Of a stretch of DNA of 47,887 nt, positions 1 to 47,887 are shown piece after piece. Source of the stretch: Sphingobacteriales bacterium. GTDB taxonomy: Bacteria; Bacteroidota; Bacteroidia; UKL13-3. A program made the position numbers and the translations under genes. The notes beneath the pieces are model-generated. The model saw nothing but the letters and a program-made list of their open reading frames with translations, ran no database searches and was not told where the DNA came from. The stretch spans positions 1 through 47,887 of the forward strand of contig JAJTEN010000030.1 of the NCBI GenBank assembly GCA_021298155.1. Direction: 5' to 3'. How positions within the stretch are numbered: position 1 is the first letter of the stretch; every line of letters starts with the position of its first letter.

Positions 1-6
1 AAATGA

Positions 7-48
7 GTGTTAAGTTTTAAGTGTTAAGTTTTAAGTGTTAAGTTTTAA
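7..48. repeat. Three tandem 14-bp repeats at the window edge
   Basis: Three perfect copies of the 14-bp unit GTGTTAAGTTTTAA lie at 7-20, 21-34 and 35-48, followed by a degenerate partial copy. The array runs into the stop codon of mutS2 (45-47), so the last residues of MutS2 are encoded by a variant of the repeat. The left end of the array may extend beyond the window. It looks like an intergenic minisatellite; no function is visible. Confidence 0.85.
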
Positions 49-2450
49 GTGTTGAGTGTTACGATTGTTACGCCATCGCCGCCTAATTCTATTTCCTCAT
101 CATTGATTTGCGCTACAAATTTATTTGATTTCAATTCGGCTCGAACCAATTTCCTTAAAATTCCATAACCTTTTCCATGTACAATACGAACCTGTTTTAT
201 ACCCAACAAAATCGCTTCATCTAAAAAGGTATTCAAGTTACGAACTGCCTCCTCACCTCTTAATCCAATTACATTTAACTCGTGACTAAAATGCTGCATT
301 TTGGTATTAAAATCTAAGCCCTTGCTGCTACTTTTAGCCTGTTTCTTTTGGGTGGCTTCACTTACTTTTTGTAGTTTAATCAATTCAATATTCGATCGTA
401 AATCGCCCATTGCCACCAATGCTTTATTTTTATGTATCGCTAAAATTTGTCCAAATGCCTCCTGCCCTTCAATGCTTACCAAATCATTCACCTGTAGTTC
501 TGCCAATTCACTATTTTCTTGAGCAAGCTTTTTAGGATCTGGTAACACCAATTCTATTTCAGTTATGCCCGTTTTTAATTGCTGAATTTCATCTTTCACC
601 AATCCCCGCGCCTTTCGCTGTACCTCACTATTGGCCTGCTGTTCCTTAATTTCTCTGATGGTAGCCTCAATTTTACTATTTGCCTCACTTACCAATGCCA
701 ATGCTTCTTGTTTGGCTTTCTTCATGAGTAACTTCTTATTGCTATCCAACTCTTGGTTTAAACGCTCATACTGCAGCAATAATTTCTGGGTCTTTACCTC
801 TTTCTCTTGAAGCTTTTGCTTCATGGTATTTACTGCTTGTTTTTCTTTCTCTAACTCAACCAAAAGCTCATCAACCTTGCGTTGTTTATCGCCAACTTTA
901 TTTTTCGCGTAGTTAATTATATGTGGGTTCAATCCAGATTTTACCGCTAACTCAAAAGCATAACTACTGCCAGGTTTCCCTAATTCTAATTGATACAAGG
1001 GCTGCATATTTTCATGATCAAATAACATGCTGGCATTTTCTAGTCCGGGGTATTGTGAGGCAAAGTTTTTTAAATTACTAAAGTGTGTGGTAACAATACC
1101 TTGTGCCCTTTTCTGTGCCAAATGATGCAGAATAGCCTCCGCCAAGGGTCCGCCAAATTGTGGATCTGTTCCCGTGCCAAATTCATCTATCAAAAACAAG
1201 GTTTTACCATCCGCAAAATCACAGAAATTTTTCATACTCAACAAATGAGAACTGTAAGTACTTAGGTCGTTCTCTATGCTCTGCTCATCACCAATATCTA
1301 CCATTATTTCTTTGTAAATTCCCAATTCACTATACGATTCGCATGGAATTAATAAACCGCATTGCAATATATATTGTAATAGTCCAACCGTTTTTAAACA
1401 AACAGATTTACCACCTGCATTCGGTCCAGAAATTACAACAATATACTTTTCTTTATTGAGCGCAATAGATAAGGGGATGGTTTGCAATCCGGCTTTATCA
1501 TGACTCATGCGTAACAAAGGATGATACGCTTTTTCTAATTGTAAACTGGGATGTTTACTTAAGATTGGCAAATCGGCTTTCATTTCATTCGCCAAACCTG
1601 CCTTGGCCCTTATAAAATCAAATAGACCCAAGCGTTGTAAATTTTTTTCTAATTCAGGAATTTCAGGCCTAATTTGATCGGTAATCTCAAGTAAAATCCT
1701 TTCCCGCTCCCTACGGTAGGCAATTTGCCACTCTCTAAGTCCGTTATTTAAATCAAAGCAATCTGTGGGTTCAATATAAATGGTTTGACCCGTGCTCGAT
1801 TCATCATGCACAAATCCGCTTATGTGTCGTTTGTGTTCGGCCAAAACAGGCAAAACCAAGCGTCCTTCTCTAATGGTAATTCCAATTTGATCAGCCAAAT
1901 AACCTAGGTCGCTATATTTATCAAATAACTTCTGTATACGCTTCCTTATTTCACTTTCTTTCTCATGTATTTTGGCAGAAATTTTAGCCAATTCTGCTGA
2001 GGCATTCGCCCGCATTATTCCGTCTGCATCAATTATTCTATCAATTCTCCTAACTACCAAATCATTGATAATTAATCCCGCTAAGAGCGATTCTAACTCA
2101 ACATACTTTCCTGTGCGATCTCTAAAAAAAGTAGCAACCTGAATAAATGCCTGTACTACCAATTTAATACTTTGCAATTCTTCTTCTAATAGCCAAACAC
2201 CTTCAATTTTAGCTTTGTACAAATAGGGTGATACATCTAAATAATGTGAACTTGGAAATGGCGATTCTTCGTTGAGTAGTTTTTGAAATTCTTTGGTTTG
2301 AACCAACATTTTCTCTACAATATCGAAGCGATTTGAAAAGCGCATGCGTTCTACGTAATAGACACCCATAGGCGACAAACAGCGGGCATTTAGCAATTCG
2401 CGAATCTGATTGAAACCAAGCTTGGTTTCTATATTTTTGGGAAAAGGCAC
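45..2450 (-). CDS. mutS2: Endonuclease MutS2
   Basis: This is a MutS2-family ATPase of 801 residues, a usual length for the family. MutS2 proteins are linked to suppression of homologous recombination or rescue of collided ribosomes, not to mismatch repair. The Walker A motif GPNAGGKS is at 342-349, followed by the MutS Walker B region (LFLIDEFGTGTD). A long charged coiled coil spans roughly 510-640, and a C-terminal Smr domain (motif HGKGYGILRK) occupies about the last 80 residues. The usual LDLR nuclease motif of the Smr domain reads LNVI here, so nuclease activity is doubtful. The start is GTG at 2450; the N-terminal residues up to GFNQIRELL match the family and no upstream start fits. The DUF4296 lipoprotein gene ends 6 nt upstream on the same strand, suggesting co-transcription. 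Confidence 0.95.
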   Translation of the reverse strand: MPFPKNIETKLGFNQIRELLNARCLSPMGVYYVERMRFSNRFDIVEKMLVQTKEFQKLLNEESPFPSSHYLDVSPYLYKAKIEGVWLLEEELQSIKLVVQAFIQVATFFRDRTGKYVELESLLAGLIINDLVVRRIDRIIDADGIMRANASAELAKISAKIHEKESEIRKRIQKLFDKYSDLGYLADQIGITIREGRLVLPVLAEHKRHISGFVHDESSTGQTIYIEPTDCFDLNNGLREWQIAYRRERERILLEITDQIRPEIPELEKNLQRLGLFDFIRAKAGLANEMKADLPILSKHPSLQLEKAYHPLLRMSHDKAGLQTIPLSIALNKEKYIVVISGPNAGGKSVCLKTVGLLQYILQCGLLIPCESYSELGIYKEIMVDIGDEQSIENDLSTYSSHLLSMKNFCDFADGKTLFLIDEFGTGTDPQFGGPLAEAILHHLAQKRAQGIVTTHFSNLKNFASQYPGLENASMLFDHENMQPLYQLELGKPGSSYAFELAVKSGLNPHIINYAKNKVGDKQRKVDELLVELEKEKQAVNTMKQKLQEKEVKTQKLLLQYERLNQELDSNKKLLMKKAKQEALALVSEANSKIEATIREIKEQQANSEVQRKARGLVKDEIQQLKTGITEIELVLPDPKKLAQENSELAELQVNDLVSIEGQEAFGQILAIHKNKALVAMGDLRSNIELIKLQKVSEATQKKQAKSSSKGLDFNTKMQHFSHELNVIGLRGEEAVRNLNTFLDEAILLGIKQVRIVHGKGYGILRKLVRAELKSNKFVAQINDEEIELGGDGVTIVTLNT

Positions 2451-2456
2451 TGGTAA

Positions 2457-2882
2457 TTATTTTAAAGGTAAGGGCGCATTCTCTGGCAATGGCATAACTT
2501 CTACAGGTTCTTTTAACTTGCCGCGTGAGAGCGCTTCTTGGTTGCTCAACTCTTCCATCACAAGTCCCATAATGGTATCCATTTGCAGTGAATTACTTAA
2601 GTAATAATCAAAACTACGCACAAATTGTTCTGAATCTACCCCATGTTTTTCAAAAATAAATCGATTATACCCAACAAATAAGGCTTTACTCGAATCTGCC
2701 GAATGCACCTTTGCCTGCATGGCTGCCTCTAATAAATGTAAATCTACCAATACCTGAGCAACCGATTCGCGGGATAATAAATTTGCTGGTTGCGCAATTG
2801 TATCCAATGATTTATTGGTGCAAGAAAATATTAGTACAAGTAAAACCAGATACTGATATTTGAAAAATAATTTTTGACTCAT
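2457..2882 (-). CDS. DUF4296 lipoprotein
   Basis: This is a 141-residue predicted lipoprotein. It has a signal peptide with a hydrophobic stretch at about 11-19 and lipobox LIFSC, with acylated Cys21. The rest is mostly helical and resembles DUF4296, a Bacteroidota family of unknown function (pattern: LVDLHLLEA, then IFEKHGVDSEQF). It is probably anchored in an envelope membrane. The ATG lies at 2880-2882 and overlaps head-to-head with the ATG of yggS at 2881-2883, so its promoter must lie inside yggS. mutS2 follows after 6 nt and is likely in the same transcript. The lipoprotein assignment is firm; the domain name is from memory of the family pattern. Confidence 0.85.
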   Translation of the reverse strand: MSQKLFFKYQYLVLLVLIFSCTNKSLDTIAQPANLLSRESVAQVLVDLHLLEAAMQAKVHSADSSKALFVGYNRFIFEKHGVDSEQFVRSFDYYLSNSLQMDTIMGLVMEELSNQEALSRGKLKEPVEVMPLPENAPLPLK

Positions 2883-3540
2883 GATTACTGCAAATATTCA
2901 AAAAATAAACCAAGAAATTGGTGTGCATGCCAGATTAATTGCTGTAAGCAAAACCAAACCCCTAGAAATGCTGATGGAGGCCTACCAAGGTGGACAAAGA
3001 ATCTTTGGGGAGAATAAAGTGCAAGAATTGGTTCAAAAATATGAAGCACTGCCCAAAGATATTGAATGGCATTTAATTGGTCACCTTCAAAGCAATAAGG
3101 TTAAATATATTGCTCCTTTTGTTAGCCTAATTCACGGGGTAGATAGCCTTAAACTGCTACAAACCATTAATAAAGAAGGTGAAAAAAATAATCGGATTGT
3201 CCCTTGCTTATTGCAAATTTTCATAGCTCAAGAAGAAACAAAATTCGGTTTGAACCAAGCCGAGTTAATGGAGCTCCTAGAGTCGATTTCGCAAGAGCCT
3301 TTGCCGCACGTTCAAATCTGCGGATTAATGGGAATGGCAAGCAATGTAGACAATGAGGTACAAATTAGAAATGAGTTTAAGGGACTTAAAAATGTATTTG
3401 AGTTGGTTCGGCAAAGGTATTTTTTAAATAACCCACACTTTAAAGAAATTTCTATGGGTATGAGCGGAGATTATCTTATTGCAGTGCAAGAAGGTGCCAC
3501 ATTGGTACGTGTTGGAAGTCGGATTTTTGGCGAACGCTAG
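2881..3540 (+). CDS. yggS: YggS/PROSC family PLP-homeostasis protein
   Basis: This is a cytoplasmic pyridoxal-5'-phosphate-binding protein of the YggS/PLPBP family, a fold-type III TIM barrel without known catalytic activity that buffers PLP. It has 219 residues, the normal length. The PLP lysine is Lys24 in AVSKTKP. Other family motifs are FGENKVQE, WHLIGHLQSNK, the GLMGMA segment and the C-terminal phosphate-binding SMGMSGDYLIAV and RVGSRIFG. The start is fixed because an in-frame TGA lies at 2875-2877. Its ATG overlaps that of the divergent DUF4296 gene, an unusually tight arrangement. Confidence 0.95.
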   Translation: MITANIQKINQEIGVHARLIAVSKTKPLEMLMEAYQGGQRIFGENKVQELVQKYEALPKDIEWHLIGHLQSNKVKYIAPFVSLIHGVDSLKLLQTINKEGEKNNRIVPCLLQIFIAQEETKFGLNQAELMELLESISQEPLPHVQICGLMGMASNVDNEVQIRNEFKGLKNVFELVRQRYFLNNPHFKEISMGMSGDYLIAVQEGATLVRVGSRIFGER

Positions 3541-3580
3541 GTTTAAGCTAAATTGGCTATATTGAAATAAAACACCCGAT

Positions 3581-3940
3581 ATGCCTGGTAAAAATTGTTT
3601 GTTTTGTGGCCAAAATTTTATGGGAAGAGCAGATAAAAAATTCTGCAACGACCACTGCCGCAGCGCTCTTCATAACCAAATAAAAAGTGAAAATCACCAT
3701 CATTTTAAAGAGGTAGACCACGTATTAAAACGAAATAGAAAAATTTTAGCAGCGCTTTTTGAGCAAACGCAAAAACAGAAAAAAGGAATTTTAACCAGAA
3801 AAATCCAAGAGTTAGGATTTATTTTTAGTTACCACACCCATATTTTGCCTCTAGAAAATGGCGAAGAAGGTGTGTTCTGCTATGATTATGGCTACATTAA
3901 AACCAAATGTGGCGAACTTGCCATAATTAAACAGAACTAA
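3581..3940 (+). CDS. Small zinc-ribbon protein (DUF2116-like)
   Basis: This 119-residue protein has an N-terminal zinc ribbon made by Cys6, Cys9, Cys22 and Cys26 (CLFC ... CNDHC). A basic helical segment with the HHHF stretch and KRNRKILAALFE follows, then a beta-rich C-terminus ending near FCYDYGYIK. Small proteins with this architecture are common in Bacteroidota and are often labelled DUF2116 zinc-ribbon proteins; their function is unknown. It lies 40 nt after yggS and 14 nt before the cvfB-like gene, all on the plus strand, so the three may form an operon. Confidence 0.8.
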   Translation: MPGKNCLFCGQNFMGRADKKFCNDHCRSALHNQIKSENHHHFKEVDHVLKRNRKILAALFEQTQKQKKGILTRKIQELGFIFSYHTHILPLENGEEGVFCYDYGYIKTKCGELAIIKQN

Positions 3941-3954
3941 ACTACTTTTGAAGC

Positions 3955-4785
3955 ATGATTGAAATTGGAAAGAAAAATACCTTAAGAGCTATTCGAAATA
4001 CCCCACAAGGCATATATTTAGTAGATAAAAACAATAATGAGGTTTTATTGCCAAACAAATACGTGCCCAAAACGCTTCAAGCTGAAGAATTGTTAGAAGT
4101 ATTTGTATACAAAGATTCTGAAGATCGTTTAATTGCCACCACCTTAGTGCCACTTATTGAGGCCAATTCCTTGGCCAAGCTGGTGGTAAACGAAGTAAAT
4201 AGCTTTGGCGCCTTTTTAGATATGGGTATAGATAAAGATTTGCTAGTACCCATCAAAGAACAATTAAATCCCATGAAGGAGGGCAAATCATATTGGGTAT
4301 ATTGTTACCTAGATGAAGTTACGCAGCGCTTGGTTGGTTCGAGCAAAATTAAACGCTTTTTAACCAATGATAAGCACAATTTAGTGGTAGGCCAGGAAGT
4401 AGATTGTTTAATTTTTGATGATACCCCGCTTGGGTATTTGGCCGTTATAAACAATAAACAGTACGGACTCATATACCACAATGAAGTATACAGCAACTTG
4501 CGCATTGGTGATACCACGCAAGCATTTGTTAAAAAAATTAAAGATACAGGTGAGATAGATTTGAGCTTACAAAAAATTGGCTTTACACACGTAAACGACC
4601 AAACAGATGTTATCTTAAATCACCTTAAAAAGAACGGTGGCTTTCTGAACCTAAACGATGATTCGGCACCAGAAGAAATTCAAGCGCGATTAAAAATAAG
4701 TAAGAAGGTATTCAAAAAAGCTATCGGTATACTCTATCGAGAAAAGAAAATAACAATTGAAGAGCAAGGTATTCGCTTAAAATAA
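3955..4785 (+). CDS. cvfB: CvfB-like S1 RNA-binding protein
   Basis: This is a 276-residue protein of the CvfB family, which carries tandem S1-like OB folds and a C-terminal winged helix and binds RNA. In Staphylococcus CvfB affects virulence gene expression; its role in Bacteroidota is not established. S1-type motifs are visible at about 75-95 (VNSFGAFLDMGIDKDLLVP) and about 165-205 (NNKQYGLIYHNEVY, then GEIDLSL). The C-terminus (about 215-276) has the winged-helix pattern ending KKAIGILYREKKI. A TACTTTTG box at 3943-3950 abuts the start codon, so either the transcript is leaderless or the box is chance and the gene is read from the yggS promoter. Confidence 0.85.
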   Translation: MIEIGKKNTLRAIRNTPQGIYLVDKNNNEVLLPNKYVPKTLQAEELLEVFVYKDSEDRLIATTLVPLIEANSLAKLVVNEVNSFGAFLDMGIDKDLLVPIKEQLNPMKEGKSYWVYCYLDEVTQRLVGSSKIKRFLTNDKHNLVVGQEVDCLIFDDTPLGYLAVINNKQYGLIYHNEVYSNLRIGDTTQAFVKKIKDTGEIDLSLQKIGFTHVNDQTDVILNHLKKNGGFLNLNDDSAPEEIQARLKISKKVFKKAIGILYREKKITIEEQGIRLK

Positions 4786-4923
4786 CTGATTACTGCCCCA
4801 TAAACATACTCATTTATCTTGCCACAAATATGGCAACCCTTATTTTATTGGGTTGGCACAGACAATATACTTCACAACAAATTATCTGAAAGAATTAGAT
4901 AGTTTGCATCAACACTTGCCCTG

Positions 4924-6051
4924 TTACCTAATACTAAAATTCCCCTTCCAAACCGCGGCACCATTTATTTGCAGTTCAAAACCTTGAAGGCCCGGATACA
5001 AAATTCTAGTGCTCATTTTTTCTTTTAGTTGTTGCGCTTTTTGAACCCAAACAGTTTTCCCTTTTTTGAGCGAAAGCTGTTTTATTTTAAATACTTTTTT
5101 ACGCGTTAAGGCAGCATTTTTACTTTTAAAATACAATACATAATCTAGCATCAAATCGCAATCCTCTAATGCCAAAATCTCAAATTTAAAACGCAAATAG
5201 TCGTTAAATGTAAGCTCTTGGTTTAATTCAAAAGTAAGCAGTTTTATGGCGGGGTTTGAACCAATACCTATGAGTTGCAAAGCCGCTGCATTGCCCTCTT
5301 TAATGAGCGTGCGCAGGGCATGTTTACTAATAAAGCTAAGTTCTGCATCGCTCTGAATGGCCTTGCTTTTCCATTCTTGTAACGTAGCAATTACAATAGC
5401 GGGATGTGTTTTAGACATATCATTTAAGTGATTAGCCACCGAACGCGTAACAAATCGAGTGGCATCTGTATGCAATACATGCAAAATAGGTAAAGCAGCA
5501 ACAACTGGAAGCTGTATTTTCTGGCACCAAGGCAATTTAGGCCTGAGTCCCTCACTGGCCAACCGGCGCACATGATAATGGTTGTGATGGGCCCACTCAT
5601 GCATTTGTTTTAGGGTAGGCTCAGGAAAAGCATTGATAAAATAACGGATGGCATCTTCCGCAGAAAAGCGCATGGTTATGTGTTCTAAAGCCGCTAACGA
5701 AGTTTGTAAATACATTTCTTTGCACCCATATACCGCTATAAAATGAGCATATGGGGCATAAATAAAATCGCCAAAATCATTATCCGTTACATGGGGATTG
5801 CAAGGCGCCGGCAAGGCCTGAACCAAAATAGTAACCGACTCTATATAAGTAAATGGCAAATACTTATACAAACAGCTTGTTATATGATAAATACGTTCTT
5901 TTAAAGCTAATTGCGGAAAGGCTTGTACCACTTCTTTAACGAAAGCTTTACCCTTAAACCCAGTATATACATGGGCAATTTCTGATGCCAATTTTTCTAC
6001 TTTAGCGGTATGAAATAGGTGATCTTTAAGACTAAATGAAGCAGTTTCCAT
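4924..6051 (-). CDS. alkC: AlkC-type DNA alkylation repair protein
   Basis: This is a 375-residue, mostly alpha-helical HEAT-repeat protein resembling AlkC DNA glycosylases, which remove N3-alkylated purines such as 3-methyladenine. Diagnostic segments are HHNHYHVRRLASEGLRPKLPW (about 165-185) and the following RFVTRSVANHLNDMSK block, both typical of the AlkC/AlkD superfamily. Basic C-terminal residues fit DNA contact. Start ATG at 6049-6051. It is divergent from mfd and convergent with the cvfB-like gene. A TAAATTTG box on its strand (6093-6100) could be the -7 element, without a clear -33 partner. The 138 nt between it and the cvfB-like gene hold only weak short dyads. Confidence 0.85.
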   Translation of the reverse strand: METASFSLKDHLFHTAKVEKLASEIAHVYTGFKGKAFVKEVVQAFPQLALKERIYHITSCLYKYLPFTYIESVTILVQALPAPCNPHVTDNDFGDFIYAPYAHFIAVYGCKEMYLQTSLAALEHITMRFSAEDAIRYFINAFPEPTLKQMHEWAHHNHYHVRRLASEGLRPKLPWCQKIQLPVVAALPILHVLHTDATRFVTRSVANHLNDMSKTHPAIVIATLQEWKSKAIQSDAELSFISKHALRTLIKEGNAAALQLIGIGSNPAIKLLTFELNQELTFNDYLRFKFEILALEDCDLMLDYVLYFKSKNAALTRKKVFKIKQLSLKKGKTVWVQKAQQLKEKMSTRILYPGLQGFELQINGAAVWKGNFSIR

Positions 6052-6125
6052 GTTGCAATGTAATGAAGCGGTTTAAATAGGTTTTACGCTTACAAATTTA
6101 ACGCCTGAGTAAGGATAATTTTCTA

Positions 6126-6165
6126 TATTTTTGCAAGTCAAAAAAATCGCTCAGTTGGCCAACTG
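6126..6165 (+). promoter_or_regulatory. Possible mfd -7 box and 14-bp palindrome
   Basis: TATTTTTG at 6126-6133 matches the Bacteroidota -7 consensus TAnnTTTG, 47 nt before the mfd ATG; no good -33 TTTG is seen at the right distance. A perfect palindrome CAGTTGGCCAACTG at 6152-6165 lies between the box and the start codon, where it would fall in the leader. It could be an operator or a small stem. Confidence 0.3.
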
Positions 6166-6179
6166 GGCTAAACTAATTT

Positions 6180-7211
6180 ATGAAGTTAACAGACGTATTT
6201 GAAAGATATATTCCCGGAGAAAATTTTGTTGAATTAAGCCAAGCCTTGGATCAAACCAAAGTTGGAGCCATACACTTAAACGGCTTAGTTGGTTCGGCTG
6301 CTGCCTTGCTGGCCGCTATTACCTATCAACAAAAAAATCTTTGCACGGTGGTGGTATGTGCCACCATAGAAGATGCAAAATACTTTGCAACAGATGTAGA
6401 AAATGTATTACCAGGTAAAACCATTAATTACCTGCCTGCCTCCTATAAAAGAAGCTTCCAGCCAGAGACCATTCAAAACCAATTGGTACTAGAACGAGCA
6501 GAAGTGCTCAACAGACTTAACCAAACACATAGCAAAGCAGAATGGATCATAACTACCGCCGAGGCTATGCTAGAGTTTGTAATGGGCGAAAAGGACCTAA
6601 ACCAAAACACCTTTGAATTAAAGGTTGGCGACACCTTCGACCTCGAATTTTTTATTGAATTTTTAACAGAACATCATTTTGAACGGAGCGATTTTGTATA
6701 TGAAGCAGGTCACTTTAGCATACGCGGGGGCATAATTGATGTATTTTCATTTAGCAATGAAAAACCCTACAGAATAGAACTTAATGGCAATATCATAGAA
6801 GGCATTCGCATTTTTGAACCATACGACCAATTATCTGTAAAAAAAGTCGACCGCTTTTATATTATTCCCAATGTGCAAAAAGAATTGCATGCCAAAGAAA
6901 CAATATTTAATTATATCCCTAAAGATGCACTGTTTTGGTGGCAAGATTTTAATTTAAGCTGCGATCAATTGCAAAGAGGCTTAGAGAAGGTCGCACATTT
7001 TGACCCAAATTCGGTTCAAACCAAAGAAGATTTTTCATTTGAAGGAATAGAAAAAACATGGTTGGCTTTGGTAGATTTTAAAAAAGCTACTGAAAAATTT
7101 GTTCGCATAGAGTTTGGTACGCGCAAAGTATTAAAAGCTATATTTTTAGCGAGAGTAGTCGACAAATTGAACGTTTATATACCATCTTCGACGACCTGGC
7201 AAAAGATGTAA
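6180..7211 (+). CDS. mfd: Transcription-repair coupling factor Mfd, N-terminal part (disrupted)
   Basis: This is the N-terminal part of Mfd, the ATP-dependent translocase that removes stalled RNA polymerase and recruits UvrA. The segment contains the UvrB-like domain; GGIIDVFSFSNEKPYRIELNG around residues 185-205 is characteristic. Homology holds to about residue 320 (IEFGTRKVLKA, near 7138). After that the frame reads an unrelated tail of about 22 residues and stops at 7211. The next recognisable Mfd residues, YIFSESSRQIERLY, are in frame +2 from 7139. From memory of family members, about 30-35 residues that normally join these parts are absent, so this looks like a deletion with a frame change. 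It should be read together with the fragment ending at 9445. Confidence 0.9.
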   Translation: MKLTDVFERYIPGENFVELSQALDQTKVGAIHLNGLVGSAAALLAAITYQQKNLCTVVVCATIEDAKYFATDVENVLPGKTINYLPASYKRSFQPETIQNQLVLERAEVLNRLNQTHSKAEWIITTAEAMLEFVMGEKDLNQNTFELKVGDTFDLEFFIEFLTEHHFERSDFVYEAGHFSIRGGIIDVFSFSNEKPYRIELNGNIIEGIRIFEPYDQLSVKKVDRFYIIPNVQKELHAKETIFNYIPKDALFWWQDFNLSCDQLQRGLEKVAHFDPNSVQTKEDFSFEGIEKTWLALVDFKKATEKFVRIEFGTRKVLKAIFLARVVDKLNVYIPSSTTWQKM

Positions 7212-7372
7212 AGTTTGACCCCATTTATCATGGATTAAGCAACGGATTTATTGACCATACGCAACAGATAGCCTTTTATACTGAACACCAAATTTTTGAT
7301 CGCTTTTATAAAGGCAAGGTAAAAAGTGGGTATAGTGGAAACCGTATTTTAACCCTAAAAGAATTAAGAGAA

Positions 7373-9445
7373 TTGCGCCCAGGCGATTATGTAACCCATA
7401 TAGATCATGGCATAGGCAAATTTGCAGGATTAGAAAAATTAGAGATAAACGGACAACTACAAGAAGCAGTTCGTTTGGTTTATAGAGATAATGATTTATT
7501 GTATGTAAGCATTAACTCGCTGCACAAGATTTCTAAATATGTAGGCAAAGAAGGCACAGAGCCGCGCATGAATAAATTGGGTAGCGATGCGTGGGAAAAA
7601 CTTAAAAATAATACCAAGAAAAAAGTAAAAGATATTGCCAGAGATTTAATAAAACTCTATGCCAAACGGAAAGCGCAACAAGGCTTTGCTTATTCTCCCG
7701 ATACCTATTTACAAGTAGAATTAGAAGCCTCGTTTATGTATGAAGATACACCAGACCAGAGCAAGGCCACATTCGATGTAAAAAAAGATATGGAGAACCC
7801 TCACCCCATGGATAGATTGGTTTGTGGAGATGTTGGATTTGGCAAAACAGAGATTGCCATTAGGGCTGCCTTTAAAGCTATTTCAGATAGCAAGCAGGTA
7901 GCCATTTTGGTTCCAACCACTATTCTAGCCAATCAACATTATAGAACCTTTAAAGAACGCTTAAAAGACTTCCCCTGTAATATAGATTATATCAACAGAT
8001 TTAAAACTGCTGCAGAACAAAAAGATGTTTTAAAAAGATTAGCTGAAGGTAAATTAGACTTGGTTATTGGCACCCATAAATTATTAAGTAAAGAAACGAA
8101 GTTTAAAGACCTTGGCCTATTAATTATTGATGAAGAACAAAAGTTTGGTGTAGCCGCTAAAGAAAAACTAAAGGGTTTTAAAACCAATGTAGATACCCTA
8201 ACCCTAACAGCAACGCCTATTCCTAGAACCTTACATTTTTCTTTAATGGGTGCTAGAGATTTATCTATTATAAATACGCCACCTGCAAACAGGCAAGCAG
8301 TAGAAACGGCAGTGTATAATTATGCAGATGATATTATTAAAGAGGCCATTTTAAATGAGGTAGAGCGTGGCGGCCAAGTTTTCTTTGTGCACCATAGAGT
8401 GAAAGATATTTACGAATTAGGGAAACATATTGAAGCAATTTGTCCGGGTGTAAAAATTGCCGTTGCCCATGGAAAACTTGAAGGCGATCAGTTGGAAGAT
8501 GTAATGATGCGTTTTATAGAAGGGGAATATGATGTATTAGTAGCTACCACCATTATAGAAGCAGGATTAGATATTTCAAATGCAAATACAATAATTATTA
8601 ATAATGCGCACATGTTTGGCTTAAGCGACCTGCATCAAATGCGCGGAAGAGTGGGCAGAAGCAATAAGAAAGCATTTTGCTATTTAATGGTTCCAAGTAT
8701 GGTTGGACTAAGCAACGATGCAAGAAGAAGACTACAAGCAATAGAAGAATTTAGTGATTTAGGAAGTGGTTTTAATGTGGCCATGCGCGATTTAGATATA
8801 AGAGGTGCTGGAAATTTATTAGGTGGAGAACAAAGTGGATTTATTGCCGAAATAGGTTTTGAAATGTATCACAAAATTTTAGATGAAGCCATTCATGAAT
8901 TAAAGGAAGAGGAATTTGCCGATGTATTTAAAGATGAAAAACCGGTGAATAAAATTGAGTCGAAAGATTGCAATGTGGAAACAGATTTTGAAGCACTTAT
9001 TCCAGATAATTACGTTAGGAATATTGGTGAACGATTAAGTTTATATAATGCCTTGGCAAGTTTACAGAGTGAAGCAGAATTACAACAATTTGAAGCGCAA
9101 CTCATAGATAGATTTGGCGCTACTCCAAAAGCAGTTAAAGACTTACTTGATTTAATTAAATTAAGGGAACTAGGTAAAACATTAGGTTTTGAAAAACTGA
9201 TCCTAAAAAAGCAACAATTACTGGCGTATTTCCCGTCTGAACACAAACAATTTTATTACCAATCTGAAGTGTTTAGTAATATATTGTTGTATGTACAAAA
9301 CAGACCCAAAATATGTAAACTAAAACAAAGCAATCAACAATTAATACTTTTAATTTTTGATGTTAATAGTATTAAACAAGGCATGCACTATTTGCAAGAA
9401 ATTTCGCAAATTAACGCTTTACCCTCCCATGCCGATCATACTTAA
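7373..9445 (+). CDS. mfd: Transcription-repair coupling factor Mfd, C-terminal part (disrupted)
   Basis: This is the C-terminal part of Mfd. The coordinate given is the first possible start codon (TTG), but conserved Mfd sequence in this frame begins at about 7139, so this is the tail of the broken gene and not an independent gene. The order is: RNA-polymerase-interaction domain (PGDYVTHIDHGIGKFAGLE), relay region, helicase motif I (CGDVGFGKTEIA), motif II (IIDEEQKFG), motif III (TATPIPRT), motif VI (QMRGRVGRS), and the C-terminal TRCF domain that masks the UvrA-binding surface. Total span 6180-9445 would give about 1,088 residues, about 30 fewer than usual Bacteroidota Mfd. Its 3' end overlaps a small convergent lipoprotein gene by 35 nt. 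Confidence 0.92.
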   Translation: MRPGDYVTHIDHGIGKFAGLEKLEINGQLQEAVRLVYRDNDLLYVSINSLHKISKYVGKEGTEPRMNKLGSDAWEKLKNNTKKKVKDIARDLIKLYAKRKAQQGFAYSPDTYLQVELEASFMYEDTPDQSKATFDVKKDMENPHPMDRLVCGDVGFGKTEIAIRAAFKAISDSKQVAILVPTTILANQHYRTFKERLKDFPCNIDYINRFKTAAEQKDVLKRLAEGKLDLVIGTHKLLSKETKFKDLGLLIIDEEQKFGVAAKEKLKGFKTNVDTLTLTATPIPRTLHFSLMGARDLSIINTPPANRQAVETAVYNYADDIIKEAILNEVERGGQVFFVHHRVKDIYELGKHIEAICPGVKIAVAHGKLEGDQLEDVMMRFIEGEYDVLVATTIIEAGLDISNANTIIINNAHMFGLSDLHQMRGRVGRSNKKAFCYLMVPSMVGLSNDARRRLQAIEEFSDLGSGFNVAMRDLDIRGAGNLLGGEQSGFIAEIGFEMYHKILDEAIHELKEEEFADVFKDEKPVNKIESKDCNVETDFEALIPDNYVRNIGERLSLYNALASLQSEAELQQFEAQLIDRFGATPKAVKDLLDLIKLRELGKTLGFEKLILKKQQLLAYFPSEHKQFYYQSEVFSNILLYVQNRPKICKLKQSNQQLILLIFDVNSIKQGMHYLQEISQINALPSHADHT

Positions 9446-9557
9446 GTTTGCGTTCACTGTCTTGATTTTCAAAATTAGCACAACGCTTAACTTTGCATGA
9501 AAGCATTGCAATAAGCAGGAATAAACAACACATTTGTTTTAAGGTAATATACTTCAT
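9411..9557 (-). CDS. Small predicted lipoprotein (48 residues)
   Basis: This short frame was found by translating the gap after mfd. ATG at 9555-9557 and TAA at 9411-9413 enclose 48 codons. The product has a basic start (MKYITLK), a hydrophobic stretch (CCLFLLIAMLS), lipobox Cys21 (MLSC), then a short charged tail ending KLKYDRHGRVKR. This layout matches many tiny Bacteroidota lipoproteins. A TATTTTTG box at 9577-9584 on the same strand lies 20 nt upstream of the ATG. The last 35 nt overlap the 3' end of mfd in the opposite direction. No function can be assigned; the lipoprotein signal is the only support besides the promoter-like box. Confidence 0.6.
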   Translation of the reverse strand: MKYITLKQMCCLFLLIAMLSCKVKRCANFENQDSERKLKYDRHGRVKR

Positions 9558-9595
9558 AGCAAAGATTTTAGTATGTCAAAAATATTAAATTAATC

Positions 9596-9633
9596 AAAAT
9601 AAAAAAGGCCCACATGTGGGCCTTTTTTATTTT
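9596..9633. terminator. Perfect 38-bp palindrome, terminator of the histone-like gene
   Basis: AAAATAAAAAAGGCCCACA followed by its exact reverse complement. The GC core flanked by A-run and T-run makes an intrinsic terminator that can work on either strand. It lies 28 nt beyond the stop codon of the histone-like gene (minus strand) and upstream of the small lipoprotein gene. Confidence 0.85.
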
Positions 9634-9661
9634 TAAATTTTTGTTAACCAAGAAGTAAATA

Positions 9662-9937
9662 CTACCCTTTTTTAGCAGCAGGCTTCTTAGCAGCTGGCTT
9701 CTTAGCAGCAGCTTTCTTAGGAGCAGCTTTCTTAGCAGCAGCCTTCTTAGGAGCAGCTTTCTTAGCAGCAGCTTTCTTAGGAGCAGCTTTCTTAGCAGCA
9801 GCTTTCTTAGGAGCAGCCTTCTTAGCAGCAGCTTTCTTAGGAGCAGCTTTCTTAGGAGCAGCTTTCTTAGCTACTGCCTTCTTTGGAGCAGCTGCTTTCT
9901 TAGGAGCAGCTTTCTTGGTTTTTTTGGTTGTTGCCAT
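9662..9937 (-). CDS. Histone H1-like Lys/Ala/Pro-repeat DNA-binding protein
   Basis: This is a 91-residue, extremely basic low-complexity protein of almost only Lys, Ala and Pro, built from 10-residue units of the type AAPKKAAAKK (30 bp at DNA level, repeated through most of the gene) after a short MATTKKTKK start. Such proteins resemble eukaryotic histone H1 tails and bacterial Hc1/AlgP-like proteins, and are thought to bind and compact DNA through the lysines. Repeat number is likely to vary between strains. It is preceded by a good promoter (9967-9997) giving a leader of about 23 nt and followed by a strong terminator, so it is probably a monocistronic unit. Confidence 0.8.
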   Translation of the reverse strand: MATTKKTKKAAPKKAAAPKKAVAKKAAPKKAAPKKAAAKKAAPKKAAAKKAAPKKAAAKKAAPKKAAAKKAAPKKAAAKKPAAKKPAAKKG

Positions 9938-9966
9938 GTTTATAAAAATTTGATTGATTACAGAAA

Positions 9967-9997
9967 CAAATTTAAAAGTGTAATTAATATTTTCAAG
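9967..9997 (-). promoter_or_regulatory. Promoter of the histone-like gene
   Basis: Read on the minus strand, CTTG (9997-9994), a 19-nt spacer, and TAAATTTG (9974-9967) fit the Bacteroidota primary sigma consensus TTTG-N19-TAnnTTTG with one mismatch in the -33 element. The expected start site near 9960 leaves a leader of about 23 nt before the ATG at 9937. Confidence 0.6.
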
Positions 9998-10322
9998 TAC
10001 TTGCTGTATATCAATGTAAAATAATTACCACCTTTATATGTTGATAACTACAAGCAATAGCTCAAAGGTATTTATTTTACTAGCATCTTCAGCATTCTTA
10101 TACAGTAAACAAATGTGATTAAATACTTTCATTTTTTTTTCATAATAATTCATGTTGTAAAAAATACACTACATTTTTATGTTTAAACAACATAGATATA
10201 CATAGTAATTTTATAAAAATACAACAGATGAATTGGTATGTAATTTTTAAAGAATAATTTTTTTCTATCACACAACAAGCCTACCTTTAAACCATCGTTT
10301 TGAACATAGTAATTTGATAAAA
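9998..10322. other. Gene-free AT-rich spacer before cinA
   Basis: No coding frame with family features is seen here. One 26-codon frame starting at 10038 has a hydrophobic stretch but no clear cleavage site or lipobox and is not called. A possible cinA promoter is TTTT (10259-10262), 19 nt, TACCTTTA (10282-10289), with two mismatches to consensus. The rest is low-complexity A/T sequence. Confidence 0.4.
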
Positions 10323-11567
10323 ATGAAAGCAGAAATTATTAGCATTGGGGATGAATTATTATTAGGTCAAGTTATAGATACTAACTCGGCTTGGATCGGA
10401 CAAGAACTAAATAAATTAGGTGTGCATGTGCACTTTAAATCTACTATTGGTGATTCAAGAGAAATACTCTTAAAAACATTACATGAAAGTGCTGAACGCA
10501 GCGATATCATTGTGATGACAGGCGGATTGGGTCCAACCAAAGACGATTTAACAAAGCATATTTTATGTGAATTTTTCGATACCAAATTAATACAAAACGA
10601 TGCTGTTCTTGCTTGGGTACAAAGTATTTTTTTAAAGCGAAATTTACCAATGCTTGCTAGCAATAATGAACAAGCAATGGTACCAGAAATATGTGAAGTT
10701 TTATGGAATAGAAATGGTACAGCTCCTGGGATGTATTTTGTAAAAAATAATAAAGTTTTTATCAGTATGCCTGGTGTTCCTTTTGAAATGAAATGTATTT
10801 TTGAAGAAGAAGTTATTCCTAAACTTCAACAGCAATTTTCTTTTCCAAGTATCATTCACAAAACCATTTTAACAGCAAGTATTGGTGAAAGTTTTTTAGC
10901 AAAAAAAATTGCTACCATAGAAGATTCGCTTCCATCACATATTAAATTAGCCTACCTCCCAAGCGTTGGCGCTGTAAGGCTTCGACTTAGCGCATATGGC
11001 AATGATAATCGTGTTTTAGCAGAAGAACTCAATACCATTGTTGATTCATTATATGCATGCATAGGAGAATATATATATGGAGAAGAAGAAGATACTTTAT
11101 CTCAATCAGTAGGAAAATTATTAGCAGCAAAAAACAATACAGTGGCAACGGCTGAAAGTTGCACAGGTGGTTACTTAGCGCATTTATTAACGTCAATACC
11201 GGGAAGTTCTTCGTATTATACAGGAAGTATTTTAGCCTATGCTAATGTGATCAAAGAAAATATATTGCAAGTAGATAAAAATATTTTAATACAAAATGGT
11301 GCAGTAAGTGAAGCATGTGTGAAAGCTATGGCAGAAAATTGTAGACGTATTATGCATACCGATTACGCTATTGCTACGAGCGGTGTTGCCGGACCAAGTG
11401 GTGGTACGAAGGAAAAGCCAGTTGGCACAGTTTGGATAGCTGTTGCTACGCCTACTCATTGTATCGCAAGAGTTTTTAATATGGGTGATCATAGAGGAAG
11501 AACCATTGAAAGAACTGCATTAATGGGATTAGACATGTTGCGTAAAGAATTAATAGCTGCAAAGTAA
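10323..11567 (+). CDS. cinA: CinA family protein (MoaB-like plus nicotinamide-nucleotide amidase domain)
   Basis: This is a 414-residue CinA of normal two-domain form. Residues 1 to about 170 are a MoaB/MogA-like domain (IISIGDELLLGQ at 5-16, MTGGLGPT at 65-72, NGTAPG at 131-136), associated in other CinA proteins with ADP-ribose pyrophosphatase activity. Residues about 258-414 form the PncC-type domain that deamidates nicotinamide mononucleotide (AESCTGG at 277-283; ATSGVAGPSGG). Together they serve NAD salvage. The start is taken as ATG at 10323; a TTG three codons upstream is possible but adds nothing conserved. uvrB begins 5 nt after the stop, so the two form an operon. Confidence 0.95.
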   Translation: MKAEIISIGDELLLGQVIDTNSAWIGQELNKLGVHVHFKSTIGDSREILLKTLHESAERSDIIVMTGGLGPTKDDLTKHILCEFFDTKLIQNDAVLAWVQSIFLKRNLPMLASNNEQAMVPEICEVLWNRNGTAPGMYFVKNNKVFISMPGVPFEMKCIFEEEVIPKLQQQFSFPSIIHKTILTASIGESFLAKKIATIEDSLPSHIKLAYLPSVGAVRLRLSAYGNDNRVLAEELNTIVDSLYACIGEYIYGEEEDTLSQSVGKLLAAKNNTVATAESCTGGYLAHLLTSIPGSSSYYTGSILAYANVIKENILQVDKNILIQNGAVSEACVKAMAENCRRIMHTDYAIATSGVAGPSGGTKEKPVGTVWIAVATPTHCIARVFNMGDHRGRTIERTALMGLDMLRKELIAAK

Positions 11568-11572
11568 TTAAA

Positions 11573-13603
11573 ATGGATTTTCAAATTAGCTCATCCTTTC
11601 TTCCAACAGGAGATCAGCCTGATGCCATAGCGGCATTAATTGCAGGCATTCAAAACAATGAAAGATCTCAGGTGCTGTTAGGTGTTACTGGCTCTGGAAA
11701 AACTTTTACGATTGCCAATGTTATTGAAGCAGTAAAAAAACCTACACTCATCATGAGTCATAATAAAACATTAGTAGCTCAATTATATGGTGAATTTAAA
11801 CAATTCTTTCCCAACAATGCAATTGAGTATTATGTTTCCTACTACGATTATTATCAACCAGAAGCCTTTATACCTTCCAGTAATACGTATATTGAAAAAG
11901 ATTTATCCATTAATCAAGAGATAGAAAAGTTAAGACTCAAAACTACTTCTTCTTTGTTAAGTGGAAGAAGAGATATTATTGTGGTAGCGTCTGTAAGTTG
12001 TATATATGGAGCGGGTAATCCTAAAGATTATGAAAACAGTATCATACGTATAGCTGTTAACGACAAAATTTCGAGAAACAAATTATTATATGCTTTAGTT
12101 GATTCTTTGTATAGTAGAACTACAGCCGATTTTAACCGCGGTAATTTCAGAGTAAAAGGTGATGTGGTAGATGTATTTCCAGCTTATGCAGATGTAGCGT
12201 ATCGAATTTCTTTTTTTGGAGATGATATTGAAGAACTCAGTATCATTGATCCCATCTCTGGAAAAAAAATTGAACGGGTAGATCATTTAGCGATATTCCC
12301 CGCGAATAATTTTGTAACGCCAAAGGACCAATTACTCGAAGCCATTAGAGCTATTCAAGATGATTTAGTAGAGCAGTTAGCCTATTTTAAATCTATTGGC
12401 AAACACCAAGAAGCAAAACGCTTAGAAGAACGAACCAATTTTGATTTAGAAATGATTAGAGAATTGGGCTATTGTAGCGGCATTGAAAATTATAGTAGGT
12501 ACTTAGATAAAAGAAAACCGGGCGATAGACCATTCTGTTTAATCGATTATTTCCCAGATGATTTTTTACTAATTGTTGATGAGAGTCATGTTACCATGCC
12601 GCAGGTTAGGGCCATGTATGGTGGAGATAGAAGTAGAAAGGAAAATTTGGTTGAATATGGGTTTAGGCTACCTTCTGCAATGGACAATAGGCCACTCAAA
12701 TTTAATGAATTTGAAATGCTTATTCCACAAACGATTTATGTGAGTGCCACACCTTCTGATTATGAAATTAGAGAAGCAGATGGTGTTGTTATTGAACAAA
12801 TTATTCGCCCAACAGGCTTACTTGATCCAATAATTGAGGTAAGACCATGTTTGAACCAAGTAGATGACCTATTGGATGAAATTGATGAACGCATCAAAAT
12901 GGGCGACCGTATTTTGGTAACAACACTTACCAAAAGAATGGCAGAAGAATTAAGTAAATATATGGCTAAACTAAATATTAAAGCCAACTATATTCACAGT
13001 GAAGTAAAAACAATAGACCGTGTTGAAATTTTAAGAGATCTACGTTTGGGTAAATTTGATGTATTAATTGGTGTAAACCTGCTAAGAGAAGGATTAGACT
13101 TGCCCGAAGTTAGTTTGGTTGCCATTATGGATGCAGATAAAGAGGGATTTTTACGCAACGATAAATCACTTACGCAAACCATAGGAAGAGCTGCACGAAA
13201 TGAAAGAGGTAAAGTGATTATGTATGCCGATAAAATTACAGATAGCATGCAAAGAACTATGGATGAAAACATACGTAAGCGAAGCATTCAAATGGCCTAC
13301 AATACCAAACACGGTATTACGCCAACTACTGTTAAAAAGAGTATAGATGAAATTATGCAACAAACGCGCGTTGCAGATTCGCAAATCATTCCACCAAGTG
13401 TGTATGTTGAGAATGAAAGCATAGCTATTGCGGCAGACCCAATCATTAATCAAATGAGTTTGGATCAACTTAAAAAGACGATTGAGGAAACCAAAAAACG
13501 AATGAACAAAGCAGCCAAAGATTTAGACTTTTTAGAGGCTGCAAGGTTAAGGGATGAAATGTTTGCCTTACAAGAAAAATTAAACGAAAAAGAAAAGGTT
13601 TAG
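11573..13603 (+). CDS. uvrB: Excinuclease ABC subunit B
   Basis: UvrB is the damage-verifying helicase-like subunit of UvrABC nucleotide excision repair. At 676 residues it is complete. Visible features are Walker A GVTGSGKT (37-44), the DNA-clamping beta-hairpin segment YYDYYQPEAFIP (90-101), DESHVTMPQ, ISATPSDYE-like motif (YVSATPSDYE), the Arg-finger region QTIGRAARN, and a C-terminal UVR motif (about 636-670) that contacts UvrC. It is co-transcribed with cinA. Its stop codon overlaps by 4 nt the stop codon of the convergent lipoprotein gene. Confidence 0.98.
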   Translation: MDFQISSSFLPTGDQPDAIAALIAGIQNNERSQVLLGVTGSGKTFTIANVIEAVKKPTLIMSHNKTLVAQLYGEFKQFFPNNAIEYYVSYYDYYQPEAFIPSSNTYIEKDLSINQEIEKLRLKTTSSLLSGRRDIIVVASVSCIYGAGNPKDYENSIIRIAVNDKISRNKLLYALVDSLYSRTTADFNRGNFRVKGDVVDVFPAYADVAYRISFFGDDIEELSIIDPISGKKIERVDHLAIFPANNFVTPKDQLLEAIRAIQDDLVEQLAYFKSIGKHQEAKRLEERTNFDLEMIRELGYCSGIENYSRYLDKRKPGDRPFCLIDYFPDDFLLIVDESHVTMPQVRAMYGGDRSRKENLVEYGFRLPSAMDNRPLKFNEFEMLIPQTIYVSATPSDYEIREADGVVIEQIIRPTGLLDPIIEVRPCLNQVDDLLDEIDERIKMGDRILVTTLTKRMAEELSKYMAKLNIKANYIHSEVKTIDRVEILRDLRLGKFDVLIGVNLLREGLDLPEVSLVAIMDADKEGFLRNDKSLTQTIGRAARNERGKVIMYADKITDSMQRTMDENIRKRSIQMAYNTKHGITPTTVKKSIDEIMQQTRVADSQIIPPSVYVENESIAIAADPIINQMSLDQLKKTIEETKKRMNKAAKDLDFLEAARLRDEMFALQEKLNEKEKV

Positions 13604-14154
13604 TTTAAAAACTGACACTTAAATTTACCTTCTGTAATCACAACAGTATTTAAACTTTCTTCCAATTGCAATGTTCCACTGAATGTTCCAGAGGCATATT
13701 GACCCATTGGCAAAATAATTTTATCAAATGTAATTCTTAACCCTGTTGTTGGAGAAGCTGGCGCTGCCTTACTTTTAAAAACCAATTCAGCTGGTGTTTT
13801 GTATTCAGCAAAATTTACAAAATCATTTTCATCTAATACATAACTTAAACCATCTACCCAACCTGGCGACTTATAATTTAAGGTAAACAATAAATTAGGC
13901 AAATCTTTGTCTGTTTTTTGACCCACCAAATACAATTGTTTAATATTATTTGGATCGTCTTTAATCAATGTCATTGCCTTAAAATCTTGCTGAATACCAT
14001 TTGCCTTAAAGGTAAAATAATAGGTTGGATTTGTTCCACCACCGCCGCCTGTTGGATTATTATTTGGATTACCTGTTGGATCATTATTGGTTTTGCTACA
14101 AGACCATGAAAACATGACAAGTAATGCCACTAAAACATGTGATAATTTTTTCAT
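13600..14154 (-). CDS. Predicted lipoprotein of unknown function
   Basis: This is a 184-residue predicted lipoprotein. The start is placed at the ATG at 14152-14154, since MKKLSHVLVALLVMF gives a clean signal peptide with Cys19; an upstream ATG at 14169 would overlap the preceding gene. After the Cys comes a flexible linker rich in Asn, Pro, Thr and Gly, then a beta-rich domain (YYFTFKANGIQQDFKA; LRITFDKIILPMGQYASGTFSGTL), a pattern common in Bacteroidota surface lipoproteins of unknown role. It starts 7 nt after uxs and is probably the last gene of the ugd-uxs operon. Confidence 0.8.
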   Translation of the reverse strand: MKKLSHVLVALLVMFSWSCSKTNNDPTGNPNNNPTGGGGGTNPTYYFTFKANGIQQDFKAMTLIKDDPNNIKQLYLVGQKTDKDLPNLLFTLNYKSPGWVDGLSYVLDENDFVNFAEYKTPAELVFKSKAAPASPTTGLRITFDKIILPMGQYASGTFSGTLQLEESLNTVVITEGKFKCQFLN

Positions 14155-14161
14155 ATTATTA

Positions 14162-15139
14162 TTAATCAAAACGGTGTGCAGTTTTATTTAATTCTTCTGG
14201 TGATAAACTTCTAAAATAGTCATAGGTGATTTTTAACCCCTCTGCTCTATTCACTTTTGGTTCCCAACCCAAAATTTCTTTAGCCTTTGTAATATCTGGC
14301 TTTCTTTGTTTTGGGTCGTCTTTAGGCAAAGGTTTTGAAATCAATTTTTGATGAGTACCTGTAAGTTTTATAATCTCTTCGCCAAATTCACGTATTGTAA
14401 TTTCATCTGGGTTTCCAATATTAACCGGTTGAGCATAATCGCTCATAAGCAATCTATAAATCCCTTCCACTAAATCACTCACATAACAGAAGCTCCTGGT
14501 CTGACTCCCATCGCCGAACATCGTAAGGTCTTCACCCCTCAAGGCTTGCCCTATAAATGCAGGTAATACCCTACCATCATTTAAGCGCATACGTGGACCA
14601 TAGGTGTTAAAAATACGCACAATTCGTGTTTCTAATCCATGAAAAGTATGATAAGCCATGGTCATCGCTTCTTGGAATCGCTTGGCTTCATCGTAAACGC
14701 CTCTTGGACCTACCGGATTCACATTTCCCCAATATTCTTCTGTTTGGGGGTGAACCATTGGATCACCATAAACCTCACTGGTAGAAGCAATGAGTACACG
14801 CGCATTTTTTACACGCGCTAATCCCAAACAATTATGTATTCCCAATGAACCTACTTTTAAGGTTTGAATGGGTATTTTTAAGTAATCAATCGGACTAGCA
14901 GGCGAAGCAAAATGTAATATATAATCTAACTTACCTGGAACATGTATAAACTTGCTTACATCATGATGATAGAATTCAAATTGCTCAAGTTTAAATAAGT
15001 GTTCTATATTTTTTAAATCACCTGTAATAAGGTTATCCATGCCAACTACATCGTACCCTTCGGCTATGAACCTATCACAAAGATGCGAACCAAGAAAACC
15101 AGCTGCACCTGTAATTAAAACGCGTTTCTTATTTGACAT
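14162..15139 (-). CDS. uxs: UDP-glucuronate decarboxylase (UDP-xylose synthase)
   Basis: This 325-residue extended SDR converts UDP-glucuronate to UDP-xylose and CO2 with tightly bound NAD. The nucleotide-binding GAAGFLG is at 11-17, the substrate/catalytic [10 protein letters not shown] at 118-127, and the UXS signature [14 protein letters not shown] at 141-154 with catalytic Tyr149 and Lys153. The length and GPRxxYDExKR motif favour UXS over dTDP-glucose dehydratase. Its ATG shares one base with the stop codon of ugd (TAATG), so the two are translationally coupled and supply sequential pathway steps for a xylose- or glucuronate-containing glycan. Confidence 0.92.
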
Positions 15140-16464
15140 TATTTTTTAGTATTTACTCCAATACAATAATAGGTAAAGCCATGTTCAGTCATTTCGTCTA
15201 GATCATAAATGTTTCTTCCATCAAAAACATTTTTTTCTTTCATTAACTTACCCATTACCTTAAAGTTTGGTGTTCTAAATTCTGGCCATTCAGTTACAAT
15301 TAACAATCCATCTGAATCTATTAAAGCATCATTTGGATCTTTACAATACTCTATCTGCTCACCTAAATCTTTTTTGGCTTCATGCATAGCCACTGGGTCG
15401 TATGCCTTTACACTGGCACCTGCATGCAATAATTTTTCAATAATCACCAAAGAAGGTGCTTCGCGCATGTCATCTGTTTTTGGCTTGAATGAGAGTCCCC
15501 ACATGGCAAAGGTTTTACCTTTTAAATCGCCTTTAAAGTGAGCTGAAATTTTATTAAACAATACACTCTTTTGGTCTTCGTTTACTTCCTCAACAGCCTG
15601 CAATATGCGCATATTGTGTCCGTTTTCATTCGCTGTTCTTATTAAGGCTTTCACATCTTTTGGAAAGCAAGAACCGCCATATCCAATTCCTGGATAAATA
15701 AATCTATTTCCTATACGTGGATCACTTCCAATTCCTTTGCGTACTAAATTTACATCAGCACCCATGATTTCACACAAATTTGCAATGTCATTCATAAAGC
15801 TAATCTTGGTAGCAAGCATGGCATTGGCAGCATATTTCGTCATTTCTGCACTAGGTACATCCATGAAAATTATGGGATGACCGTTGAGTAAAAATGGCTT
15901 ATACAATTTGCGCATAACATCTTCTGCTCTTTTGGTTTCAACACCAACCACAATTCTATCTGGCTTTAAGAAATCTTCTATGGCTGCACCTTCTTTTAAG
16001 AACTCTGGATTAGAGGCTACATCATATTCAATGGCTACATTGCGTTTCTCTAGTTCCAACTGAATTGCATGTTTTACCTTTTGCGCTGTACCCACAGGAA
16101 CAGTACTTTTTGTTACTACAACTATATGATTGGTAATGTGTGAACCAATTTCTTTAGCCACACCAATTACATATTTTAAGTCGGCAGAGCCATCTTCACC
16201 TGGAGGGGTTCCAACCGCAATAAAAGCAACATCGGCCTCATTTAAATTTTCACCTAAATTGGTAGAAAATGTTAACCTACCCTTTTCTTGGTTACGCAAT
16301 ACCATCTCTTCTAAGCCAGGCTCATAGATGGGCATTATTCCTTTTTTTAAATTGTCAATTTTCTTTGTATCTACATCAATACAAACAACATCAATACCCA
16401 CTTCCGCAAAACAAGTTCCTGTTACAAGGCCAACATAACCAGTTCCAATTACAACAATTTTCAT
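15139..16464 (-). CDS. ugd: UDP-glucose 6-dehydrogenase
   Basis: This enzyme oxidises UDP-glucose to UDP-glucuronate with two NAD+. At 441 residues it is of typical length. It shows the N-terminal Rossmann motif [10 protein letters not shown] (7-16), the central-domain [12 protein letters not shown] with catalytic Cys266, and the C-terminal UDP-binding domain ([13 protein letters not shown]). It is the first gene of the ugd-uxs-lipoprotein run. The 160 nt upstream of the ATG hold no consensus promoter that I could fix; TACTTTCG on this strand near 16550 is one mismatch from a -7 box. Confidence 0.96.
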
Positions 16465-16612
16465 TTTTATTATTTTTTTGAGTGCTATTTTAGTTGGAAT
16501 ATTTATGGTTAGAAATAGTATAATCCTGCTAAAATATCCTGCGAAAGTAAAAAATCAAATTGAATAAAATGCAGTGAATTATGATTGAGCCCATTTTTTT
16601 TTAGAATCTACG

Positions 16613-16620
16613 TATATTTG
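16613..16620 (+). promoter_or_regulatory. Possible -7 box abutting the start of the outer-membrane protein gene
   Basis: TATATTTG matches the TAnnTTTG consensus on the plus strand and ends 5 nt before the ATG at 16626. No -33 TTTG is found at 19 nt. If active, transcription would begin at or beside the start codon, giving a leaderless mRNA. Confidence 0.3.
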
Positions 16621-16625
16621 GCAAC

Positions 16626-17399
16626 ATGAGAAAGCTACAAAAATTGCTATGTATTGTATTTTTTCCAATAATCGGACTCAGTTCTATATCTGCGCAAGCA
16701 ACAGATAAATACCTGTTTAGCAATAAAATATTTAACCTTCAATTCTTATACAATTACCATGTACCAAGTGGTAATTACGCCAATACTTTTGGCAATTACA
16801 GTGGTGTTGGATTTGGTGGCATGTTAAAAACAAAAAAAAACTGGACGTTTAGTGGAGAGGGAAATTTTTTATTTGGCAACGAAATAAGAGCAACCGGCAT
16901 TTTAGACCAATTGGTAAGCAGCGGAGGTTTCATTTCTTCTACCAGTGGAAACCCAGGAAATTACATGGTAAATATGCGTGGATTCTCTTTTTATTTGCAA
17001 GGTGGCAGGGTATTCGCTTGGAACAAAAAGAATATGAATTCTGGGATTTTACTCAAAGGAGGGATAGGATTTATTCAACATAAAATTGGATTTAATTTAA
17101 AAGAAAATAATATGCCTCAACTGGATGAAAATTATGCCAAAGGATATGATAGATTGAGCAATGGATTTTCGGTAAATCAATTTATTGGATACAATCATCA
17201 AAGTATAAATAGGCTCATAAACTTTTATATTGGTTTAGAGTTCATGATGGCTCAAACCGTTAACAGAAGAGGTTTTAATTACGATGAAATGAAATTTGAC
17301 TTGGGCAATAAATTGGATCAGAGTGTATCTGTTCGATTTGGATGGATGATTCCGATTTACCTCAACACCAAGGAGGAAAACGAATTTCAATTTAGGTAA
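16626..17399 (+). CDS. Predicted outer-membrane protein of unknown function
   Basis: This 257-residue protein has a signal peptide (basic MRKLQK, hydrophobic core, likely cleavage after SISAQA). The mature part consists of alternating aromatic and polar beta segments (FNLQFLYNYHVPSGNY, FSFYLQGGRVFAW, FYIGLEFMMAQTV) and ends in a beta-strand-like stretch, consistent with a small outer-membrane beta-barrel. I do not recognise a named family. It lies 2 nt upstream of waaA, so the two are surely co-transcribed, which suggests an envelope role, perhaps with lipopolysaccharide. That link is inference. Confidence 0.75.
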   Translation: MRKLQKLLCIVFFPIIGLSSISAQATDKYLFSNKIFNLQFLYNYHVPSGNYANTFGNYSGVGFGGMLKTKKNWTFSGEGNFLFGNEIRATGILDQLVSSGGFISSTSGNPGNYMVNMRGFSFYLQGGRVFAWNKKNMNSGILLKGGIGFIQHKIGFNLKENNMPQLDENYAKGYDRLSNGFSVNQFIGYNHQSINRLINFYIGLEFMMAQTVNRRGFNYDEMKFDLGNKLDQSVSVRFGWMIPIYLNTKEENEFQFR

Positions 17400-17401
17400 T
17401 C

Positions 17402-18667
17402 ATGAATAAACTGCTCGGTTATGGCTGGTATCTGGTAGGCACCCAATTGTATTTTTTATTGGTTCGGCTGATTGCACCTTTTAATAATCGGGCAAAATTA
17501 CTTGTAAAAGCCCAAACACAGGCTTGGAAATTAATTGAAAATATTCCCAATCGCGCAACTGATTTTACCATTTGGTTTCATGTTTCTTCGCTGGGGGAAT
17601 TTGAACAGGGTAAACCGCTCATGATTGCCTTAAAAAAAGCTAAGCCAGATTGCAAAATTATAGTGAGTTTCTTCTCCCCTTCTGGATTTTTAGCCAAACA
17701 AAAAGACCCAAGTGCAGACCATATCGTGTATTTACCTTTCGAATCTAAAAAAAATGCGCAAAGGTGGGTTCAAAGCATTCAACCCAAATTAGCTGTTTGG
17801 GTAAAATATGATTTTTGGCACAATTATTTATTTGAAATTAATAAACGCCAAATACCTGTTTTTTTAATTGCAGCACAATTCAGACCAACACAAATATATT
17901 TTAAAAAGTGGGCCCTTTTCCAACGGAGTACATTGCAATTGTTTACCCATATTTTTTGCCAGAATCTGCGTTCGCAAAACTTGTTAAATCAATTTCAATT
18001 AACGCAAAATAGCCTGAGTGGAGATAATAGATACGACAGGGTGAAAGATTATGCCTTGAACCTGGAGAATATCCCATTTATTGAAGCTTTTAAGGAAAAT
18101 ACGTGCACCCTTATTTTAGGTAGTTCATACATACAAGAAGAACGTTTGTTGGCTCAGTTTTTAGCTACAAGCACTGTTCATTGTAAGGCAATTATTGCAC
18201 CTCATTTTACAGATGAAACCCGCATCACTGAAATTGAAAAGAATTTTAAAAATACAGCCATTCGCTATTCGCAAGTTTCGGATCAAACCGTATGGAAAAA
18301 TTACCGTGTTTTAATTATTGATAGCATTGGGTTATTAGCTCGATTGTATAGATATGGCGATTTGGCCTTTGTGGGTGGTGGATTCTGGGAAAATGGTTTA
18401 CACAATACATTAGAACCATGTGCTTTTGGAATGCCCATTGCATTCGGACCAAAATTGAGAAGATTTCCAGAAGCGCAGGAACTTGTTTCTATTGGTGTTG
18501 CTCAAGTAATTGGCAAGCAAGTTGATTTTGATCAATGGGTAACTACACATGTTTTGGATAAAAAGATGCGCGAAGAAAAAGCCATTGCTTGTCGCCAATT
18601 TGTTAGTGAAAATGCCGGCGCAACTCAACGTGTAATGGATATTATAGGTCCATACCTCAACAAATAA
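17402..18667 (+). CDS. waaA: 3-deoxy-D-manno-octulosonic acid (Kdo) transferase
   Basis: WaaA transfers Kdo from CMP-Kdo to the lipid A precursor at the inner membrane, completing the lipopolysaccharide inner core start. It has 421 residues with an N-terminal membrane-anchoring segment (LVGTQLYFLLVRLIAPF). The acceptor-side motif SLGEFEQG is at 63-70; the Glu66 position corresponds to the catalytic base of known WaaA proteins. The C-terminal GT-B domain shows DSIGLLARLYRYGDLAFVGGGF and the GLHNTLEPCAFGMPI donor motif. It is coupled to the upstream outer-membrane protein gene. Confidence 0.95.
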   Translation: MNKLLGYGWYLVGTQLYFLLVRLIAPFNNRAKLLVKAQTQAWKLIENIPNRATDFTIWFHVSSLGEFEQGKPLMIALKKAKPDCKIIVSFFSPSGFLAKQKDPSADHIVYLPFESKKNAQRWVQSIQPKLAVWVKYDFWHNYLFEINKRQIPVFLIAAQFRPTQIYFKKWALFQRSTLQLFTHIFCQNLRSQNLLNQFQLTQNSLSGDNRYDRVKDYALNLENIPFIEAFKENTCTLILGSSYIQEERLLAQFLATSTVHCKAIIAPHFTDETRITEIEKNFKNTAIRYSQVSDQTVWKNYRVLIIDSIGLLARLYRYGDLAFVGGGFWENGLHNTLEPCAFGMPIAFGPKLRRFPEAQELVSIGVAQVIGKQVDFDQWVTTHVLDKKMREEKAIACRQFVSENAGATQRVMDIIGPYLNK

Positions 18668-18671
18668 TATA

Positions 18672-18878
18672 TTATTCTTTACCTTGTTGTTTCCTACGCG
18701 CCCGCTCGGCGTCTAACTCAAGCTTTAAGGAGTCGGTGCGACCATCCATAACAGGCTTAGGAATAGATTGTTCACCCACTTCAATTGGCTTAGTTTTAGG
18801 AGCTGTGGTATTACAAGCTACGCAAAGTACTAAACTAATGCTTAACCATGCACTTAAATGTAAATTGAATACCTTCAT
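18672..18878 (-). CDS. Small predicted lipoprotein
   Basis: This 68-residue protein has a signal peptide (MKVFNLHLSAWLSISLVL) and lipobox Cys22 (CVAC). A Thr/Pro/Lys-rich linker follows, then a short charged helix near the end (SLKLELDAERARRKQ). Function unknown. The first 44 nt overlap the 3' end of the T9SS-protein gene in another frame on the same strand; no later start would keep the signal peptide, so the overlap is accepted. It converges with waaA, with only 4 nt between the stops. Confidence 0.65.
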   Translation of the reverse strand: MKVFNLHLSAWLSISLVLCVACNTTAPKTKPIEVGEQSIPKPVMDGRTDSLKLELDAERARRKQQGKE

Positions 18879-20694
18879 CGCTTACTAAATGTATAATATA
18901 CAATCCTGTTGGAATATCTTGTGTATTTATTTGCAATTGATTTAAACCCGGCTTTGCAAAAGCTTTGGCTATGGTTTTCTGATTCCGACCATCTATACCC
19001 ATTATTTCAATTCCAAGTAATGTTTTTTGAGTCATTTCAAATTCAAAAGTTACCAGATCTGAGGCTGGATTCGGATACATTTTCCCTGCCTGAACTGCTG
19101 TTTCAGTTGGCTGCATCCCAACACTTGGATCAGAATTAATCATTCGACTAATCCATGTTCTATTTTGACCCGAATTAGTACCCCAAGAACCACTTAACCA
19201 AGCCACACCCAATTCATTGTACTTCTTTTGTATACCGGTATAATCTCCCCAACGTTGCACACTATCCAATATTAAATTTATACTTCCTTCTCCTTGCTTC
19301 ACAAAAACTGGTGAGGATACCTTAAAATTTCTATCTACATAAACCACCGAAGTGCCTGGAAAATGTTTTTCAGATACATGTGAAAAAGTAATCATACTGC
19401 TATGGTCTCCGTTCTCTCCTGTACCCACATAAGCAATACTAGGATAACCCAAATCTAGACTGTCTGAACCAATAATTTCACCTTCTAACCTTGGGGTATT
19501 TGTCCATATTTCATGAATTCTTCCAAAATAAATAGCCGGACTAAAAGTGCTGGGGTTAATGGTATTGCCAACATAATAAATTACCCCCCCTTGATACATG
19601 GCACTTAATACACGCGCATCATTGGTTTGTAATTTTTTCTTATTAGGCATAATCGCATTAGGCTGCAATCCATACGCTTGTGGATTCTTTAATACGCGCA
19701 TGCCAAGGCTAGATTTTCCAGAGGCAATTGTGTTAGTTATATAATGAACAAAAACTGTATCATTACGTAAATCTGATGGTCGATGTGAAAGAAAATACAT
19801 ATCAGGCCCATGCAGGGTGGCGCCACCTTTCACCGGACAAATACTCCACACTGGCTTGTCATTATATTTTATATTGGTATAAACTTTCTGAACCAAACTA
19901 TCTCCAGCATATCCGCCACTTGTTTCAACTTGCCAAATATAAGATTCAATAAAACCATCTTTCCAACCAGAATTGTCTCTTAGTCGGTTAACAGTAATAA
20001 ACAACTCTGTTTTGCTCAATGAAATAATAGGATAATCACTCCAACTGCTATCACCAGTAATATTTCCTGGTATTTGATATAGATTCCATCCTTTAGTTGG
20101 ATCATTTGTTTCAGAAAAAGCCACAATAATTCTGGTATCCGCACTAGTGGTACCTTGCAAATAGACAACAATAAATCTATCAGCAATGGGGTCATAAATG
20201 GCACGTGGGTCGTAGGTTCTGTTTAATGGACCAAGTGCATTACCAAAAGCCGACAATGATCGCTGAATTAATGCCCTACCGGTATCATTCAACATCAGAA
20301 TATTGGTATTTACACAGCTAATGATCATGCCATTATTTCCAATGGCAAAGTCGTTATCATTTGGCGTTCCATTGGTTACATTTGCATTAAAATTTCTACC
20401 AACAATAGGAAGCGCTGCACCACTTTTTTTGTGCAAAGAAGCAGCTTTCAAATGATTCCTTCTTTGCTCATCTAATTGCACTTTGGCTTGCTGAACAGCG
20501 CTTAATGGCGCTGGCAGTGCTTTCTTTAATAAGATATGAGCCTCGGGCAAGGCTGGTAGTTCATCAAAAACGATCTTCGCTCCAATAGGCGTATTTAACC
20601 GATGCGCTGTATACGTAAAACCAGGTGTATTTTGAGCCAAAATAATGCCTGAAAATGCCACACAGGCAAAGAGCGAAAGAAAAACATTTTTCAT
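18835..20694 (-). CDS. T9SS-secreted protein with type A sorting domain
   Basis: This 619-residue secreted protein begins with a signal peptide (MKNVFLSLFACVAFSGIILAQ). An ATG-less extension of 14 codons upstream is open but adds no signal features, so ATG 20692-20694 is chosen. The main body resembles a beta-propeller-like domain (TYDPRAIYDPIADRFIVVY, then ETNDPTKGW). The last 80 residues form a type A C-terminal sorting domain (MYPNPASDLVTFEF, GLNQLQINTQDIPTGLYIIHL), which directs passage through the type IX secretion system and attachment or release at the surface. Substrate unknown. It has its own strong promoter inside the end of selD. Confidence 0.88.
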   Translation of the reverse strand: MKNVFLSLFACVAFSGIILAQNTPGFTYTAHRLNTPIGAKIVFDELPALPEAHILLKKALPAPLSAVQQAKVQLDEQRRNHLKAASLHKKSGAALPIVGRNFNANVTNGTPNDNDFAIGNNGMIISCVNTNILMLNDTGRALIQRSLSAFGNALGPLNRTYDPRAIYDPIADRFIVVYLQGTTSADTRIIVAFSETNDPTKGWNLYQIPGNITGDSSWSDYPIISLSKTELFITVNRLRDNSGWKDGFIESYIWQVETSGGYAGDSLVQKVYTNIKYNDKPVWSICPVKGGATLHGPDMYFLSHRPSDLRNDTVFVHYITNTIASGKSSLGMRVLKNPQAYGLQPNAIMPNKKKLQTNDARVLSAMYQGGVIYYVGNTINPSTFSPAIYFGRIHEIWTNTPRLEGEIIGSDSLDLGYPSIAYVGTGENGDHSSMITFSHVSEKHFPGTSVVYVDRNFKVSSPVFVKQGEGSINLILDSVQRWGDYTGIQKKYNELGVAWLSGSWGTNSGQNRTWISRMINSDPSVGMQPTETAVQAGKMYPNPASDLVTFEFEMTQKTLLGIEIMGIDGRNQKTIAKAFAKPGLNQLQINTQDIPTGLYIIHLVSDEGIQFTFKCMVKH

Positions 20695-20733
20695 TTTACA
20701 AATTATTAACGCTTTGTATCGAATTAAGAAAAC

Positions 20734-20764
20734 CAAAAATAGAAAAAAAAATTAGCGACACAAA
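20734..20764 (-). promoter_or_regulatory. Consensus promoter of the T9SS-protein gene
   Basis: On the minus strand TTTG (20764-20761), exactly 19 nt, then TATTTTTG (20741-20734): a full match to TTTG-N19-TAnnTTTG. The -33 element lies just inside the last codons of selD (stop at 20752-20754). The predicted start near 20727 gives a leader of about 33 nt. Confidence 0.7.
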
Positions 20765-21795
20765 TAAACTGTCTTTTCCTTTTTAGGAATAATTCTACCA
20801 ATAGGTAAAATCCCATCTAATTGGTTAAATTTCAATTTACCGGTAAAAGCTTCGAGTGCATGCTCGCTCACTGCAATTAGCAATCCACCACTGGTTTGTG
20901 GGTCGTTTAAAATCTGAAAAGGTAGCATTTCTGTGATACCTTCTACTTTATTCTCCCAAGCATTCCAGTTTTTATAGGTATTATCAGGAATAATATTCTG
21001 CTGAAGATATTCCTCTAAAAAGGCAAACCTAGGTATATTTTCCCAATATAATTCGGCCGAAAAATGGGTACCACACATCTCAATTAAATGTCCCAACAAA
21101 CCAAAACCAGTAATATCAGTAAGTGCATTTACGCCGCTCATTTCTGAAATAGTTTCACCTATAACATTCAGGGTGCACATAGATTCTACCACCGATTTTA
21201 CATGCTCTTCCTTTGCCAAACCTCGCTTTATGGCTGTACCCATGATTCCGGTACCAAGCGGTTTACTAAGAAATAAATAATCACCTTCTTGTGGGGTATT
21301 ATTTCTTTTTAAAAATTCGGTTCGAACCGAACCCGTAACACTTAAACCAAACAGCGGTTCTTTGCTATCGATGCTGTGTCCTCCTGCAAGCGGAATATGC
21401 GCCTGTTTGCAAATTTCACGCGCGCCTCTTAAAACCTCTTTGGCTAAATCTACAGGCAAAATCTCCATTGGCCAACCCAACAAGGCATTCGCAAATAGCG
21501 GTTTTCCACCCATGGCATACACATCACTTATGGCGTTTGCAGCAGCAATTCTTCCAAAATCAAATGCATCATCTACAATAGGCATAAAGAAATCTACTGT
21601 GTTTAAAACACCTAATCCTGCGCCCAAATCCCATACTGCAGCATCGTCATTGCTATGATTTCCGACCAATAGCTCTGTGTAATTTGTTTCGCTTTTTTCT
21701 GATACTATTTTTTCTAAATCAGCAGGTGCTATTTTGCAACCACAGCCTGCTTTAGATGAATATTGTGTAAGTTTATATTGAGATTGGATAGTCAT
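20752..21795 (-). CDS. selD: Selenide, water dikinase
   Basis: SelD makes monoselenophosphate from selenide and ATP, the selenium donor for selenocysteine and for 2-selenouridine in tRNA. It has 347 residues. The active-site loop AGCGCK contains Cys18 and Lys21, so this is the cysteine form and no in-frame Sec codon is needed. Downstream conserved blocks include GGHSIDSKEPLFGLSVTG and LTDITGFGLLGHL. It lies 75 nt after rpoC, behind a terminator, on the same strand, and has no clear promoter of its own, so it may depend on read-through. No selA, selB, selC or mnmH is in the window. Confidence 0.95.
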   Translation of the reverse strand: MTIQSQYKLTQYSSKAGCGCKIAPADLEKIVSEKSETNYTELLVGNHSNDDAAVWDLGAGLGVLNTVDFFMPIVDDAFDFGRIAAANAISDVYAMGGKPLFANALLGWPMEILPVDLAKEVLRGAREICKQAHIPLAGGHSIDSKEPLFGLSVTGSVRTEFLKRNNTPQEGDYLFLSKPLGTGIMGTAIKRGLAKEEHVKSVVESMCTLNVIGETISEMSGVNALTDITGFGLLGHLIEMCGTHFSAELYWENIPRFAFLEEYLQQNIIPDNTYKNWNAWENKVEGITEMLPFQILNDPQTSGGLLIAVSEHALEAFTGKLKFNQLDGILPIGRIIPKKEKTVYLCR

Positions 21796-21820
21796 TTTCT
21801 GCTAAATCTTATGAAAAACA

Positions 21821-21849
21821 AACGGCCCCCATTTTTGGTGGAGGCCGTT
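21821..21849 (-). terminator. Intrinsic terminator after rpoC
   Basis: On the minus strand, AACGGCCTCCA pairs with TGGGGGCCGTT (11 bp, one G-U), with a loop of about 7 nt, followed by TTGTTTTT. It lies 21 nt after the rpoC stop codon and ends the large RNA polymerase/ribosomal protein transcription unit. Confidence 0.8.
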
Positions 21850-21870
21850 AATTATTTGAATTATGATGGA

Positions 21871-22392
21871 TTAATCTTCTTTAGAAGCCATCAATAAATC
21901 GTATTCTTCTTTTGAACCTACTACTAATTTTTCGTAGTCGCGAATACCCGTTCCAGCCGGAATTAAATGTCCAACAATAACATTTTCTTTTAATCCCAAC
22001 ATGCGATCTACCTTACCAGAAATGGCAGCTTCATTCAATACTTTAGTAGTTTCTTGGAAAGATGCAGCACTCATAAAACTATGTGTTCCCAAACTTGCTT
22101 TGGTAATACCCATAATAATCTGACTAACCGTGGCCGGTTGAGCATCTTTTACCTCTACTAAACGTAAATCTTTACGTTTCAATTGAGAATTCTCATCACG
22201 TAATTTGCGAATACTGATAATCTGACCTGGTTTAACATTTGGAGAATCTCCAGCATCTAAAACCACTTTCTTGTCAAATATCCAGTCATTGGCTTGTTTT
22301 AAATCCCAGCGACTCACAAATTCACCTTCTAAGAAGGTTGTATCACCTGGATCAACAACCTCAATATGAACGATAAACCTCCATGATACCAT
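21871..22392 (-). CDS. rpoC: RNA polymerase beta' subunit, C-terminal part (disrupted rpoC)
   Basis: This is the C-terminal end of beta', out of frame with the main part. True homology starts at the HIEVVDPGD segment (about 22367) and runs through [13 protein letters not shown], the strongly conserved [43 protein letters not shown] and the end. The first eight codons (MVSWRFIV) are the main frame's sequence read in another frame, so the ATG here is not a real start. The main fragment ends 32 nt inside this one. The normal connecting block, which in most bacteria reads like LQGVKINDKHIEVIVRQM, is missing. It should be read as one gene with the fragment at 22361-26092. Confidence 0.92.
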
Positions 22393-25300
22393 TTAAGATA
22401 TAACGTTGTACAGCAAGTGGACCCTCAATTCTAAGAATATCTTGCGGAGAAATAGAACCATCAGACAATGAAGATCCCGCTTTAACGAAATCATTTTCTT
22501 GAACCAAGATATGCTTAGACAATGGCACCAAGTATTTCTTTTGCTCACCATCTTTAGAAGTAATCATTATTTCACGATTACCGCGCTTGATTCCACCAAA
22601 TGTTACCACACCATCTATTTCTGTAACAATGGCTGGATTTGATGGATTTCTTGCTTCAAATAATTCAGTTACACGTGGTAAACCTCCTGTAATATCTCTT
22701 GTTTTACCTAATACACGTGGAATCTTAACTAAAATTTGTCCGGCTTTAATCTTATGCCCGTTTTCAACAATAATATGCGCACCAACTGGTAAGTTATATT
22801 CCTTAGAATCTTTGTCTTTACCTTCGGTTACAATAATTGAAGGGATTTTAGTTTTATCTCTACTTTCAACAATAACCTTCTCTTTGTGTCCGGTTTGCTC
22901 ATCAGATTCTTCTTTATAATTTACATTTTCAATAATGTTTTCAAAAGAAACTTTACCTGTAAACTCAGAGATAATTACCGCGTTGTATGGATCCCATGTA
23001 CAAATAGGTTCACCCTTTTCAACTAATTGTCCGTTTTTCACTTTTAAGTGAGCACCGTAAGGTACGTTGATTGTAATAATAGGGTTACGTGTTTTTTCAT
23101 CTAAAATACGGATTTCTCCTTGACGACCCAATACCACTGTATCGATAGTACCTTCTTCATTTTTCAATTCGGTAGTTCTAATTTCTTCAAATTCTAAAAT
23201 ACCACCAAATTTAGCTACCAATTGAGATTCAGAAGCAATGTTAGAAGCTGTACCACCCACGTGGAAAGTACGTAAGGTTAACTGTGTTCCTGGTTCACCA
23301 ATCGATTGCGCCGCAACAACACCCACCGAATCACCTCTTTGAGATTTTCTTCCGGTAGACATGCTTCTTCCATAACACTTGCTACAAATACCATATCTGG
23401 TTTCACAAGTTAAGGCAGAGCGAATTTCAACTACTTCAATTGGAGAATCCTCAATTAATTGCGCTTGCTCTTCAAAAATCTCCTCGCCAGAGCGAACAAT
23501 AAGATTACCTGAGATTGGATCGTATATATCATGTACGCTTGTTCTTCCTAAAATACGCTCGTACAATGGTTCTACAACTTCTTCATTATCTTTTAGAGCG
23601 CTAATTGGAATTCCACGTAAAGTTCCACAATCATCTTCACTTACTACAACATCCTGCGCTACGTCGTGCAACCTTCTGGTTAAGTAACCCGCATCTGCAG
23701 TTTTTAATGCCGTATCTGCTAAACCTTTACGTGCACCATGCGTAGAAATGAAATATTCAATTACAGAAAGACCTTCTTTAAAGTTAGATAAAATTGGATT
23801 CTCGATAATCTCTCCGGTTCCACCACTCAAATTCTTTTGTGGTTTTGCCATCAATCCCCTCATACCACCCAACTGGCGAATCTGCTCTTTCGAACCCCTT
23901 GCACCAGAATCTAACATCATATAAACAGGGTTAAATCCTTGTTGGTCTTCTTTTAACTGCTTTAACAAGGTATCAGCTAAACGCGAGTTAATACGTGTCC
24001 AGATATCAATTACCTGATTATAACGCTCATTGTTTGTAATGAAACCATTGTTATAGTTATCCCAAATTTCATCCACTTCAGCTTGCGCTTGCTTAATAAA
24101 TACTTCTTTTTCATCTGGAATATTTACATAAGACAAGTTAAATGACAAACCACCACGGAATGCATATTGGAATCCTAAATATTTAATATCATCTAAGAAG
24201 TGTGCACAATAATCCTGACCAACTTTCTTATACATATTACCAATGATATCCCTCAAAGATTTCTTGGTTAATAATTCATTGATGTACTCATGCGCTTCTG
24301 GCACCACTTGGTTAAAAATAATTCTACCCATGGTAGTATCAATTACTTTCTGAACCAATTGACCATTTTCTAGAACCCTTACTTTACACTTTACCCATGC
24401 ATGTAAATCTACTTTACCTTCGTTATAGGCAATAATAGCTTCTTCAGATGAATAGAAACGTAATCCTTCACCTTTAATAACATGCTCTGGCGTGCTCTTA
24501 CGACCTTTGGTGATGTAGTATAATCCCAACACCATGTCTTGAGAAGGTACTGTAATTGGCGCACCATTAGCCGGGTTAAGGATATTGTTAGGTGCAAGCA
24601 TTAACAACTGAGCTTCTAACACGGCTGCGTTACCAAGTGGCACGTGAACAGCCATCTGGTCACCGTCAAAATCCGCATTAAAACCAGTACAAACCAATGG
24701 ATGTAATTGAATAGCTTTTCCTTCAACCAATTTAGGCTGGAAAGCCTGAATACCTAATCTATGGAGTGTTGGTGCACGGTTTAACAATACAGGATGTCCT
24801 TTTAAAATATTTTCTAAAATATCCCAAATGATTGCCTCCTTACGATCTACTAATTTCTTGGCAGATTTTACCGTTTTAACAATTCCACGCTCTAATAATT
24901 TCCTAATTACAAATGGCTTAAATAACTCAGCAGCCATATTCTTAGGAATACCACATTCGTGTAATTTTAGGTTCGGACCTACTACGATAACTGAACGACC
25001 AGAGTAATCAACACGTTTACCTAATAAATTTTGACGGAAACGACCTTGTTTACCTTTAAGCATATCACTTAAAGATTTTAACGGGCGATTACCTTCAGTT
25101 TTAACAGCACTTACACGACGCGTATTATCAAATAATGAGTCTACCGCTTCTTGTAACATACGCTTTTCGTTTCTTAGGATAACCTCTGGCGCTTTAATTT
25201 CCATTAAACGCTTCAAACGGTTATTACGAATAATTACTCGGCGATATAAGTCGTTTAAGTCGGATGTTGCAAAACGACCGCCCTCTAAAGGCACTAAAGG

Positions 25301-26092
25301 ACGTAATTCTGGTGGAATAACAGGAAGAATTTTTACTACCATCCATTCCGGACGATTATCTCCATGACGCTGAGAATTACGGAATCCTTCAATTACCTTT
25401 AAACGCTTTAATGCTTCATTTTTACGTTGTTGAGAAGTTTCAGTACTTGCCTTAATACGTAAATCAAAACTTAATGCGTCTAAATCTATACGAGATAGCA
25501 TAAACCATAAGGCCTCACCACCCATTTTAGCGATAAACTTGTTAGGGTCGTTATCATCTAAATGCTGATTATCTTTTGGTAAGGTATCTAGAATATCTAA
25601 ATACTCTTCCTCCGATAATAAATCTAGGTTGGCCACTCCATCATTGGCTTTAATACCTGGCTGACAAACCAAATATCTTTCATAGTAAACCACCATATCC
25701 AATTTCTTGGAAGGTAATCCTAATAAATAACCAATTTTGTTAGGTAATGAACGGAAATACCAAATATGCGCTACAGGTACCACTAAGTTAATGTGTCCCA
25801 TGCGCTCGCGCCTAACTTTCTTTTCTGTAACCTCTACCCCACAACGGTCACAAACAATTCCTTTGTAGCGAATACGCTTGTATTTACCACAATGACATTC
25901 GTAATCTTTTATAGGTCCAAAGATTCTCTCGCAAAACAAACCACCCATTTCAGGCTTGAAAGAGCGGTAGTTAATAGTTTCAGGCTTGGTTACCTCGCCA
26001 AAAGATTTAGTTAAAATACTCTCAGGAGACGCTAAGCCGATACGAATTTTGGTAAAATTCGCTTTTATTTTTTGTTCTTTTTTCAAAGACAT
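22361..26092 (-). CDS. rpoC: RNA polymerase beta' subunit, N-terminal 85 percent (disrupted rpoC)
   Basis: This is the main part of the beta' subunit, 1,243 residues. The zinc ribbon is at Cys66, Cys68, Cys81 and Cys84; the catalytic Mg-binding NADFDGD is at 472-478; the bridge helix/trigger loop region follows, and a second zinc site includes [13 protein letters not shown]. The frame is intact to [10 protein letters not shown], then ends after three further codons. Full-length Bacteroidota beta' is about 1,410-1,440 residues. The remainder lies in another frame at 21871-22367, and roughly 20 highly conserved residues are absent at the junction; the missing length is 2 modulo 3. A functional cell could hardly tolerate this, so an assembly fault is the leading explanation. 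It is preceded by a 38-bp palindrome after rpoB. Confidence 0.95.
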
Positions 26093-26116
26093 GTTTGCGT
26101 TATTTTATTATGTGAT

Positions 26117-26154
26117 ATCATATTGCAGGGAAAATATTTTCCCTGCAATATGAT
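26117..26154 (-). ncRNA. Perfect 38-bp palindrome between rpoB and rpoC
   Basis: ATCATATTGCAGGGAAAAT is followed directly by its exact reverse complement. In the mRNA it starts 8 nt after the rpoB stop and ends 24 nt before the rpoC ATG. No T-run follows, so it is not a typical terminator; an RNA processing or stability element (for example an RNase III site) is more likely. Confidence 0.6.
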
Positions 26155-26162
26155 GATTATTT

Positions 26163-29100
26163 TTACTCAAGTGTTAATTCTAATCCTAATCCGCGTAACT
26201 CATGTGCCAATACATTGAACGACTCTGGTATACCTGGTGTAGGTAAGTTATCGCCTTTCACAATCGCTTCATAAGTTTTAGCGCGACCAATGATATCATC
26301 AGATTTCAAGGTTAAGATTTCCTGCAAGATATTAGCTGCACCATATGCTTCTAATGCCCATACCTCCATCTCACCAAAACGCTGACCACCAAACTGGGCT
26401 TTACCACCCAAAGGTTGCTGTGTAATCAATGAGTATGGTCCGATTGAACGCGCATGCATTTTATCATCAACCATGTGTCCTAATTTAATCATGTAAATTA
26501 CACCCACGGTAACAGGCTGGTCAAATTTAGCACCACTTAAACCATCATTTAAGTATGTTTTACCCCAATCTGGAATACCTGCTTTACGTGTGTATTCTAA
26601 TACCTGATCATCTGAAGCACCATCAAAAATTGGTGTTGCAAATTTAACATCCAATTCTTTTGCGGCCCAGCCCAACACTGTTTCATAAATCTGACCTAAG
26701 TTCATACGTGATGGTACACCTAATGGGTTCAACACGATATCTACCGGACGGCCATTATCCATAAATGGAAGATCTTCTTCACGCACGATACGGGCTACAA
26801 TACCTTTGTTACCATGCCTTCCGGCCATCTTATCACCTACTTTTAATTTACGCTTTTGAGCAATATATACTTTAGCTAATTTCAGAATACCGGTTGGTAA
26901 TTCATCTCCTACACTAATCGCATATTCTTTTCTTCTGTAATCTGCTAATTCTTGGTTGTGGCGGTTTTTGAAATGGGTTAAAATAGAACGAATCAACTCA
27001 TTCTTTTCCGCATCTCCTGTCCAGTTGTTGGCCATTACATTAGAGTAATCAATCTCATTCAGGTTCTTCATGCTAAATTTAGAACCTTTTGCAATCAACT
27101 CTTCATTGTAAACGTTGAAAACACCAGATGAAGTTTTTCCAGAAAGTACAGAGAATAATTTTTCAATTAAAATTTCCTTGATATCCTTCAAATTCTTTTC
27201 ATGCTCTTCCTTCAACTTAGCTAATTTTAACTTATCGTCTTGCTTAGCTAATTTTTCTTTCTTAGCGCGGGCAAACAATTTCTTGTCTATCACCACACCA
27301 TTCGTAGATGGAATTGCTTTTAAAGAAGCATCTTTTACATCACCCGCTTTATCACCAAAGATGGCACGCAACAACTTCTCTTCTGGAGAAGGTTCGGTTT
27401 CACCTTTTGGCGTAATTTTACCAATTAAAATATCTCCTTCACCCACTTCACAACCTATACGAATCAATCCATTTTCATCCAAATTCTTAGTAGCTTCTTC
27501 ACTCACATTTGGAATATCATTGGTTAATTCTTCCTCACCACGCTTGGTATCACGCACCTCTAATTCATACTCTGTAATGTGAATAGAAGTAAAGATATCT
27601 TCTTTTACCACTTTTTCAGAAATTACAATCGCATCCTCAAAGTTAAATCCTTGCCAAGGCATGAAAGCTACTTGTAAGTTTCTACCTAAGGCCAATTCAC
27701 CACCTTCTGTAGCATATCCCTCACACAATACTGTACCTTTCTCAACTTTTTGTCCTTTACGAACAATAGGCTTCAAATTGATACAGGTATTTTGATTGGT
27801 TCTACGGAATTTAATGAGTGAATAGGTTTTGGTATCTGTTCCAAAGCTAACTAATTTATCAAGATCAGTTTGCTCGTAGCGAATACGTATCTCTCTTGCA
27901 TCAACATACTCAACTACACCGGTACCTTCAGCTACCAAAAGTGTGCGTGAATCTTTGGCAACTCTACCTTCTAAACCAGTACCTACAACAGGTGCTTGTG
28001 GCCTCAACAAAGGCACAGCCTGACGCTGCATGTTTGAACCCATCAAGGCACGATTCGCATCATTATGTTCTAGGAATGGAATTAGAGAAGCGGCTATAGA
28101 TACAATCTGATTTGGAGCGATATCCATAAATTCAAGCTTGTCTGATTCAACCATTGGGAAGTCGCCTTCATAACGCGCTTTAATTTTATGATCTAAGAAA
28201 TTGCCAGCTGCGTCGTAACGCGCATTAGATTGGGCAATTACTTTTCCTTCTTCATCTTCTGCACTTAAATAAGTTACTGGTTCGCCAGCTTTCACCTTAC
28301 CACCTTCAACTTTTAAGTATGGCGTTTCAATGAAGCCCATGCCATTTATTTTGGCATGCACACACAAAGATGATATTAATCCAATATTCGGACCTTCAGG
28401 AGTTTCAATTGTACACAAGCGCCCGTAATGGGTATAATGTACGTCTCGCACCTCAAAACCTGCACGGTCACGACTCAAACCACCGGGTCCGAGTGCAGAC
28501 ATTCTACGTTTGTGGGTAATCTCAGCCAAGGGATTGGTTTGATCCATGAACTGTGATAATTGGTTCGTACCAAAGAATGAATTAATAACAGAAGACAATG
28601 TCTTTGCATTAATTAAGTCTGTTGGAGTGAACACTTCATTATCACGAATATTCATACGCTCACGAATGGTACGCGCCATACGCGCTAAACCTACTCCAAA
28701 TTGAGAGTATAATTGCTCCCCTACTGTGCGCACACGACGGTTACTCAAGTGATCAATATCATCCACATCAGCTCTAGAATTTGATAATTCAATCAAATAC
28801 TTAATGATAGAAACGATATCATCTTTACTTAATACACGGTTGCTCAGCGGTTCGTTTTTATTCAACTTACGGTTGATTCTATACCTACCTACATCACCTA
28901 AATCGTAACGCTTTTCAGAGAAAAATAATTTTTCAATTACCCCTCTCGCAGTTTCCTCATCTGGTGGATCAGCATTTCTTAATTGGCGATAGATGTGCTC
29001 ATGCGCCTCTTTACCACTATTTGCCGTATCCTTCTGTAAGGTATTTAAAATAATAGCGAAATCATTATGACTTGATTCGTTTTTATGAAGTAAAATAGAT

Positions 29101-29978
29101 TTTACTTCCGCTTCAACAATTAGCTCAATATGATCTTCTTCTAAGATGGTATCGCGTTCAATGATAACTTCATTACGCTCAATAGATACCACTTCACCTG
29201 TATCCTCATCCACAAAATCCTCAATCCATGTTCTTAACACACGGGCTGCTAATTTGCGACCAAGAACCTTTTTTAAACCAGATTTACTCACTTTTGCCTC
29301 TTCGGCAAGTTCAAACAAGTTCAAAATGTCTTTGTCTGATTCAAAACCAATGGCACGTAATAATGTAGTTACTGGAAACTTCTTTTTACGATCGATATAC
29401 GCATACATAACGTTGTTTACATCGGTTGCAAATTCTATCCAACTTCCTTTAAATGGAATCACACGAGCAGAATACAACTTAGTACCGTTCGTATGGTAGC
29501 TTTGACCGAAGAAAACACCAGGTGAACGGTGCAATTGTGAAACAATGATACGTTCTGCACCATTTATAACAAAAGTACCACGAGGTGTCATGTAAGGGAT
29601 TGTTCCCAAATACACATCTTGTACAATGGTTTTGAAATCTTCATGCTCTGGATCATTACATGATAGACGTAATTTTGCCTTTAAAGGCACTGAATAAGTT
29701 AAGCCACGCTCAATGCACTCATCAATAGAGTAACGCGGTGGATCAACAAAATAATCCAAAAATTCTAAAACGAAGATATTGCGTGTATCGGTGATAGGGA
29801 AATTCTCTAAAAACACCTTGTACAAACCTTCATTTGTTCTACTTTCTGAAGTAGTATCCAATTGGAAGAATTCTTTGAACGACTGTAATTGAACATCCAA
29901 AAAATCTGGATAATCAATAACAGGATTAACTGAAGAGAAGGAAATTCTTCCTGCAGTTGTATTTATATTTTTGGCCAA
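26163..29978 (-). CDS. rpoB: RNA polymerase beta subunit
   Basis: This is the catalytic beta subunit of RNA polymerase, 1,271 residues, the usual Bacteroidota length and uninterrupted. Recognisable parts are the N-terminal [17 protein letters not shown], the rifampicin-binding region ([33 protein letters not shown] in two halves), the [22 protein letters not shown] segment, and the C-terminal [22 protein letters not shown]. The start is TTG at 29978: an in-frame stop lies five codons upstream and the next Met is far inside, so no ATG is available. It sits between rplL and rpoC with hairpins in both gaps. Confidence 0.98.
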
Positions 29979-30030
29979 TGTTAAATAATATTAAATGGTT
30001 AACCAATTCTTGGATTTACATAAACAAAGA

Positions 30031-30059
30031 TGTGACCCACGACATTAGTCGGGGTCACA
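30031..30059 (-). promoter_or_regulatory. Hairpin between rplL and rpoB, possible attenuator
   Basis: In the mRNA, TGTGACCC-CGAC pairs with GTCG-T-GGGTCACA (12 bp, one bulge, loop of 4), followed by the mildly T-rich TCTTTGTTT. The position matches the known partial terminator between rplL and rpoB of Escherichia coli, which lowers polymerase relative to ribosomal protein output. The function here is inferred. Confidence 0.55.
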
Positions 30060-30083
30060 TTTTCAAAATCTATTGATTTCGAA

Positions 30084-30461
30084 TTACTTAACTTCAATCT
30101 CAGCTCCTGCTTCTGTAAGCTTAGCTTTAAGATCTTCAGCAGTTGCTTTGTCAACGCCTTCTTTGATTGGCTTTGGAGCACCGTCTACCAATTCTTTAGC
30201 TTCTTTCAAACCTAAACCGGTAAGGTCTTTTACAATCTTAACCACGTTAAGTTTGTTTGCACCAGCAGCTTTCAAAATTACATCAAAAGATGTTTTTTCA
30301 GCAGCAGCCTCAGCAGCTGCACCAGCAGCAGGAGCTGCAACAGCTACAGCAGCAGCTGCAGGTTCGATACCATACTCATCTTTCAAAATTGTAGCTAACT
30401 CATTAACTTCTTTAACTGTTAAGTTAACTAATTGTTCTGCGAACGCTTTTAAATCTGCCAT
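30084..30461 (-). CDS. rplL: Ribosomal protein bL12 (L7/L12)
   Basis: This is the stalk protein of the 50S subunit that recruits translational GTPases, present as dimers on uL10. It has 125 residues, complete: an N-terminal dimerisation domain ([23 protein letters not shown]), an Ala-rich hinge at about 34-54, and the globular C-terminal domain with the [13 protein letters not shown] and [17 protein letters not shown] motifs. It follows rplJ by 54 nt, and the gap is T-rich on the plus strand (A-rich in mRNA), typical of Bacteroidota leaders without Shine-Dalgarno. Confidence 0.98.
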
Positions 30462-30515
30462 TTGTCTAAAATTTAATTGTTATTAATTGTTGTTTTTATT
30501 TTTTGTCTTTTGTTT

Positions 30516-31037
30516 TTATTCCGGACGCTCTGATAATGTTTTTACCACACCGGCGATGGTATTTCCACCTGATTGTAATGCACTGATTACATTTTGTGCA
30601 GGTGATTGTAGTAAACCAATGATTTCACCAATCAATTCGTTCTTCGATTTCAATGCCATTAATGCATCTAGTTGGTTATCACCAATAAATACATCTGTAT
30701 CTATGCAAGCACCTTTTAAGGCTGGGATTGAATCTTTCTTTCTGAATTCTTTAATCGCTTTTGCTGGCGCTTTCATGTCTTCACAAAACATGATAGCTGA
30801 ATTGCCTTTAAGCGTATCTGTTAGGGCGCCAAAATCGCGACCAGATCTTTCGAATGCTTTTTTAATTAAGGTATTCTTGGCTACTTCTAAAGTAATATTG
30901 TTCTTAAACAACATTCTTCTTAAGTCGCTCGTTTTTTGCGCATTTAAGCTAGCAATATCCGTGATATAAACATTCTTGTATTGGCTAAACTTTTCAACCA
31001 ATGCATCAATTACTAATTCTTTTTCTTCCTTTTTCAT
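30516..31037 (-). CDS. rplJ: Ribosomal protein uL10
   Basis: This protein is the base of the ribosomal stalk: its N-terminal part binds 23S rRNA and its C-terminal helix carries bL12 dimers. It has 173 residues, normal. Features are the N-terminal YITDIASLNAQKTSDLRRML and the helical C-terminus ending VISALQSGGNTIAGVVKTL. It begins only 12 nt after rplA, so the long autoregulatory leader found before rplJ in E. coli has no room here. Confidence 0.97.
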   Translation of the reverse strand: MKKEEKELVIDALVEKFSQYKNVYITDIASLNAQKTSDLRRMLFKNNITLEVAKNTLIKKAFERSGRDFGALTDTLKGNSAIMFCEDMKAPAKAIKEFRKKDSIPALKGACIDTDVFIGDNQLDALMALKSKNELIGEIIGLLQSPAQNVISALQSGGNTIAGVVKTLSERPE

Positions 31038-31049
31038 ACCCGAATATTA

Positions 31050-31748
31050 TTAAATACCTGGAACAGATTTAGTATCAACTGTGATGCCCGGACTCATAGT
31101 ACTGCTCACATGGATACTTTTAAAATAGGTGCCTTTAGCACTTGATGGTTTCATTTTCGCAAGGGTTTGAATCAACTCAACTGCATTTTCATACAATTTC
31201 TCTGGAGCGAAAGTAGACTTTCCAATTGAGGTGTGAATATTACCTTCTTTATCTACCTTAAAATCAATCTTACCCGCTTTAATTTCCTTAACAGTTTTAC
31301 CAACCTCTTGCGTTACAGTACCACTCTTAGGGTTTGGCATCAAATTACGTGGTCCTAAAACCTTACCTAATTTACCTAACTTAGCCATAACAGCTGGCAT
31401 GGTAACAATGATGTCGATATCAGTCCAACCTTGCTCAATTTTTTGAATATACTCATCCAAACCTGCGTAATCAGCACCGGCTGCGATAGCCTCAGCCTCT
31501 TTGTCTGCAGGAACCAAAGCTAAAACTTTAATTGTTTTACCTGTTCCATGAGGCAATGCTACTGTACCACGAACCATCTGATTCGCCTTCTTAGGATCAA
31601 CACCCAAACGGACATCAATATCCACTGAAGAATCAAATTTAGTATAGGATATCTCCTTTACCAATTTAGAAGCTTCAGTCAAAGTGTAGGCTTTATTACC
31701 ATCCACTTTTTTCAATGCTTCTTTTCTTTTCTTACTTATCCTTGTCAT
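31050..31748 (-). CDS. rplA: Ribosomal protein uL1
   Basis: This is the L1-stalk protein that binds 23S rRNA and helps release E-site tRNA; in some bacteria it also represses its own operon. It has 232 residues, complete. Typical motifs are [43 protein letters not shown] and the C-terminal [18 protein letters not shown]. It lies 12 nt after rplK in the same transcript. Confidence 0.98.
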
Positions 31749-31760
31749 CTCTTAATTATT

Positions 31761-32204
31761 TTAATTGTTAAAAGGATTTTCACCAGTAACATTTAATCCC
31801 ATACTACGGGCGCTACCAGCAACCATTTTCATTGCAGATTCAACTTTAAAACAGTTCATATCTACAATTTTATCTTCTGCAATCATTTTAATTTGATCCC
31901 AGCTAACTGATCCATTTTTCTTACGGTTTGGTTCAGCAGAACCTTTCGCAATTTTAGCAGCCTCTAATAATTGAGCAGCCACTGGTGGGGTTTTGATGAT
32001 GAAATCAAATGATTTATCACTGTAAACAGAGATTACAACTGGTAAAATCTTCCCTGCTTTATCTTGGGTTCTTGCATTGAACTGCTTGCAAAATTCCATG
32101 ATATTTACACCCTTTGATCCTAATGCAGGACCGATTGGAGGAGCCGGATTAGCTGCGCCACCTTTTACCTGAAGTTTAATAAAACCTGTTAGTTCTTTTG
32201 CCAT
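31761..32204 (-). CDS. rplK: Ribosomal protein uL11
   Basis: This protein is part of the GTPase-associated centre, binds 23S rRNA with uL10 and is needed for stringent-response sensing. It has 147 residues. Conserved Pro-rich N-terminal motif [20 protein letters not shown] and C-terminal RNA-binding [11 protein letters not shown] are present. It follows nusG by 44 nt; the gap contains only a 5-bp stem. Confidence 0.98.
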
Positions 32205-32248
32205 AACATCTAAATTTTTATCGGTTATACCGACCTTTTATTCTACAA

Positions 32249-32803
32249 TTAACTTTCTTTTTCTACTTGTGAGAAATTGAGCTCTAGTGGTGTTCTTCTT
32301 CCGAAGATTTTAACCATCACTTTCAATTTCTTTTTATCTTCACTTACCTCTTCAATAACACCACTGAAACCGGTAAATGGTCCATCTATAACTTTCACAT
32401 TTTCTCCAACAATGTATGGCTCTTCCATTGTTTCGCCTTGTTCAGCGATAACATCTACATTGCCTAAAATTCTACTCACCTCCGACGGTCTTAAAGCTGT
32501 TGGTGTTGCTTTACCGCCTAAAAATCCAACTACACCGTTTACTGAAGTAATAATGTGACCTACTTCTCCAGCTATATCAGCATTGATTAAAATATAACCT
32601 GGCAGATAGGCTTTTTCCTTACTCGTCTTTTTACCATTTTTTACTTGGTAAATTTTCTCTGTTGGAATCAAGATTTGAGGAACCTGCCCTTGAAGTCCAG
32701 CCCTCTCAAGCTCCACCTCTAGCTGTGCTTTTACCTTTTTTTCTTGGCCGGTAACCGCACGCACCACATACCATTTAAATTGTTCAGTTCCTTGTTCTGT
32801 CAT
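32249..32803 (-). CDS. nusG: Transcription termination/antitermination factor NusG
   Basis: NusG binds the RNA polymerase clamp and links it to Rho or the ribosome. It has 184 residues with the NGN domain at the N-terminus (WYVVRAVTGQEKKVKAQLE; YLPGYILINA) and a C-terminal KOW domain (VKVIDGPFTGFSGVIEEV). It lies 9 nt after secE. This is the general NusG of the ribosomal cluster and not a specialised paralogue. Confidence 0.98.
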   Translation of the reverse strand: MTEQGTEQFKWYVVRAVTGQEKKVKAQLEVELERAGLQGQVPQILIPTEKIYQVKNGKKTSKEKAYLPGYILINADIAGEVGHIITSVNGVVGFLGGKATPTALRPSEVSRILGNVDVIAEQGETMEEPYIVGENVKVIDGPFTGFSGVIEEVSEDKKKLKVMVKIFGRRTPLELNFSQVEKES

Positions 32804-32812
32804 GGTTCAATC

Positions 32813-33010
32813 TTAGCTTTGAAATAATTGATAAAATAAGCCTAACGAAGTACTACTCGCTAAGTCTATTACACCAATTAATAATGCGATGATCAATGAG
32901 GCAACCATCACAATAATGGTGCTTTCTTGCAAGTCTTCCCAGCTAGGCCATGAAACCTTGTTCATCAACTCATCGTATGATAATTTGATATATTCTCTAA
33001 ACTTGTTCAT
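32813..33010 (-). CDS. secE: Preprotein translocase subunit SecE
   Basis: This is the small inner-membrane clamp subunit of SecYEG. It has 65 residues: an amphipathic cytoplasmic helix with the conserved Glu-Leu and W-P-S-W motif (LMNKVSWPSWEDLQ), then one transmembrane helix (about 30-50). It lies 13 nt after the tRNA-Trp gene and before nusG, the usual order. Confidence 0.97.
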   Translation of the reverse strand: MNKFREYIKLSYDELMNKVSWPSWEDLQESTIIVMVASLIIALLIGVIDLASSTSLGLFYQLFQS

Positions 33011-33023
33011 ATTTTTATCTTAG

Positions 33024-33094
33024 CACGGGAACAAGGATTCGAACCCTGATCAGCGGTTTTGGAGACCGACATTCTACCATTGAACTATTCCCGT
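33024..33094 (-). tRNA. tRNA-Trp (anticodon CCA)
   Basis: This is a full cloverleaf of 71 nt with a 7-bp acceptor stem (ACGGGAA/TTCCCGT) and an anticodon loop CTCCAAA with CCA at 33060-33062. The T-arm is GGGTTCGAATCC. The CCA end is not encoded. It lies between tuf and secE, the standard Bacteroidota position. Confidence 0.96.
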
Positions 33095-33101
33095 ATAGAC
33101 A

Positions 33102-33134
33102 GCAAATGTTGGCTAGTAACTAACCAACACTTGC
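33102..33134 (-). ncRNA. 15-bp hairpin between tuf and tRNA-Trp
   Basis: In the transcript GCAAGTGTTGGTTAG pairs with CTAGCCAACATTTGC (15 bp, two G-U pairs, loop TTA). It starts 18 nt after the tuf stop codon and ends 7 nt before the mature 5' end of tRNA-Trp. No T-run follows. The likely role is to protect the tuf mRNA end and/or direct processing of the tRNA 5' leader. Confidence 0.6.
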
Positions 33135-33152
33135 GATCGTATGAAAATGATA

Positions 33153-34340
33153 TTATTCTAAAATTTCAGTAACCTGTCCAGCACCTACTGTTCTACCACC
33201 TTCACGGATAGCGAAACGTAAGTTCTTTTCCATAGCAATTGGAGCGATTAACTGTACAGTAATTGTAACGTTATCACCAGGCATTACCATTTCTACTCCT
33301 TCAGCTAACTGACACTCACCAGTAACGTCTGTAGTACGGAAGTAGAATTGTGGACGGTATTTGTTAAAGAATGGAGTATGACGACCACCTTCTTCTTTGC
33401 TTAATACGTAAATTTCAGCTTTGAATTTAGTGTGCGGTAATACTGAACCTGGCTTACAAATAACCATACCTCTACGGATTTGATTTTTGTCTACACCACG
33501 TAACAATAAACCTACGTTGTCACCAGCTTCACCTCTATCAAGGATCTTACGGAACATTTCAACACCAGTTACTACTGAAGATAATTTTTCAGCACCTAAA
33601 CCAATGATATCTACTTGCTCTGAAGAGTTGATAACTCCACGCTCGATACGACCTGTAGCAACAGTTCCACGACCAGTGATTGAGAAAACGTCTTCGATTG
33701 GCATTAAGAAAGGTAATTCAGTTGCACGAGGTGGAACTGGAATGTATGAATCTACTGCATTCATTAATTCCATGATTTTTTCTACCCACTTAGCATCTCC
33801 ATTTAATCCACCTAAAGCAGATCCTTGGATAACTGGAATTTCATCACCAGGGAATTCGTATTTGTTTAATAAATCACGGATTTCCATTTCAACAATCTCT
33901 AATAATTCTGGATCGTCTACCATGTCAACCTTGTTCATGAAAACAACGATTCTAGGTACACCTACCTGACGAGCTAATAAGATATGCTCACGAGTTTGTG
34001 GCATTGGACCATCAGTTGAAGCTACCACTAAGATAGCACCATCCATCTGAGCCGCACCAGTTACCATGTTCTTTACGTAATCCGCGTGACCCGGACAGTC
34101 AACGTGTGCGTAGTGACGGTTAGCTGTTGAATACTCAACGTGCGCTGTGTTAATTGTAATACCGCGTTCTTTTTCTTCAGGAGCTGAATCGATTGAATCA
34201 AATGAACGAGCTTCTGACAAACCTGCATCTGCTAATACTTTAGTGATTGCAGCAGTCAAAGTAGTTTTTCCGTGGTCAACGTGACCGATTGTACCGATGT
34301 TAACGTGTGGTTTACTGCGGTCAAATTTTTCTTTAGCCAT
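33153..34340 (-). CDS. tuf: Translation elongation factor EF-Tu
   Basis: This GTPase delivers aminoacyl-tRNA to the ribosome. It has 395 residues, complete. The GTP-binding motifs are GHVDHGKT (19-26), DCPGH (81-85) and NKVD (136-139); domains II and III follow, with [11 protein letters not shown] and the C-terminal [11 protein letters not shown]. The mRNA leader is A-rich (the plus strand reads TTTTGTTTTATATT), with no Shine-Dalgarno. It lies between tRNA-Thr(GGT) and tRNA-Trp. Confidence 0.99.
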
Positions 34341-34373
34341 TTTGTTTTATATTTTAAGTTTTAGTTTTATTTG

Positions 34374-34445
<72 letters not shown>

Positions 34446-34530
34446 GAATTGCAAGCTATTTTTCAATAACCTGCAACCTGTAAAGTGATTAAATAAAAGA
34501 ATGGAATCTGTTACTTGCTCACTAAAAATG

Positions 34531-34603
34531 AGCGAGAGACGAGGCTCGAACCCGCGACCTACAGCTTGGAAGGCTGTCGCTCTACCAACTGAGCTACTCT
34601 CGC
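34531..34603 (-). tRNA. tRNA-Gly (anticodon TCC)
   Basis: This is a 73-nt cloverleaf with a perfect acceptor stem GCGAGAG/CTCTCGC, anticodon stem ACAGC/GCTGT and loop CTTCCAA; TCC is at 34568-34570. T-arm GGGTTCGAGCC. It is the second tRNA upstream of tuf. Confidence 0.96.
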
Positions 34604-34648
34604 TTTTATTTCTGACATAAACGCCCGTTTATAAATAAACGAATGTGG

Positions 34649-34729
34649 TGGGGAGAGAAGGATTCGAACCTTCGAAGTCGAAACAACGGATTTACAGTCC
34701 GTCCCATTTGGCCGCTCTGGAATCTCCCC
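34649..34729 (-). tRNA. tRNA-Tyr (anticodon GTA)
   Basis: This is an 81-nt class II tRNA with a long variable arm. Acceptor stem GGGGAGA/TCTCCCC, anticodon loop CTGTAAA with GTA at 34693-34695, and T-arm AAGGTTCGAATCCTT. It belongs to the tRNA array before tuf. Confidence 0.96.
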
Positions 34730-34779
34730 CTGCTTCAACTATCACTAACCCTACAGCTACTGACAGAGGAAAACAAATG

Positions 34780-34852
34780 AGCCACTTGCCGGAATCGAAC
34801 CAGCGACCTACTGATTACAAATCAGTTGCTCTACCAGCTGAGCTAAAGTGGC
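34780..34852 (-). tRNA. tRNA-Thr (anticodon TGT)
   Basis: This is a 73-nt cloverleaf with acceptor stem GCCACTT/AAGTGGC, anticodon stem ACTGA/TCAGT and loop TTTGTAA; TGT is at 34817-34819. It is the first gene of the tRNA-tuf transcription unit, about 130 nt after its predicted promoter. Confidence 0.96.
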
Positions 34853-34992
34853 ATTTATTTGGTTTTACCCAAAAAATTCCTTCGACGTTTATGTCCAATA
34901 AAAGATTCAGCTAAAAGCTAACAAGCTTATAATCTGAATTTTAACCTGCAAAGAACTTTAAATACATTTGCCTTTCTTTTCTTAAAGGACTG

Positions 34993-35023
34993 CAAATGTA
35001 ATGTTTTGCAGGATGTTTACAAG
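34993..35023 (-). promoter_or_regulatory. Promoter of the tRNA-tuf-secE-nusG-rpl-rpo unit
   Basis: On the minus strand CTTG (35023-35020), exactly 19 nt, then TACATTTG followed by C (35000-34993). This fits TTTG-N19-TAnnTTTGC with one mismatch. It would start transcription near 34986 and lies upstream of the first tRNA, where the promoter of this unit is expected. Confidence 0.65.
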
Positions 35024-35286
35024 TAGGAAGCAAAAAAAAATATTTAAAGAGAACTTTGAAGCGTAACAGTGGTGCAAAAGTAAGCGGCAGTTTTAATAAA
35101 GCAAATATTTCTTACAATCTTGTTTTATTTTCTTAATTCCTTTCTGCTTTTCAGCATTTTATTATTGTGGTTTTATAAAAACACACCCTTTCTTGTTTGA
35201 TTTTAGCCATTTTTTATGGCTAAAATTTTGAAAAAAATCTTTTTTAAGGCCTAAAAATAACCCAAATTGCCAGCAAATTTTTATTC
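35024..35286. other. Gene-free region upstream of the M14 peptidase
   Basis: No coding frame is supported between tRNA-Thr(TGT) and the peptidase gene apart from the promoter above. A perfect 11-bp stem with a 5-T loop (ATTTTAGCCAT/ATGGCTAAAAT) spans 35200-35226, 60 nt before the peptidase ATG. It could be an operator or leader stem. TTTG at 35196-35199 and AAATTTTG at 35223-35230 are a weak promoter candidate, with a 23-nt spacer. Confidence 0.4.
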
Positions 35287-37008
35287 ATGCAAACTATTTT
35301 ACGCCTCTTTCATTGCTTCAGCCTGTTTTTAATTAGCTTGATTTCTACCGCTCAATTACCTAAACCGGTTTTTGATAAACAAACAAGTCCCACCTATGAG
35401 GTGTTGGTTCAGCAATATGAAAAAATTGCAGCACAATCTGAATGCATGAAATTTACGAAAGCGGGATTATCTGATGCGGGCAACTTCATCCATCTGCTCA
35501 TTATTGATAAAGACAAGCAGTTTAAGCCCATGCAAAACAAAAAACCAGTAATGCTTATTATGAATGGCATTCATCCGGGAGAAACAGAGGGTATAGACGC
35601 CTCTATCTTGTTAATTGAAGCCATGGCTAAAAACCCAAAACTTATTCCAGATAGCCTTACTTTGCTGATTATACCCTGCTATAATGTAGATGGAATGATT
35701 AACCGCAAACAATATACACGCGCCAATCAAAATGGCCCTATAGAAAAAGGCTTCAGGGCAAGCGCCAATAACCTGGATCTAAACCGTGATTTCATTAAAG
35801 CTGATGCAAAGAATACTTTCGTTTTCTATTCCATTTTTCAAGATTGGCAACCGCATATTTTTTTAGATACTCATACTTCAAATGGGGCAGATTACCAGTA
35901 TACTATGACCTTAATAAGTAGTCAGAAACAAAAACTAGGCGGCCCTGCGGCCGAATTTCTGTACGGTAAAATGAATCCGTTCTTGTATGGCAGTATGAAA
36001 AAGAAAGGTTTAGAAATGGCGCCTTATGTAACCGTTTTTGGAAAATCTCCGGATGAAGCAGGTTACGATGTTTTTGTGGAAGGCCCAAAATACTCTACGG
36101 GATATGCGTCCTTGTTTGGTTGCCTGGGTTTTGTAGCAGAAACACATATGCTCAAACCTTACCCAAATCGGGTGAAAGCTACCTATCATTTGTTTGAAAG
36201 TTTTATAGATTTTGCGCAAAAAAACAGCTCAAATTTGGTTCGAACCAAAGAAAAACAAATAAACTGGATGCTGAGTCAGACGCAATACAAAAGCAATTTT
36301 GAAGTAGACAAAAGCAGGTCGACCCCACTCCCATTTAATGGCTATACCTTAGAACTTCAAGCTAGTAAATTAGGCAATTATAACAGACATTATTACAATA
36401 GAAATAGGCCTTTTACCAAAACAATCCCTTATTATGATTCAACCCTCGCCAAAATTAGCCTAGACATTCCAGCATACTTCATAGTAAAGCAAGAATGGCG
36501 AGAGGTAATTGATCGTTTAAAAGCTAACAAAATTCAACATGTAGCCATAGATAAACCACAAATTTGGGAGGTTCAGGCCAAATATATCCAACACATTAGC
36601 TATGCCAAACAACCCTATGAGGGACATTTTGTGCATCAGCAAATAAGCACTATTTCTCAAAAAACACAAATAGAAATTAATCCCGGAGATTGGCTAATCC
36701 CAGTAAAACAAGCAGGTATATGGTATTTAATGGAAGCCCTTTCGCCCGAAACTTGGGATGGGTTTATGCATTGGAACTTTTTTGACCCCATATTAAACGA
36801 AAAAGAGGGCTTTTCTGATTATGCTTTTGAAGATGATGCCCTACAATTTTTAGAGGAAAGACCTGAGTTAAAAAATGCGTTTGAGCGCTGGAAACTCGAA
36901 AACCCAGAAAAAAGCGCCAGTAAATATGAAGTACTTGGTTTTATTTATAAAAATTCGCCCTACCAAGAAAAAGAGTACAAACGTTTCCCGGTATTTATAA
37001 AGCCATAA
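35287..37008 (+). CDS. Secreted M14-family zinc carboxypeptidase-like protein
   Basis: This 573-residue protein has a signal peptide (cleavage likely after LISTAQ) and an M14 carboxypeptidase domain. Zinc ligands are His96 and Glu99 (GIHPGETEG) and His196 (LDTHTSNG); the substrate-binding Arg is in LDLNRDF (Arg167) and the general base is Glu285 (VAETHMLKPY). The C-terminal 270 residues are a conserved extension of unknown role. It probably acts on peptides in the periplasm or outside. It is the only plus-strand gene inside the translation gene block and shares a bidirectional terminator with hpf. Confidence 0.88.
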   Translation: MQTILRLFHCFSLFLISLISTAQLPKPVFDKQTSPTYEVLVQQYEKIAAQSECMKFTKAGLSDAGNFIHLLIIDKDKQFKPMQNKKPVMLIMNGIHPGETEGIDASILLIEAMAKNPKLIPDSLTLLIIPCYNVDGMINRKQYTRANQNGPIEKGFRASANNLDLNRDFIKADAKNTFVFYSIFQDWQPHIFLDTHTSNGADYQYTMTLISSQKQKLGGPAAEFLYGKMNPFLYGSMKKKGLEMAPYVTVFGKSPDEAGYDVFVEGPKYSTGYASLFGCLGFVAETHMLKPYPNRVKATYHLFESFIDFAQKNSSNLVRTKEKQINWMLSQTQYKSNFEVDKSRSTPLPFNGYTLELQASKLGNYNRHYYNRNRPFTKTIPYYDSTLAKISLDIPAYFIVKQEWREVIDRLKANKIQHVAIDKPQIWEVQAKYIQHISYAKQPYEGHFVHQQISTISQKTQIEINPGDWLIPVKQAGIWYLMEALSPETWDGFMHWNFFDPILNEKEGFSDYAFEDDALQFLEERPELKNAFERWKLENPEKSASKYEVLGFIYKNSPYQEKEYKRFPVFIKP

Positions 37009-37041
37009 AAAAAGGGGCTAATTGCCCCTTTTTTTATGGCT
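37001..37041. terminator. Bidirectional terminator between the M14 gene and hpf
   Basis: An 18-bp perfect inverted repeat, AGCCATAAAAAAAGGGGC with its complement, around a TAATT loop. With A- and T-runs built into the arms it works in both directions. It overlaps the stop codon of each convergent gene (37006-37008 and 37041-37043). Confidence 0.88.
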
Positions 37042-37346
37042 TAAGCCGATTTAGCTTGAAGCTTCTCTTTTTGTTTGCGAATCTGTGCAACCAATTTATC
37101 TAAAACCATATCTGTTGCAGACTCGAAAGTTGTATGATGTTCTTTTGCAAATATTGGCTTGCCAGCCACATTCATTTTTATTTCTACCACTTTGTTTTCC
37201 CCTTCTTTATCTTTTTCTAGCCGCAAAAAAACCTCGGCCAATTGCACCCCATCAAAGAATGTTTGCGTTTTTTCAACTTTAGCTTTGATAAAATCAAGCA
37301 GCTTTTTGTCTGCTTTAAAATGAATAGATTGAATTTCTATCTTCAT
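37041..37346 (-). CDS. hpf: Ribosome hibernation-promoting factor, short form
   Basis: This is a 101-residue HPF/RaiA protein that binds the 30S A and P sites when growth slows. It shows the fold's beta-alpha-beta-beta-beta-alpha pattern: MKIEIQSIHFKADKKLLDFI, FLRLEKDKEG, VVEIKMNVAGKPIFAKE and TFESATDMVLDKLVAQIRKQKEK. It lacks the C-terminal dimerisation domain of long HPF. The ATG at 37344-37346 is chosen; an upstream frame extension of 15 codons shows no homology. It follows xerC/D on the minus strand. Confidence 0.93.
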   Translation of the reverse strand: MKIEIQSIHFKADKKLLDFIKAKVEKTQTFFDGVQLAEVFLRLEKDKEGENKVVEIKMNVAGKPIFAKEHHTTFESATDMVLDKLVAQIRKQKEKLQAKSA

Positions 37347-37422
37347 AATGGTACTTAATTTTGTTGGGTTCAAACCGCACCTGCCAAACAATTTAAACCC
37401 AATGTTAGAAAAAAAGCAGGAT

Positions 37423-38313
37423 TTAAGACCGTGGATGTTTCTTTTTATACACCTCTTTTAAGCGTTCAATGCTATTGTGCGTATACACTTGGGTAGCCGA
37501 TAAATTTGCATGGCCCAATAACTCCTTAATGGCATTTAAATCAGCTCCATTATTTAATAAATGGGTTGCATACGTGTGTCGCAACACATGCGGACTCCTC
37601 TTTTGAATAGTGGTAACACCAGACAAAGCAACATGCACAATTTGATAAACCAGTCTGGGGTACATGATTTTTCCTTTATCGGTACAAAACAATTCTGGTA
37701 AATCAAAACCCATTTCTGCACGAATCATTAAAAACGCTTGTATTAAGGCTTTTAGCTCATTGCTTATGGGTATTATGCGCTCTTTATTACGCTTACCCAA
37801 CACCTTAAGTTGCGATTTATACATGTCTATATCCTTCACTTTTAGGTTAATGAGCTCAGATAATCGCATGCCAGTTCCGTAATGCACATGCAATATAAGT
37901 TCATCCCGTTTACCTGTAAAGTCTTCATTAAATTGGTCTGAACCAAAAAGTTTATCAATAGCCTGCTCATCTACAAAAACAGGTAGTTTTTTGCTCACCT
38001 TCGGCAATTGAATCTTTACCATGGGATTATCCATAACCCAATCTTGTTTGCGCATAAACTTGTACAAACTTTTTAAGGTAGAAATTTTTCGCGAAATACT
38101 CCTAGCACTAATGCCCGATTGCATCATACTGGCTATCCAAGATCTAATTTGTAAGTGGTTAAAATCTGTTATTTCTTTAACCTGGTATTGAATTTCTAAA
38201 AAATCAGAAAACTGCCGTAAATCTGAAGCGTATGCATCACAAGAATGTTTGGATTGTTTTTTCTCCATTTCACTGTATTGCATAAATTGTTCAATAGCTT
38301 CTTGCAATTTCAT
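37423..38313 (-). CDS. xerC: Tyrosine recombinase XerC/XerD type
   Basis: This 296-residue site-specific recombinase probably resolves chromosome dimers at dif. It has an N-terminal SAM-like DNA-binding domain (1 to about 105) and a catalytic domain with Arg150 (GTGMRLSE), Lys174, His242 and Arg245 (PHVLRHTYATH), His268 (LGHANLS) and nucleophile Tyr277 (TQVYTH). The complete catalytic set and the place between rpsU and hpf, which recurs in Bacteroidota, indicate a housekeeping Xer and not a mobile-element integrase. XerC and XerD cannot be told apart here. Confidence 0.92.
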   Translation of the reverse strand: MKLQEAIEQFMQYSEMEKKQSKHSCDAYASDLRQFSDFLEIQYQVKEITDFNHLQIRSWIASMMQSGISARSISRKISTLKSLYKFMRKQDWVMDNPMVKIQLPKVSKKLPVFVDEQAIDKLFGSDQFNEDFTGKRDELILHVHYGTGMRLSELINLKVKDIDMYKSQLKVLGKRNKERIIPISNELKALIQAFLMIRAEMGFDLPELFCTDKGKIMYPRLVYQIVHVALSGVTTIQKRSPHVLRHTYATHLLNNGADLNAIKELLGHANLSATQVYTHNSIERLKEVYKKKHPRS

Positions 38314-38370
38314 AGGATTATTTAGCTAAATGCAATTTAATTAAATAATACAGAATTACAAGGCAACACA

Positions 38371-38406
38371 AAAAAAAAGCAGCCCGAAAATCAGACTGCT
38401 TTTTTC
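38371..38406 (-). terminator. Terminator after rpsU
   Basis: On the minus strand GCAG pairs with CTGC, extended by A-run/T-run pairing, followed by eight T residues. It lies about 17 nt after the rpsU stop codon and separates rpsU from xerC, allowing rpsU to be expressed at a higher level. Confidence 0.75.
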
Positions 38407-38422
38407 TATACTTAAGTTATTA

Positions 38423-38617
38423 TTAAGCTTGCTCTTGTTGTTGCATCTTTTGTTTATAAGCTGCACGGATTTTTTGGTGACGCTTATTAATACAAGGCTT
38501 AATAAAAGCCTGACGGCCACGTAATTCTTTTACAACGCCAGTTTTTTCAAACTTCTTCTTAAACTTCTTTAGAGCTCTATCTAAAGATTCGTTTTCTTTT
38601 ACGCTAACATGAATCAT
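38423..38617 (-). CDS. rpsU: Ribosomal protein bS21
   Basis: bS21 is a small 30S protein next to the 3' end of 16S rRNA. It has 64 residues, very basic, with the family motif KKFKKKFEKTGVVKELRGRQ. Published work on Flavobacterium reports that bS21, bS18 and bS6 shield the anti-Shine-Dalgarno in Bacteroidota ribosomes, with Tyr54 of bS21 contacting it; Tyr54 is present here (RAAYKQK). The gene has a consensus promoter, a short leader and an exceptional Shine-Dalgarno, and its own terminator. Confidence 0.97.
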   Translation of the reverse strand: MIHVSVKENESLDRALKKFKKKFEKTGVVKELRGRQAFIKPCINKRHQKIRAAYKQKMQQQEQA

Positions 38618-38622
38618 CGTTT

Positions 38623-38635
38623 GTGCACCTCCTTT
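38623..38635 (-). promoter_or_regulatory. Extended Shine-Dalgarno of rpsU
   Basis: The mRNA reads AAAGGAGGTGCAC, with AAAGGAGGTG perfectly complementary to ten bases of the usual Bacteroidota 16S 3' end (CACCTCCTTT), 10 nt from GGAGG to the ATG. Other starts checked in the window (tuf, yggS, rpoC) have only A-rich leaders. This fits an autoregulatory signal read by ribosomes that lack bS21. Confidence 0.85.
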
Positions 38636-38662
38636 CCTTTCAATCTCCCATTATGGGGGCTG

Positions 38663-38693
38663 CAAAAATAAACATATTCAGGAAATAAGCAAA
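38663..38693 (-). promoter_or_regulatory. Consensus promoter of rpsU
   Basis: On the minus strand TTTG (38693-38690), 19 nt, TATTTTTG followed by C (38670-38663): a full match to the Bacteroidota consensus. The predicted start near 38656 leaves a leader of about 39 nt that contains the Shine-Dalgarno and a CCCAT/ATGGG dyad. Confidence 0.75.
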
Positions 38694-38700
38694 TAATTAT

Positions 38701-39825
38701 TTAGATACTAAATAATTGCTCAATTAAATATTCCCAAGTAAATTTCTCTTTTTCTTGGGCAACACCCGCTGAGAATGCGGCATATTTTTGTTCTTGGTAA
38801 AAATTTTCGATATCCCGGGCAATTTCAACAGCATCTTGCTGGCAAACATAGCCCACTTTTCCCGCAGGTACTAATTCTGCTAAACCACCAACATCTGTAA
38901 CAAGCATGGGTTTATCATAAAAATATGCAATTTGAGTAACCCCACTCTGTGTGGCACTCGTATAGGTTTGTACCACCATATCTGCAGCAGAGAAATACGC
39001 AGAAACCTCATTATTAGGAATAAAATCTGTTTTTAAAACCACATCATCAGCAATTCCCAATTCGTTTATTTGATCCAAATATGGCGCTGATGCTTCATAA
39101 AACTCTCCGGCAATAATTAATTTTAAGCGATATTTAGCCCTGTCAACCTTGGCAAAACTTTCAAGCAATAGGTTCAGCCCTTTATATTTTCTAATAAAAC
39201 CAAAGAAAAGTAAATAATTATGTTCAGGGGATAAACCCAAGCTTATTTTTGCCTCTTCTCTAGATTGCGACGCACCAAACATATCGTACATGGGATGCGC
39301 CACATAGGCTACTTTTTTAGTTGGTTGAAGCGCCTGTGCCTGCGACTGTACCTCTCTCGACATGCTTAAAAATCCCTGGCAACTATTTAGAAAGTAGTCA
39401 GTGAATACCGTGTCGAAAAAGCGTTTTTCATGCGGCACAATATTATCTGTAATGGCAATTACTCGGGCTCCAGATTTTTGCAAAATTCGCGCAATGGTTC
39501 CAAAGGAAGGAGCCATAAAACTCATCCAATACCTAAAAATTACTAAATCATATTTTTTCTGCGCAAACTTATTCCCAACCCGCAGCCAATTCAATGGATT
39601 TATTGAATTTATTTCAGAATAAATAGTAATATCTTCAGGTTGTGGATCACTGGAATACTGGGTTTTACCAGGAAAAAGTATACTTGGATATTGCAATGAA
39701 AAACTTACTATTTCGCAATCGTGACCCAAACTGTTAAAAGCCCTACAAAGCCTTTCATTATAGGTAGCTAATCCTCCACGAAGTGGGTAAGCGGGACCAA
39801 CAATTAGAATTTTTTTCTTAGGCAT
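38701..39825 (-). CDS. Glycosyltransferase family 4
   Basis: This is a 374-residue GT-B fold glycosyltransferase. The N-terminal acceptor domain begins KKKILIVGPAYPLRGGLATYNERLC, split around the glycine-rich loop. The C-terminal donor domain has FFGFIRKYKGLNLLLESF and the SATQSGVTQIAYFYDKPMLVTDVGG segment, where family 4 enzymes bind the sugar nucleotide. The substrate is unknown. ATG at 39823-39825 is chosen over a TTG one codon upstream. It overlaps the end of the GT2 gene by 8 nt, so both belong to one operon and may act on the same glycan. Confidence 0.9.
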   Translation of the reverse strand: MPKKKILIVGPAYPLRGGLATYNERLCRAFNSLGHDCEIVSFSLQYPSILFPGKTQYSSDPQPEDITIYSEINSINPLNWLRVGNKFAQKKYDLVIFRYWMSFMAPSFGTIARILQKSGARVIAITDNIVPHEKRFFDTVFTDYFLNSCQGFLSMSREVQSQAQALQPTKKVAYVAHPMYDMFGASQSREEAKISLGLSPEHNYLLFFGFIRKYKGLNLLLESFAKVDRAKYRLKLIIAGEFYEASAPYLDQINELGIADDVVLKTDFIPNNEVSAYFSAADMVVQTYTSATQSGVTQIAYFYDKPMLVTDVGGLAELVPAGKVGYVCQQDAVEIARDIENFYQEQKYAAFSAGVAQEKEKFTWEYLIEQLFSI

Positions 39826-40798
39826 CAATTCCTACTTTTTTAGTAATGCCATATACATTTCTCTCACTGGCATTTCGAGAAATCATTTCACCGATAAAAC
39901 CTGCTAAAAACAATTGTGAACCTAAAATGAGAAAAACCAAACAAAGAAAAAATAAAGGTTGATCAGTAATATTTCTAGTTACTACCTCTCCTGTATAAAC
40001 CAAATAAATCTTCTCCATACCAATATAGAAAGAACCTAAAAATCCAAGTATAAACATAATAGTACCCCAAACACCAAAAAAATGCATGGGCCTTTTGCCA
40101 AATTTGGAAACAAAGAAAATAGTTAGCAAGTCTAAAAATCCATTAATAAATCGCGAAATACCCCCAAATTTGGTAGTTCCATATTTACGCGCTCTGTGTT
40201 GCACCACTTTTTCTGCAATCTTTTTAAATCCAGCCCATTTTGCAATAACTGGAATATACCTGTGCATCTCATTATACACCTCTATAGACTTAACAACTTC
40301 CTGCTTGTATGCTTTCAAGCCGCAGTTAAAATCATGTAAAGGAATGCCAGAAATTTTTCGGGTAGCGGCATTAAAAAACTTAGTTGGAATTGTTTTAGTG
40401 ATTGGATCGTAACGCTTTTTCTTCCATCCACTAACCAAATCATACCCCTCTTCAGTAATCATTTTGTAGAGTTCAGGAATTTCATCCGGACTATCCTGCA
40501 TGTCTGCATCCATAGTTATAACCACTTCTCCCTGCACCGCATGAAAACCTACATTTAAGGCCGCAGATTTGCCATAGTTTCGCCTAAACTTAATTCCCTT
40601 AATGGCTGCATTTCTCTTGGCATTTTCTTCCACTAGTTTCCAAGAAGAATCTGTGCTACCATCATCAATTAATAGAATTTCGTACGTAAAACGATTTTCA
40701 TCCATTACGCGTTCTATCCAAGATAACAACTCTGGAATAGACTCATCCTCATTTAAGAAGGGAATGACAATAGATATATCAATTTTTGCAGTATTCAT
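39818..40798 (-). CDS. Membrane-anchored glycosyltransferase family 2 (DPM1/ArnC-like)
   Basis: This 326-residue protein has a GT-A domain (SIVIPFLNEDESIPEL; DDGSTDSSW; MDADMQDSPDEIPEL) followed by two transmembrane helices (about 235-258 and 278-305). This layout is that of polyprenyl-phosphate glycosyltransferases of the DPM1/ArnC/GtrB group, which load a sugar on undecaprenyl phosphate at the inner membrane. The sugar is not determinable. The start codon abuts the stop codon of the DUF4199 gene, and the GT4 gene overlaps its end. Confidence 0.92.
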   Translation of the reverse strand: MNTAKIDISIVIPFLNEDESIPELLSWIERVMDENRFTYEILLIDDGSTDSSWKLVEENAKRNAAIKGIKFRRNYGKSAALNVGFHAVQGEVVITMDADMQDSPDEIPELYKMITEEGYDLVSGWKKKRYDPITKTIPTKFFNAATRKISGIPLHDFNCGLKAYKQEVVKSIEVYNEMHRYIPVIAKWAGFKKIAEKVVQHRARKYGTTKFGGISRFINGFLDLLTIFFVSKFGKRPMHFFGVWGTIMFILGFLGSFYIGMEKIYLVYTGEVVTRNITDQPLFFLCLVFLILGSQLFLAGFIGEMISRNASERNVYGITKKVGIDA

Positions 40799-41347
40799 TT
40801 ATTCTTCTAATGATTTATAGGCCGAATCTGGATCTTCCCTTTTAACAAAAAATGCCATAATAAGTGAAGCAACAAAGCCATAAAAAAAGTTACCTAAAAA
40901 CCCGCCAAATGTCATAACCCAGGGCGACTTAACATATGACATTACTTTCATTTGTGCTTCAATCTCATCTTCACTCGCGCCACTTTCAATGAGTTGTCTT
41001 TTCGACTCAATGGTCATATTCTCTACAAAATCAACATCTATAAAGGTTAAGTATACATAAAAGTATATCGCGAGTAAAACAGATGCTGCCACAGAAATTA
41101 AAATACCCGATATAAAAGCTTGACCGTAACTTATAAAACCTCCGTTAAGTTCCATTTTAATTGCTTTCATCCCCATATACATGGTTCCAAATACAATTAA
41201 AAAATTGGCGAGTGAATTTAAATATTTCAAACTCATTTGGGTACCAGTAATAAAAGAAACTAAGCTTAATCCAACAGATAATAATGCATAAATTAATCCA
41301 AATTTTGCAATGATTTGCCACTTATTTTCTTGAACTTGATTTTCCAT
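40799..41347 (-). CDS. DUF4199 membrane protein
   Basis: This is a 182-residue integral membrane protein with four predicted transmembrane helices (roughly 13-35, 40-60, 75-98 and 145-170) and a charged loop between the third and fourth (ESKRQLIESGASEDEIEAQM). It matches the DUF4199 pattern, a Bacteroidota family of unknown function frequently found next to glycosyltransferases and dihydroorotase-like genes. It is directly followed by GT2 without spacing, so translation is likely coupled. Confidence 0.85.
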   Translation of the reverse strand: MENQVQENKWQIIAKFGLIYALLSVGLSLVSFITGTQMSLKYLNSLANFLIVFGTMYMGMKAIKMELNGGFISYGQAFISGILISVAASVLLAIYFYVYLTFIDVDFVENMTIESKRQLIESGASEDEIEAQMKVMSYVKSPWVMTFGGFLGNFFYGFVASLIMAFFVKREDPDSAYKSLEE

Positions 41348-41358
41348 CTCTGATTATT

Positions 41359-42012
41359 TTAATTTTCTTGGAATGCAATTAATGTATGCAGTATGGCCGA
41401 TTCAAAACTATCTAATCCGGTTTCCCACTCGCCTTTATCTGCAATGCCTTCTGCATATTGAAAGAAGAAAACCAATGGAACAAAATATTCTTGCAAACCG
41501 GTATCTGATTTAACTGTTTTTTGAACATCTCTAATCCCAGCCAAATCTGCATCTAAAATATCTTCATTCACAATTAAACTTTCATAAATGCGGTATTCAT
41601 CCTGAAATTCATCTTCACCAACCAATAAGAATTCAGTTAAAAAATCATCTAAATGTGGCTCAACTTCATTATCCTTGGCATCACTTAGGTATAAAAAAAC
41701 ATTAAGCATTTCTGATCCCTTATCCAAGGTTTTATCCTCAATTTCATTCCAAGCTGGTGAGTCAAAGTATTCTGGCTCATGCATTTCTTCTGATAGAAAA
41801 TGTACCATCAACAAATCAAATAATACATCTGCCAATTCTTCTAATGTTGGGTGATCAGCTATCCATGCATCTAGGTTTTTACTTCTTTCTAAAAATGGCA
41901 AGTTTGTATCAAACAAAACATCAGTTAATTGATGAATTAATTCTTGTTTGTTATCAGCAGAATAATGCTGAATAAGTGCCACTAAACTGGCATGTACTGC
42001 TGTATTTTCCAT
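41359..42012 (-). CDS. Acidic protein of unknown function
   Basis: This is a 217-residue, strongly acidic, mainly helical protein without a signal peptide or membrane segment, thus probably cytoplasmic. I recognise no catalytic motif. Acidic clusters include FLSEEMHEPEYFDSPAWNEIED and LLVGEDEFQDEY. It lies between the dihydroorotase-like gene (9 nt) and DUF4199 (11 nt) in one operon. Homologues in the same setting appear to occur in Bacteroidota, but no role is known to me. Confidence 0.75.
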   Translation of the reverse strand: MENTAVHASLVALIQHYSADNKQELIHQLTDVLFDTNLPFLERSKNLDAWIADHPTLEELADVLFDLLMVHFLSEEMHEPEYFDSPAWNEIEDKTLDKGSEMLNVFLYLSDAKDNEVEPHLDDFLTEFLLVGEDEFQDEYRIYESLIVNEDILDADLAGIRDVQKTVKSDTGLQEYFVPLVFFFQYAEGIADKGEWETGLDSFESAILHTLIAFQEN

Positions 42013-42021
42013 TATTTTTGT

Positions 42022-43296
42022 TTAAAGTATATGTAATTCATTTTTACATACTACGTGGGTTATTGCTCCGGTAATTGTTGTGTTTAACAGGGGTGAATTC
42101 TCGGATTTGGAATGATTATTCGTGTACTTCCATTGGCCTTTTGGATTAAATAAAACCAAATTAGCGTGTGTATTTTCAGCAATCTCGGCCTGAACCAAAC
42201 CCAAAATAGAACGTGGATGAGAGCTGAGCGCTGCCACTACTTTGGCCAATTCAACTTGCTTAGGCTTATGCTGTAATAGTACCGGAAACAATGCTTGCAA
42301 AGATATCATACCAGCTAAGGCATATTCAAATTCAACTTGTTTATTTTCTTTATCTTGCGGTTGGTGATTACTCACAATCGCATCAATGGTGCCATCTTGA
42401 ATGCCTTCCCATAAGGCCTTTTGATCTGTTTTACCTCTTAGGTGCGGAACTAGTTTAAAATTAGATTCAAATTCTTTTAGGTTCTCATCGGTGTAACACA
42501 AATTTGCAAAGGATACATCTGCCGTAATTTGCAAACCTGCTTTCTTCGCTTTTCTAATTAATTCCACAGCTCCTTTGGTACTAATAGCAGAAAAATGCAA
42601 TTTCCCACCAGTGTATTTAACCAATTCAATATCTCTGTGAACCATTAATTCTTCTGCCAAAGAAGGTGCACCTTTTAAACCCAATGCCGTGCTTACTTCA
42701 CCTTCATGCATTTTGGCGCCCTGACTCAAAAATTTATCTTCAGGAAATACAAGGGTTAAACCATTAAAAATTTTGTTGTATTGTAGGGTTCGCAATAATA
42801 AACCACTGTGTTGAATAGCGCTGTTTCCATCAGTAAAACCAACAGCTCCAGCCAGATTCATATCATACAATTCTGCCATATCTTCCCCATTTCTGTCTTT
42901 ACTAATACACCCATAGGCATGTAAATTAACAGGCAATTTTTTGCTTTGGTTCAATACGTACTCTATTCCAATTTTAGAATCACGGGCTGGTTGGGTAGCT
43001 GGCAATAATGCCACATCTGTAAAACCTCCGGTTAAAGCTGTTTTTGCTCCACTTTGTAAGGTTTCTTTATGCTCATAACCTGGATCGCAGAAATCTGCTC
43101 GCATATCACAGAAACCAGGCATAATAAAAGAACCTGAGGCATCAATAATTTTATGTGTTTTTGATGAAATTGATGCAGCCTTACTTGCCACCTGAATTTT
43201 TTCAATGTGGCCATTAGTAAGCCATAAATCACAAGTTTTACCATGAAATGGTGAACTTAAGTCGATAACCTGTGCGTTGCGTATTAAAAACTTCAT
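42022..43296 (-). CDS. Dihydroorotase-like amidohydrolase, probably non-catalytic
   Basis: This is a 424-residue amidohydrolase of the PyrC type by overall sequence (PGFCDMRADFCDPGYEHKETL; LTGGFTDVALLP; GAVGFTDG; DAIVSNHQPQD). Dihydroorotase closes carbamoyl aspartate in pyrimidine synthesis, but the metal-binding HxH is replaced by Arg66 and Asp68, the VTxHHL site reads VSFANL, and the catalytic Asp of SDH is Asn310. Only His234 of the usual ligands is clear. It is therefore more likely a pseudoenzyme or a hydrolase with another function, like the inactive partner subunits that assemble with aspartate transcarbamoylase in some bacteria. ATG 43294-43296 is the start; a TTG two codons upstream is possible. 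Confidence 0.85.
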   Translation of the reverse strand: MKFLIRNAQVIDLSSPFHGKTCDLWLTNGHIEKIQVASKAASISSKTHKIIDASGSFIMPGFCDMRADFCDPGYEHKETLQSGAKTALTGGFTDVALLPATQPARDSKIGIEYVLNQSKKLPVNLHAYGCISKDRNGEDMAELYDMNLAGAVGFTDGNSAIQHSGLLLRTLQYNKIFNGLTLVFPEDKFLSQGAKMHEGEVSTALGLKGAPSLAEELMVHRDIELVKYTGGKLHFSAISTKGAVELIRKAKKAGLQITADVSFANLCYTDENLKEFESNFKLVPHLRGKTDQKALWEGIQDGTIDAIVSNHQPQDKENKQVEFEYALAGMISLQALFPVLLQHKPKQVELAKVVAALSSHPRSILGLVQAEIAENTHANLVLFNPKGQWKYTNNHSKSENSPLLNTTITGAITHVVCKNELHIL

Positions 43297-43379
43297 CCTC
43301 AAAAGAATTTCCTGCTACTAGTTATGGCAAATATAATTTTTTATTTGAATTTGCCGCTGTATTTGCCATTAAAATTTGC

Positions 43380-45386
43380 TTATTTAAACCAAGCAATTAA
43401 TGCAAATTCGGCCAACAAGAAAAATAATGCCAAAGCCAGGGCCAATTTCCAGTATTGGCTTCCTTGATGCGACTGGCGAATATTCTCCTTAAAAATAGCC
43501 AGATCTGACTGCACTATACTTGCCGGTAATACTTCAGACAATACCTCAGGATCAATAAAACCTTGTTTCGACTCTAACCTCGGGTAATTAAAGGCCAATT
43601 TTGCAATAGACAATTCACCTGATTGTACGTCATAAACTCCCGATTCCTTTATTTGACCGCTCAAATTGCCAAATGCCATTTGGTCTTTTATTTGAACCGA
43701 AACAAGATGTGATTCCCTGCCTTTACGAATACTTAATAAATTTTCATTTTGATTAATTGGCAATTGAAAAACCGATTTTTCACCCAATAAAAAGCTTGAT
43801 TGTATGGGCTTTTTGCGTTGAATGGGCAAATTTAACATGATAGGAACAAACAAGGGGTGTTTAATTAATGAATTATATGCTGGTTGCAGGGAAGCACTGA
43901 AAGCATAAAAACTGCCTTGCTGGGTGTTAGTTCTCAATAAAAATGGATCTTGATTGGCATAAGCAATTATTTTCCTGTACCGAGTTGTAGTGGGATTTAA
44001 TTGCCAATAAGCAGAAACTTGTGGCAGGTTTGAAAAACTTGGAATAGTAGAGAAAACCTGAGCAAACAAAGGATCTTTGGTTTCTATCTCGCCTACCGAA
44101 ATTTTCACAGGTTCATTGTTCCCGAGTCCCAATCCTACCCGCAGTAAAAATTGTTTTATGCTCGCTAAATCATCAGGTGTTGGAGAAGGTATAAATAATA
44201 CAATTCCGCCTTTTTCAAGATACCTATAAAGTTCATCAGACAATCCACTACTAATCCCTTTTGGTTCATTTAAGATGAGTAAAGCTTGTTCAAACAATTT
44301 ACTAAAATCTATTTGCTGAATAGAAACCTCAGTAAAAGTATAAAATGAATCTAAGTCGAATACCTTTTTAAAAGATGAACTAGTAAATCCATCGTTTATT
44401 GCCATAACAGGTATACTTTCTTGCGCTTTGGCTGCTAAAAAATATTCATCATCAAAAATGATTGGATAATCTGTAAGTGAAATACTGATTTGATGCCATT
44501 TATTATCAGGTAGTGAAAATAGAAATTGAGCGCCAATGCGCTCTCCAGATTTACAACTCAAATTTTGAATGGCTTTTTGTACCCCATCAATTTTTAACAC
44601 GATAGCCTGGTTTTCAAAATCGAGCTCACTCTCATTTTTAATAAATACTTGTACTTTATTTTGATTTCCAATTTTGAGGAGCGGACTCGTAAAATAAGCT
44701 GTATCAATCCACACATTCTGATTTTGGGCAGCGCTAAGTGGAATCAAATGAATGGCCAACTTAGCTGATTTATTTTCAGGCAGAGGCTCCATATTTTTCT
44801 GAAAATCGCTAATCCAATATAGATTACCACTTTCCTTTGCAAGCTGATTTACCAGAGCAGTTTGTCTATTCAATATAGCCTGTAAACTTCTATGTGAAGC
44901 ACTTAATGAAGTGGAATGAATGGCATTGATGATTTCACTTTTATTGAGCTCACGCATGTACTTTCCTTCAAAATCATTGCTTAAAAAAAGAAATGTTTGT
45001 TGTTCTGGGAAAGCATTTACCAAAGCCTCTGCTTGCACTTTTGCCTGATCTAATAATACCCCATTTTTATTCATGGCGTTCATTGAAAAACTATTGTCGA
45101 GATAGACGCCAACTGCAGTTTGAGACAATGGCGTTTTATTTTCAGAACTTGGCAAATAGGGTTGAGCAAATGCCAATACTAAAAAAAGAATGAGCAAAAC
45201 CCTGCACAATAAAATGAGCCACTCCTTTAGTTTTTTTTGCTTCTTAGTTTGTTCTGTATATTGTTTTAAAAATCGAATATCACTAAAAACAATTCGCTTA
45301 TACCGCCTGAAATTAAACAAATGGATAAGAATGGGAATAGCAATAAAACCCAGCGCAAACAAAAAAGAAGGATACAAAAACTGCAT
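43380..45386 (-). CDS. BatA-like membrane protein with von Willebrand A domain
   Basis: This 668-residue protein begins with the BatA aerotolerance-type N-terminus (FLYPSFLFALGFIAIPILIH, then a NFRRYKRIVFSDIRFL block) and a second membrane helix at about 56-75. A vWA domain follows with the MIDAS motif DNSFS (97-101), then a large region with a glutamine-amidotransferase-like fold position (about 330-400) and a final transmembrane helix (about 648-667). Such proteins are common in Bacteroidota; a role in envelope stress is inferred. It is the first gene of the minus-strand run ending with GT4, 77 nt before the dihydroorotase-like gene, which has a TATATTTG box of its own (43328-43335). Confidence 0.82.
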   Translation of the reverse strand: MQFLYPSFLFALGFIAIPILIHLFNFRRYKRIVFSDIRFLKQYTEQTKKQKKLKEWLILLCRVLLILFLVLAFAQPYLPSSENKTPLSQTAVGVYLDNSFSMNAMNKNGVLLDQAKVQAEALVNAFPEQQTFLFLSNDFEGKYMRELNKSEIINAIHSTSLSASHRSLQAILNRQTALVNQLAKESGNLYWISDFQKNMEPLPENKSAKLAIHLIPLSAAQNQNVWIDTAYFTSPLLKIGNQNKVQVFIKNESELDFENQAIVLKIDGVQKAIQNLSCKSGERIGAQFLFSLPDNKWHQISISLTDYPIIFDDEYFLAAKAQESIPVMAINDGFTSSSFKKVFDLDSFYTFTEVSIQQIDFSKLFEQALLILNEPKGISSGLSDELYRYLEKGGIVLFIPSPTPDDLASIKQFLLRVGLGLGNNEPVKISVGEIETKDPLFAQVFSTIPSFSNLPQVSAYWQLNPTTTRYRKIIAYANQDPFLLRTNTQQGSFYAFSASLQPAYNSLIKHPLFVPIMLNLPIQRKKPIQSSFLLGEKSVFQLPINQNENLLSIRKGRESHLVSVQIKDQMAFGNLSGQIKESGVYDVQSGELSIAKLAFNYPRLESKQGFIDPEVLSEVLPASIVQSDLAIFKENIRQSHQGSQYWKLALALALFFLLAEFALIAWFK

Positions 45387-45448
45387 GCTGCAATATATAA
45401 ATCAATAGCTAATTTTTGAAACAATCTTTGAAAGTTTATTATTGCATT

Positions 45449-46237
45449 ATGAATATTGAATTAAGTAATAAAAATGCGCTGGTTTGTGGAAGCACAAAAG
45501 GTATTGGTTTTGCAATCGCTAAACAATTTGCACTTCAGGGTGCTACCGTAACTTTAATGGCCAGAAATGAAGAATTACTCAAAAAAGCAGTTAAAGACTT
45601 ACCAGCTGCAAACGGACAAATCCACGATTATTTACTTGCAGATTTCACTAAACCACAATCTGTAAAAGCGGCAATTGAAACCAAAGTACAATCAAATTAT
45701 GCTTATCATATTTTAGTAAATAATAGTGGCGGACCAGCTCCGGGTCCAATTTTATTAGCCAAAGAGGAAGAGTTTCTTAGCGCTATAAACGCACATCTAT
45801 TGAGCAGCCATTATTTGGTTCAGGCCCTGGTAAATGGAATGAAACAAATGAAATACGGTAGAATTATAAATATTATTTCTACCAGCGTAAAAATTCCATT
45901 AAAGGGATTAGGTGTTTCTAACACCACCCGCGGCGCAGTGGCCAGCTACAATAAAACACTCGCTTCAGAATTAGCCCCTTATGGAATTACTGTAAACAAC
46001 ATACTCCCCGGTGCTACAGGAACTGATAGACTTACCCAAATAATTGAGGGAAAAGCAAGTAAACAAAATGAAAGTATAGCAGATGTTAGCAAAGAAATGT
46101 TAGCAGAAATTCCAATGGGAAGATTTGCAGAACCTAATGAAATTGCCTACGCAGCAAGTTTTTTAGCTAGCCCATTTGCCGCATACATTACGGGCATAAA
46201 TCTACCTATTGATGGAGGCAGAACAGGCTGTCTTTAG
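45449..46237 (+). CDS. Short-chain dehydrogenase/reductase, atypical active site
   Basis: This is a 262-residue Rossmann-fold SDR with nucleotide-binding GSTKGIG (14-20), NNSGG (91-95) and the C-terminal ITGINLPIDGG. The usual catalytic YxxxK is absent: at 13 residues after Ser144 the sequence is SNTTR, with Ser157 and Arg161 in place of Tyr and Lys. The same SNxxR pattern is known in an SDR subgroup often annotated as FabG-like, so this is a subgroup trait and not damage. Substrate unknown. ATG at 45449 is chosen; a TTG 33 nt upstream adds nothing conserved. The stop overlaps the convergent kinase gene by 4 nt. Confidence 0.88.
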   Translation: MNIELSNKNALVCGSTKGIGFAIAKQFALQGATVTLMARNEELLKKAVKDLPAANGQIHDYLLADFTKPQSVKAAIETKVQSNYAYHILVNNSGGPAPGPILLAKEEEFLSAINAHLLSSHYLVQALVNGMKQMKYGRIINIISTSVKIPLKGLGVSNTTRGAVASYNKTLASELAPYGITVNNILPGATGTDRLTQIIEGKASKQNESIADVSKEMLAEIPMGRFAEPNEIAYAASFLASPFAAYITGINLPIDGGRTGCL

Positions 46238-46845
46238 AACAAGCCGTTTACTTCCGATTCAATTTTAGCGATAATCGAACCTAAGTGTTCAGAGTTATCT
46301 GCAAAATTTAAGTTATCAACCTCTATAATCAAATGCCTTGGCTTGTAACTACTCACCCAAGCCTCGTATCTTTCATTCAATCGTCTTAGGTAATCAAGTC
46401 GAATGCTATCTTCATAATCACGGCCGCGCTTTTGAATATTATTTACAAGGTGTGGAATGGAAGCACGTAAATAAACCAACAAATCAGGTGGTTTTACGGT
46501 CTGACTAATGCTTTCAAATATCTTTTGATAAGTTTCAAAATCTCGTGTACTCATCAAACCCATACTATGTAAGTTTGGGGCAAAAATATGCGCATCCTCA
46601 TAAATAGTTCGGTCTTGTACAATGTTCTTTTTAGTCTTTTGCAATTGCAACAAAGTATTGTAACGCGCATTCAAAAAATAAATTTGAAGGTTGAAACTCC
46701 ATCGCTGCATGTCTTCATAAAAATCCGAAATGTATGGATTGTCTTCCACATCTTCATAATGTGGCTCAAACTTATAATGCTTAGAAAGCAATGTAGTTAA
46801 TGTAGTTTTTCCTGATCCGATATTACCGGCAATAGCTAAATGCAT
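46234..46845 (-). CDS. Deoxynucleoside kinase
   Basis: This is a 203-residue kinase of the dCK/dGK family that phosphorylates deoxynucleosides for salvage. It shows a P-loop (GNIGSGKT, 7-14), the ERS-type motif DRTIYEDAHIFA (from 78), and the lid region with RGRDYEDSIRLDYLRRLNERY. The nucleoside preference cannot be read from sequence; deoxyadenosine or deoxyguanosine is usual for Bacteroidota homologues. ATG 46843-46845 is chosen, since the P-loop then starts at residue 7 as in the family. It is divergent from the metallo-hydrolase gene. Confidence 0.92.
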   Translation of the reverse strand: MHLAIAGNIGSGKTTLTTLLSKHYKFEPHYEDVEDNPYISDFYEDMQRWSFNLQIYFLNARYNTLLQLQKTKKNIVQDRTIYEDAHIFAPNLHSMGLMSTRDFETYQKIFESISQTVKPPDLLVYLRASIPHLVNNIQKRGRDYEDSIRLDYLRRLNERYEAWVSSYKPRHLIIEVDNLNFADNSEHLGSIIAKIESEVNGLF

Positions 46846-46986
46846 GTTTTCAACTCCTCTCTTAAATTCACCCTGCAAAAAACAACTTTAACTTGTAAGG
46901 AACAAATCATTCTTTAAAAGGTGGATATTTTCTTTTAAATTTTCATCAATTGCACAGATTTTGCTATTTTTTTACCATATTGCTCG

Positions 46987-47887
46987 ATGCAAATACAATT
47001 TTTTGGCGCTGCACAAATGGTTACTGGCAGCAAACACCTAATTACCACACCTAAGGGTACTAAAATATTATTAGATTGTGGCTTGGTTCAAGGTAAAATG
47101 ACCAATAAAGAAAACATGAACCAATTCTTTGCATTTGATCCCACAGAAATAGACTATGTTATCTTATCTCATGCCCACATAGACCACAGCGGACTCTTAC
47201 CTAAACTCGTAAAAGACGGATTTAACGGCTTAATTTTTTGCACCCCTGCAACCAAAAGTTTGTGTGAAATAATGCTCTTAGATTCGGCATTCATTCAAAA
47301 CGCCGATTTAAAATTTATCAATAAAAGACGTAAGAAAAAAGGCTTGGCAGAAATTGAATCATTGTATGATGAACAAGATGTTAATCAAACCTTAAAATTG
47401 ATGCAAGAGTTAGATTATGAGCATCACCTAAAAATAGATAAAGAAATAAATTTACACTTCACAGATGTTGGTCATTTAATTGGTAGTGCTGCGGTACATA
47501 TAGATATTGCAATAGGCAATAGAAAAAGAACTAAAATAACTTTTACTGGAGATATTGGAAGATACAAAGATCCAATCTTACGTGACCCACAAGCCTTCAG
47601 ACAATGTGATTATCTAATCTGTGAAAGCACATATGGCGATAGATTGCACCCAACTGAACTTGATGCTGAAAAAGAATTATTAAACATCATCAGACATACC
47701 TGTATCGAGAAAAAAGGCAAACTAATTATACCTGCTTTTAGCGTAGACAGAACGCAAGAGATCATATTTACCTTAGATAAAGCGGTAAATGAGGGTACCA
47801 TGCCAAACATAAAAGTGTTTGTTCATAGTCCGCTTTCTGTTAAAGCCACCAATATTATGCGCAAGCACCAAGAATGTTACCGGGCCG
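46987..47887 (+). CDS. Beta-CASP metallo-beta-lactamase-fold hydrolase, cut by the window end
   Basis: The first 300 codons of an MBL-fold/beta-CASP protein related to RNase J and CPSF-73-like RNA nucleases are present. The frame is open to the last base. Zinc ligands are HAHIDH (62-67), His163 (DVGHLIGS) and Asp189 (FTGDIG). The beta-CASP acidic motif is ESTYG (Glu213), and IPAFSVDRTQE follows. The usual D-S-P motif near residue 280 reads HSPLS. It probably acts on RNA, but specificity is unknown. The remaining beta-CASP and RMMBL parts lie beyond the window. Confidence 0.9.
   Translation, partial: MQIQFFGAAQMVTGSKHLITTPKGTKILLDCGLVQGKMTNKENMNQFFAFDPTEIDYVILSHAHIDHSGLLPKLVKDGFNGLIFCTPATKSLCEIMLLDSAFIQNADLKFINKRRKKKGLAEIESLYDEQDVNQTLKLMQELDYEHHLKIDKEINLHFTDVGHLIGSAAVHIDIAIGNRKRTKITFTGDIGRYKDPILRDPQAFRQCDYLICESTYGDRLHPTELDAEKELLNIIRHTCIEKKGKLIIPAFSVDRTQEIIFTLDKAVNEGTMPNIKVFVHSPLSVKATNIMRKHQECYRA

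Follow-up and report, generated by a model that had tools for sequence, protein, structure and literature searches.

Autoregulation of ribosomal protein bS21 in Flavobacterium johnsoniae is the closest described system. In this species, ribosomes without bS21 expose the anti-Shine-Dalgarno (anti-SD) sequence and translate rpsU, as established by direct experiments (McNutt et al. 2023, PMC9976891). That paper surveyed the loop across Bacteroidota in 2023 and inferred it for Chlorobia and for four of the five Bacteroidia orders, on the criteria that no other ribosomal gene pairs more strongly than rpsU and that the rpsU pairing lies below -13 kcal/mol. The 70S complexes that wild-type ribosomes make with rpsU mRNA were also reported to be unusually stable, and moderate Shine-Dalgarno (SD) sequences to occur on rpsR and several other ribosomal protein genes in certain Bacteroidia (PMC9976891). 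Chryseobacterium-type Flavobacteriales (Jha et al. 2021, via PMC9976891) obey the same principle, with the rpsU leader following the anti-SD. Fibrella is listed as lacking CCUCC (PMC10783764). Phages encode bS21 of the same protein family, for which a conserved aromatic residue was reported by Chen et al. 2022 (PMC9723584).

The locus described here lies in a window of 47,887 nucleotides, the whole stretch of DNA analysed, from an assembly (G000) of 2.5 Mb in 71 contigs, rated 98.7% complete. It resembles the F. johnsoniae system in the extended SD of rpsU (9-13 bp, below -13 kcal/mol), the SD-poor genome and Tyr54 of the product (PMC9976891). Unlike that system, it belongs to a different order, in which the SD is found in 9 of 14 genera, and its 16S tail reads GGACCACC. 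It differs from the Chryseobacterium type in having the canonical CCUCC; a CCUCU variant was found elsewhere in the class, in one genome. The observation is real, strong and conserved, and the kind of mechanism is already known.

The rpsU locus and its pairing with the 16S tail

The whole assembly gave a single bS21 match, rpsU, even at E-values up to 10. The best PDB chains for its product were bS21 of 9i5v and 7jil, and chains of 7jil and 9i5v also gave the best alignments for bS18 and bS6 of this genome; 7jil is the F. johnsoniae ribosome (PMC9976891). The leader reads ...GAAAGGAAAGGAGGTGCACAAACG-ATG on the minus strand, with the ATG at 38617-38615 and the 10-mer AAAGGAGGTG at 38626-38635. 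One 16S gene was found in the same assembly, and its 3' tail (...TGGTTGGACCACCTCCTTTCTAGAG) ends GGACCACCTCCTTTCTAGAG. With the mature 3' end taken as predicted from the gene, the SD GGAAAGGAGGTG forms 12 contiguous pairs with GGACCACCUCCUUUCUA at -20.9 kcal/mol, calculated with ViennaRNA duplexfold (free_scan was used in PMC9976891). The original prediction of ten bases complementary to the 16S end, 10 nt from the ATG, was thus confirmed, the helix adding one G-C and one G-U to the ten pairs. The ATG is 10 nt from GGAGG and 8 nt from GGTG. The 16S end carries CCUCC, whose absence had been named as evidence against the prediction.

Table 1. Features of the rpsU locus in the window
Feature	Position	Strand	Basis
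rpsU, ribosomal protein bS21, 64 aa, Tyr54	38423..38617	-	ORF; phmmer to bS21 chains including 7jil, E 3.7e-16
Extended Shine-Dalgarno GGAAAGGAGGTG, paired over 12 contiguous bases with the genome's 16S tail	38626..38637	-	Sequence and pairing
Spacer CACAAACG, SD helix to ATG	38618..38625	-	Sequence
Probable Bacteroidota-type -7 element TATTTTTG, then GCAGCCCC	38663..38670	-	Sequence; same arrangement upstream of 16S
Probable -33 element TTTG, 19 nt from -7 element	38690..38693	-	Sequence
Terminator-like hairpin and U run 3' of rpsU	38371..38407	-	Fold -20.1 kcal/mol, z -4.8

Upstream of the leader, TATTTTTG is presumably the Bacteroidota -7 element, from the consensus TAnnTTTG, and TTTG is taken to be the -33 element on the same footing. 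The layout TTTG-N19-TANTTTTG followed by GCAGCCCC is common to rpsU (38663-38693) and the 16S rRNA gene (L001 near 3216), both on minus strands. A loose pattern for this layout had one additional match in the window, within rpoB. A sigma-70 promoter scan showed no excess over shuffles (2 vs 2.3), and Rfam at the gathering threshold returned tRNAs only. The terminator-like hairpin after the gene, which is absent from the output of the consensus scan, suggests that the rpsU mRNA is monocistronic. In the predicted fold of the leader, part of the SD lies in a weak helix with a stability close to that of shuffles (z +0.66). Leaders from the genus of the window often have CCCC..GGGG near the predicted 5' end, and in some of them the C run pairs with the SD. 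A 5' hairpin controlling the SD was considered and rejected, as the 18 leaders of this genus give conflicting folds and the window leader has the z value given above.

Strength of the signal within the genome

The 10-mer AAAGGAGGTG occurs 7 times in 2.5 Mb against 6 for a reversed control pattern. Five copies fall within open coding frames, a sixth is the 16S tail read in complement, and the seventh belongs to rpsU. The 10-mer itself is therefore not enriched, and it is position which makes the rpsU copy special. The pattern AGGAGG-N5-11-ATG had 83 placements genome-wide (41+42) against 55 for the reversed control. Rescanning AGGAGG gave 85 site/ATG pairs, and six starts survived a crude filter for true starts, which may discard real starts in long overlapping frames (e.g. 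L154, -13.4; L105, -10.2). Among the six, rpsU leads by 7.3 kcal/mol. The other five, named by reading their translations, are nuoK-like (-13.6), rsmH-like (-13.1), alpha/beta-hydrolase-like (-12.3), Na+/H+ antiporter-like (-12.0) and yajC-like (-11.2).

Pairing energies were sampled over 366 kb (the window and 20 further stretches, about 15% of the genome), which contain 303 ORFs with a length of 100 aa or more. Of these, 297 were scored at their first ATG; rpsU is too short for this sample. The strongest of the 297 leaders reached -15.1 kcal/mol and the longest contiguous run was 9. This top leader belongs to a deoxynucleoside kinase (ATG at 46845, minus strand) with AGAGAGGAG upstream. When every ATG in the first 30% of an ORF was considered and the best one kept, two values at or below -16 appeared (-17.1 and -16.9), both weaker than rpsU. 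SDs are weaker on average: mean first-ATG pairing over the 297 leaders was -1.88, compared with -2.61 for a mock window placed upstream. The average depletion does not reach the strong tail: leaders and mock windows attained -8 in 12 vs 16 cases, -10 in 7 vs 6, -12 in 5 vs 3 and -14 in 1 vs 0.

Among the ribosomal protein genes, rpsU is the strongest of the eight scored (rpsU, rplK, rplA, rplJ, rplL, rpsF, rpsR and rplI). The SDs of rpsR (-12.6) and rplI (-8.2) are moderate, and the leaders of rplK, rplA, rplJ, rplL, rpsF, tuf, nusG, rpoB, rpoC, xerC and hpf range from -3.4 to +2.6 kcal/mol. A search of the assembly for uL14 found none despite its rated completeness, and the bin may therefore lack the S10/spc operon. 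The rpsR and rplI signals agree with the moderate ribosomal protein SDs described for certain Bacteroidia, and differ from Flavobacteriales, where ribosomal genes except rpsU are reported to lack an SD (both in PMC9976891).

Scoring of the starts revealed no crowd of equally strong genes, for the AGGAGG pattern across the genome and for energies in about 15% of it. The original prediction had further held that other leaders are without such a site, which is correct in degree only given the kinase, rpsR and rplI values. Its statement that the genome ignores the signal was right in so far as the genome is SD-poor and went too far in view of rpsR, rplI, the kinase and the undepleted strong tail.

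Conservation, anti-SD variants and residue 54

The order of the window comprises 64 genomes, from one family and 14 genera, in the set compared. bS21 was found in 61 of the 62 genomes searched, and all 61 leaders were read. Scored with the 16S tail of the window genome, 48 of 61 leaders carry an SD at or below -13 kcal/mol. The nine positive genera are g1, the genus of the window (18/18), g3 (4/4), g4 (2/2), g5 (1/1), g8 (10/10), g10 (2/2), g11 (1/1), g13 (8/8) and g14 (2/2), while g2 (0/5), g6 (0/1), g7 (0/3), g9 (0/3) and g12 (0/1) are negative. Among the 18 leaders of g1, mean pairwise identity is 0.98 in the 13-column SD core, drops to 0.60 over the 18 preceding columns and is 0.79 over the 6 that follow the core. 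For the 46 positive leaders that were aligned (48 minus two with a short leader or unsuitable position), the values are 0.87, 0.39 and 0.45. Conservation of the core with diverging flanks indicates that the SD is under selection and that the pairing is kept, not the whole leader. The exact 10-mer followed by ATGATH was found in 28 of 64 genomes of the order and in 18 of 19 of the window's genus; a few of the matches are not rpsU (e.g. in G006, G017 and G023). Leaders were read at all of the best 80 of 568 confirmed named loci, and 18 of the 80 reach -13 against the window's tail; the nearest relatives there are MAGs that include Bacteroidia bacterium MS011, Bacteroidetes bacterium B1(2017) and a pair labelled Chitinophaga pinensis. 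The SD-less rpsU leaders of g2 (L261-L265) have a similar CTCC..GGAAAT.GGAG segment which, by eye, could form a hairpin around GGAG.

A 16S tail could be read by pattern in 13 of the 62 genomes searched in the order. Twelve of these tails are GGACCACCUCC, two of them in the SD-negative g9, and one, in the g12 genome G052, is GGAUCAUCUCC, with UCUCC for CCUCC. In the class, 136 of 396 genomes with a completeness of 90 or more had a readable tail, and 70 were chosen by hand among those listed: every listed non-CCUCC lineage (5 of 9 listed genomes of family f9, and G220, G284, G344, G082 and G307) and 60 canonical genomes across families. bS21 was found in 69 of the 70 and all 69 leaders were read. 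Thirteen of 59 genomes with the canonical core are SD-positive, one of them borderline (G290, -13.2), and 46 are SD-negative. In another genome, G355 (family f52), bS21 was matched at three places; the best match has an SD of -18.3 and the second one of -10.5.

Where the anti-SD differs, the rpsU leader differs with it in two lineages. Family f20 (two genomes) has the anti-SD UCUCA with the rpsU sequence AAAATGAGATG, pairing at -13.6 with its own tail vs -4.5 with the canonical one. In G344, one genome of f61 (L372, G344:C19), the anti-SD CCUCU, from a 16S gene at a contig edge, stands with the leader AAAGAGGTA, at -11.5 vs -7.2. From its sequence, CCUCU with AAAGAGGTA is a covarying pair besides the Chryseobacterium UCUCA type, in one genome. 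Covariation at a second anti-SD variant would independently support functional pairing. Tails with UCUCC occur without an rpsU SD in five genomes of f9 and one each of f64 and f68, scored with their own tails, and in G052, scored with the canonical tail. Among the genomes read, UCUCC was seen only in SD-negative ones (f9 5/5 read, at least 9 listed; f64, f68 and G052, one each), rpsR having been read within the order only. The f64 genome G220 also has a UCUCU 16S copy, and its score rests on the UCUCC copy. The idea that loss of the rpsU SD is accompanied by decay of the anti-SD was taken as a lead only, as 46 of 59 canonical genomes are also SD-negative and g9 keeps CCUCC in two genomes.

Tyr54 is present in all 61 bS21 proteins of the order, including the 13 genomes without an SD. 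These 13 keep bS21 and Tyr54, so the loop is dispensable there. In the 69 genomes of the class, with the SD cut at -11, residue 54 is Y in 12, H in 2 and N in 2 SD-positive genomes, and Y in 44, R in 5, H in 2, F in 1 and L in 1 SD-negative genomes. Tyr54 is neither necessary nor sufficient for the SD. Two genomes of family f2, G331 and G243 (L376 and L383), combine rpsU SDs of -18.9 and -20.4 with Asn54, so a loop there, if present, does not use Tyr54. The residue invoked in the original prediction is present in the product, but it loses weight as evidence, being found in the 13 SD-less genomes and replaced by Asn54 in two SD-positive genomes of another family.

A probable bS21 feedback and its alternatives

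It is very likely that the rpsU leader is the cis element of a bS21 feedback. Complementarity to the 16S tail, exceptional strength and conservation were observed directly in the genomes studied here. In F. johnsoniae the bS21-bS18-bS6 pocket of the replete 30S subunit sequesters the 16S tail, and most genes start without SD pairing; by homology, we infer the same occlusion and the feedback for this genome. In subunits without bS21 the anti-SD would be free and, as predicted from the complementarity, could form the 12-bp helix with rpsU mRNA. Such subunits would translate rpsU faster and would thereby be completed. When bS21 is plentiful, the anti-SD would be hidden again and rpsU translation would slow down. 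The pairing of -20.9 kcal/mol over 12 pairs, the matching anti-SD and the SD-poor genome agree with the published description (below -13 kcal/mol, 9-13 bp; PMC9976891), and from the eight ribosomal protein genes scored the genome would probably count as autoregulated by the criteria of that paper. The extended SD, the matching tail, the SD-poor genome and the conserved pairing favour the autoregulation originally proposed for another Bacteroidota lineage; as news the proposal does not stand, since the 2023 paper already infers the loop widely (PMC9976891). Judging from its size, the order is probably not among the five large orders surveyed in 2023.

A second gene may take part. In the assembly, rpsR (contig C1, 12084-12356) has the moderate SD GGAAGGAG within the 3' coding end of rpsF. 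A search of 62 genomes of the order identified bS18 in 56, and the rpsR leader was read in 50 of these (G006, G038, G039, G040, G041 and G061 were left out). Taking the strongest in-frame ATG, rpsR reaches -5.7 kcal/mol in 36 of 37 genomes of SD-positive genera and in 0 of 13 of SD-negative genera, where the strongest value is -0.9; by genus, this is 8/9 vs 0/5. The lone exception, G050 (g11), has -3.4, with AGGAGG farther upstream of the ATGs tried. This distribution, with the value of -12.6 in the window genome, would fit a control of platform assembly, in which an exposed anti-SD would signal that the platform is incomplete, and rpsU and rpsR alike would react to it. Such control is compatible with the bS21 feedback, and its probability overlaps with that of the latter. 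We regard it as tentative and somewhat doubtful, as the rpsR SDs fall short of the -13 level tied to the published mechanism, the one in the window genome overlaps rpsF, and the tracking of rpsR with rpsU goes back to one event. A tree of bS21 and bS18 (49 genomes, two short proteins, rooted at the midpoint) groups the SD-positive genera in a single clade with a UFBoot of 79. Repeated co-loss of the rpsU and rpsR SDs was accordingly rejected in favour of one event, on this weak tree.

The rpsU SD could also act, without feedback, as a constitutive high-efficiency start for a ribosomal protein that is short and abundant, enough ribosomes having their anti-SD exposed at all times. The leader alone cannot tell such a start from feedback, and the unusually stable 70S complexes of wild-type ribosomes on rpsU mRNA (PMC9976891) would suit it. 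It is nonetheless unlikely, as other abundant ribosomal protein and tuf leaders in the window lack an SD, and in F. johnsoniae an element of this kind reacts to the loss of bS21 (PMC9976891). A purine-rich leader matching by chance or inertia, as might be thought from a bare 10-mer no commoner than its control and mostly placed inside genes, has a negligible probability, because a strong helix at the correct spacing in 48 genomes of nine genera with diverged flanks refutes chance.

Phage-encoded bS21 offers a comparison for the feedback reading. Viral bS21 loci numbered 2 by a first scan and 49 by an alignment-based scan. Leaders were readable for 48 (L386-L433; L434 was too short), and since many loci are near-identical the 24 distinct proteins were counted. 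Position 54 holds Y in 20 of them, W in 2, and R and Q in one each, and is thus aromatic in 22 of 24, in line with the published aromatic residue (PMC9723584). The phage genes differ from rpsU of the window in their leaders, none of the 24 pairing at or below -10 (strongest -9.1). This absence is suggestive only, as most Bacteroidia genomes read also lack an rpsU SD. The main text of PMC9723584 does not use the terms leader, ribosome binding, promoter or untranslated, and no paper on phage bS21 leaders appeared among those listed by a literature search. It is conceivable, though on balance improbable, that bS21 phages exploit the rpsU feedback. Phage bS21 would keep the aromatic anti-SD clamp with its own gene free of an SD, and its loading would close the anti-SD. 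Host rpsU would then be switched off through the host's own feedback with phage bS21 still expressed, and ribosomes would be ratcheted to the phage form. How well the host recovers would then hinge on how strong its rpsU SD is. The contrast between an aromatic residue 54 and no strong SD suggests a concrete experiment.

The present locus places the rare, experimentally proven specialised ribosomes of bacteria in a further group, an order represented by one family in the genomes compared. Within this one family, nine genera with the signal and five without it, with Tyr54 in all 61 genomes, provide a natural contrast in which it can be tested which part of the system needs which.
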